Source of the DNA: a virus
IMG/VR virus record: IMGVR_UViG_3300037264_004085
Location: 1 to 31,167 of that record
Direction: 5' to 3' (one strand)
DNA length: 31,167 bases
Numbering within the stretch: position 1 is the stretch's first letter; each line of letters begins with the position of its first letter. The notes beneath the pieces were generated by a model. That model was given only the letters and a program-made list of their open reading frames with translations. It was not told the origin of the DNA and did no database searches. Below are positions 1 through 31,167 of the stretch, piece by piece. The translations under genes and the position numbers were made by a program.

Positions 1-1
1 A

Positions 2-214
2 GAGGCGGGACTCCCGTTTCTAGGGGCCAAGTCGGTCGAGCTTGTCTTCGTTGACGGGGTGACATGGATCATAGACGGGCACCACACCTTAGCCGCATAC
101 CGATCGCTCGATCTCCCAGCGCCCTGCTTCTTCTACGACAAGGGCGCAGAACGTATCTCGGCCCCGAGACTCTTCGCCCGCTTCCCGGCCGTCGTCGTGG
201 TCGAGCGAGACTGA
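2..214 (+). CDS. ParB/Srx-like domain protein, 5' truncated by window edge
   Basis: An open frame enters from the window start and ends at TGA 212-214, giving 70 C-terminal residues; its real start lies outside. It contains WIIDGHHTLAAYR, which fits the conserved DG-x-H core of ParB/sulfiredoxin-like nuclease domains (usually DGNHR or DGHHR), although the usual Arg is a Thr here. The remaining residues (CFFYDKGAERISAPRLF) match nothing I know. The next gene, only 6 nt downstream, carries two more such motifs, so the two probably form one transcription unit. ParB-like folds can be DNA-binding CTPases, nucleases or kinases; I cannot tell which activity, if any, this copy has. Confidence 0.6.
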   Translation, partial: EAGLPFLGAKSVELVFVDGVTWIIDGHHTLAAYRSLDLPAPCFFYDKGAERISAPRLFARFPAVVVVERD

Positions 215-220
215 GACGTC

Positions 221-1822
221 ATGGCAGCCATCACACTCTATCGAACGGCCGAAGCCGTACTCGGATGCGACTTCGCCGTCATCGAGCGGCTCGACGTCCA
301 CGCCGTCATCGACAGCTACCGGCACCTATACGCACACGGTCGCCACGAAGCGCCCCCCAATCCTGCCATGTACCAGTGGATGTTCGACCGCGGCCCGAAC
401 TGGGTGCGCGCCACAGTGCCGCTCGACTACCTGGACTTCCAGACCGAAGAAGAATCAGGCCAGGAGCGCATCCGACGCGCGAGACAGTACGCGGCTCGCA
501 GTACACCTTTCCCCCCCGGGACCGCTTCCTACGGCGGGCGCGCGAGGCAGCGACGCTCAGGCAAGGCGTATGTGCAGGACGGAAACCATCGCGTGCTCGC
601 GGCGCACTTCCGCGGCGACTGCGCGATCGAGATGTTCATGCCGGAGGACGAGTTCTTCGCGGTCGTCGAGGACGCGCGGTGGCGCGAGAGCGGCGCAGGC
701 GAGATGCGCGAGACGACCGCCCGTGAACAAGGCCAATTCGACAAGTACCGATCCTTGCCCGCAGATCCAGATCGCGGCTCGCCGCGTTCAGCGTACGGGC
801 CCCCTTCGTATCACTTGGTCGGAGACTACTGGACCGTACCTGTTGTCGCGCCTCTGGAGAGCTTGAACAGCCTACGCGCGACCGCCATCGACAAGGCTCG
901 GCTGCGATCAGTGCAGCAGGCTCGTCGAGAAGGCGTCAGGCTCCCGCCCATCGAGATAGGCGTCTTCCAGAACGGGTCCGGGTGGATCGTGGACGGCAAC
1001 CACCGGCTCGTCGCCGCCCGCCGCGCCGAGGACGACGCGATAGAGGTCGTCTTCACGTTCGTCCCAGACGCCAACCCGAGACACGTCGGATCCGAGCGCG
1101 CAGAACTGCACGAACAACCGCGCTCAGAGTTCATCCGCGCAGGCCGCCAGGCGCTCGATGCCGTAGCGAACCTGGGCGACATCGCTCCGGGGCTTCTTCA
1201 CGGGACGTCTATGAGCGACGCGGCCTATCACGCGCTCGAGGCGGGGGCCGAGCCGCCGCTTGAGTACATCGGTGCCGGTGGAGAGGGTGTCGTGTTCTGT
1301 GATGCCCACTTCGCGTACAAGGTCGCCAGAGGAAGAAAGAGGGAGAGGCTTTACGACGAGGCCGAATGGCTCTCCGTTGCGAGCCAGATCCCCGAGGTGC
1401 GGCCGTACGTGGCAGCGTTCGAGCGTTGGGATCCTGAACATGGAGTCATCGTGCGCGAGTGTATCCGAGGGAGATCCCGCGCCTGGAACTCGGGCTCGAA
1501 GATACGGGAACTCTGGGACCACGTCGCGCCGTACATGCTCGCCGAGGGCTGGACGATGCCGGAGTTCAAGGAAGACTCGGTGGTCTTCGACGAAGACGGC
1601 CGGCCGAAGCTCGTGGATGCCGGATTCGTTTCGCGTGTTTCAAACCGCCTGCTCGCCTACGTGGAAGACATCCTCGACGGGAAGGTTACACGAGACGAGG
1701 TTGACGACGACTCGACGCTCGCGTTCTACGTCCGCCGAGAGTTCGGCCAGAAAGAAGCGCTGGACGAGGAGCGCGCGCACAGGCTGCTCGCTCGGCTCTA
1801 CGCGCTCGGGGCGCGGGAGTAG
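221..1822 (+). CDS. ParB-ParB-kinase-like fusion protein
   Basis: This 533-residue protein has three visible modules. Two ParB/Srx-like motifs, YVQDGNHRVLAA (Asp120 to Arg124) and WIVDGNHRLVAAR (Asp258 to Arg262), are followed by a C-terminal region patterned like a protein kinase. That region has a glycine-rich loop GAGGEGVVF (351-359), a VAIK-like AYKVA with Lys367, and PKLVDAGFV (462-470) in the place of the DFG segment. The catalytic-loop equivalent, MPEFKEDSVVF (446-456), lacks the usual HRD Asp and the Asn, so the kinase may be inactive or atypical. ATG 221 sits 6 nt after the preceding gene; no strong ribosome binding site is seen. It converges on the minus-strand gene ending at 1865. 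Domain assignment is from motifs only. Confidence 0.65.
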   Translation: MAAITLYRTAEAVLGCDFAVIERLDVHAVIDSYRHLYAHGRHEAPPNPAMYQWMFDRGPNWVRATVPLDYLDFQTEEESGQERIRRARQYAARSTPFPPGTASYGGRARQRRSGKAYVQDGNHRVLAAHFRGDCAIEMFMPEDEFFAVVEDARWRESGAGEMRETTAREQGQFDKYRSLPADPDRGSPRSAYGPPSYHLVGDYWTVPVVAPLESLNSLRATAIDKARLRSVQQARREGVRLPPIEIGVFQNGSGWIVDGNHRLVAARRAEDDAIEVVFTFVPDANPRHVGSERAELHEQPRSEFIRAGRQALDAVANLGDIAPGLLHGTSMSDAAYHALEAGAEPPLEYIGAGGEGVVFCDAHFAYKVARGRKRERLYDEAEWLSVASQIPEVRPYVAAFERWDPEHGVIVRECIRGRSRAWNSGSKIRELWDHVAPYMLAEGWTMPEFKEDSVVFDEDGRPKLVDAGFVSRVSNRLLAYVEDILDGKVTRDEVDDDSTLAFYVRREFGQKEALDEERAHRLLARLYALGARE

Positions 1823-1828
1823 AGCACC

Positions 1829-1847
1829 CGCCCATTGGAAGGGGGCG
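1829..1847 (-). repeat. dispersed hairpin element, copy 1
   Basis: The reverse complement reads CGCCCCCTTCCAATGGGCG: a 5-bp CGCCC/GGGCG stem around a 9-nt loop. It lies between two convergent genes and is followed by a G-rich tract (1841-1864). Five related copies occur elsewhere in the window. Confidence 0.8.
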
Positions 1848-1864
1848 AGTGAGGGGGGGAGGGG

Positions 1865-2212
1865 TTAGGGCTTCTTCTCGCCTCGGGCGAACTCGACGCT
1901 GGCCTGGAAGGTGGCCTCGATGTCCGTCCTGCCCGGCGGGCGCACGGGCGTTAGTTCCCGGTCGAGCTCGCGGAGCTTGCGCTCGAGCGCGGCCAGCTCA
2001 ACGCGGAGGCGCGAGACCTCGCCGCAGGAGTCGATCGCGCGTTGCAGCGCGTCGGAGACCTTCTTGTTCACGCACGCGGTCAGGGTGCCGTGTAGGGCCT
2101 GGAGCGAAAGCCGCATCTCGCCGGCCCCGTCGCAGACTTCGACGCCGCGCTTCACCTCGCGAATCAACGCCAGGTACTCGTTCCTCGGGATCGTGATGTA
2201 GTCCGACGGCAC
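1865..2212 (-). CDS. hypothetical coiled-coil protein
   Basis: This is a 115-residue protein starting with GTG at 2212; the ribosome binding site GGGAGG six bases upstream fixes that start over longer upstream extensions. The N-terminus is VPSDYITIPRNEYLALIREV. The second half is heptad-like (LRVELAALERKLRELDREL) and should form a coiled coil, suggesting an oligomeric or scaffold role. No domain is recognised. It is the last gene of the minus-strand block and stops at TAA 1865-1867, just beyond the hairpin repeat separating it from the convergent kinase-like gene. Confidence 0.7.
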   Translation of the reverse strand: MPSDYITIPRNEYLALIREVKRGVEVCDGAGEMRLSLQALHGTLTACVNKKVSDALQRAIDSCGEVSRLRVELAALERKLRELDRELTPVRPPGRTDIEATFQASVEFARGEKKP

Positions 2213-2234
2213 GCGGGGCCTCCCGACTGGGAGC

Positions 2235-2621
2235 CTACCTCTCGCGCAGCTCCAGCGCGAGGTCGACGGTCGGGGCGCGCGCGATCTCCAGGGCTCGTGC
2301 CGCGAACGCACGATGCTGCCCGTCGACGATCTCTGGGCCGCGGACCACGAGCGGTGGGATGTCCTCGCCCCGTTTCATGCGCCGCTCCACGCTGTCGATG
2401 AAGGCTACGATCTCGTCGCGATGCTCCTCGTTGTCGGCTGGGATGGCGTAGCGCGTGAACGCCCCGTATGCGCGCCAGCGCACCGTCACGGTTCGCGGTA
2501 GCGGCTTCGGGTAGCACGCCTCTTCGAGAGCCTCCAGATAGTGCGGGTAGTCGGCGAACCGTTCGAGCGGGACGACGACCGGAGTCCTCGACGTGTGGAG
2601 CCAGAGGCTACGCGCGCTCAT
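2235..2621 (-). CDS. small ParB/Srx-like domain protein
   Basis: A 128-residue protein whose ATG at 2621 overlaps the stop of the upstream gene (ATGA). The C-terminal half holds IPPLVVRGPEIVDGQHRAFAARAL, here split as IPPLVV and GPEIVDGQHRAFAARAL, the strand-turn-helix with DGQHR that marks ParB/sulfiredoxin-like domains. The N-terminal half (TPVVVPLERFADYPHYLEAL) is probably the leading strand and helix of the same small fold. It sits directly after the nucleotidyltransferase gene. This is one of at least four genes here with this motif. Binding or hydrolytic activity cannot be inferred. Confidence 0.7.
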   Translation of the reverse strand: MSARSLWLHTSRTPVVVPLERFADYPHYLEALEEACYPKPLPRTVTVRWRAYGAFTRYAIPADNEEHRDEIVAFIDSVERRMKRGEDIPPLVVRGPEIVDGQHRAFAARALEIARAPTVDLALELRER

Positions 2622-3160
2622 TCCTCGCCCCGCGATCTGCGCCAGGCGGCCTCGTCGATGACGCTGCGGAACTCCTTGACCGCGTACGGGCCCAGGTGCC
2701 GGCGCACGATGGCCTCCGCCTTCTTGCGGTCGAAGTCGTCCATCAGGACGAGGTAGCGCACGTCGCCCTCGTCCTTCGCGCGACCGGCGACCATCTTCAT
2801 CGCAGCGAGGTACTCGGGTGTGACGACGGGCATGGGCACGCCGCCTACCTGCACGGCCTCGGCGAGCGCCTCTTCGTACAGCTCGCGCCACTCGTCATCG
2901 CGCACTATCACGTCCAGATCGATCTCGTGCTCGTGCGTCCGAACGCCGCCGAAGCTCAACATCGGCCCCGTGTAGCCGAGGTCGGAGTCGGCGACGACGT
3001 CGAGGTCGCCAGTCAGGCGCTTCGACCCCCAGACCTGCATGGCGAGCCCGCCGGCAAGCGCGACCTCCCCGCCGTTGGCGGCCTGGGCCACCGCCGCCGC
3101 CGCGTCCATGAGTTCGTCGTGTGACGGTAGCCTGCTGCCGATGCGTTCTCTCGTTTTCAT
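2618..3160 (-). CDS. nucleotidyltransferase, AbiEii/MNT-like
   Basis: A 180-residue protein starting at ATG 3160 behind a near-perfect AAGGAGG. The stretch ALAGGLAMQVWGSKRLTGDLD carries the nucleotidyltransferase signature GG (37-38) with Asp52 and Asp54, and IDLDV offers a third acidic position (81 or 83). The helix KMVAGRAKDEGDVRYL (122-137) resembles the K..A...KD..D..L segment of AbiEii-type enzymes. AbiEii proteins are toxins of abortive-infection systems that transfer nucleotides; other relatives modify tRNA or small molecules. No AbiEi-like antitoxin is recognised next to it. The downstream partner, overlapping by ATGA, is a ParB-like protein. Family assignment is fairly firm, function open. 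Confidence 0.75.
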   Translation of the reverse strand: MKTRERIGSRLPSHDELMDAAAAVAQAANGGEVALAGGLAMQVWGSKRLTGDLDVVADSDLGYTGPMLSFGGVRTHEHEIDLDVIVRDDEWRELYEEALAEAVQVGGVPMPVVTPEYLAAMKMVAGRAKDEGDVRYLVLMDDFDRKKAEAIVRRHLGPYAVKEFRSVIDEAAWRRSRGEE

Positions 3161-3179
3161 GTTCTGTCCTCCTTGGTGC

Positions 3180-3467
3180 TCAGCGGGACGCAAACTCTAG
3201 GCGTCTCACGTCCTCTGTCCTGATGTTCTTGAGCCGCAGTGTGCCGCGGGCGAGAGGGGTCCAGTAGCCGCGCGCGTGGAGATCCATGAAGACGTAGAAG
3301 AGGTAGTCGGGCAGGAGGACGTCCGTGCGCGTGACGAGTACGCCGATGTGCTCTGGGCTAAACTCCCGCACGGGCCTGCCGACCGCCTTGTCGGACCCCT
3401 TCCGAATGAGCCAGAAGTCGGACTCCGGCTGGTTCACGGCGATGTCTGCTAGGTCTGAGAGTCTCAT
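3180..3467 (-). CDS. small protein resembling part of an HsdS target-recognition domain
   Basis: A 95-residue protein from ATG 3467 with GGAGG about ten bases upstream. The pattern (LSDLADIAVNQPESDFWLI near the start, then EHIGVLVTRTDVLLPDYLFY and GTLRLKNIRTEDVRRLEF) recalls the target-recognition module of type I restriction specificity subunits: a DFW strand, an LPDYLFYVF helix and a final G-L-NI--DV-RL-F strand. It is much shorter than a full HsdS (about 400 residues), and no HsdM or HsdR is nearby. A stand-alone module could bind DNA or imitate HsdS; that is inference. It lies between the nucleotidyltransferase and a 168-residue unknown. Confidence 0.55.
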   Translation of the reverse strand: MRLSDLADIAVNQPESDFWLIRKGSDKAVGRPVREFSPEHIGVLVTRTDVLLPDYLFYVFMDLHARGYWTPLARGTLRLKNIRTEDVRRLEFASR

Positions 3468-3507
3468 AGTGTTCTGGCCTCCGCGCCGGGTGGTAGTTCG
3501 TCGAGCT

Positions 3508-4014
3508 TCAGGCCGCTCCACGCATGAGTTCCCACACGCGGTCTTCGATGGCCTCGACCACCCTCGCCGGAACCGTGCCGGCGAACCGCCGCATGAACGA
3601 GTCGTCGTCGAGCACGCGATCCACAAGGGCGGCCCGATCCCCGACCAGCAGATCCCGCAGCCCCGGAAGCGGGCTCGTGCGAACCCGATCCATCGCGGCC
3701 TTGCGCGTCATCGAGCGGTTCCAGATCCGGCCGGTGAGGCTCGTGATCATGTACCGCTGGGCGAACCCCTCGTCCGACCATCGATCTTCACGTACCGCCA
3801 TAGGGCGCAGCATCTTCTTGGAGTCCCCTTCGACGAGCCGCCAGCGGTGCCGCTTCACCCAGCGTTCGAGATCCGCCATCGAGTCGAACTGGAGCACGGT
3901 ATCGGCGTAGGGGCCGAGGGGCAGCCTCACCTCGAAGCTGTGGGTGTGCTGGAACACGCGCCCTTGGCTGAGCCCGCGCCGATCGACGATCCGGTAGTCT
4001 TCCAGGTCTCCCAT
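3508..4014 (-). CDS. hypothetical protein
   Basis: A 168-residue soluble protein, MGDLEDYRIVDRRGLSQGRV at the start, not recognised. The first half is rich in beta-type patterns (SFEVRLPLGPYADTVLQF); the second half is helical, ending VPARVVEAIEDRVWELMRG. ATG 4014 is preceded only by a distant GAGGT. It is separated by 38 nt from the gene upstream, the largest gap in this part of the block, and by 40 nt from the HsdS-like gene downstream. Confidence 0.65.
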   Translation of the reverse strand: MGDLEDYRIVDRRGLSQGRVFQHTHSFEVRLPLGPYADTVLQFDSMADLERWVKRHRWRLVEGDSKKMLRPMAVREDRWSDEGFAQRYMITSLTGRIWNRSMTRKAAMDRVRTSPLPGLRDLLVGDRAALVDRVLDDDSFMRRFAGTVPARVVEAIEDRVWELMRGAA

Positions 4015-4052
4015 TGGTGTTCAGCATACCTCGCGGTGAGATCCCCGGTCCA

Positions 4053-4232
4053 TCAGGTGTTCCGGGCGTGCTCGGCGGCATGCTCCAGAAGATCCGCCGC
4101 CGTAAGGTCGAATCGCTTCGCCAGTTCGAGCGCCTCCTCGCGCGTCGGACGGCTCAGGAGCGCGAACGGGCTTCGGAGCACGTTCAAGATGAAGCGCGCA
4201 GCTTGGGCCTTGGTCGTGTCGGGGGAGATCAT
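4053..4232 (-). CDS. small hypothetical protein
   Basis: A 59-residue frame, MISPDTTKAQAARFILNVLR at its start, then PTREEALELAKRFDLTAADL. It is all-helical in pattern, with a helix-turn-helix-like spacing in EALELAKRFDLTAADLLEHA. The start is supported by an ATGA overlap with the upstream stop (TGA 4229-4231). No family is recognised. Confidence 0.65.
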   Translation of the reverse strand: MISPDTTKAQAARFILNVLRSPFALLSRPTREEALELAKRFDLTAADLLEHAAEHARNT

Positions 4233-4417
4233 CGCTTCGCCCTCTGCACGTTGTCGAGGAGCACGATCGCCCGCTTGAGCACCGCCTCGGCCTCGTCTCC
4301 GTAGTGCCGGTCGAGCACCTTCGCGATGGCCTGCGCGTCGAGGTCGTAGCCCTTGCGCGTGGACGCTTCCGGGGCGTTCTTGTGGAGCACGCGGTCGACT
4401 GCGGCTGCGGCTCTCAC
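4229..4417 (-). CDS. small hypothetical protein
   Basis: A 62-residue protein beginning at GTG 4417, which overlaps the TGA of the upstream gene (GTGA), and ending with an ATGA overlap to the next gene. The sequence is helical and basic (VRAAAAVDRVLHKNAPEAST, then LDRHYGDEAEAVLKRAIVLL). A longer frame extends to 4462 but would run well into the upstream gene, so the coupled GTG start is preferred. Confidence 0.65.
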   Translation of the reverse strand: MRAAAAVDRVLHKNAPEASTRKGYDLDAQAIAKVLDRHYGDEAEAVLKRAIVLLDNVQRAKR

Positions 4418-4935
4418 GGCGTGCCTTTCATCGCCCGAACGAACTGCGGCCCTACACGCCACTGCTTCCCCCGCGCGTCTCGCACCGTGACGGTGCGGCT
4501 GTTGACCCGCAGCACCATCCCGGGCTCGTGAGTGGCCGGGGTCCGACCGAAGGTGACCTTGTCCCCGATGGCGAACGCGCCCACCGCGCTCCGCCGCTGT
4601 GCCGCCTCACGCCGCTCTGCCTGCTTGGACTCTTGGATGGCGGCGCGGACCTCCTCCGTCAGCGTGACGTGCCGGATGGCGGCTCTCGGCACCCGCCACA
4701 TCCCCCCGTCCGCGGCGCGAACGGAAACCGTGCGTGCCCCGGCCTTCACGCTTGCCACGACCCCCAGCACCGTCCCCTTGGCGCCGCTGTTGAACTCGAC
4801 CGCCTCACCGACTCCGATGTAGGGCACGCCCAGTGACGGGGAGATGAGCAGCGAGCGGGTCGCTGCCACGGGCGTGCAGGAGCAGGTTTCCGCTGACGTG
4901 CTCTGACAACCCGGGCAGCGGTAGGTGAGGCTCAC
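4414..4935 (-). CDS. zinc-ribbon protein with two SH3-like repeats
   Basis: A 173-residue protein starting at GTG 4935, with GGAGGT just upstream and a GTGA overlap with the preceding stop. The N-terminus YRCPGCQSTSAETCSC looks like a small zinc-binding knuckle. Two related beta-barrel-like segments follow: GEAVEFNSGAKGTVLGVV through GGMWRVPRAAI, and GDKVTFGRTPATHEPGMVLR through GKQWRVGPQFV. The pattern G(D/E)-V-F-x(n)-G-V--V, then a strand, then a WRV-P motif recurs in phage proteins and suggests small SH3-like nucleic-acid-binding domains. The neighbour upstream has the same fold pattern. Exact function unknown. Confidence 0.65.
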   Translation of the reverse strand: MSLTYRCPGCQSTSAETCSCTPVAATRSLLISPSLGVPYIGVGEAVEFNSGAKGTVLGVVASVKAGARTVSVRAADGGMWRVPRAAIRHVTLTEEVRAAIQESKQAERREAAQRRSAVGAFAIGDKVTFGRTPATHEPGMVLRVNSRTVTVRDARGKQWRVGPQFVRAMKGTP

Positions 4936-5363
4936 GACGCACCTCCGTTGTACTCGGCGAGCAGGTCGGCCGGGATGCCTACGAGGCCCATCCGCTCGAA
5001 CCGAACGGTGTAGGTGGCGCGGACCTTCTTCACGACGACGCCCTTGTCCGCGCCGCCCCGACGGGGGCCGAAGTCGAACTTCACCGCCTGCCCGACGGCG
5101 AACTCCTTGGGGGGCGTGCCCCACTCGGGCCACAGGGCGTCGATGCCGGCGGCGAACGCCCGCACACGCTCACCGTAGTTGAGCCCGGTGTTCTTCTCGT
5201 CCATCGCGGCGAGCCACGCCCGCCACACGTGGGGCGGGATTGCGCCGGCCGCACGCTGCCCAGAGTAGGAGGTCGTGAGCCGGCGGCCGTTGCCGAAGTC
5301 CACCGAGATGTACTCGTGCTGTTCGATGATCCGAGGGGCCTTGGGGGAGGTTCGCGCCTTCAT
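4932..5363 (-). CDS. hypothetical protein with C-terminal SH3-like segment
   Basis: A 143-residue protein from ATG 5363 with AAAGG about ten bases upstream. The first 90 residues are unrecognised; the C-terminus, FAVGQAVKFDFGPRRGGADK followed by GVVVKKVRATYTVRFERMGL, repeats the G-V-F-x(n)-G-VV--V-TY-V pattern of the two SH3-like segments in the next gene. The two genes overlap by GTGA and probably arose by duplication of this module. A nucleic-acid or protein binding role is a guess. Confidence 0.65.
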   Translation of the reverse strand: MKARTSPKAPRIIEQHEYISVDFGNGRRLTTSYSGQRAAGAIPPHVWRAWLAAMDEKNTGLNYGERVRAFAAGIDALWPEWGTPPKEFAVGQAVKFDFGPRRGGADKGVVVKKVRATYTVRFERMGLVGIPADLLAEYNGGAS

Positions 5364-5376
5364 GTTCTTGTGCCTT

Positions 5377-5706
5377 TCAGAAGCCGATCCGCTTGAGGTC
5401 TGCGTTCATGTGCCTGCCGAGCAGGGTCGCCTCGGCGGAGACGTAGGTCTTGCCCGCGTTGTCCGTCGCGACCGCGACGTTGCGGAACGCCGCCCCGGCG
5501 CGGATGGCCCGAACGAGGCGGGGGGTCAGGGCCTTCTTGACGAGCCACCCGAAGGTGACGGGGCGATCCACGTCGGACCACACGGGGCTCACGGTGACGA
5601 AGGCGGGGTCGCTGTCGGCGGTTACGCGCACGTCGATGATGCGAGGAGTGATCGGCATGGGGAGGTAGACGGAGCGCACCCCGCTGGTATTCAACGTCAA
5701 CTTCAC
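5377..5706 (-). CDS. hypothetical protein
   Basis: A 109-residue protein starting at GTG 5706, which overlaps the upstream stop (GTGA). It is beta-rich, with RIIDVRVTADSDPAFVTVSP and a helical middle TPRLVRAIRAGAAFRNVAVA. No family is recognised. Its first codons contain one copy of a 33-bp repeat (5664-5696) whose second copy lies in the regulatory region upstream of the whole block, so the start of this gene may have supplied, or received, that segment. Confidence 0.65.
   Translation of the reverse strand: MKLTLNTSGVRSVYLPMPITPRIIDVRVTADSDPAFVTVSPVWSDVDRPVTFGWLVKKALTPRLVRAIRAGAAFRNVAVATDNAGKTYVSAEATLLGRHMNADLKRIGF
5664..5696 (-). repeat. 33-bp direct repeat, coding copy
   Basis: Identical to 6401-6433 except for one base. 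This copy is inside the 5' end of the gene ending at 5377 and encodes the residues around LNTSGVRSVY. It ends in GGTATTCAACG on the plus strand. Confidence 0.85.
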
Positions 5707-5939
5707 AGCCGCACCTCTGGCTCCGCGAAGTGGGCCCCGCACTCGACGCAGCACAGCGTCGGGTCGAGGCGGTCCCCGTTGTGCTCGTGGGGGCCGTAGT
5801 GACCGCACTCGGGGCACTCGGCTCGGCACTCGATCGCGTCGCTGACCTTGCAGGCGAGGCCCGCGAGCCGCGTGTCGCGCTCGCTCTTCGTGAGGCGCGT
5901 GTCGAGCAGGATCCGAAGGGCGGCTTGGTCGGGGCTCAC
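5703..5939 (-). CDS. small zinc-ribbon protein
   Basis: A 78-residue protein from GTG 5939 (GTGA overlap with the upstream stop). It has a helical N-terminus followed by CPECGHYGPHEH (42-53) and CCVECGAHF (64-72): two CxxC knuckles about 20 residues apart, the layout of a zinc ribbon. His residues between them could also take part. Such small ribbons in phages usually bind nucleic acid or protein partners; there is no evidence for a specific role. Confidence 0.7.
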   Translation of the reverse strand: MSPDQAALRILLDTRLTKSERDTRLAGLACKVSDAIECRAECPECGHYGPHEHNGDRLDPTLCCVECGAHFAEPEVRL

Positions 5940-6376
5940 GACGCCCTCCGAACGTGCTGGTTGTAGAGGCTCAACGCCTCCTCGAAGGGGAGGTCGTTCA
6001 GCACCTTCTCGGCGCCCGTCGGCGGGGGGCCGCCCTTCTTGACCTCGTAGACCTTCCCGCCGCGCAGGAAGAGCACCTTGCGCCCCATCGCCCGCTTGAG
6101 ATCCTTCGCCGCGAGGTAGTCGTTGAGCAGGTCCCCGATGAGGATGTCCGCGTCGGGCTCGATCTCACCGTACGGGGTCTGCTGCGGGGGGAGCGTCTTC
6201 GCGTAGGCGTCGATCTGACCGGCGAGCGCCCACGGGTGGTAGGCGTTGCAGCCGCCGTGGCCGTCGTTTCGGACCTCGCCCGCCTTCTTGCCGTCGATCC
6301 AGAGATCCGCCGCGAAGGCGGCCGTCTCCTCGGAGAGACGGGCGTTGTAGCTGACGTTCTTGAGTTCGATCTTCAC
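5936..6376 (-). CDS. conserved phage-type hypothetical protein
   Basis: First gene of the leftward block: 146 residues, GTG start at 6376 with AAGGAGG upstream (6386-6392). The N-terminus MKIELKNVSYNARLSEETAA followed by DLWIDGKKAGEVRNDGHGGC is a pattern I associate with small phage hypothetical proteins (a beta sheet with an NDGHGG turn). No catalytic motif is evident. As the promoter-proximal gene next to the putative operator at 6423-6470, it may be among the first expressed of the block. Confidence 0.7.
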   Translation of the reverse strand: MKIELKNVSYNARLSEETAAFAADLWIDGKKAGEVRNDGHGGCNAYHPWALAGQIDAYAKTLPPQQTPYGEIEPDADILIGDLLNDYLAAKDLKRAMGRKVLFLRGGKVYEVKKGGPPPTGAEKVLNDLPFEEALSLYNQHVRRAS

Positions 6377-6400
6377 GGTTTGGCCTCCTTGGCTCAGGGG

Positions 6401-6433
6401 GGTAGACGGGGCGCACCCCGCTGGTATTCAACG
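6401..6433. repeat. 33-bp direct repeat, intergenic copy
   Basis: Matches 5664-5696 at 32 of 33 positions. It lies just upstream of the leftward block and includes the left arm of the inverted repeat at 6423-6470. Confidence 0.85.
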
Positions 6434-6470
6434 CCCCCCAACATATCTTTTCTGGTCCCCGCTGAATACC
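6423..6470. promoter_or_regulatory. inverted repeat GGTATTCARCG, candidate operator
   Basis: GGTATTCAACG (6423-6433) faces CGCTGAATACC (6460-6470), a 10-of-11 inverted match with 26 bp between the arms, inside the 121-bp gap between two divergent blocks. A third GGTATTCAACG lies at 5686-5696. Position and symmetry suggest a regulator binding site. On the minus strand, TTGAAT within the left arm could act as a -35, but no good -10 follows. Confidence 0.5.
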
Positions 6471-6497
6471 CCATGCTAGGCTCCCGTCTGTCTTGCC

Positions 6498-7040
6498 ATG
6501 CGCCCAGTGACCCTTCTCCTCGTCGCCTTCAACGTCCTCGCCTACCTCGTAGAGCTCGGGGGCGGGGGCCTGGCCTTCTGCCAGGCGTACGGGCTCGTCC
6601 CAGCTCGAGGGCTCGAGGGGCTCCTGTCCCACACCCTCCTCCACGACCCCTCCGCCCCCCTTCACCTCGTCGGGAACATGGTCTTCCTGGCCGTCTTCGG
6701 AGCCGTGGTCGAGGGCGCCTTGGGGGGCCCCCTCTTCTTGGCCCTGTACGCGCTCGCCGGGGCCTCCGGGGGCCTCCTCCACGTCCTCGTGGACCCGAGT
6801 TCGGCCCTCCCCCTCGTGGGCGCCTCCGGGGCCGTCTTCGGGGTCCTAGCCGTGGCGGCAGCCATCCACCCCCGCCTGCTGGGGTTCGCCCTCGCCTTCG
6901 GGGGGGTTGAGGTCTGGCACGCCATCGCCGGGGGTGGGGGGTCGGTGTCGTTCGGGTGCCACCTTGGGGGCCTCGCCGCCGGGGTGGCCGTCGCGGGGCT
7001 CCTTCGGGCGGCCGGCAGCGAAGCCATGGAGGCCGCATGA
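6498..7040 (+). CDS. rhomboid family intramembrane serine protease
   Basis: A 180-residue membrane protein with the rhomboid signature complete. The first transmembrane segment is at 3-20; LLHDPSAPLHLVGNMVFL provides the L-H-N motif with His56 and oxyanion-hole Asn60; LVGASGAVFGV holds the nucleophile Ser110 in G-x-S-G; and SFGCHLGGLAAG holds the catalytic His155 on the last helix with its GxxxG packing motif. Length fits the compact six-helix core of bacterial rhomboids. Rhomboids cleave other membrane proteins within the lipid bilayer. ATG 6498 has no strong ribosome binding site; TGCTAGGCT (6474-6482) upstream could be an extended -10. It is coupled to the next gene by ATGA. A host membrane target is inference. 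Confidence 0.88.
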   Translation: MRPVTLLLVAFNVLAYLVELGGGGLAFCQAYGLVPARGLEGLLSHTLLHDPSAPLHLVGNMVFLAVFGAVVEGALGGPLFLALYALAGASGGLLHVLVDPSSALPLVGASGAVFGVLAVAAAIHPRLLGFALAFGGVEVWHAIAGGGGSVSFGCHLGGLAAGVAVAGLLRAAGSEAMEAA

Positions 7041-7393
7041 GCCGCCGTCTTTCGGCCACGCTCGACGGCAAGCCCGTGTACTTGTACGAGTTCGTACAGG
7101 GCAGCTACGAGGATCGGCGCCAGCTACTCTACGCGCACGTCGAAGAACTCCCGAGCGTCGAGATCACCGCACGTTTCCGCGCGGCGCTGGCGACGCTTCC
7201 GACCGAGATCGAGGACTACGACTACATGGGGCAAGAGCCCGATCTGGTCGAGCGCGCCCTCGAACTCGCGGGGTTCGTGCCGTTGCACGACGCGATACCG
7301 CTCGGTCTGGCGCTGCGCGGGGTAGGCACGCCGAGCCTCGATCGAGAGGCCCTCGAACGCAGCCTCGATCGGTGGGAGGGCGCGGGCCCATGA
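7037..7393 (+). CDS. hypothetical protein
   Basis: A 118-residue soluble protein, MSRRLSATLDGKPVYLYEFV at the start, with GGAGG upstream and an ATGA overlap with the rhomboid stop. It contains an acidic stretch TEIEDYDYMGQEPDLVERAL. No family is recognised. Tight coupling to the rhomboid gene suggests co-expression, nothing more. Confidence 0.65.
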   Translation: MSRRLSATLDGKPVYLYEFVQGSYEDRRQLLYAHVEELPSVEITARFRAALATLPTEIEDYDYMGQEPDLVERALELAGFVPLHDAIPLGLALRGVGTPSLDREALERSLDRWEGAGP

Positions 7394-7578
7394 CCGACGC
7401 TCGCGCCAAGGCCCGCACCGCGGCCCGTGCCGCGAAGCTCCTACGGGAAGCGGCGTGGGGGCTCCGCGCAGAACTCGACGCCGCAGGCTGGAAGGAAGCA
7501 CGGGAGCACCCCGCCCTCCGAGCCCACGCACGACTCGTACGAAAGATCGAACGATTCCTCGAAAGGACGAAACAGTGA
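7390..7578 (+). CDS. small basic helical protein
   Basis: A 62-residue protein, MTDARAKARTAARAAKLLRE followed by KIERFLERTKQ at the end. It is almost entirely helical and rich in Ala, Arg and Lys, so nucleic-acid binding is conceivable. ATGA overlap with the previous gene supports the start. Not recognised. Confidence 0.6.
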   Translation: MTDARAKARTAARAAKLLREAAWGLRAELDAAGWKEAREHPALRAHARLVRKIERFLERTKQ

Positions 7579-8006
7579 ACACCGACCCCAAGACCCTCGA
7601 AGACACCCTCCAGGCGGTCGCAGCCGCGCTCCGCGACGCGATCCGCGACACCCCTGATAGCGCCGCGGCGGAACCCCCGGAGGAGGTCCACACGGACCTC
7701 GCCTGCCGGTTCCTGCTCCGCCTCGCACGGCAGGGAGCGACGATCCTGCCGACCTCGAAGGCGGCGGCGCCCAACGTCGCCGCCAAGCGGGCCGAGGCCG
7801 CCGAGCGCACGCTCGCCGTGCTCACGGGCTGGCTGCTCGACCACCCCGAGTGCAGCTACGTGACCGAAGTCGCGCCCGCCGGGACGTTCGAGGTCACCTT
7901 CCTCGACCGAGACGATGAGGTGCGCGCGTACTTCTCGGGCACGAGCGTACAGGACGCCTACGCCCAGGCGGCCCAGACCCTCATCCTCGACGGCGGTGCA
8001 CTGTGA
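7575..8006 (+). CDS. hypothetical protein
   Basis: A 143-residue protein beginning at GTG 7575 with AAAGGA about nine bases upstream and a four-base overlap with the previous gene. The N-terminal half is helical; the C-terminal half reads as strands and a helix (GTFEVTFLDRDDEVRAYFSG, then SVQDAYAQAAQTLI). No family is recognised. Confidence 0.65.
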   Translation: MNTDPKTLEDTLQAVAAALRDAIRDTPDSAAAEPPEEVHTDLACRFLLRLARQGATILPTSKAAAPNVAAKRAEAAERTLAVLTGWLLDHPECSYVTEVAPAGTFEVTFLDRDDEVRAYFSGTSVQDAYAQAAQTLILDGGAL

Positions 8007-8194
8007 CCGCCGCGAAGCAGGAAGGGCAAGTCCAGACGGCGATCCGACTCTCGCCGGCACTCCTGGCGCGACTCGACAAGCTCGCCGAGCGCATGTCCGA
8101 GCCGGGCATGCCGGTCACGCGCGCCGAGGTGCTCCGCTTGGCGGCGTTCAGAGGCGTCGAGCAGCTTGAAGCCGAGAAGGGAAAGAAGCGATGA
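8003..8194 (+). CDS. ribbon-helix-helix protein
   Basis: A 63-residue protein starting at GTG 8003 (GTGA overlap). QTAIRLSPALLARLDKLAER followed by VTRAEVLRLAAFRGVEQLE gives the strand, helix, turn, helix of the CopG/Arc ribbon-helix-helix fold, with the first strand QTAIRL as DNA-contact ribbon. Such proteins bind DNA as dimers, commonly as repressors. It lies just ahead of the SprT-like gene and may autoregulate this block; no specific operator is identified for it. Confidence 0.75.
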   Translation: MTAAKQEGQVQTAIRLSPALLARLDKLAERMSEPGMPVTRAEVLRLAAFRGVEQLEAEKGKKR

Positions 8195-8976
8195 CGAACG
8201 GCAACTGCCAGCGCTGCAACCTGCCACTCGTCGTGCTCCACGATGCCGCCGAGGCCGCCTGCTTCCGCTGCGACATCCTCCCGGCCAAGCGACGAGGCGC
8301 CGTCCAGCGCCGAGCGCTCGGCCGCGTCGCCGCAGGCGTGGATCTCGACAAGGCCCTGGCCGCCTACCGGAAGCTCCCGCCCTTCGCCGGGAACCTCGGC
8401 AAGATCCGCCTGGAGGTCGCGCACCGCATGGCGCGCGGCACGCGCGGCACCGCCTGGACGGTCCAGCGCCGTATCAGGGTCGCGGTAGGCCCCGACGCGA
8501 CACCCGAGCGCGTGCTTGAGGTGCTCGTCCACGAGATGTGTCACCTCGCGGTGCCCCGCGACACGCACCACGGGGAGCGGTTCCGACTCGTATTCCGCCG
8601 AGCGTGCCGCGAACTCTGGGGGATCGATCTCCCCCTCGACCCGCCCGCGCGCCAGGGATGCGTGGCCTACGGGATGGGGGACATCGCGACGGATCACCTC
8701 AAGAAGAAGATCGCCAGCGGGGAGGTCGAACTCTTCCCGCCGACCGCGGCCCCACCGAAGCCGACGCGATCCGAGCGCACGACGGCGCTCGTCGAGAAGC
8801 GCGCGAAGCACGCCGCCCAGATGCTCGCCCGCGCTGAGAAGCGGGCACGAGTCGCCCAGAGGACGCTCGCGAAGTGGAAGCAGAAGGTGGGCTACTACGA
8901 GCGCCAAGCCGCGCGCAAAACTGGGAGGCGACCAGCTCGCGGCGAAGGTTCTGGAGGACCGCGCAGAGTGCTCTAG
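8191..8976 (+). CDS. SprT-like zinc metallopeptidase-domain protein
   Basis: A 261-residue protein with ATGA coupling to the previous gene. The N-terminal CQRC (6-9) and CFRC (24-27) make a possible zinc ribbon. VLVHEMCHLAVPRDTHHGERF (residues 112-131) holds the HExxH metal site His114/Glu115/His118 with the third ligand His127 in H-G-x-x-F, the SprT/SPRTN arrangement. The C-terminus is Lys/Arg-rich and coiled. SprT-like proteins in cells degrade DNA-crosslinked proteins; phage versions are common and uncharacterised. It ends at 8974-8976 within a CTAG shared with the convergent stop. Confidence 0.8.
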   Translation: MTNGNCQRCNLPLVVLHDAAEAACFRCDILPAKRRGAVQRRALGRVAAGVDLDKALAAYRKLPPFAGNLGKIRLEVAHRMARGTRGTAWTVQRRIRVAVGPDATPERVLEVLVHEMCHLAVPRDTHHGERFRLVFRRACRELWGIDLPLDPPARQGCVAYGMGDIATDHLKKKIASGEVELFPPTAAPPKPTRSERTTALVEKRAKHAAQMLARAEKRARVAQRTLAKWKQKVGYYERQAARKTGRRPARGEGSGGPRRVL

Positions 8977-9440
8977 CCGCGCGACATGACGAGAGCGTCG
9001 ATGTATCGATCGCCTCGCTCGATCGCCAACGCCACGCGATGGTGCCCGTCGTGGACGTACCAGAACTCTTCACCGACCTCCGGGTAGTGCCCGTCGAGGA
9101 AGGGGTACTTCTCCTCCGGGTAGTCCACCTCTTCCACCTCGTGCGGCCCGTCCACGATGATCGGCGGCAGCGTGTAACCTGAGTCCTTCAACTGCGCCAG
9201 CTCGTCGATCCGCTCCTGACTGATCGGGTTGATGAAAGGCGAAGCGATCTGGCTAACTGGAACGCGCGTTCGCTCGAAGTCACGTGCGTAGGCGGGGATG
9301 CCGCCGTAGTCCTCGTCCCACTCGACGGGCTCGAAGAACCACGCAGGTTTCAGCGGCGAGCGGCGTCTCCGCCTACGGTTCGCCGCTTCCCGCCGCTCGA
9401 GTGTAAGCGGCTTCCTCGGGCGGTAGACGACGACTTTCAC
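8973..9440 (-). CDS. ParB/Srx-like domain protein
   Basis: A protein of 155 residues from GTG 9440; a longer frame would need an unlikely TTG at 9467. The N-terminus is basic (YRPRKPLTLERREAANRRRR). TRVPVSQIASPFINPISQER and LPPIIVDG lead to YVHDGHHRVALAIERGDRYI, the ParB/sulfiredoxin-like core DGHHR. An acidic insertion (EVEEVDYPEEKYPFLDG) separates the strand from the motif. It is a single-gene minus-strand unit between the SprT-like gene and the tmRNA. No ribosome binding site is visible. Confidence 0.7.
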   Translation of the reverse strand: MKVVVYRPRKPLTLERREAANRRRRRRSPLKPAWFFEPVEWDEDYGGIPAYARDFERTRVPVSQIASPFINPISQERIDELAQLKDSGYTLPPIIVDGPHEVEEVDYPEEKYPFLDGHYPEVGEEFWYVHDGHHRVALAIERGDRYIDALVMSRG

Positions 9441-9508
9441 CCAACGACTATACCTGACCCCCCACAAGGCGCGCGATAACCCTGGCCGACATGCTCGGCG
9501 AGCGGATC

Positions 9509-9538
9509 TAGACCGCGACCCTCGCCTCGGGGTAGGCT
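9509..9538 (+). promoter_or_regulatory. candidate tmRNA promoter
   Basis: TAGACC (9509-9514) and TAGGCT (9533-9538) are 18 bp apart and would start a transcript around 9545, a few bases before the mature tmRNA 5' end. Both hexamers are imperfect. Confidence 0.3.
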
Positions 9539-9553
9539 TCTTCTCGACACGAC

Positions 9554-9925
9554 GGGCTTGATCGGCTTCGACGTGGGATGAAAGGACGGTCTGCGCGCAA
9601 GGGGCAGCCCCACCTCAACGGGGCACGTTAGCTGCGAACGACAACGCGCTCGCTCACGACCGCATCGCGGCCTGAGCCATCGCCCCGGGAAGGCGTCCGA
9701 GTACCTGGGGCGGTGTGAACCAACACGGACCGAATCCGCGCAGGCGCGAGCCCTGGACGCGGTGGATGACCCCGCAAGGGGAACGCTCGACGGACACGCC
9801 CGAATCCCCACGTCACGGGGCGGGCAAGCCCGCCTGGGGCCGGCTCACGAGCCAACCAGGCTACGCGCGTGAACGAGGATCGGCTGGAAGTCTCGCGGAC
9901 CCGGGTTCGATTCCCGGCAGGTCCA
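9554..9925 (+). ncRNA. ssrA: transfer-messenger RNA (tmRNA)
   Basis: Both ends of a one-piece tmRNA are present. The 5' end GGGCTTG (9554-9560) pairs with CAGGTCC (9918-9924) as the acceptor stem, allowing two G-U pairs. It continues GATCGGCTTCGACGTGGG, the conserved 5' block. Near the 3' end CCGGGTTCGATTCCCGG (9901-9917) is a perfect T arm. The CCA tail is not fully encoded (A-CC-G). The tag frame starts after TAGCT with GCG at 9634 and encodes ANDNALAHDRIAA, ending at TGA 9673-9675; AND and the terminal AA are typical of tags recognised by ClpXP-type proteases. tmRNA rescues stalled ribosomes with SmpB, which is not seen in this window. Both flanks carry phage-type genes. Confidence 0.93.
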
Positions 9926-9965
9926 CCGGAGTGCAAGCTCCGTGGTGGAGGGCCAAAAGCCCCCA

Positions 9966-10000
9966 GAAGCGGCTCGGTGACCCCGGGCCGCTTCGCTTTT
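9966..10000 (+). terminator. intrinsic terminator after tmRNA
   Basis: A 12-bp stem (9966-9977 with 9983-9994, GAAGCGG pairing CCGCTTC at the base) with a 5-nt loop, followed by GCTTTTC. It lies 41 nt after the tmRNA. Confidence 0.8.
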
Positions 10001-10028
10001 CAACCCTTCGAGGGTAGCCTTCAAGCCC

Positions 10029-10595
10029 ATGGGTCACATCATCGGAAAAGGACGCTACGCGGCCGAGACATACCCGACCCGCCGTGGCGGTGGCGTTGCG
10101 GCCAACTTGGATCAGGACATCGCGCTCGGGCTCCAGAACGATGTGTCGGATCCGGCAATCGTTCCGGGTGACTACTACGTGTTCGGGGAGCTGGTCTTCG
10201 CGCTCGCAACCGGGGCTACGTTCGTAGGCGTCGCAGATCCGAACGCCGCCATCGGGCCTGTGTTCTTCGGCCCCGAAGTTCTGCCGGGGCGAATCGGGCA
10301 AGCACGTGTGGCGCGCGCGTTCGATCCGCTGACGACCGGAAGCGACGACGTCGATCTACAGTGGACGGTGGACGGAGTGGCGACGGGGAACGTCGTGACG
10401 GTCCCCTGGGATCAGTACGCCACGCTCGGCACGCTCACGTTCGCGCAATCCCTCGCCATCGCCGCCGGCACCCCGGTGGACTTCGGAGTCGTGACGTGGA
10501 ACGCGGGTCAGGTCTTGCTGCTCCGAGCGACGTTCGGGAACGTCATCGGGAGCGGCAACGCCTACATCGCGACGACCTTCGACAAGCTCTACTGA
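10029..10595 (+). CDS. hypothetical beta-rich protein
   Basis: A 188-residue protein, MGHIIGKGRYAAETYPTRRG at its start. It has no signal peptide or membrane segment and is rich in Gly, Val, Thr and Ala in alternating patterns (VTVPWDQYATLGTLTF; TPVDFGVVTWNAGQVLLLRA), which suggests a beta-sandwich. Such composition is common in phage virion or decoration proteins, but no family is recognised. ATG 10029 has only a distant GAGGGT. It stands alone between the tmRNA terminator and a convergent minus-strand block, overlapping the convergent gene by 7 nt. Confidence 0.65.
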   Translation: MGHIIGKGRYAAETYPTRRGGGVAANLDQDIALGLQNDVSDPAIVPGDYYVFGELVFALATGATFVGVADPNAAIGPVFFGPEVLPGRIGQARVARAFDPLTTGSDDVDLQWTVDGVATGNVVTVPWDQYATLGTLTFAQSLAIAAGTPVDFGVVTWNAGQVLLLRATFGNVIGSGNAYIATTFDKLY

Positions 10596-10777
10596 GCCCC
10601 CTCCGAGGACGACGACGGAGGCCGACGCTTGCGCGCCTTCTTCATCGCCTTCGCCGCCGCCCGAGCCGCCCGCTTCGCCGCGTTGTGCCCGCGGTTGAAG
10701 GTCCCGTTCTGGGGGATCCTCAGATCACCTGCGTACAGCGTGGAGATCCAGATGAGCTTGCCTTCGGGCTTCGTCAT
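10589..10777 (-). CDS. small basic protein
   Basis: A 62-residue protein, last of its block. MTKPEGKLIWISTLYAGDLR is followed by a strongly basic Ala/Lys/Arg tail (AAKRAARAAAKAMKKARKRR). The ATG shares one base with the upstream TGA (TGATG). The tail would bind nucleic acid nonspecifically; no family is recognised. Confidence 0.6.
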   Translation of the reverse strand: MTKPEGKLIWISTLYAGDLRIPQNGTFNRGHNAAKRAARAAAKAMKKARKRRPPSSSSEGAQ

Positions 10778-11028
10778 CAGCGTCGGAAGCGGCTGGCGAC
10801 CTTCTTGACGTTCGCGGTGAGCTTGGGGTCGGTGAGCACCTCCAAGATCGACTTCGCGGCGCTCACCGTTTCGTTCTCGCTGTCGAGCATGTCGAGCGGG
10901 CTCACGAGGAGGTCGTACTTGTGGATGAGCGCGACGGCCTTGACCGCAGCCGAGAGCCGCTCCTTCTCGGGCGTGCGCTCGTCCACGGCCAGCTCGATGA
11001 GGTCCCGTGCCTTCTGCCGAGAGTTCAT
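10777..11028 (-). CDS. hypothetical protein, DUF2786-like start
   Basis: An 83-residue helical protein from ATG 11028 with GGAGGGG six bases upstream. KARDLIELAVDERTPEKERL followed by SAAVKAVALIHKYDLL resembles the short DUF2786 helical repeat (K---LL-LA--T---E--AA--KA--L--K--L), which often occurs N-terminal to other domains. Here it stands alone. The start overlaps the upstream stop (ATGA). Confidence 0.6.
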   Translation of the reverse strand: MNSRQKARDLIELAVDERTPEKERLSAAVKAVALIHKYDLLVSPLDMLDSENETVSAAKSILEVLTDPKLTANVKKVASRFRR

Positions 11029-11237
11029 TCTGAGCCCCTCCACGTGAGAACGCCGAAGAAGGTTCTGTCCTCCGCAGGGAGTACGATCTTCACGCTCTCG
11101 TCGTCATCTGCGAGACTCAAGAGAAACGAATCGAGATCGGGCCAGGACATATCAATGTTCCCCTCGATCTTCGAGTCGGCCACCCTGCCGTCCCGGAGAA
11201 GGTAGAACGTGTAGCCGTCGCTAGTCTTGAAGTGCAT
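11025..11237 (-). CDS. small hypothetical protein
   Basis: A 70-residue acidic protein, MHFKTSDGYTFYLLRDGRVA at its start and FFGVLTWRGSE at its end, of mixed alpha/beta pattern. Not recognised. It follows the lysine-rich zinc-knuckle gene by 4 nt and overlaps the next start by ATGA. Confidence 0.65.
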   Translation of the reverse strand: MHFKTSDGYTFYLLRDGRVADSKIEGNIDMSWPDLDSFLLSLADDDESVKIVLPAEDRTFFGVLTWRGSE

Positions 11238-11241
11238 AGGC

Positions 11242-11403
11242 TCAACCCACCGGAGAGCGAGAGTGGTAGCGGCGGTTGTGCCCGATCGCCAAACACACGG
11301 TGCACCGCTGGGTCTTCCTCGCCTTCGGCGCCTTCTTCTTCGCGCCCTTCTTCGCAGTCGTCTTCTTCTTCTTCGCAGCCTTCTTCTTCTTCTTGGATGC
11401 CAT
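11242..11403 (-). CDS. lysine-rich zinc-knuckle protein
   Basis: A 53-residue protein from ATG 11403 with AAAGGAA upstream. The first 30 residues are mostly Lys and Ala (MASKKKKKAAKKKKTTAKKG), like a histone H1 tail. The C-terminal part, CTVCLAIGHNRRYHSRS, has C-x2-C-x4-H-x4-H and resembles a zinc knuckle. The combination predicts a nucleic-acid-binding protein, perhaps for DNA compaction or RNA. Its neighbour upstream has a matching acidic tail. Confidence 0.7.
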   Translation of the reverse strand: MASKKKKKAAKKKKTTAKKGAKKKAPKARKTQRCTVCLAIGHNRRYHSRSPVG

Positions 11404-11417
11404 CGTCGTTCCTTTCG

Positions 11418-11660
11418 TCAGTCGTCCTCGTCGTCGTCGTCGTCCTTGGCGGTCTTCCGCTTGCGCTGCCGGGCGCCCCCGCCGCCGCCGAAGCGGTTCT
11501 CGTACTCGTCGAGCATCTGGTCGGCGTACGTGGACGCCACGGAAGCCATGTCGTCGACGAGCTCGTCGGAGTCCTCGACCTCCTCGGGCATCACGTAGCG
11601 ACTCATCGCGTCCCGCGTCCAGTTGACCCACAGCGCCTTCTTATCCACATTCGTAGCCAT
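11418..11660 (-). CDS. small protein with acidic tail
   Basis: An 80-residue protein from ATG 11660 with AAAGGAG upstream. A helical N-terminal half (DELVDDMASVASTYADQMLD) is followed by a Gly run, a basic patch RQRKRK and a final acidic run of Asp and Glu, encoded by a GTC/TCC-type low-complexity stretch at 11418-11447. The pairing with the lysine-rich gene next door suggests they could interact (inference). Confidence 0.65.
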   Translation of the reverse strand: MATNVDKKALWVNWTRDAMSRYVMPEEVEDSDELVDDMASVASTYADQMLDEYENRFGGGGGARQRKRKTAKDDDDDEDD

Positions 11661-11986
11661 CGTTGTTCTCCTTTACGCGAGCCCGCTTCGGCGCCCAGCG
11701 GCGCGCCGATTCGAGTCCCACAGCCAGCATCGAGACCGCCTCGGCTTCAAGTTGATCACGCAGGTCGGGCGCCTTCGCCGTGAGCAGCAGTCGTCGAACA
11801 CGCCGGCCCATGTGCACATGCCCCAGTTTGAGAGGGCTCCCGCTCCTTCGGCGCCTGGCGGCAAGGCTCACCCTCCACGGCACCACAGACGCGACACGAC
11901 ACGATGGCGTCGGCTGCGATGAGGAAACCGGGTATCTGCGCGGCACTCGTCGGCACGCGAGATCGAGAACTTCGAGCCTTGCCCAT
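11641..11986 (-). pseudogene. zinc-finger gene with apparent +1 frameshift
   Basis: Two adjacent reading frames together look like one phage-type zinc-finger protein. The upstream frame, from about ATG 11986, contains IVSCRVCGAVEGEPCRQAPK, a C-x2-C-x7-C knuckle. The downstream frame, ending at TAA 11641-11643, continues LKLGHVHMGRRVRRLLLTAK and then a helical DQLEAEAVSMLAVGLESARR. The His residues needed to complete the zinc site (HVH) are in the second frame, one base further on. The change lies around 11835-11850. It may be a sequencing indel, a real mutation, or programmed frameshifting; I see no obvious slippery site. Confidence 0.55.
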
Positions 11987-12001
11987 TCTTCCCGAACAGG
12001 A

Positions 12002-12030
12002 GATTGACGACACTCCCGGTGGAATGTCAA
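12002..12030 (-). promoter_or_regulatory. candidate minus-strand promoter
   Basis: On the minus strand TTGACA (12030-12025) is a perfect -35; 17 bp later TCAATC (12007-12002) is a poor -10. GTCAAGTTTGAC (12026-12037) is a perfect 5-bp inverted repeat over the -35 and could be an operator. It would serve the zinc-finger gene and the small genes to 10589. The rest of 11987-12138 shows no gene. Confidence 0.35.
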
Positions 12031-12138
12031 GTTTGACCTCGGGGCCCTGTTCGGCCTCGCCCGTTCTTCCCCCTCCGGTCGAGAGTCGCGGGGCCCCCCC
12101 GGTCGTTCGTTGGCTCACGCTGACGAGCGGCCGGCTTT

Positions 12139-13296
12139 TCACGGCACGAGCCGAGCGGCCTTCACCGCGCTCCCCTCCATCGAAACGTCGATCCGACGGC
12201 CGATGAGCGCTTTCACGGAGAGTTCGTCGAGGTAGCGGTGGAACACGCTCCCAGGTTTCACCGTCATCGCGAAGATCGGCCCGGCGTCTGGGCGGCACCG
12301 CAGAACGAAGCGTTCGAGCGCCGGCACGCCGGGCTTCTCGTCGAGCCACTCCTTCCAGCCATGAACCACCTTCACGCGCAGAAGGCCGCGCCCGTGTGCG
12401 GTGCGCGCCGCATTGAGCGCTTGCCGAGGAAGCACGTCGAGCAGATCAGATGTCTTGCGCTGCGCGCAGTGGGCGTGGGAGCAGTGGAAGAGCCCCCAGC
12501 CCCCATCAGTCGTCGCAGGGAAGATCACGGTCGAGGAGTCCCCGTCGAAGCCGCTCGTGTGCGTGTCGCGCCACGGGCAGACGACGGGGAGCGCCCCGTT
12601 GTCCGCCGGCTCGAACGCCAGCCCCGCAAACGCGAACGCCGTCCCGAAGAACGTGCCGCCCCCGTCGTCGAGCGCACACACCTCTCGCCCCCTTCCAATG
12701 GGCGTGCGACGCTGGGCGCCGCCCACAGGAAGGGGGCGAGAGGGAGGGGCCTCGGACAGCGCCTTCTCGACGTCGATGGGCTTGCCGGCGAACTCGCGCC
12801 ACTCGTAGGGCGCGCCGGGGCGGTGGCTCGGCAAGTACCAGAACCGGCTCGCATCTCGCGCCGCTTCGTCGAGGACGTGGCCGGCGCGTGAGATTCGGCT
12901 CTCGGCCCAGGACCAGATGCGCGCGTACTCGTCGGCCAGGACGGGCCGTGAGAGGAGGAAGACGGCGCGGAGCTTCGGGTGCGTCGGCTTGTGTGAGAAG
13001 GTGGTGTGGGCGACGCCCTGCGCGCCTGGGAGGAGGCGCGCGGCTTGCTCGAGCGTCGTGTCGCCGCAGTCGAAGTCGAGGATGAGCGCGTGGACGGCCT
13101 CGACACGGGAGAGGGCGCGGCGGTTTCCGGTGAAGCTCCCGAGGCTGAAGCCGGCGACCTTCTTCTTGTCGCGGACGATCTCGGGCTGGGCGACGAACGT
13201 GTCTACGAACTCGCGCCAGGTGTAGCGGGTGTGCCTTCCGCGAGAGAAGGTACGCCAGAGTGTAACGGCGAGGGTGCAGTTGTGCGCTTCGTTCAT
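12139..13296 (-). CDS. AEP-type primase (RepB/PrimPol-like) with zinc motif
   Basis: A 385-residue protein from ATG 13296 with AGGAG upstream. ALILDFDCGDTT contains the acidic pair Asp74/Asp76, and HTTFSHKPTHPKLRAVFLLS (97-116) has the SH and downstream Arg of archaeo-eukaryotic primase active sites as found in phage and plasmid PrimPol-like proteins; ASRFWYLPSH (149-158) is also typical. A C-terminal segment with CPW (240), FHCSHAHC (270-277) looks like a zinc-binding motif. It probably primes replication for the helicase encoded divergently at 15852. Residues about 184-205 (PPSRPLPVGG through TPIGRGREV) are encoded by a palindromic repeat inserted in frame between the two parts. Confidence 0.7.
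   Translation of the reverse strand: MNEAHNCTLAVTLWRTFSRGRHTRYTWREFVDTFVAQPEIVRDKKKVAGFSLGSFTGNRRALSRVEAVHALILDFDCGDTTLEQAARLLPGAQGVAHTTFSHKPTHPKLRAVFLLSRPVLADEYARIWSWAESRISRAGHVLDEAARDASRFWYLPSHRPGAPYEWREFAGKPIDVEKALSEAPPSRPLPVGGAQRRTPIGRGREVCALDDGGGTFFGTAFAFAGLAFEPADNGALPVVCPWRDTHTSGFDGDSSTVIFPATTDGGWGLFHCSHAHCAQRKTSDLLDVLPRQALNAARTAHGRGLLRVKVVHGWKEWLDEKPGVPALERFVLRCRPDAGPIFAMTVKPGSVFHRYLDELSVKALIGRRIDVSMEGSAVKAARLVP
12682..12742. repeat. composite palindromic element, copies 2a and 2b
   Basis: Two hairpin units in opposite orientation: CGCCCCCTTCCAATGGGCG at 12686-12704 and, inverted, CGCCCACAGGAAGGGGGCG at 12720-12738, with CTCTCG/CGAGAG extending both ends. The 61-bp palindrome lies inside the primase gene without breaking its frame. 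Confidence 0.85.
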
Positions 13297-13301
13297 GTCT
13301 C

Positions 13302-13517
13302 CTAGCTTTCGACGTCGGGCATGTGTTCGAGAAACAGAGCCAGTGCGGTCCACGTCTTTCCGGTGACGCGCTTGATGTTCGTAACGACCCCCTGGCGATC
13401 AACGAGTTCGGCGGTCCACCCGTCGCGTGTCGTGTGTACGGTCGCACCTGTGCCAAGTTTCTGCTCGGCGAGTGCGACGAGTTGCCAGGGGCCTTCGAGC
13501 TGCGTCGTCGCCGTCAA
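13302..13517 (-). CDS. small hypothetical protein
   Basis: A 71-residue protein ending DVES at TAG 13302-13304. The only start in position is TTG 13517, which overlaps the TGA of the upstream gene (TTGA), the same arrangement as in the 15132-15524 gene. The sequence VHTTRDGWTAELVDRQGVVT is a plausible small beta-sheet. Not recognised; the start is less certain than the frame. Confidence 0.55.
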   Translation of the reverse strand: MTATTQLEGPWQLVALAEQKLGTGATVHTTRDGWTAELVDRQGVVTNIKRVTGKTWTALALFLEHMPDVES

Positions 13518-13870
13518 GATGGGCGTCCCATCCGCGTCGACTCCTCGACGATGCGCAGCTCGGCCTCGGGCAGCAGGTACTTGACGAGCACGCCCAGCGC
13601 GATCTCGACTCCGTAGTCCACGTCGCAGGACACCTGTACGGGCTCGTAGCCGCCCGGCTTGCCGTTGCCCGTGCCGTCGTAGATGAGCGGGCCAGGGGCG
13701 TGCGTGAGCGGCGGGCCGCCGAACGGGGACGGCGGCGGGGGCGTGCAGAACTGTACGAAGCGCTTCGTGAGAAGATTCTCGATGACCACAAAGCACCTGA
13801 GTGCGCGTGGACTCTCGGCGAGTCGCTCCAGCGCCTTGCGGATGGGGCCCCCAGCCTCTTCGAGCTTCAT
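13514..13870 (-). CDS. hypothetical protein
   Basis: A 118-residue protein, MKLEEAGGPIRKALERLAES at its start, overlapping the upstream stop by ATGA. It has a proline-rich loop (TPPPPSPFGGPP) and a C-terminal strand/helix YEPVQVSCDVDYGVEIALGV. No family is recognised. Confidence 0.65.
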   Translation of the reverse strand: MKLEEAGGPIRKALERLAESPRALRCFVVIENLLTKRFVQFCTPPPPSPFGGPPLTHAPGPLIYDGTGNGKPGGYEPVQVSCDVDYGVEIALGVLVKYLLPEAELRIVEESTRMGRPS

Positions 13871-15132
13871 CGAGCCTTCCTCTTCGCTTCCTTCTCCGCG
13901 AGCTTGCCGGCCTTCTTGCGATACCGAGCCGCGCGGCGATCCATCATCTCAGCGAGCTTGACGTAGCCCCTCGCGGTGCTCGGGCGGTCCCATCTTTTCC
14001 TCTTGCTGCGTGGGCCCGACGGCGTTGTGTACTCTACGCCAACCATGTCGCCGCGCTTCGTCGATCTGCGAATCGAGTTGATGTTGACGCGACTGCGGCG
14101 GAGAGCCTTGATGACGTCTGCGCGCTCGTCGTCGGGTGTCGCCGGGTGGATCGCCAGCGCCGCTCTCACGTCCTTCTCCGCCTTCTTCGCCGCTTCGAGG
14201 CTGCGCGTCTTGCTACGGTTTTTGCGGGACGCGGCGTAGACCAGCGTGCGCGTCTTCGCGGCGATCTTCTTCAACAACGTGAACGGCGCCGCATCGTTGC
14301 AGCAGATGACTTCTAGCGTGCGGCGCATCTCGTACAAGGCCGTCTTGCCGATCTGCTCGAAGACGGCCTCGAGCTGCTCGGCGGAAGCGATGCCCCGGTA
14401 GGTCAAGAACAATGTGGAGTGCGGGTGTTGCAGGCTGCGCTCGTAGGCGAGCCGGGCGATGTCGAAGACACGCGACCCGTGGACGTCAGCCAGCTCTATC
14501 ACCCCGATGCGGCGATCGAGCGACGTGTGGGCGTTGATGTCGTACTCGTTGTTCTTGTCGCGCGGGATCACGAGCGCCACCTTGTCGTACTCGTCGTTGA
14601 GGCGAGTCTTGCGCTCGAAGAAGAAGAAGGTCGAGTTCTGCGTCTCGTAGTCCTCGAAGTAGTGCTCCCGCAGCATCGCGATGCACCACTTCGTGCTGAG
14701 CCCGTAGTGCACGCTCGCGTTCTTGTTCTTGATGTGGCGCACGACGAGGTCGTCGGAGTCGTACACGACGTCGGCTTCGATCGCCCCGTCGATGCGGTAG
14801 AGCCGCTCGCGCGCTCGACGCTTGCGGGCGTTCGATCGTTTCATGCGCCGCAGGTCGTCGCGGAGCTTCGTGAAGTCTCGCGTGCGGTAGTGGTAGATGT
14901 CCGGGTGGATCCTCTCGTGCCGCCGTCCTTGGGCGAACAGGCGGCCCTTGAACTCGTGGAAGAGATCGACGACGTCGGCGATCTCCGGGGCGAGCGCCTG
15001 GCCGGAGGCGAGAATCTGCGCGCTCCAGTCGAGGTACTTGAGGTTCTTCGACGGGTCGCGCGCGGCGCTCAGACGGATCTCCTCCGCGTGATTCGGATAC
15101 TTCTGGAGCACGAAGTCGAGTCGCGTGCCCAT
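13867..15132 (-). CDS. 421-residue phage protein with TKWC motif
   Basis: This large unknown starts at ATG 15132, sharing one base with the upstream TGA. The centre reads DLVVRHIKNKNASVHYGLST, KWCIAMLREHYFEDYETQNS, then TFFFFERK and YDKVALVIPR. The pattern of a strand, Y-G--TKWCI, an aromatic helix and a run of strands is one I associate with uncharacterised proteins of large phages. The C-terminal third is very basic (KRKRWDRP; RAARYRKKAGKLAEKEAKRK) and probably binds nucleic acid. Cys and Trp in TKWC are candidate functional residues, but I know no activity for the family. Confidence 0.65.
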   Translation of the reverse strand: MGTRLDFVLQKYPNHAEEIRLSAARDPSKNLKYLDWSAQILASGQALAPEIADVVDLFHEFKGRLFAQGRRHERIHPDIYHYRTRDFTKLRDDLRRMKRSNARKRRARERLYRIDGAIEADVVYDSDDLVVRHIKNKNASVHYGLSTKWCIAMLREHYFEDYETQNSTFFFFERKTRLNDEYDKVALVIPRDKNNEYDINAHTSLDRRIGVIELADVHGSRVFDIARLAYERSLQHPHSTLFLTYRGIASAEQLEAVFEQIGKTALYEMRRTLEVICCNDAAPFTLLKKIAAKTRTLVYAASRKNRSKTRSLEAAKKAEKDVRAALAIHPATPDDERADVIKALRRSRVNINSIRRSTKRGDMVGVEYTTPSGPRSKRKRWDRPSTARGYVKLAEMMDRRAARYRKKAGKLAEKEAKRKAR

Positions 15133-15524
15133 CAGTTCGCCAGCGCTGGGAGCATGAACCCGTGATTCGAGAGCGCGGCGGCGAGCGCCTCGAAGTGCGC
15201 GACCTCGCCCATCCGCGACTCTCGCCAGATGCGGCACAGCGTGTCGTTCAACGTCGTGCCGTCATGGATCGATACGCGAAGTCGTTCAAGCAAGACCTGC
15301 GCGTCGGCGTAAGGCCGATCGAGCGGGGCTACGGTCACGGTGAACTCTTTGTCCTGGGCCTTGAGCACAACGTGCATCCACGGCTCGCTCGCGATGAAGC
15401 CGTCTTGTAGCGCTGGTCGCCCTGAGACGAAGATAACGTCGTCGTCAGAGAAGCCGAACCGGCGGAACGCTTCGTAGACGGACCACGTGGCGCGGTAGAG
15501 CGGCGGGATCTCCTCGTACGTCAA
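15132..15524 (-). CDS. hypothetical protein
   Basis: A 130-residue protein whose best start is TTG 15524, overlapping the TGA of the ribbon-helix-helix gene (TTGA). The sequence is mixed alpha/beta: YEAFRRFGFSDDDVIFVSGR, then WMHVVLKAQDKEFTVTVAPL. No family is recognised. It is translationally coupled at both ends within the minus-strand block. Confidence 0.6.
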   Translation of the reverse strand: MTYEEIPPLYRATWSVYEAFRRFGFSDDDVIFVSGRPALQDGFIASEPWMHVVLKAQDKEFTVTVAPLDRPYADAQVLLERLRVSIHDGTTLNDTLCRIWRESRMGEVAHFEALAAALSNHGFMLPALAN

Positions 15525-15706
15525 GCGCCCACCATCGGGACAACGCGGTTGCGCCGACGGTTGAGCTTCTCCAAGAGGATCGCCCTGATGACGGCGCTCG
15601 TCTTCACTTCGGCTCCGGCCGCCTTGCTCATGCGCTGCCGCTCGCGCTCGAGCGCGTCGCGCAGTTCGCCGGGCACACGGACGCCGATGGTTTCGTCGTT
15701 CTTCAT
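15521..15706 (-). CDS. ribbon-helix-helix regulator
   Basis: A 61-residue protein: ETIGVRVPGELRDALERERQ then KTSAVIRAILLEKLNRR, which is the ribbon strand (TIGVRV), helix, turn and helix of the Arc/CopG/MetJ fold. It is the first gene of the leftward block and is divergent from the VapE-like helicase gene. No ribosome binding site precedes ATG 15706, and a plausible promoter would give an almost leaderless transcript. The TTGT-rich palindrome at 15733-15752 is a natural candidate operator, so autoregulation and control of both blocks is likely (inference). Confidence 0.78.
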   Translation of the reverse strand: MKNDETIGVRVPGELRDALERERQRMSKAAGAEVKTSAVIRAILLEKLNRRRNRVVPMVGA

Positions 15707-15714
15707 GGCCCCGC

Positions 15715-15743
15715 ACAGTACGTGAGTTCAGGTTGTTCGACAA
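15715..15743 (-). promoter_or_regulatory. candidate leftward promoter
   Basis: On the minus strand TTGTCG (15743-15738) and TACTGT (15720-15715) are 17 bp apart. Transcription would start within a few bases of ATG 15706, consistent with the absence of a ribosome binding site. Confidence 0.4.
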
Positions 15744-15752
15744 GTACAACAA
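15733..15752. promoter_or_regulatory. TTGT-box palindrome, candidate operator
   Basis: TTGTT-N10-AACAA is a perfect inverted repeat, and the nested TTGTTCGACAA is another. It overlaps the leftward -35 and sits just upstream of the rightward -35. Ribbon-helix-helix dimers often bind such short repeated boxes. Confidence 0.55.
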
Positions 15753-15757
15753 GAATC

Positions 15758-15787
15758 TTGACAGCCCTGGGGCGCGCGATCTAGGGT
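15758..15787 (+). promoter_or_regulatory. candidate rightward promoter
   Basis: A perfect -35 TTGACA (15758-15763) is followed after 18 bp by TAGGGT (15782-15787), the same -10-like hexamer seen at 20543-20548. It would drive the helicase gene and the long rightward block. Confidence 0.5.
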
Positions 15788-15851
15788 CGTCGTTCGCTCT
15801 GCAACCCGTCGAACGTCGTGGCGCTCGGAAGCGCCGAAAGGAGAAGCTGCC

Positions 15852-17111
15852 TTGGCTGAAGCTCCGTGGGACGCCTCTTTGCTCAAGAACAAGCAGGGGG
15901 CCTACTTGCCGTGCCTCCGCAACGCCTTCGCGATCCTCTGTCACCGTACTGAGTGGCGCAACGTCATCGCGTACGATGACTTCGCTGGCGTCATCGTGAA
16001 GATGAAGGAGCCGCCCTGGTTCAAGGACATCATCCCCGACGGACGCGAACAGAGCGCCGACTGGACGCAGAACGACTCTCGCAGAGCAGCGGACTGGATC
16101 GCACGCGACTACAACTGCCCGATTCACACGAGCATCGTCGAGGAGGCGGTGCAGCTCGTCGCCGATCGCTGGCACGTCCATCCGGTGCGCGACTACTTGA
16201 ACGAGATCAAGTGGGACAAGAAGAAGCGGATCGACACGCTCCTCGTTCGAGCGGCGCACGCCGAGGACACGCCCTACGTGCGCGCGGTGACGAAGAACTT
16301 CTTCCTGTCGGCCGTCGCCCGGATCTTCCGGCCCGGGGAGAAGGTCGACACGATGCTGATCCTCGAAGGCCCGCAGAACGTCGGCAAGAGCACGCTCTTC
16401 CGCGCTCTCGCGAGCGACACTTGGTTCCTCGACACGCTGTTCACGCCCGGCACCAAGGACGCCTACCAGTCTCTCCGACGGAGATGGATCATCGAGTGGA
16501 GCGAACTCGACGCCCTGAACCGCGTCGAGTTGTCGCGGGTGAAGGCGTTCGTATCCTCGACGACGGACAGCTACCGCCCGAGCTACGGGAAGTCGACGAT
16601 CGACTTTCCGCGGCAGTGCGTGTTCGTCGGGACGGTCAACCCGAGTGAGGGCTACCTCAACGATCCGACCGGCTCGCGGCGCTTCTGGCCGGTGACCGTT
16701 GGCAGAGTGGACCTCAAGCTGGTGCGCGCAGAGCGCGATCAGCTCTGGGCCGAGGCCGTGGCGCGCTACCGCAAGGACGAGGTCTGGCACCTCGACGACC
16801 AGAAGCTCATCAAGGCGGCAGCGGAGGAGGCCGACAAGCGCCGGGAGCGCGAGCCCTGGGAGAAGCACTTCCGCGACTGGCTCGCCGAGCACGAACGGTC
16901 GAAGAAGGGCGTCACGACGGAGGAGCTGCTCACGAAGGCCGTCGGGATGCGCAAGGACGTTCAAGATCGCTCGGCGCAGACGAAGGCGGGCAAGGCGCTC
17001 CGGGCCATCGGCTGGGATGTCGTGCAGCGAGGCCCAGACGACATTCGCCGGTACTTGCCCGGCAAAACGGCCCAAGCCTCTCGATCTACTCCCTCCAACC
17101 CTCCAACCTAG
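15852..17111 (+). CDS. VapE-like replicative helicase/ATPase
   Basis: A 419-residue protein starting at TTG 15852 behind AAGGAG. The core is a virulence-associated E family P-loop ATPase: Walker A EGPQNVGKST (172-181), Walker B-like RWIIEWSELDAL (211-222) with two acidic residues, sensor CVFVGTVNPSEGY (256-268) and the arginine-finger segment DPTGSRRFWPV (271-281). The family is related to superfamily 3 helicases and is paired with primases in phages and satellites. Here the AEP-like primase lies in the divergent block, so the two probably start or drive DNA replication. The C-terminus resembles a small winged-helix (KGVTTEELLTKAVGM). Confidence 0.85.
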   Translation: MAEAPWDASLLKNKQGAYLPCLRNAFAILCHRTEWRNVIAYDDFAGVIVKMKEPPWFKDIIPDGREQSADWTQNDSRRAADWIARDYNCPIHTSIVEEAVQLVADRWHVHPVRDYLNEIKWDKKKRIDTLLVRAAHAEDTPYVRAVTKNFFLSAVARIFRPGEKVDTMLILEGPQNVGKSTLFRALASDTWFLDTLFTPGTKDAYQSLRRRWIIEWSELDALNRVELSRVKAFVSSTTDSYRPSYGKSTIDFPRQCVFVGTVNPSEGYLNDPTGSRRFWPVTVGRVDLKLVRAERDQLWAEAVARYRKDEVWHLDDQKLIKAAAEEADKRREREPWEKHFRDWLAEHERSKKGVTTEELLTKAVGMRKDVQDRSAQTKAGKALRAIGWDVVQRGPDDIRRYLPGKTAQASRSTPSNPPT

Positions 17112-17162
17112 TTCTGAGTTTTAGAAGTCTAGTTTGTCTGAGAGGGACTACTGGGGGTCCGA

Positions 17163-17186
17163 AACCCGAAACGAGGTTGTCGGGTT
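17163..17186. other. hairpin between helicase and next gene
   Basis: AACCCGA (17163-17169) and TCGGGTT (17180-17186) form a 7-bp stem with a 10-nt loop. No T tract follows, so it is not a typical terminator. Confidence 0.4.
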
Positions 17187-17257
17187 GGAGGTAGCCCCCA
17201 CCCGAAGAGAACTTCACGCTTGCTTGCAGCGATACGTCGAACCGCAGAAGGAGCCAC

Positions 17258-17413
17258 ATGCCGAACATGAAAACAGCCCGATCATCCAAGCTCGCCCGGA
17301 CCCACAAGACCCAGCCCCAGTTCAACCAAGACGAACCGATCCCGTACGCCCTCGTCGACCTCGACGCCCCGATCCCGTACGCGCTCGCCCCGCAGCCAGT
17401 GACCGCCGAGTGA
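17258..17413 (+). CDS. small protein with duplicated PIPYAL motif
   Basis: A 51-residue protein from ATG 17258 behind AAGGAG. A basic N-terminus (MPNMKTARSSKLARTHKTQP) is followed by EPIPYALVDLDAPIPYALAP, in which PIPYAL occurs twice, nine residues apart. No family is recognised. Short repeated Pro/Tyr motifs often act as docking peptides; a partner is unknown. Confidence 0.65.
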   Translation: MPNMKTARSSKLARTHKTQPQFNQDEPIPYALVDLDAPIPYALAPQPVTAE

Positions 17414-17486
17414 CCCGTTGCGGCTCCGGCGTCCGGGGGGGTTCCTCGGGCGCCGGGAGCCGCGCCGCCTCAAGAGGGAGAAACCT

Positions 17487-18683
17487 GTGAACAACCTGCA
17501 ACCGTCCGCGTCACGTACCGCGCTGCTCCTGGCCTGCCCCAGGCCCTTCGACCCCAGCTTCGAGATCGAGCCGAGCCCCGGCGGAGAGGCCGCTCGCTAC
17601 GGCAGCGCCTTCCACCAAGTGCTCGCAGCTTGCCTCGGCACACCCGAGAAGAAGCCTCTTGAGCGCTCCGCAAGCTACGCCCGCGCAGTCGACGCGGCGG
17701 CCAAGAAGTACGATGTGCGCGCCGTTGGCGCCGAACTCGCGGGCCACGCGAAGAGCAGCGCGAGGGTGCTCCGCAACTGGCTCAGCCGCGAGAAGCTCGA
17801 GGTCGCCGAGATCGAGCGCTCCTACGCGGTCGCTCCGCGCGCAGACGGCGGCTGGCTCGTGCGTGAGATCCCACCACACGACGCGGATCACCGCTACGCG
17901 ATCAAGCTCGGCGAGCTGCCCGGCACCGTCGACCTCATCGCACGGAACAAGAACCGCACCCGAGCCGTCGTCCTCGACCACAAGACGGGCGGCGTCGACC
18001 CTGGGTTCGCTCAGCCTGCGAAGCTGGCGCAGATGCGGACGCTCGGGCTAATCGGGATGCCGGGTGCGCCTGCGAAGAGCAAGGGCTTCAAGCGCGACGT
18101 CGAGGTCGCGATCTTCCACGCCGACCGGCGAGGGCTGCCGATCGTGTACGCGGAGCCGTACAAGATCCAAGATCAGTTCCGCCACGCCGCGGATCTGCAC
18201 GCGGCGTTCGCCCGCGTCGGTTCGGGCTTCATGCGCCCCGGCTCCCACTGCACGTACTGTCCTGCCCGTGAGGGCTGCCCGGCGCGCACCGTGGACCTAC
18301 TCGCCACAAGCACGGCCGCGCTCGTCGAGGGCGCGAACCGGCTCGCCGTCGAGCCCATCGTCTCAGGCCCGCTCTCGCCAGGCGCCAACACGAGCCTCTC
18401 CGTCGAGGAGCGGGCTGGGGCGCTCTACGATCTGCTCAAGCGCTTCCGTGTGCTCGATGAGGCCGGCTCCGCCGAGATCAAACGTCTCGTACAGGAGGGC
18501 AAGATCATCGAGACCCGCGACGGGCGAGTGCTCGCGGTCCGCGAGGAGAGGTTCGAGACGCTCTCGAAGAAGAGCGTCATCGAGGCGCTCGGGAAGGTCG
18601 CAGGCGAGCGGATGCTCAAGCGTCTTCGTGCGAAGGGCGCGATCAAGGAAGCGATGCGCGAGAAGCTCGTCGCGGAGAAGTGA
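17487..18683 (+). CDS. Cas4/RecB-like PD-(D/E)XK nuclease
   Basis: A 398-residue protein from GTG 17487 with GGGAG nine bases upstream. The RecB-type nuclease core is visible: RYGSAFHQ with His43, LPGTVDLIA with Asp149, and AVVLDHKTG with Asp164 and Lys166. Cys17 near the N-terminus and HCTYCPAREGC (Cys255, Cys258, Cys264) after the core match the four-cysteine iron-sulfur arrangement of Cas4-like nucleases. In phages such enzymes accompany single-strand annealing or Sak4-type ATPases and SSB-like proteins, as here (20623 and 21610). A 5' to 3' exonuclease role in recombination is likely. Confidence 0.82.
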   Translation: MNNLQPSASRTALLLACPRPFDPSFEIEPSPGGEAARYGSAFHQVLAACLGTPEKKPLERSASYARAVDAAAKKYDVRAVGAELAGHAKSSARVLRNWLSREKLEVAEIERSYAVAPRADGGWLVREIPPHDADHRYAIKLGELPGTVDLIARNKNRTRAVVLDHKTGGVDPGFAQPAKLAQMRTLGLIGMPGAPAKSKGFKRDVEVAIFHADRRGLPIVYAEPYKIQDQFRHAADLHAAFARVGSGFMRPGSHCTYCPAREGCPARTVDLLATSTAALVEGANRLAVEPIVSGPLSPGANTSLSVEERAGALYDLLKRFRVLDEAGSAEIKRLVQEGKIIETRDGRVLAVREERFETLSKKSVIEALGKVAGERMLKRLRAKGAIKEAMREKLVAEK

Positions 18684-18784
18684 TGCCGCACACCGTCGAA
18701 GTTCCGCTGCCGCGAGGTCTGGTGGCGCTGATCGATGCAGACGATCGCGAGCGAGTCTTGAGGTACATGAGGAAAACTAGATGA
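18683..18784 (+). CDS. 33-residue ORF, possible homing-endonuclease remnant
   Basis: ATG 18683 shares one base with the preceding TGA, and the stop overlaps the next ATG (ATGA), so the frame is coupled on both sides. VEVPLPRGLVALIDADDRER resembles the N-terminal segment found ahead of the HNH or AP2 domain in many phage homing endonucleases (I-L--G--ALVD--DYE). The nuclease domain is absent. It could be a decayed remnant, or a functional micro-protein. Confidence 0.5.
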   Translation: MPHTVEVPLPRGLVALIDADDRERVLRYMRKTR

Positions 18785-19209
18785 GCGCCGACGAAAACGT
18801 GAATCACCCGCAGCACTACACCGCGCACCCTTCTGGGGTCGAGTGCGTCGACATCGCCGAGCACTTGAGCTTCAACCTCGGCAACGCCCTGAAGTACGTC
18901 TGGCGCGCCGGGAAGAAGCACCCGGAGAAAACACGAGAGGACATCGCAAAGGCGCTCTGGTACGTGCGGCGCGAGAGCCGCCTCCTAGACTTCAACCCGC
19001 AGCACCCAATGGGCCTCGACGGGCCCACCGTGCGAATCCTCATCGGGAAGACGCTCGCGGCGACCTCTGGGCAACCCGTCGACGTGCTCAGCGAGTTCCT
19101 GAACGCGCTCATCGCGCCCACGAAGCACATCTTCAACGAGCTTGCAGGGATCCTCGACCGTGCCGCCGACCGCGAGGCCCGCGAGGTCGAGGGGACGCAT
19201 ACGCCGTGA
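18781..19209 (+). CDS. DUF3310 protein
   Basis: A 142-residue protein. VNHPQHYTAHPSGVECVDIA with FNLGNALKYVWRAGKK and an EDIAKALWYVRRE helix is the DUF3310 signature; the family includes T7 gp1.7, a nucleotide kinase-type protein. It is usual in phage replication modules and is taken as a nucleotide-metabolism gene. The extra C-terminal half (from about residue 75) is helical and not part of the core. ATGA overlap fixes the start. Confidence 0.85.
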   Translation: MSADENVNHPQHYTAHPSGVECVDIAEHLSFNLGNALKYVWRAGKKHPEKTREDIAKALWYVRRESRLLDFNPQHPMGLDGPTVRILIGKTLAATSGQPVDVLSEFLNALIAPTKHIFNELAGILDRAADREAREVEGTHTP

Positions 19210-19379
19210 CCCCTCGCAAGTGCGCCCGGCACGAGCTGCAACCAGGCGAACTCGGCGACAGCCCGCGCTACGAGCGCGCGCTCGTCGAGAGCCGAACGTG
19301 CTGGCGCTGCCGCGGGCTCGCGGTGCTCGCCGTCGTCGTCTACCGCTGGCGCCGGTTCACCGGGGAGGAACGATGGTAA
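19206..19379 (+). CDS. small Cys/His protein
   Basis: A 57-residue protein from GTG 19206 (GTGA overlap). CARHELQPGE and CWRCRGLAVLAVVVYRWRRF supply a possible C-x2-H plus C-x2-C zinc site, followed by a short hydrophobic stretch. Not recognised. The final codons contain the ribosome binding site and start of the next gene. Confidence 0.6.
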   Translation: MTPRKCARHELQPGELGDSPRYERALVESRTCWRCRGLAVLAVVVYRWRRFTGEERW

Positions 19380-19636
19380 CGCGCTCCGCTTCGATCCGCG
19401 GGGACAAGCAGTTCCGCATCAGATCCGAGCCCACGTTCACGGAAGCGGAGATCACACACGAGTGGTCCGTGCTCGCCCACGTCGGGTGCGCGGCGGACTG
19501 CGAGGCCGACCTCGCCCTCTGCCTCTCCGCGCTCGTCGAGGCCGGCGTGATCAACATCGAGAAGCTCCGCGCGGCGCTCATCCTCGCCGAGCCCGTCGCG
19601 CGCGAACACGTGGTTGCCGTGAAAGAGCCGACATGA
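19373..19636 (+). CDS. hypothetical protein
   Basis: An 87-residue protein, MVTRSASIRGDKQFRIRSEP at its start, with GGGGAGG upstream. The helical C-terminal half contains CAADCEADLALCLSALVEAG with three Cys. No family is recognised. It overlaps the preceding and following genes. Confidence 0.6.
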   Translation: MVTRSASIRGDKQFRIRSEPTFTEAEITHEWSVLAHVGCAADCEADLALCLSALVEAGVINIEKLRAALILAEPVAREHVVAVKEPT

Positions 19637-19929
19637 AGCGCGATCAGAAGCCGAACGATCATGTTCGCCTCGGCCCAGAGGTCGAGCCTGGCCGGCGGAT
19701 CGCAGTACGGCGGCGAGGCGAGCAGCTCTCGACCGGAATAGTCGTGCCCGCGAAAGACGGGCAAGCGATCCCAGAGGGCGCGGAGGTCGTAGTCCTCAAC
19801 GCCCCGGGCCAGGACGGCTGGCAGGAGGTGCGCTCCAGCTACCGCCACGGCCCCGCGCAAGTCGCGACCCCGGCGTACAGCGCCGGCTACGAGCGGATCT
19901 TCGGAAAAGGAAAGGTAGGTATCGCGTGA
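19633..19929 (+). CDS. hypothetical protein
   Basis: A 98-residue protein from ATG 19633 (ATGA overlap). The pattern VEPGRRIAVRRRGEQLSTGI followed by IPEGAEVVVLNAPGQDGWQE suggests a small beta-barrel. Not recognised. Confidence 0.6.
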   Translation: MKRDQKPNDHVRLGPEVEPGRRIAVRRRGEQLSTGIVVPAKDGQAIPEGAEVVVLNAPGQDGWQEVRSSYRHGPAQVATPAYSAGYERIFGKGKVGIA

Positions 19930-20324
19930 TCCACGTCTACTTCGCTCACCGGCTCGGGCACGACCCCGTCCTCCGACTCGCGAACATCGAAGCCGCCGGC
20001 AGGCTCATGTGCGAGCTGGCCGACCGGCTCCCCATCGTGCCTGCCGCCTCGTGGCTCACGCTCGCGCGCTACTGGGACGAGACGAAGCGCGAGAAGGGCC
20101 TCACGATCGACTTCGCCCAGATCACGAGGTGCGACGAACTCTGGCACGTCGGACCAGAGCTGTCGGCGGGCATGAAGCTCGAGGCCGCGCACGCGGCGAA
20201 GATGGACGTGGCCGTCCGAGACCTCGTGGGGCGCTCGGCGGATGAGATCGTCGAGCGGTGGCCCCACTTCACCCCACTCCCGCCCCCTTCCAATGGGCGG
20301 GCTCCGGCCTCGAACAGATCGTAA
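19926..20324 (+). CDS. DUF4406/nucleoside deoxyribosyltransferase-like protein
   Basis: A 132-residue protein from GTG 19926 (GTGA overlap). HVYFAHRLGHDPVLRLANIE opens with the strand and N-I-x-A helix of nucleoside 2-deoxyribosyltransferase-like proteins; ITRCDELWHVGPELSAGMKL then gives the CD-L----S-G---E motif. The family hydrolyses or exchanges the base of deoxynucleosides or deoxynucleotides, fitting the nucleotide-metabolism theme beside DUF3310 and ThyX. The last residues (PLPPPSNGRAPAS) are encoded by a dispersed hairpin element, so the natural C-terminus was probably altered by its arrival. Confidence 0.72.
   Translation: MIHVYFAHRLGHDPVLRLANIEAAGRLMCELADRLPIVPAASWLTLARYWDETKREKGLTIDFAQITRCDELWHVGPELSAGMKLEAAHAAKMDVAVRDLVGRSADEIVERWPHFTPLPPPSNGRAPASNRS
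20279..20301 (+). repeat. dispersed hairpin element, copy 3
   Basis: CGCCCCCTTCCAATGGGCG at 20281-20299; here the stem extends to 7 bp. It forms the 3' end of the DUF4406-like gene, and the tract continues with GGGTGAAGTGG on the minus strand, as in copy 5. Confidence 0.85.
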
Positions 20325-20475
20325 CCGCAGCGGAAAACACGGGCTATCGTCTCTGCGCGTATCACGTCGCAGCAGCGGTGAAGCTCGTTCGCGATTCGTC
20401 TTGCTCGACAAGTGGCGCGTGGGCCGCTATGTTTGCTCTCACGAGCGGACAGTCGTCCCCCGACCATCGCTCCCT

Positions 20476-20515
20476 GAACCGCAGCCCTTTTCGACGGGGG
20501 CTGCGGTTCTCTTTT
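20476..20515 (+). terminator. intrinsic terminator
   Basis: A 12-bp stem (20476-20487 with 20498-20509, GAACCGCAGCCC base-paired to its complement) with a 10-nt loop, followed by TCTTTTG. It closes the 15852-20324 transcription unit. Nothing gene-like is seen at 20325-20475. Confidence 0.8.
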
Positions 20516-20519
20516 GTGC

Positions 20520-20548
20520 TTGCGCTAGTTGTAGCGCTCAGATAGGGT
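20520..20548 (+). promoter_or_regulatory. candidate promoter with internal operator
   Basis: TTGCGC (20520-20525) and TAGGGT (20543-20548) are 17 bp apart. GCGCTAGTTGTAGCGC (20522-20537) is a perfect 6-bp inverted repeat between them. It follows the terminator and would drive the block from 20623 on. Confidence 0.5.
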
Positions 20549-20622
20549 GTGCGTTCCTTAGCCCAACGTCGAAGCGTCGCCACTCGAAGGCAACGGCGGG
20601 CAAAGGAGACAGGGACGACAGC

Positions 20623-21375
20623 ATGCCGCAAGAAGCGAGCTCGCTTGAGCGCGAGCCGTACGATCGTGTCTTGATTCTGGGGCAGCCCCACATCGGGAAG
20701 AGCACCAGCATCGTTGCCAGCGCCGCCTCGGCGTTCGGCATGGGCTACGTGATCAACTGCGGCAAGAAGACTGGTCTACTCGACGCCGCCAGGCGCAACA
20801 CCGGCTTCCGGTGGGACACAGTCCGCGACGAAGCGCAGATGGAAGATGCGCTCAAGGAAGCGCGTCGAGGCTGCAAGGACGGCACCTACAAGTGGCTCGT
20901 CATCGACGACTTCAACTTCTACGCGAGCTGGCTGGAAGTAGCGCTCGAAGACCAGACACGCAACGCGAAGGGTGAAGCCGACGGCCGGCGGTTCTGGCGC
21001 GAGTACCGAAAGCGGCTGCTCAACATCGTGCTGCGCTCCTTCGACTTCAAGGCTCACCTCTACGTCGTCTCGCACTACATCGAGACCGGCGGCGGCCTCA
21101 TCGAAGGGCAGACCGAGAAGACTGGAGAAGGCGTCGCGCCTCTCTTCGGCGGCGCGGCGCGGAAGGAGATCCCGGGCGCCTTCGCTGACGTGGTGTTCAT
21201 GGGGCCCAGCTCCAAGGACAGCGCGAAGCGTAGCTTCTTCATCAACCCGGTCGGCGTGTACGGCCCGTCGTGCTTGTCCGTGGTCGGCACCCGCGAGATC
21301 GACGCCGACGTGGGGCTCCTGCACGAGGAGTTCAAGAAGGCCGGCAAGATCAAGCCCAACACGGTGAGGCGATGA
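20623..21375 (+). CDS. Sak4/RecA-like ATPase (AAA_24 type)
   Basis: A 250-residue protein. RVLILGQPHIGKSTSIV holds Walker A (20-28) and YKWLVIDDFNFYA holds Walker B with Asp95/Asp96. The order and size fit the short RecA-like phage ATPases known as Sak4 or AAA_24, which anneal single strands or assist recombination together with an SSB-like partner and an exonuclease. Both are close by (SSB-like at 21610, Cas4-like at 17487). ATG 20623 lies after AAAGGAGA at a rather long distance, with AGGGA nearer. It is the first gene after the promoter at 20520. Confidence 0.78.
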   Translation: MPQEASSLEREPYDRVLILGQPHIGKSTSIVASAASAFGMGYVINCGKKTGLLDAARRNTGFRWDTVRDEAQMEDALKEARRGCKDGTYKWLVIDDFNFYASWLEVALEDQTRNAKGEADGRRFWREYRKRLLNIVLRSFDFKAHLYVVSHYIETGGGLIEGQTEKTGEGVAPLFGGAARKEIPGAFADVVFMGPSSKDSAKRSFFINPVGVYGPSCLSVVGTREIDADVGLLHEEFKKAGKIKPNTVRR

Positions 21376-21572
21376 TGCTGCCGCCCGGAGCGCTCAGCCT
21401 GAGCCTGCAAAACGGCGGCAGCGTCGTTGTCGCACCGAGACCGGACGGCACGTTCAGGATCGAGAACGTCGGCGATGGGAGCCGCACCGTCTCGAAGGTG
21501 AACCGCTCGGAACTCGCGGCGCTGCACGCAGCGATCAGCGAGATGCTCAAGTTCTACGCAACCAACGTCTGA
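21372..21572 (+). CDS. small hypothetical protein
   Basis: A 66-residue protein from ATG 21372 (ATGA overlap; a second ATG follows at 21375). LSLSLQNGGSVVVAPRPDGT and a C-terminal helix ELAALHAAISEMLKFY make a plausible small sheet plus helix. Not recognised; it lies between the ATPase and its probable SSB partner. Confidence 0.6.
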   Translation: MMLPPGALSLSLQNGGSVVVAPRPDGTFRIENVGDGSRTVSKVNRSELAALHAAISEMLKFYATNV

Positions 21573-21609
21573 GACTGAAACACGAATCCGAAGGAAAGAG
21601 AAAACGAAG

Positions 21610-22236
21610 ATGCCCAAGCCCAGCAACAACCAGCAGCAGCAGCAGAACAAGAAGATGGAGTACCGCAAGGTCACGTTCGATGTGACCGAGGTGGCTCCCG
21701 ACGCGCCGGCCGGCGAGTGGCAGGCGACGATCCCGCGCGGGAAGTGCAAGGTGCAGCCCACCAAGGAGGAGCGCTTCCCCATGATCATCGTCCCGATCCG
21801 CCTCGAGAAGACGGAGGAGGAGGGCGCGGAGTACCAGAAGGCGATCGGCGCCGAGCTGAGCGTGTTCCTCGTCTTCGGCGGCAAGACGCCGAAGGGCGAG
21901 AACATGAGCAAGCTCCGCATCCGGCAGCTCTGCGAGGCGGCGGACGTCGATCTCGATGTGATCCCCAAGGACATCGACGACCCCGACAACGACCTCGACC
22001 CCCTCATCCGCGCCCTGGAGGGGAAGAAGTTCACGTGCTGGACGAAGGTCACGACCCGCAAGGACACGGGCGAGCTGAGCACCGAGGTCGTGTTCCGCGA
22101 TCCGAACCAGAGCATCAAGCGGGACGACGACGACGACAACGACGGCGACGACGACGGCGATGGGAAGCCGCGCGGGCGTGCCAAGAAGCCGGCTCCGGCG
22201 GCCAAGGGCGGAAACGGGCGCGGCGCGCGGCGGTGA
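21610..22236 (+). CDS. SSB-like OB-fold protein (DUF669-like)
   Basis: A 208-residue protein. A Gln-rich N-terminus precedes KVTFDVTEVAPDAPAGEWQA and the strands FPMIIVPIRLEK and ELSVFLVFGGKTP, a pattern like DUF669 proteins, which are thought to act as phage single-strand-binding or annealing partners. KFTCWTKVTTRKDTGELSTE is a later strand pair. The C-terminus is acidic (IKRDDDDDNDGDDDG) and then basic, with the acid run typical of SSB tails for partner recruitment. Placement after the Sak4-like ATPase supports this role. Confidence 0.68.
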   Translation: MPKPSNNQQQQQNKKMEYRKVTFDVTEVAPDAPAGEWQATIPRGKCKVQPTKEERFPMIIVPIRLEKTEEEGAEYQKAIGAELSVFLVFGGKTPKGENMSKLRIRQLCEAADVDLDVIPKDIDDPDNDLDPLIRALEGKKFTCWTKVTTRKDTGELSTEVVFRDPNQSIKRDDDDDNDGDDDGDGKPRGRAKKPAPAAKGGNGRGARR

Positions 22237-22418
22237 CCCCTCGCCGCCGCAGGTCGCCGCTCGAAGATGACGCCCTCGTCGAGATAGACGAGCGCCCAGC
22301 GTCCTCGGGCGGCGACCTCTGCGAGCGGTGCGAGTGCGCACGCGCCAAGCACGAGCACGGCAACGGACCGTGCTCGTGCGGGAGGTGCGCGCAGTTCTTG
22401 GAGTTCGATTCGACCTAG
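22233..22418 (+). CDS. small Cys/His zinc-binding protein
   Basis: A 61-residue protein from GTG 22233 (GTGA overlap). CERCECARAKHEHGNGPCSC, followed by GRC, supplies six Cys and two His in 23 residues, enough for one or two zinc sites. Small proteins with this H--H-----C-C--C pattern are common in phages of high-GC hosts. Function unknown. Confidence 0.65.
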   Translation: MTPRRRRSPLEDDALVEIDERPASSGGDLCERCECARAKHEHGNGPCSCGRCAQFLEFDST

Positions 22419-22434
22419 AAAGGACGGGATCAAG

Positions 22435-22587
22435 ATGATCGGCTATGGCGTTACGCTGATACCTGCTTCGTGGGCGTTCGGGGTTTGGCGCAAGCCGCAC
22501 AAGACGCTCTTCGCAATCGGACCCTTACGTTTCGTTCACTACCGTCTCTCGGGCGCGTGGAAACGTGCGCGTGTCGATTCGACCTGA
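22435..22587 (+). CDS. small hypothetical protein
   Basis: A 50-residue frame with AAAGGA upstream: MIGYGVTLIPASWAFGVWRK then PLRFVHYRLSGAWKRARVDS. It is aromatic and basic with a short hydrophobic N-terminus, but not long enough for a clear membrane helix. Not recognised; moderately supported by the ribosome binding site and spacing. Confidence 0.5.
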   Translation: MIGYGVTLIPASWAFGVWRKPHKTLFAIGPLRFVHYRLSGAWKRARVDST

Positions 22588-22592
22588 CCTGA

Positions 22593-22663
22593 CGGCTCGG
22601 CAGGCCCGGCAGGCACCCCCTGCACCAGCCCGAAGTGGGTCGCTTGCCGGTCCTGCCGAGCCG
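22593..22663. repeat. long imperfect inverted repeat
   Basis: Arms 22593-22614 and 22642-22663 match at 20 of 22 positions (CGGCTCGGCAGG at the outer end is perfect), with 27 bp between. It fills the gap ahead of the first PP-loop gene. No T tract follows; it may be a regulatory hairpin or an attenuator. Confidence 0.75.
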
Positions 22664-22687
22664 CCGAGCGCCGGAAAGACAAACACG

Positions 22688-23467
22688 ATGACGCGGGAAA
22701 AGAGGCTCGTGTGCTGGTGGTCGGCGGGGATCGCCTCGTCGGTCGCGGCGGCCGTCGCATTGAAAACGATCGCGGCCTCTGAGCGCGTCGTGGCCTACTG
22801 CGACACGAGCAGCAACGAGCACCCCGACAACGCCCGCTTCCTCGTCGAGTGCGAGCGATGGTACGAGCAACCCATCGTCAAGCTCAGCTCGACCGTCTAC
22901 CGCGATACCTGGGACGTGTACGAAAAGACTGGCTGGCTGGTCGGGGTGAACGGTGCGCGCTGCACGACCGAGCTGAAGAAACTCGTTCGGCGCGGGTTCG
23001 AGCGCGAAGGCGACGTGCAGGTCTTCGGGTTCACAGCGGACGAGCCGCAACGCGCCGATCGCTTCCGGGCGAACAACCCGGAGATCGAGGCCCGCTTCCC
23101 GCTCATCGAGCAGGGAATGAAGCACGCCGATTGCGCGGCGCTCCTGCGCGAGGTCGAGATCGAGATCCCGATGATGTACCGCCTGGGCTACCGCAACAAC
23201 AACTGCCTCGGGTGCGTGAAGGGCGGTGCGGGGTACTGGAACCGGATCCGAAAGGACTTCCCGAGCGTGTTCCGCCGGATGGCGAAGCTCGAACGGAAGA
23301 TGGACGTTGCGATCCTGAAGAAGACGAGCGGCGGGCGGCGGCTCAGGGTCTTCCTCGACGAGCTGGATCCGACTTCGGGCAGGTACGAAGCGGAGCCGGA
23401 GGTGGAGTGCGGCCTCGCGTGCGGCATCACCCTCGACAAGATCGAAGCCGAGGAGCCGAGCACATGA
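22688..23467 (+). CDS. PAPS-reductase-like PP-loop protein A
   Basis: A 259-residue protein, first of three PP-loop genes. The adenylating loop is CWWSAGIASSVAAA (Ser12 to Ser18). ARCTTELKK (Cys92) corresponds to the C-T/S-x-x-x-K substrate segment, and NNNCLGCVKGG supplies Cys173 and Cys176; CGLACG near the C-terminus adds two more Cys. NEHPDNARFLVECERWYEQP also fits the phage phosphoadenosine-phosphosulfate-reductase-like type. Such enzymes activate a substrate with ATP before sulfur or amine transfer. The actual substrate is unknown; DndC in DNA phosphorothioation is a distant relative by family only. Confidence 0.78.
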   Translation: MTREKRLVCWWSAGIASSVAAAVALKTIAASERVVAYCDTSSNEHPDNARFLVECERWYEQPIVKLSSTVYRDTWDVYEKTGWLVGVNGARCTTELKKLVRRGFEREGDVQVFGFTADEPQRADRFRANNPEIEARFPLIEQGMKHADCAALLREVEIEIPMMYRLGYRNNNCLGCVKGGAGYWNRIRKDFPSVFRRMAKLERKMDVAILKKTSGGRRLRVFLDELDPTSGRYEAEPEVECGLACGITLDKIEAEEPST

Positions 23468-24279
23468 AGAAGAAGCCGGCGAAGAAGGGGCAATCCCCGC
23501 TCGTCGTGAACTTCGGCGGCGGGGTGAACTCGACTGCGCTCCTCATCGGGCTCCACGAGCGCGGCGAGCGCCCCGATCTCATCCTCTTCGCCGACACGGG
23601 CGACGAGAAGCCCGGCACCTACCGGCACATCTGGGAGATCCAGCCCTGGCTTGAGAGCGTCGGGTTCCCATCGCTTATCGTCCTCCGCCGCCAGATCACG
23701 CGCGGCAAGAACAAGGGGAAAGTGACGACGCTCGAGGAGGAGTGCTTCGCCAACGTCACGCTCCCGAGCCGCGTGTTCGGTCGAAAGGGCGGCTGCTCTG
23801 GGAAGTGGAAGCGCCAGGTTGTGGACGGGTTCCTGAAACGGCACTACCGCCTGCACTTTGCTGCGGGTGGTCGCGTGCGGCGCGCGCTTGGGATCGACTT
23901 CGGGGAACTCAGCCGCCTCCACTTCTCGGTGTCCGAGTTCTTCGACTGGGAGTACCCGCTCGTAGACTGGCGATGGACGCGCACGGAGTGCACCGAGGCC
24001 ATCGGGCGCGCTGGGCTCCAGTCTCCAGGCAAGAGCGCGTGCTTCCACTGCCCGGCGTCCACGAAGAAGGATGTAGTCTGGCTCATGGAAACACACCCGG
24101 ACCTCTACGAACGCGCCGTCAAGATGGAGCGCATGGCGAAGCCCGGCCTCCGAACGAAGGTCGGCCTCGGCGGCCGGTGGACGTGGGAGGAGGTCGGCGC
24201 AGCGCACCGACTGCGGCTCCCGATCGCGGCAGACGATCCGCACGTCGCGTGCGATCCAAGGGACGGGTGCTTCTCGTGA
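23464..24279 (+). CDS. PAPS-reductase-like PP-loop protein B
   Basis: A 271-residue protein coupled to the first by ATGA. The PP-loop is VVNFGGGVNSTALL (14-27), followed by LILFADTGDEKPGTY with the acidic residues after strand two. GGCSGKWKRQ (Cys111) is the C-S-x-x-x-K segment and KSACFHCPAS (Cys193, Cys196) the CxxC pair. The N-terminus is basic (MKKKPAKKGQ). It is more distant from protein A than protein C is in the loop pattern, suggesting three specialised paralogues rather than a recent duplication. Confidence 0.78.
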   Translation: MKKKPAKKGQSPLVVNFGGGVNSTALLIGLHERGERPDLILFADTGDEKPGTYRHIWEIQPWLESVGFPSLIVLRRQITRGKNKGKVTTLEEECFANVTLPSRVFGRKGGCSGKWKRQVVDGFLKRHYRLHFAAGGRVRRALGIDFGELSRLHFSVSEFFDWEYPLVDWRWTRTECTEAIGRAGLQSPGKSACFHCPASTKKDVVWLMETHPDLYERAVKMERMAKPGLRTKVGLGGRWTWEEVGAAHRLRLPIAADDPHVACDPRDGCFS

Positions 24280-25106
24280 CCGCAACCGAAGAGCGCACCC
24301 CCACGCTCCGCATCATCTCGCTCGGCGCGGGCGTCCAGTCCACCGTGCTCGCCCTCATGGCCTCAAGGGGCACGCTGCGCCCAATGCCGGACGCCGCCAT
24401 CTTCGCGGACACTCAGGCCGAGCCGGCCGCCGTGTACGCGCACCTCGACTGGCTTGAGTCGAAGCTGAACTTCCCGGTCTACCGCGTCACGCAGGGCTCG
24501 CTCACCAACGACCTCATCCTCGGGACGAAGGGCGAGTGGGCGAGCACCCCGCCGCTTTTCACGCTCTCGAGCGAGGGTGGGCGCGGGATGCTTCGGCGCC
24601 AGTGCACCGAGGACTACAAGATCGCGCCCATCAAGCGGAAGATCCGCGAGCTGCTGGGCGCGCCCAGGACAGGCAAAGTGCGCCAGGGCCTCGTCGAGGA
24701 GTGGATCGGGATCTCAACCGACGAGGCGAGCCGGATGAAGCCGTCGAGAGACAACTGGATCTGCCACCGCTGGCCGCTCATCGATCTCGGGATGACACGC
24801 GCGGACTGCCTCGCGTGGGCCGAGAAGCACGGCTACCCGAGGCCGCCGCGCTCGGCGTGCACGTTCTGCCCGTATCACTCAGACGAGGAGTGGCGCTCAG
24901 TGAAGGAGAACCCGCAGGAGTGGGCGGACGTGATCAAGCTGGACCGCCTGATCCGCAGCGGCGTGAAGGGGACGCACCCGGGCACCCAGCTCTTCTTGCA
25001 CGCCTCGCGGCGACCCATCGAGGAAGCCAGCTTCGACAAGGGCCTCGACGGGAAGCGCGAGGCCAACCAGTTCGAGAACGAGTGCGAAGGGATGTGCGGC
25101 CTGTAA
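24276..25106 (+). CDS. PAPS-reductase-like PP-loop protein C
   Basis: A 276-residue protein from GTG 24276 (GTGA overlap). The PP-loop is ISLGAGVQSTVLALMA (14-29), then AIFADTQAEPAAVY. LRRQCTEDYKIAPIKR (Cys109) matches the C-T-x-x-Y-K segment of classical PAPS reductases, and RSACTFCPYHSDEEW supplies Cys194 and Cys197. EWIGISTDEASRM and WICHRWPLIDLGMTRADCL complete the common phage version of the family. With A and B it forms a three-gene set, one transcript by spacing, placed directly ahead of thyX. Confidence 0.8.
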   Translation: MTATEERTPTLRIISLGAGVQSTVLALMASRGTLRPMPDAAIFADTQAEPAAVYAHLDWLESKLNFPVYRVTQGSLTNDLILGTKGEWASTPPLFTLSSEGGRGMLRRQCTEDYKIAPIKRKIRELLGAPRTGKVRQGLVEEWIGISTDEASRMKPSRDNWICHRWPLIDLGMTRADCLAWAEKHGYPRPPRSACTFCPYHSDEEWRSVKENPQEWADVIKLDRLIRSGVKGTHPGTQLFLHASRRPIEEASFDKGLDGKREANQFENECEGMCGL

Positions 25107-25136
25107 CGCCGCCTGGAAGACGAAAGGACACCGACG

Positions 25137-25922
25137 ATGAACGAGATCAAAGTGCTAGACCACGGCTACGTGCGGCTCATCGAGTCGTGGGGCTCGGACC
25201 GCGCGATCATCGAGGCCGCACGCATGTCCACGCAGAAGGGCTTCCTTGGCTGGAGCGCCTCGTGCGAAGCGTGCCAGGGGAGCGGCTGCGTGAAGGACAC
25301 GGTGACGGACGCCTACTTCGACTGCCCGGCGTGCGACGGCACAGGCAACAAGCCGGGCGACGAGAAGCTCCTCCGTTTCCTCTGGGAGAAGCACCACACG
25401 ACGCCGTTCGAGTTCGGGGGCATGATCATCGAGGTCGCCGCGCCCATCTTCGTCTTCCGCGAGTGGCATCGGCACCGCACGCAATCGTTCAACGAGGCCA
25501 GCGCCCGCTACGCGCCGCTCCCAGACGTGAACTTCGCCCCGACCGTGGATCGGTGCACGCGCGTCTCCGCCACGAACAGGCAAGCCGGGGCTGCGGGCGG
25601 CTCGGGCGAGGTCACCGAGGAGGTCGCGCGGCTCTGGCTCGGCCGTCTCCTCGACACCTACGCCTACGCGGAGGAGACCTATCAGGAGGGCCTGGCCGCC
25701 GGCATCCCGAAGGAGATCGCCCGCGTCGTCCTTCCGGTCGGGAGGTACTCGAAGATGCGCGCCTCGGCGAACCTCCTCAACTGGCTGCGGTTCGAGCGCC
25801 TCCGCCTCGGCAAGGACGCTCAAGAGGAGATCCGCGAGTACGCCCAGGCGGTGCACATGATCCTCACGGGGCTCTTCCCGAGAACGCTCGCGCTGTTCGA
25901 CGAGGAGCGCGCAAGCAAGTGA
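25137..25922 (+). CDS. thyX: flavin-dependent thymidylate synthase with zinc insert
   Basis: A 261-residue ThyX, which makes dTMP from dUMP using FAD and methylene-tetrahydrofolate. The ThyX signature RHR-x7-S is intact (Arg112 to Ser122 in RHRTQSFNEASARY), with HHTTPFEF and KMRASANLLNWLRFERLR as further family segments. Unusually, residues 43-70 hold CEACQGSGC and CPACDGTG, two DnaJ-type CxxCxGxG half-sites, between the first helix and the GDEKLLRFLWEKHH segment. This looks like an inserted zinc knuckle. ATG 25137 follows AAAGGA. Its place next to PP-loop genes and DNA polymerase fits deoxynucleotide supply. Confidence 0.92.
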   Translation: MNEIKVLDHGYVRLIESWGSDRAIIEAARMSTQKGFLGWSASCEACQGSGCVKDTVTDAYFDCPACDGTGNKPGDEKLLRFLWEKHHTTPFEFGGMIIEVAAPIFVFREWHRHRTQSFNEASARYAPLPDVNFAPTVDRCTRVSATNRQAGAAGGSGEVTEEVARLWLGRLLDTYAYAEETYQEGLAAGIPKEIARVVLPVGRYSKMRASANLLNWLRFERLRLGKDAQEEIREYAQAVHMILTGLFPRTLALFDEERASK

Positions 25923-26149
25923 CCGGATCGGCTGTCTCTCGAGGCGGTCCGCCGCCTATCGTCACGGCGATCTATCGGGCGTTGCTGCGCGATGCGAAGG
26001 AGTTCGAGCGGCAAGACTGGGGGGCTGTCGGCATCTCGAACGTCGAGCGCGATCGGTACGTGCAGGCGACGCGCGATGCGGCGACGCGCGTGCTTCAGGT
26101 TTGGGATAAGTCGAAGGCGAAGCACGCGATACCGAAGGGCACACGATGA
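25919..26149 (+). CDS. small hypothetical protein
   Basis: A 76-residue helical protein from GTG 25919 (GTGA overlap with thyX): PPIVTAIYRALLRDAKEFER followed by RDAATRVLQVWDKSKAKH. Not recognised. Confidence 0.6.
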   Translation: MTGSAVSRGGPPPIVTAIYRALLRDAKEFERQDWGAVGISNVERDRYVQATRDAATRVLQVWDKSKAKHAIPKGTR

Positions 26150-26364
26150 AGCGCCCCATGACGGCCATCCTCGCGCTCCTGGGCGTCGCTCTGATCGGCT
26201 GGTACGCCCGTTCGTTCTACGCGGCCACCGTCGAGTGCGAGAGGAGCGCGACGAACGCCGCCGAGCGCCAGAAGCTCGTGCCGTACCTTCCCGGGAGTCT
26301 GTGCGCTCACGGGGTTGCGGTGAGGTGGGCGTGGGCCGGCTCGGTTTGCGGGTGCGCGCCATGA
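26146..26364 (+). CDS. small membrane or secreted protein
   Basis: A 72-residue protein from ATG 26146 (ATGA overlap). MKRPMTAILALLGVALIGWY is a basic start followed by a hydrophobic segment (about residues 6-20), an N-terminal anchor or signal peptide. The rest has three Cys (CERSATNAAER; LCAHGVAVRW; VCGCAP) that could form disulfides outside the membrane. Not recognised. Confidence 0.6.
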   Translation: MKRPMTAILALLGVALIGWYARSFYAATVECERSATNAAERQKLVPYLPGSLCAHGVAVRWAWAGSVCGCAP

Positions 26365-26519
26365 CGCCCATGTGTCCGAAAGGTCAGCGTCAAGGCCGTG
26401 CGCGTGGCGTCGAAGTACGTCCGCGTGAGGGTCGGGCGGTGGACATCACCCCCCTCCCTCCCTCCGTCCCCTTCCAATGGGCGTGTGTTGCCCCGGAGGT
26501 CTCGTGTCCAAGTCGGTGA
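26361..26519 (+). CDS. small hypothetical ORF carrying repeat copy 4
   Basis: A 52-residue frame from ATG 26361 (ATGA overlap). The N-terminal part is basic (CPKGQRQGRARGVEVRPREG); the C-terminal third, PLPPSVPFQWACVAPEVSCP, is encoded by the dispersed hairpin element. It overlaps the start of the next gene by 16 nt. The original C-terminus may have been replaced by the element; it may also not be a gene. Confidence 0.4.
   Translation: MTPMCPKGQRQGRARGVEVRPREGRAVDITPLPPSVPFQWACVAPEVSCPSR
26465..26483 (+). repeat. dispersed hairpin element, copy 4
   Basis: CGTCCCCTTCCAATGGGCG; the single change from consensus keeps the stem through a G-U pair. The minus strand continues with a GGGAGGGAGGGG tract as in copies 1 and 2b. 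Confidence 0.8.
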
Positions 26520-27124
26520 AGAAGCGCAAGAAGAGCAAGAAGCGCCTGTCTCTTTCGCGTGTGGAGGCGCGTGCGCGAGCAGATGGGGCGGCGCTGATGG
26601 ATCGTATCCTCGTCGGCTTGGATGTGATGAGCGATCCCGACGAGTTCGGCACGAATGTCGCGATGTACGTGCTGAACCCTGGCCTTCGCGGGGAAGAGTT
26701 GATGATCGGCGCTAGGCGCATCCATCCGGCGTTCATGCTGTTCGACGGCAAGCGTGACGCGCTGATGCGTCAACGCACCGGGATCGAAGGTGACGTGGTG
26801 CCGTTCTGGATGGGCCGTTTCACGGCGTTGACCGAAGACGATCTCTTGTTCGGCTGGATGACCGTTGACAGTCGCGGCGTGGTCGTCCGCGTCGTCGGAT
26901 TCGACTACTCGCTCATAGGTGAACTTCACGGCGACGACTTCGCCGAGTACATCGGTGGGCTACCGCGCGCGTTGCGGATCCCACGTATGCTGGTGTCCGA
27001 GTGCTTGAAGCTGGCGCTCGTTCGCGCCACCGAACGTGCGAACTGCGACTTTCACTTCGAGGACATGCAGGGCATCGACCCGGGACCGGGGCTCAGCTAC
27101 ACGAGCGCAGGCGGAGACGCATGA
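26504..27124 (+). CDS. hypothetical protein
   Basis: A 206-residue protein from GTG 26504 with GGAGGT directly upstream. A very basic start (VSKSVKKRKKSKKRLSLSRV) is followed by a mixed alpha/beta body (VAMYVLNPGLRGEELMIGAR; DLLFGWMTVDSRGVVVRVVG). No family is recognised. It is coupled by ATGA to the DNA polymerase gene, which hints at a replication-related role only by position. Confidence 0.62.
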   Translation: MSKSVKKRKKSKKRLSLSRVEARARADGAALMDRILVGLDVMSDPDEFGTNVAMYVLNPGLRGEELMIGARRIHPAFMLFDGKRDALMRQRTGIEGDVVPFWMGRFTALTEDDLLFGWMTVDSRGVVVRVVGFDYSLIGELHGDDFAEYIGGLPRALRIPRMLVSECLKLALVRATERANCDFHFEDMQGIDPGPGLSYTSAGGDA

Positions 27125-29712
27125 CGACGAGGCTGCCTCTCGTGGAAAGCTACAACCCGCGCAAGGCGGGTGCGCGCTGCGATCTGTGTCCGCTCAAGGG
27201 CAATACCGTCGTCCCGCCGAAAGCGTCGCCGCGCCCAGCGAAGCTCGTGTTCGTCGGCGAGGCGCCCGGCCGAAAGGAGGAGCTTGTCGGCCAGCCCTTC
27301 GTCGGGCAGACCGGCGCGTTCCTGCGCGGGCTCTGTCGTGAGGTCAACATCGACATCACCGAGGCCGCGCTCCAGAACGCCGCCCTCTGCCGTAGCAACA
27401 TCGACAAGGAGAACGACGAGGCGGCTATCTACTGCGCGCCTCGACTGCTCAAGGAGCTGGCCGCGCTCGACCCGTCGATCCCCATCGTCACGCTCGGGAA
27501 GGCGAGCACGCTCTCGGTGCTGGGGGTGCGCAGCATCATGCGCGCCCGCGGGTTCGTCTGGACCGCGCGGGAGATCGATCCGGCCCCTGCCCGAAACGCA
27601 GCGAAGAAGGCGAAGGATCGCGGCGCCCCGAAGTGGCCTGAACTCCAGCTCAAGGCGCAGGTAGCCGAGGGGCGCAGCAAGCTCGCCGGCCGCACCGTGC
27701 TCCCGACCGTACACCCTGCCTTCGTGTTGCGATCCGACACGTGGCTGCCGGTTCTCAAGGGCGACCTCGACCGCATCGCTCGCTGGGTGCGCGGGGATCT
27801 GACGCACGCCAAGCTCCTTGAGAACGGGCCGTACGTCGTCGTCTCGAAGGGCGCGGACATCCGTCGAGAGTTCAAGAAGCTGGCGCCCGTCATAAGCGTG
27901 GACATCGAGACCGGCCCGAGCCGGCCAGGCGGCCCCGACGGCGCCGATCCGAACAGGAATCGAATCCTCTGCGTCGGCGTCTCAGACGGCGACCACACGG
28001 TCGTCATCTGGCCGTGGCGAAAGGCGACCCACGCGCCGCTGCTGAACGCGCTCTTCAAGCGTGTGACGACAATCGGCATGCACAACGGGTACAACTTCGA
28101 TCAGATCAGTCTCGCGCGCGCGAACATCCCGTTCGCGCCCATCGAGGACAAGCTCGAAGACACGCTCATCGCGCACCACACGTTCGCGAGCCACATGCCC
28201 CAGCGCCTCGCCCACGTCGCGAGCGTCTTCGTGGACTCCGGGCCGTGGAAGGTCACGTTCAAACTGGGAACCGGCGGCGCGACTGAGAAGGGGCTCCCGC
28301 CCGAGAAGCTCAGCCCCGAAGAGCTGACGCGGTACAACGCGGCCGACGCCAGGATCCAGGCGCGCGTCTGGCTCGCCATGCAAACCGATCTCGAATCCGA
28401 GCGCATGGTCTACGAAGTCGACAAGGCTAACGCGCGGCTCTGCCGGGGCATGATCATCGGCGGCATCGGTGTCGATCTTGAACGTCGGGAGCAGCTTCGG
28501 GACGCGATCATTGAGAAGGAGGCCGCCCTTCTCGACCAGATGCGCAAGCTCCTTCGCCGAGCGAACTTCCACCCGATGCAGCTCTCCGAGGTGCGAAAGG
28601 CGCTCTTCACGATCCTCGGCGCGCCGCTTGAGGTGGCCGATCCGACCGACTCTGGGCTCCCCTCGACGAGCCAGCGCACCCTCGAACGCCTCAAGGAGAG
28701 CCCGACACGAGCCGGGCGGTTCGCCGATCTGCTCCTCCAGTGGCGCGGCGCTGTGAAGATCAAGAGCACGTATATTGACAGTCAGGTGCTTGACGCCCAC
28801 AGGAAGGGGGCGGGTGAAGTGGTGAGAACGCACTTCAACTGGCGGAGCTACGGCGCGGCCTCGGGGCGGTACTCGTGCCGGCTCCAGTCGTGCCCCAGGG
28901 CCGAGTACCTGAAAGACAAGAGCATCGTGCTCGAGACGAGGGTGCGCGAGCTCTACGTCGCGCGGCCCGGCTGCAAGCTCATCTACTTCGACCTCTCCCA
29001 GGCGGAGCTACGGTTCGCGGCTTATCTGTCCGGCGACAAGTCGTTCATCGCGGCCTGTGAGTCCGGTGACGTGCACACCGCCACCGCGAAGCTGCTCTTC
29101 CCAGCCGATGCCGAACTCATCGGGCGTGACCCGAAGGGCGCCGGCAAGCCCTTCCGCGATGTCGAGAAGAACTCGATCTTCGGGTTCTGCTACTACGCCG
29201 AGCCGGGCACGATCTTCGGGTTCGTGCGGTCGAAGGGGCTCCCGGTCGAGATGCGCGACGTGCTGCTCATGCACGACATGGTGCGCGCGAACTTTGCCGA
29301 CTACTTTCGGTACGTCGAGCGGAACAAGCGCTGGACCGATCAGCACGGCTACTTGCGCTGCACGCTCTCAGGCCGCATCTCGTGGCTCGGCTGGCACGCG
29401 GGTTACCCCGACGTCGCCAACCGCCCCATTCAAGGTGGCATCGCGAGCCTGATGAACGTGCGGCTCCCGGCCATCGCGCGCAAGCTCCCGTCCGGCGCGC
29501 GCGTCGTCGCTCAGATTCACGACGCGGCCATCATGGAAGTGCCTGACCGGCACGTCGAGCGTGTTCAACGGCTGGTGCAGCGGACGTGGGATGAGCCCAT
29601 CGTCATCCCCGCGAACGGCTACGAGACGAGCCTGCGGGTCGAGGATGGCGCGAGGAGCTTCGTGATGCCGATCGATCTCAAGATCGGGGAAAGGTGGAGT
29701 GACTTCGGATGA
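27121..29712 (+). CDS. DNA polymerase A with N-terminal uracil-DNA glycosylase-like domain
   Basis: An 863-residue fusion of SPO1 phage type. The first 230 residues are a family 4/5 UDG-like domain: Cys20 and Cys23 plus Cys90 and Cys105 (C-x14-C) for an iron-sulfur cluster, GEAPGRKEELVGQPFVG (46-62) and PTVHPAFVL (195-203). An exonuclease-like domain follows with VISVDIETG (Asp261, Glu263), MHNGYNFD (Asp327) and YNAADARIQ. The polymerase has motif A YFDLSQAELR (Asp624), motif B RDVEKNSIFGFCYYA (Lys683) and motif C QIHDAAIM (Asp801), where the usual HDE is HDA. Residues 558-564 are encoded by repeat copy 5, in a loop before the VVRTHFNW segment. ATGA overlap fixes the start. Confidence 0.92.
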   Translation: MTTRLPLVESYNPRKAGARCDLCPLKGNTVVPPKASPRPAKLVFVGEAPGRKEELVGQPFVGQTGAFLRGLCREVNIDITEAALQNAALCRSNIDKENDEAAIYCAPRLLKELAALDPSIPIVTLGKASTLSVLGVRSIMRARGFVWTAREIDPAPARNAAKKAKDRGAPKWPELQLKAQVAEGRSKLAGRTVLPTVHPAFVLRSDTWLPVLKGDLDRIARWVRGDLTHAKLLENGPYVVVSKGADIRREFKKLAPVISVDIETGPSRPGGPDGADPNRNRILCVGVSDGDHTVVIWPWRKATHAPLLNALFKRVTTIGMHNGYNFDQISLARANIPFAPIEDKLEDTLIAHHTFASHMPQRLAHVASVFVDSGPWKVTFKLGTGGATEKGLPPEKLSPEELTRYNAADARIQARVWLAMQTDLESERMVYEVDKANARLCRGMIIGGIGVDLERREQLRDAIIEKEAALLDQMRKLLRRANFHPMQLSEVRKALFTILGAPLEVADPTDSGLPSTSQRTLERLKESPTRAGRFADLLLQWRGAVKIKSTYIDSQVLDAHRKGAGEVVRTHFNWRSYGAASGRYSCRLQSCPRAEYLKDKSIVLETRVRELYVARPGCKLIYFDLSQAELRFAAYLSGDKSFIAACESGDVHTATAKLLFPADAELIGRDPKGAGKPFRDVEKNSIFGFCYYAEPGTIFGFVRSKGLPVEMRDVLLMHDMVRANFADYFRYVERNKRWTDQHGYLRCTLSGRISWLGWHAGYPDVANRPIQGGIASLMNVRLPAIARKLPSGARVVAQIHDAAIMEVPDRHVERVQRLVQRTWDEPIVIPANGYETSLRVEDGARSFVMPIDLKIGERWSDFG
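28794..28812 (+). repeat. dispersed hairpin element, copy 5
   Basis: CGCCCACAGGAAGGGGGCG, the same arm type as 12720-12738 and followed by GGGTGAAGTGG as beside copy 3. It lies in the DNA polymerase coding region and keeps the frame open. Confidence 0.82.
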
Positions 29713-30065
29713 AAAAGCTCAGCATGCGCAAAACTGCGCCCGATCCTGTTGTCTTCGAGCACCGTCGCCAGTGGGGGTCGCGCCTTCGCACCGAGGTGCT
29801 GTCAATCGGCAAGTCTGCGGAGTGGTTAGGTGCCGAGGTGGGCTACAAGACCCCCGGGTCGATGCGCCAAGTCTTGCACGGGCATCATGGGATCAGTCGT
29901 GAGGTCTTCGATCGGATCTGTGTGCTCGTCCCAGCGATGGAGAGCCTACCGGCGCCGCCGATGAAGAAGGTGCGTCTAGGGCCCGGCGCGCGTGGCCTCC
30001 ACAAAAAGCACGTCTATCCGAAAACTGGGCCGAAAGCCCCGCATCTGCGAAAGGACGGGCGGTGA
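29709..30065 (+). CDS. small HTH-like protein
   Basis: A 118-residue protein from ATG 29709 (ATGA overlap with the polymerase). LRTEVLSIGKSAEWLGAEVG followed by YKTPGSMRQVLHGHHGISRE and a DRICVLVP helix resembles a Cro/CI-like helix-turn-helix with an extended turn. The C-terminus is basic and Pro-rich. A regulator or DNA-binding accessory protein is plausible; no operator is tied to it. Confidence 0.55.
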   Translation: MKKLSMRKTAPDPVVFEHRRQWGSRLRTEVLSIGKSAEWLGAEVGYKTPGSMRQVLHGHHGISREVFDRICVLVPAMESLPAPPMKKVRLGPGARGLHKKHVYPKTGPKAPHLRKDGR

Positions 30066-30613
30066 TGAGTATGGCGATCAAGTTTCGAGGCAGCCCGAGA
30101 ACGACGACGTTGCTCGAGGCTCAACAGTGGCTCCAGAGAGGGCTCGATGACGGGGTGGAGTGCCCGTGCTGCACTCAGCTCGCGAAGGTCTACAAGCGGA
30201 AGCTGAACAGCGCGATGGCGTTCGTGTTGATCCTCATCGATCGGCGCGATGGAGGGGAGTGGATTCACGTGCCGAGCTATATCAACGCCCAGGTGAAGAA
30301 CCCTGCGGTTGCGGCGGCGATACGCGGCGACTGGGCGAAGCTCACGCACTGGGATCTCATCGAAGAGCTGGTCGGCGAACGCCCCGACGGCAGCACTCGC
30401 GTCGGCTACTACAAGATCACCAAGAACGGGCGGCTCTTCGCCAGAAACAAGCTCCGCGTGCCGCGGCACATCTGGTTGTACGATGGGTGTGTCATCGAAA
30501 GACAGGACTCGGAGACGGTCTCGATCACCGAGGCGCTAGGCGACAAGTTCAACTACTCGGAACTTATGGCGCCGAGTATGATCGAGCCGCCGAAGGGGGC
30601 GCGGCGGAAGTGA
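30062..30613 (+). CDS. conserved phage hypothetical protein with CPCC motif
   Basis: A protein of about 183 residues; GTG 30062 overlaps the upstream stop and ATG 30065 follows at once. VECPCCTQLAKVYKRKLNSA, then GDWAKLTHWDLIEEL and GYYKITKNGRLFARNKLRVP, is a layout I associate with small uncharacterised phage proteins: a CxxC-type knuckle, a helix and a winged-helix-like segment with an N-G-x-x-F wing. DNA or RNA binding is likely; activity unknown. Confidence 0.68.
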   Translation: MMSMAIKFRGSPRTTTLLEAQQWLQRGLDDGVECPCCTQLAKVYKRKLNSAMAFVLILIDRRDGGEWIHVPSYINAQVKNPAVAAAIRGDWAKLTHWDLIEELVGERPDGSTRVGYYKITKNGRLFARNKLRVPRHIWLYDGCVIERQDSETVSITEALGDKFNYSELMAPSMIEPPKGARRK

Positions 30614-31092
30614 CGAAGTCGCCGTCTGCGGTGTTCTCCCCGTGCGGGCGGTATCGGTACGTCCTGCGCTGGCCGGCGCGCCTGGACGGGAAGGGCGCCG
30701 CCCTGTTCGTGCTCGCGAACCCGAGCACCGCGACGGCGGAGCAGACCGATCCGACGATCAGGCGGTGCATCGGCTACGCGACCCTCTGGGGCTATAGGTG
30801 GTGCCGCGTGGTCAACGTCCGCGCGTGGCGCTCGACTGATCCGAAGAAGGTGCCGCCCGACCCGCTCGCCATCGGCCCGGACAACGAGGGGCACATCGCG
30901 CGCGAGGTACGCCAGGCCGGCATCGTGGTTTGCGGCTGGGGCAAACTCGGCGGGGCGCTTGGGGATCAAACGCTGCGGCTCATTCGCGCGAGCGGCGGCG
31001 CCCCCTGCGCGTTCAAGCGCAACAAGGACGGCTCACCCCAGCACCCGCTCTACTTGCGCGCCGACGCCACACCCGTGCTCATTCCGCGCTGA
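30610..31092 (+). CDS. DUF1643 protein
   Basis: A 160-residue protein from GTG 30610 (GTGA overlap). RYVLRWPARLDGKGAALFVL, ANPSTATAEQTDPTIRRCIG, and VVNVRAWRSTDPKKVP form the DUF1643 signature (N-P-S-T-A--N-DPT-RR), found in many phages and in bacteria, with no established activity. CGWGKLG matches the later conserved strand. The 75 bp from its stop to the window end hold no gene that I can see. Confidence 0.85.
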   Translation: MTKSPSAVFSPCGRYRYVLRWPARLDGKGAALFVLANPSTATAEQTDPTIRRCIGYATLWGYRWCRVVNVRAWRSTDPKKVPPDPLAIGPDNEGHIAREVRQAGIVVCGWGKLGGALGDQTLRLIRASGGAPCAFKRNKDGSPQHPLYLRADATPVLIPR

Positions 31093-31167
31093 CGTCACCG
31101 GCTCGGGCGCCTGCGCGCGCTCGAGTGCATGTGCCGCGCTCGTCGCCTCTGTGCGAGAAGCCGATCC

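Follow-up and report, generated by a model that had tools for sequence, protein, structure and literature searches.

A phage-encoded one-piece tmRNA with its own tag, and sister genes sharing a hairpin over the mature 3' end

In bacteria, tmRNA releases ribosomes that have stalled and labels their unfinished proteins for degradation. Herein, we describe a complete one-piece tmRNA gene in a 31,167-base virus contig from IMG/VR, the whole of which was analysed and is called the window. Homologous tmRNAs were found in at least six further contigs of uncultivated phages using pattern scans and the Rfam model RF00023. The gene probably encodes a functional phage tmRNA that performs trans-translation during infection and adds a degradation tag specified by the phage. 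The gene, its fold, the tag frame and the terminator are read from the DNA itself, and we infer expression, the order of processing, charging, the use of SmpB and proteolysis.

Using ARAGORN, a one-piece tmRNA with the tag ANDNALAHDRIAA* was called at 9554-9927(+), and a match to RF00023 was obtained at 9554-9928 using Infernal and Rfam 15 (model positions 1-374 of 374, 56.8 bits, E=6e-20). This match is full-length, lies above the gathering score of 47, and is the only tmRNA match in the record, with a score that is modest in comparison with the 105-264 bits obtained in Pseudomonadota genomes. The sequence-only reading of this DNA had proposed a complete phage-borne tmRNA with a tag and had named ARAGORN and the Infernal tmRNA model as a check; both call the gene, the contig is viral and carries genes for phage replication, and sister homologues exist. 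The end point given in that reading, 9925, is exactly the discriminator base. The parts of the gene and its trailer are as follows.

9554..9925 (+): body of the one-piece tmRNA gene, from G1 at the 5' end to discriminator A73 (ARAGORN and RF00023)
9554..9560 (+): 5' strand of the acceptor stem, GGGCTTG, with G3 of the G3:U70 pair (sequence; homologous GGGGCCG in sister phages)
9601..9624 (+): PK1, the best H-type pseudoknot, 9601-9604/9613-9616 plus 9607-9611/9620-9624
9634..9675 (+): tag reading frame, ANDNALAHDRIAA plus TGA (ARAGORN and sequence)
9678..9730 (+): PK2, a 12-bp stem 9678-9689/9704-9715 plus loop pairing 9695-9699/9726-9730
9901..9917 (+): T arm CCGGG-TTCGATT-CCCGG with a canonical T-loop (sequence; blastn matches to phage T arms)
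9918..9928 (+): 3' strand of the acceptor stem, CAGGTCC, then discriminator A (9925) and CCG (sequence)
9922..9949 (+): hairpin covering the mature 3' end, TCCAC-CGGAG-loop-CTCCG-TG(bulge)-GTGGA (folding and RNAalifold)
9966..10000 (+): intrinsic terminator, 12-bp stem GAAGCGGCTCGG/CCGGGCCGCTTC, then GCTTTT

The acceptor stem, the T arm and the strong terminator, which had been described as readable, are all present in the window. The acceptor strands GGGCTTG/CAGGTCC form the alanine identity pair G3:U70, which is also present in four sisters, and are followed by discriminator A73. The bases after the discriminator are CCG, confirming the earlier remark that the CCA tail is not fully encoded; CCA must therefore be added enzymatically. 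The TAGCT resume context and the complete tag were likewise seen, with the resume codon GCG at 9634 directly after TAGCT, an open frame encoding ANDNALAHDRIAA, the stop codon TGA at 9673-9675, and the frame-setting A at -4. This A corresponds to A86 of Escherichia coli tmRNA, which mutagenesis has identified as the main frame determinant (PMC2481249). PK1 was matched in quality by none of 150 shuffles and shows compensatory changes in sisters G001 and G012; the same pseudoknot search did not recover PK1 in G017 and G022. PK2 was matched by one of 150 shuffles, and the same architecture was found in G017 and G022. Plausible PK3 and PK4 stems lie between 9731 and 9863. The sequence-only reading had staked its claim on a covariance match and on four foldable pseudoknots; the match, PK1 and PK2 were recovered, and PK3 and PK4 were judged by eye only. 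The terminator stem is kept in five phages with one compensatory pair, and copies lie directly behind each sister tmRNA; a simple terminator scan missed the terminator at 9966-10000, probably because its T-run rule is stricter. A sigma-70 scan returned no promoter match.

The sister tmRNAs carry related tags on the same frame. Using RF00023, five complete sister genes were scored at 50-79 bits, and a sixth, in G015, is cut by the contig end and was recognised from its 5' end and tag only. None of the six was called by ARAGORN. Their tags are listed below.

G001 (111 kb): ANDNAAIAA
G012 and G023: ANDNASRIAA
G017: ANDNAIVQPSIQKIAA
G022 (96 kb): ANDNAIDPSVRVAA
G015: ANDNANAVAA

Throughout the clade, the ANDNA start and the (I/V)AA end of the tag are constant, and the middle and the length vary (9-16 amino acids). 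That both ends are kept while the middle drifts points to selection on both ends. All sisters, like the window, have an intact resume codon, stop codon and A at -4. Given the spread of tags within the clade, the phage tag likely differs from the host tag in most of these phages. Relatives of the window polymerase were found at 63-85% identity in 20 viral contigs, and G001, G012, G015 and G017 share this polymerase; there the tmRNA lies 4-9 kb behind the polymerase gene, and in the window it lies approximately 17 kb before it. G022, assigned from its tmRNA only, is a putative member of the group. The presence of homologues across sister phage contigs indicates a gene common to these phages and not a single capture from a host. 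No tmRNA match was found in the large relatives G002 (86 kb) and G018 (84 kb), so that the gene is either dispensable or these two records are incomplete. The polymerase match is split in two pieces by approximately 125 bases in G002 and G003. Two further candidates, L070 and L071, proved to be chance pattern matches, and a search of viral contigs for the start of the window tag found nothing.

The T-loops of the sisters differ from that of the window. The window has the canonical TTCGATT, and four sisters have CTCGTAG, GTCGTTC, TTCGTAA and CTCGCTA, in all of which the T54-A58 pair is lost; an alternative pairing of positions 54 and 60 is possible in three of these four. Bacterial controls had a TTCRA loop in 23 of 23 cases and an encoded CCA in 23 of 23, in a search that did not strictly require the canonical loop, and these controls are all Pseudomonadota, which may not represent the phage host. 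The non-canonical loops, absent from the window, look like a second new feature of the clade, and the loss of T54-A58 could impair charging, EF-Tu binding or SmpB binding in those sisters. Altered T-loops are apparently a recurrent trait of unrelated phage tmRNAs. In two IMG/VR huge-phage contigs of 447 and 349 kb, tmRNAs at L015:49-402 and L024:841-1194 have the T-loop GGCGGTA; both were missed by ARAGORN and lie above the RF00023 cut-off. Another group of phage tmRNAs (L072, L073, L074 and L075) has the tag ANDNSYASAAIAA, likewise with an -IAA end; in the two that were checked, L072 and L074, CCA is not encoded, and in this group GGTGGACTC, complementary to the mature 3' end, stands behind the terminator. 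When ARAGORN is used on its own, phage tmRNAs whose T-loops are altered go undetected, and therefore surveys resting on it give lower bounds.

A distinctive element of the clade is the hairpin over the mature 3' end. The trailer of each tmRNA contains an invariant TGGTGGA approximately 16-20 bases past TCCAC, the end of the acceptor strand plus the start of CCA. RNAalifold, given no hint, paired TCCAC with GTGGA in five of five phages, with compensatory changes, and the inner stems vary yet stay paired (CGGAG/CTCCG, TCCCGC/GCGGGA, TCCTCCA/TGGAGGA, CCCGC/GCGGG and CGCCCC/GGGGCG). The window hairpin folds at -15.6 kcal/mol (z -3.9), and the z-scores in the five phages range from -2.4 to -4.6 against mononucleotide shuffles. 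By chance, TGGTGGA would be expected in 32 random bases at this GC content at 0.0017 per sequence, a figure to be read with the five sequences being related and not independent events. GTGGA was found within 60 bases downstream in none of 25 bacterial one-piece tmRNA genes, which were picked by a pattern demanding an encoded CCA and a TTCRA loop, and two of whose contigs end within a few bases. The trailer pairing takes up U70-C74 and is therefore in competition with acceptor pairs one to three, G3:U70 among them, which suggests that the hairpin might delay charging. At the level of titles and abstracts of open-licence papers, no description of such a hairpin was found for tmRNA, and this clade feature appears to be new. 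We tentatively raise a further possibility, to which we give appreciably less credence than to a functional phage tmRNA: the clade tmRNA might be a distinct form whose precursor hides its own aminoacyl-accepting end, so that charging and tagging are blocked until the trailer is removed, and, together with remodelled T-loops and fast-changing IAA/VAA tags, the phage would decide at what time stalled proteins of host or phage origin are marked and with what degron.

The window encodes phage replication genes at the following positions.

15852-17111: VapE-type helicase
17418-18683: PD-(D/E)XK exonuclease
20242-21375: Sak4-like protein
25137-25922: ThyX
27121-29712: UDG-DNA polymerase A fusion, with a uracil-DNA glycosylase domain

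Three adjacent ORFs at 22565-25106 resemble PP-loop (PAPS-reductase-like) enzymes by motif, the first having no Pfam match, and could be part of a DNA or RNA modification pathway. ParB-like proteins are encoded at 221-1822 (PHROG match) and at 8973-9467 (DGHHR motif only), the latter directly upstream of the tmRNA on the opposite strand. The ORF at 6498-7040 is rhomboid-protease-like, and a Rhomboid-family protein is also encoded by G001 and G022.

An SmpB gene was found in none of ten phage records, and the window record in particular lacks the smpB homologue that the sequence-only reading had suggested looking for; host SmpB is thus presumably used. The host was approached in several ways. 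Searches using blastn against phages and plasmids returned short pieces only, mostly T arms, and tblastn of the polymerase, VapE, ThyX and the integrases returned only distant relatives from mixed hosts. A search of 399 Pseudomonadota genomes for the 5'-plus-tag pattern found nothing. A GTDB scan for TAGTTGC...ANDN...(IAA) tags found 14 loci, all in Alpha- or Gammaproteobacteria as judged by record title and nearly all permuted tmRNAs, and therefore gave no candidate host, although hosts with TAGCTGC would escape that scan.

We propose the following course of events for trans-translation with a phage tag. The tmRNA would be transcribed as its own unit, ending at the conserved terminator, and the 3' end of the precursor would be held in the hairpin. 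Host nucleases would then remove the trailer, and the host CCA-adding enzyme would complete CCA. Host AlaRS would charge the tmRNA via G3:U70, and host SmpB and EF-Tu would bring it to stalled ribosomes, where the stalled peptide would gain Ala plus ANDNALAHDRIAA, the I-A-A end of which would lead it to host Clp-type proteolysis. In mycobacteriophage Wildcat, no lytic gene is expressed more highly than the tmRNA (PMC7474061), and the authors of the Melnitz study proposed that viral tmRNA helps to maintain the machinery taken over by the virus or marks proteins of the host for recycling (PMC9004378).

Other explanations of the same gene have to be weighed. The phage tmRNA might act as a decoy or inhibitor, occupying SmpB or stalled ribosomes or adding a poorly degraded tag and so blocking host trans-translation. 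Phage DS6A has a TLD-only form of tmRNA, and such a molecule inhibits tmRNA (PMC4131195); the sister T-loops are non-canonical, but that of the window is canonical, and the clade tags end in IAA or VAA instead of the common LAA, but these are conservative changes. Moreover, a decoy has no need of the mRNA-like domain, the open tag frame and the A at -4, which are kept in all sisters, or of the pseudoknots, which are kept in the sisters tested. Because the tag domain is kept, a decoy role is less likely, and we regard it as improbable. Still less probable, in our view, is a degenerate pseudogene or a chance match, to which we give very little weight. The covariance score is modest and the sister T-loops drift, as such a reading would have it; however, two independent programs, ARAGORN and the RF00023 search, agree, and compensatory changes in the pseudoknots, T stem, 3' hairpin and terminator, with tag frames intact in every member, argue against neutral decay.

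The sequence-only reading had itself offered the alternative that a host ssrA was captured, for instance as an integration site. The gene might be a captured ssrA, or an attP-like remnant at an ssrA integration site, and play no part in infection. Elements often integrate at ssrA (PMC11915505), G022 and G001 have a tyrosine integrase gene approximately 3 kb or less from the tmRNA, and a recombination site is one way to interpret the inverted repeat at the 3' end. However, the integrase follows the tmRNA in G001 and precedes it in G022, so that the two lie on opposite sides, no integrase was found in the 31-kb window record, and the surroundings of the integrases in sisters lacking a tmRNA yielded no T-arm fragment; an att site at the tmRNA was therefore set aside. 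In addition, at least seven phage contigs, the window among them, have homologues of the gene, the terminator is kept in the five where it is readable, and the sister 3' ends differ and their T-loops are not host-like, which makes them unsuited to matching a host attB. Use of the tmRNA as an integration site is thus disfavoured, and capture of a host ssrA appears distinctly unlikely, a little more so than the decoy role, which leaves a functional phage tmRNA as the preferred reading.

Phage tmRNAs are already known (PMC4131195, PMC9004378, PMC12656738), having been found in 402 of 18,146 genomes, or 2.3% (PMC9004378), yet they are hardly studied. The main search of a 2025 tmRNA database used ARAGORN and BLASTN-based hits only, covariance models having given many false positives (PMC11915505), and members like those described here could therefore be overlooked. 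Within the clade, a single conserved frame carries a natural range of tags, which makes the gain of a phage from its own degron testable, and the covarying 3'-end hairpin suggests that maturation includes a controlled step that, to our knowledge, is undescribed for tmRNA. In common with the bacterial one-piece ssrA (RF00023), the window gene has the G3:U70 acceptor, T arm, PK1, resume A at -4, ANDN-type tag, PK2 and terminator; the differences are that CCA is not encoded, the tag ends in I/V-A-A and the 3'-end hairpin is present, with non-canonical T-loops in four sisters. The TLD-only tmRNA of mycobacteriophage DS6A is likewise a phage RNA with the tRNA-like domain of tmRNA; it is without a tag domain, whereas the window gene keeps the tag frame, PK1 and PK2. 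Complete tmRNA genes are also present in the genomes of mycobacteriophages Bxz1 and Wildcat, Bacillus phage G, B. elkanii phages and OM43 phage Melnitz, the last in a two-piece form in contrast to the one-piece form of the window. Unlike these phages, the clade described here is an unrelated uncultivated group with a UDG-PolA polymerase, in which six sister tmRNAs are invisible to ARAGORN and the 3'-end hairpin is conserved.
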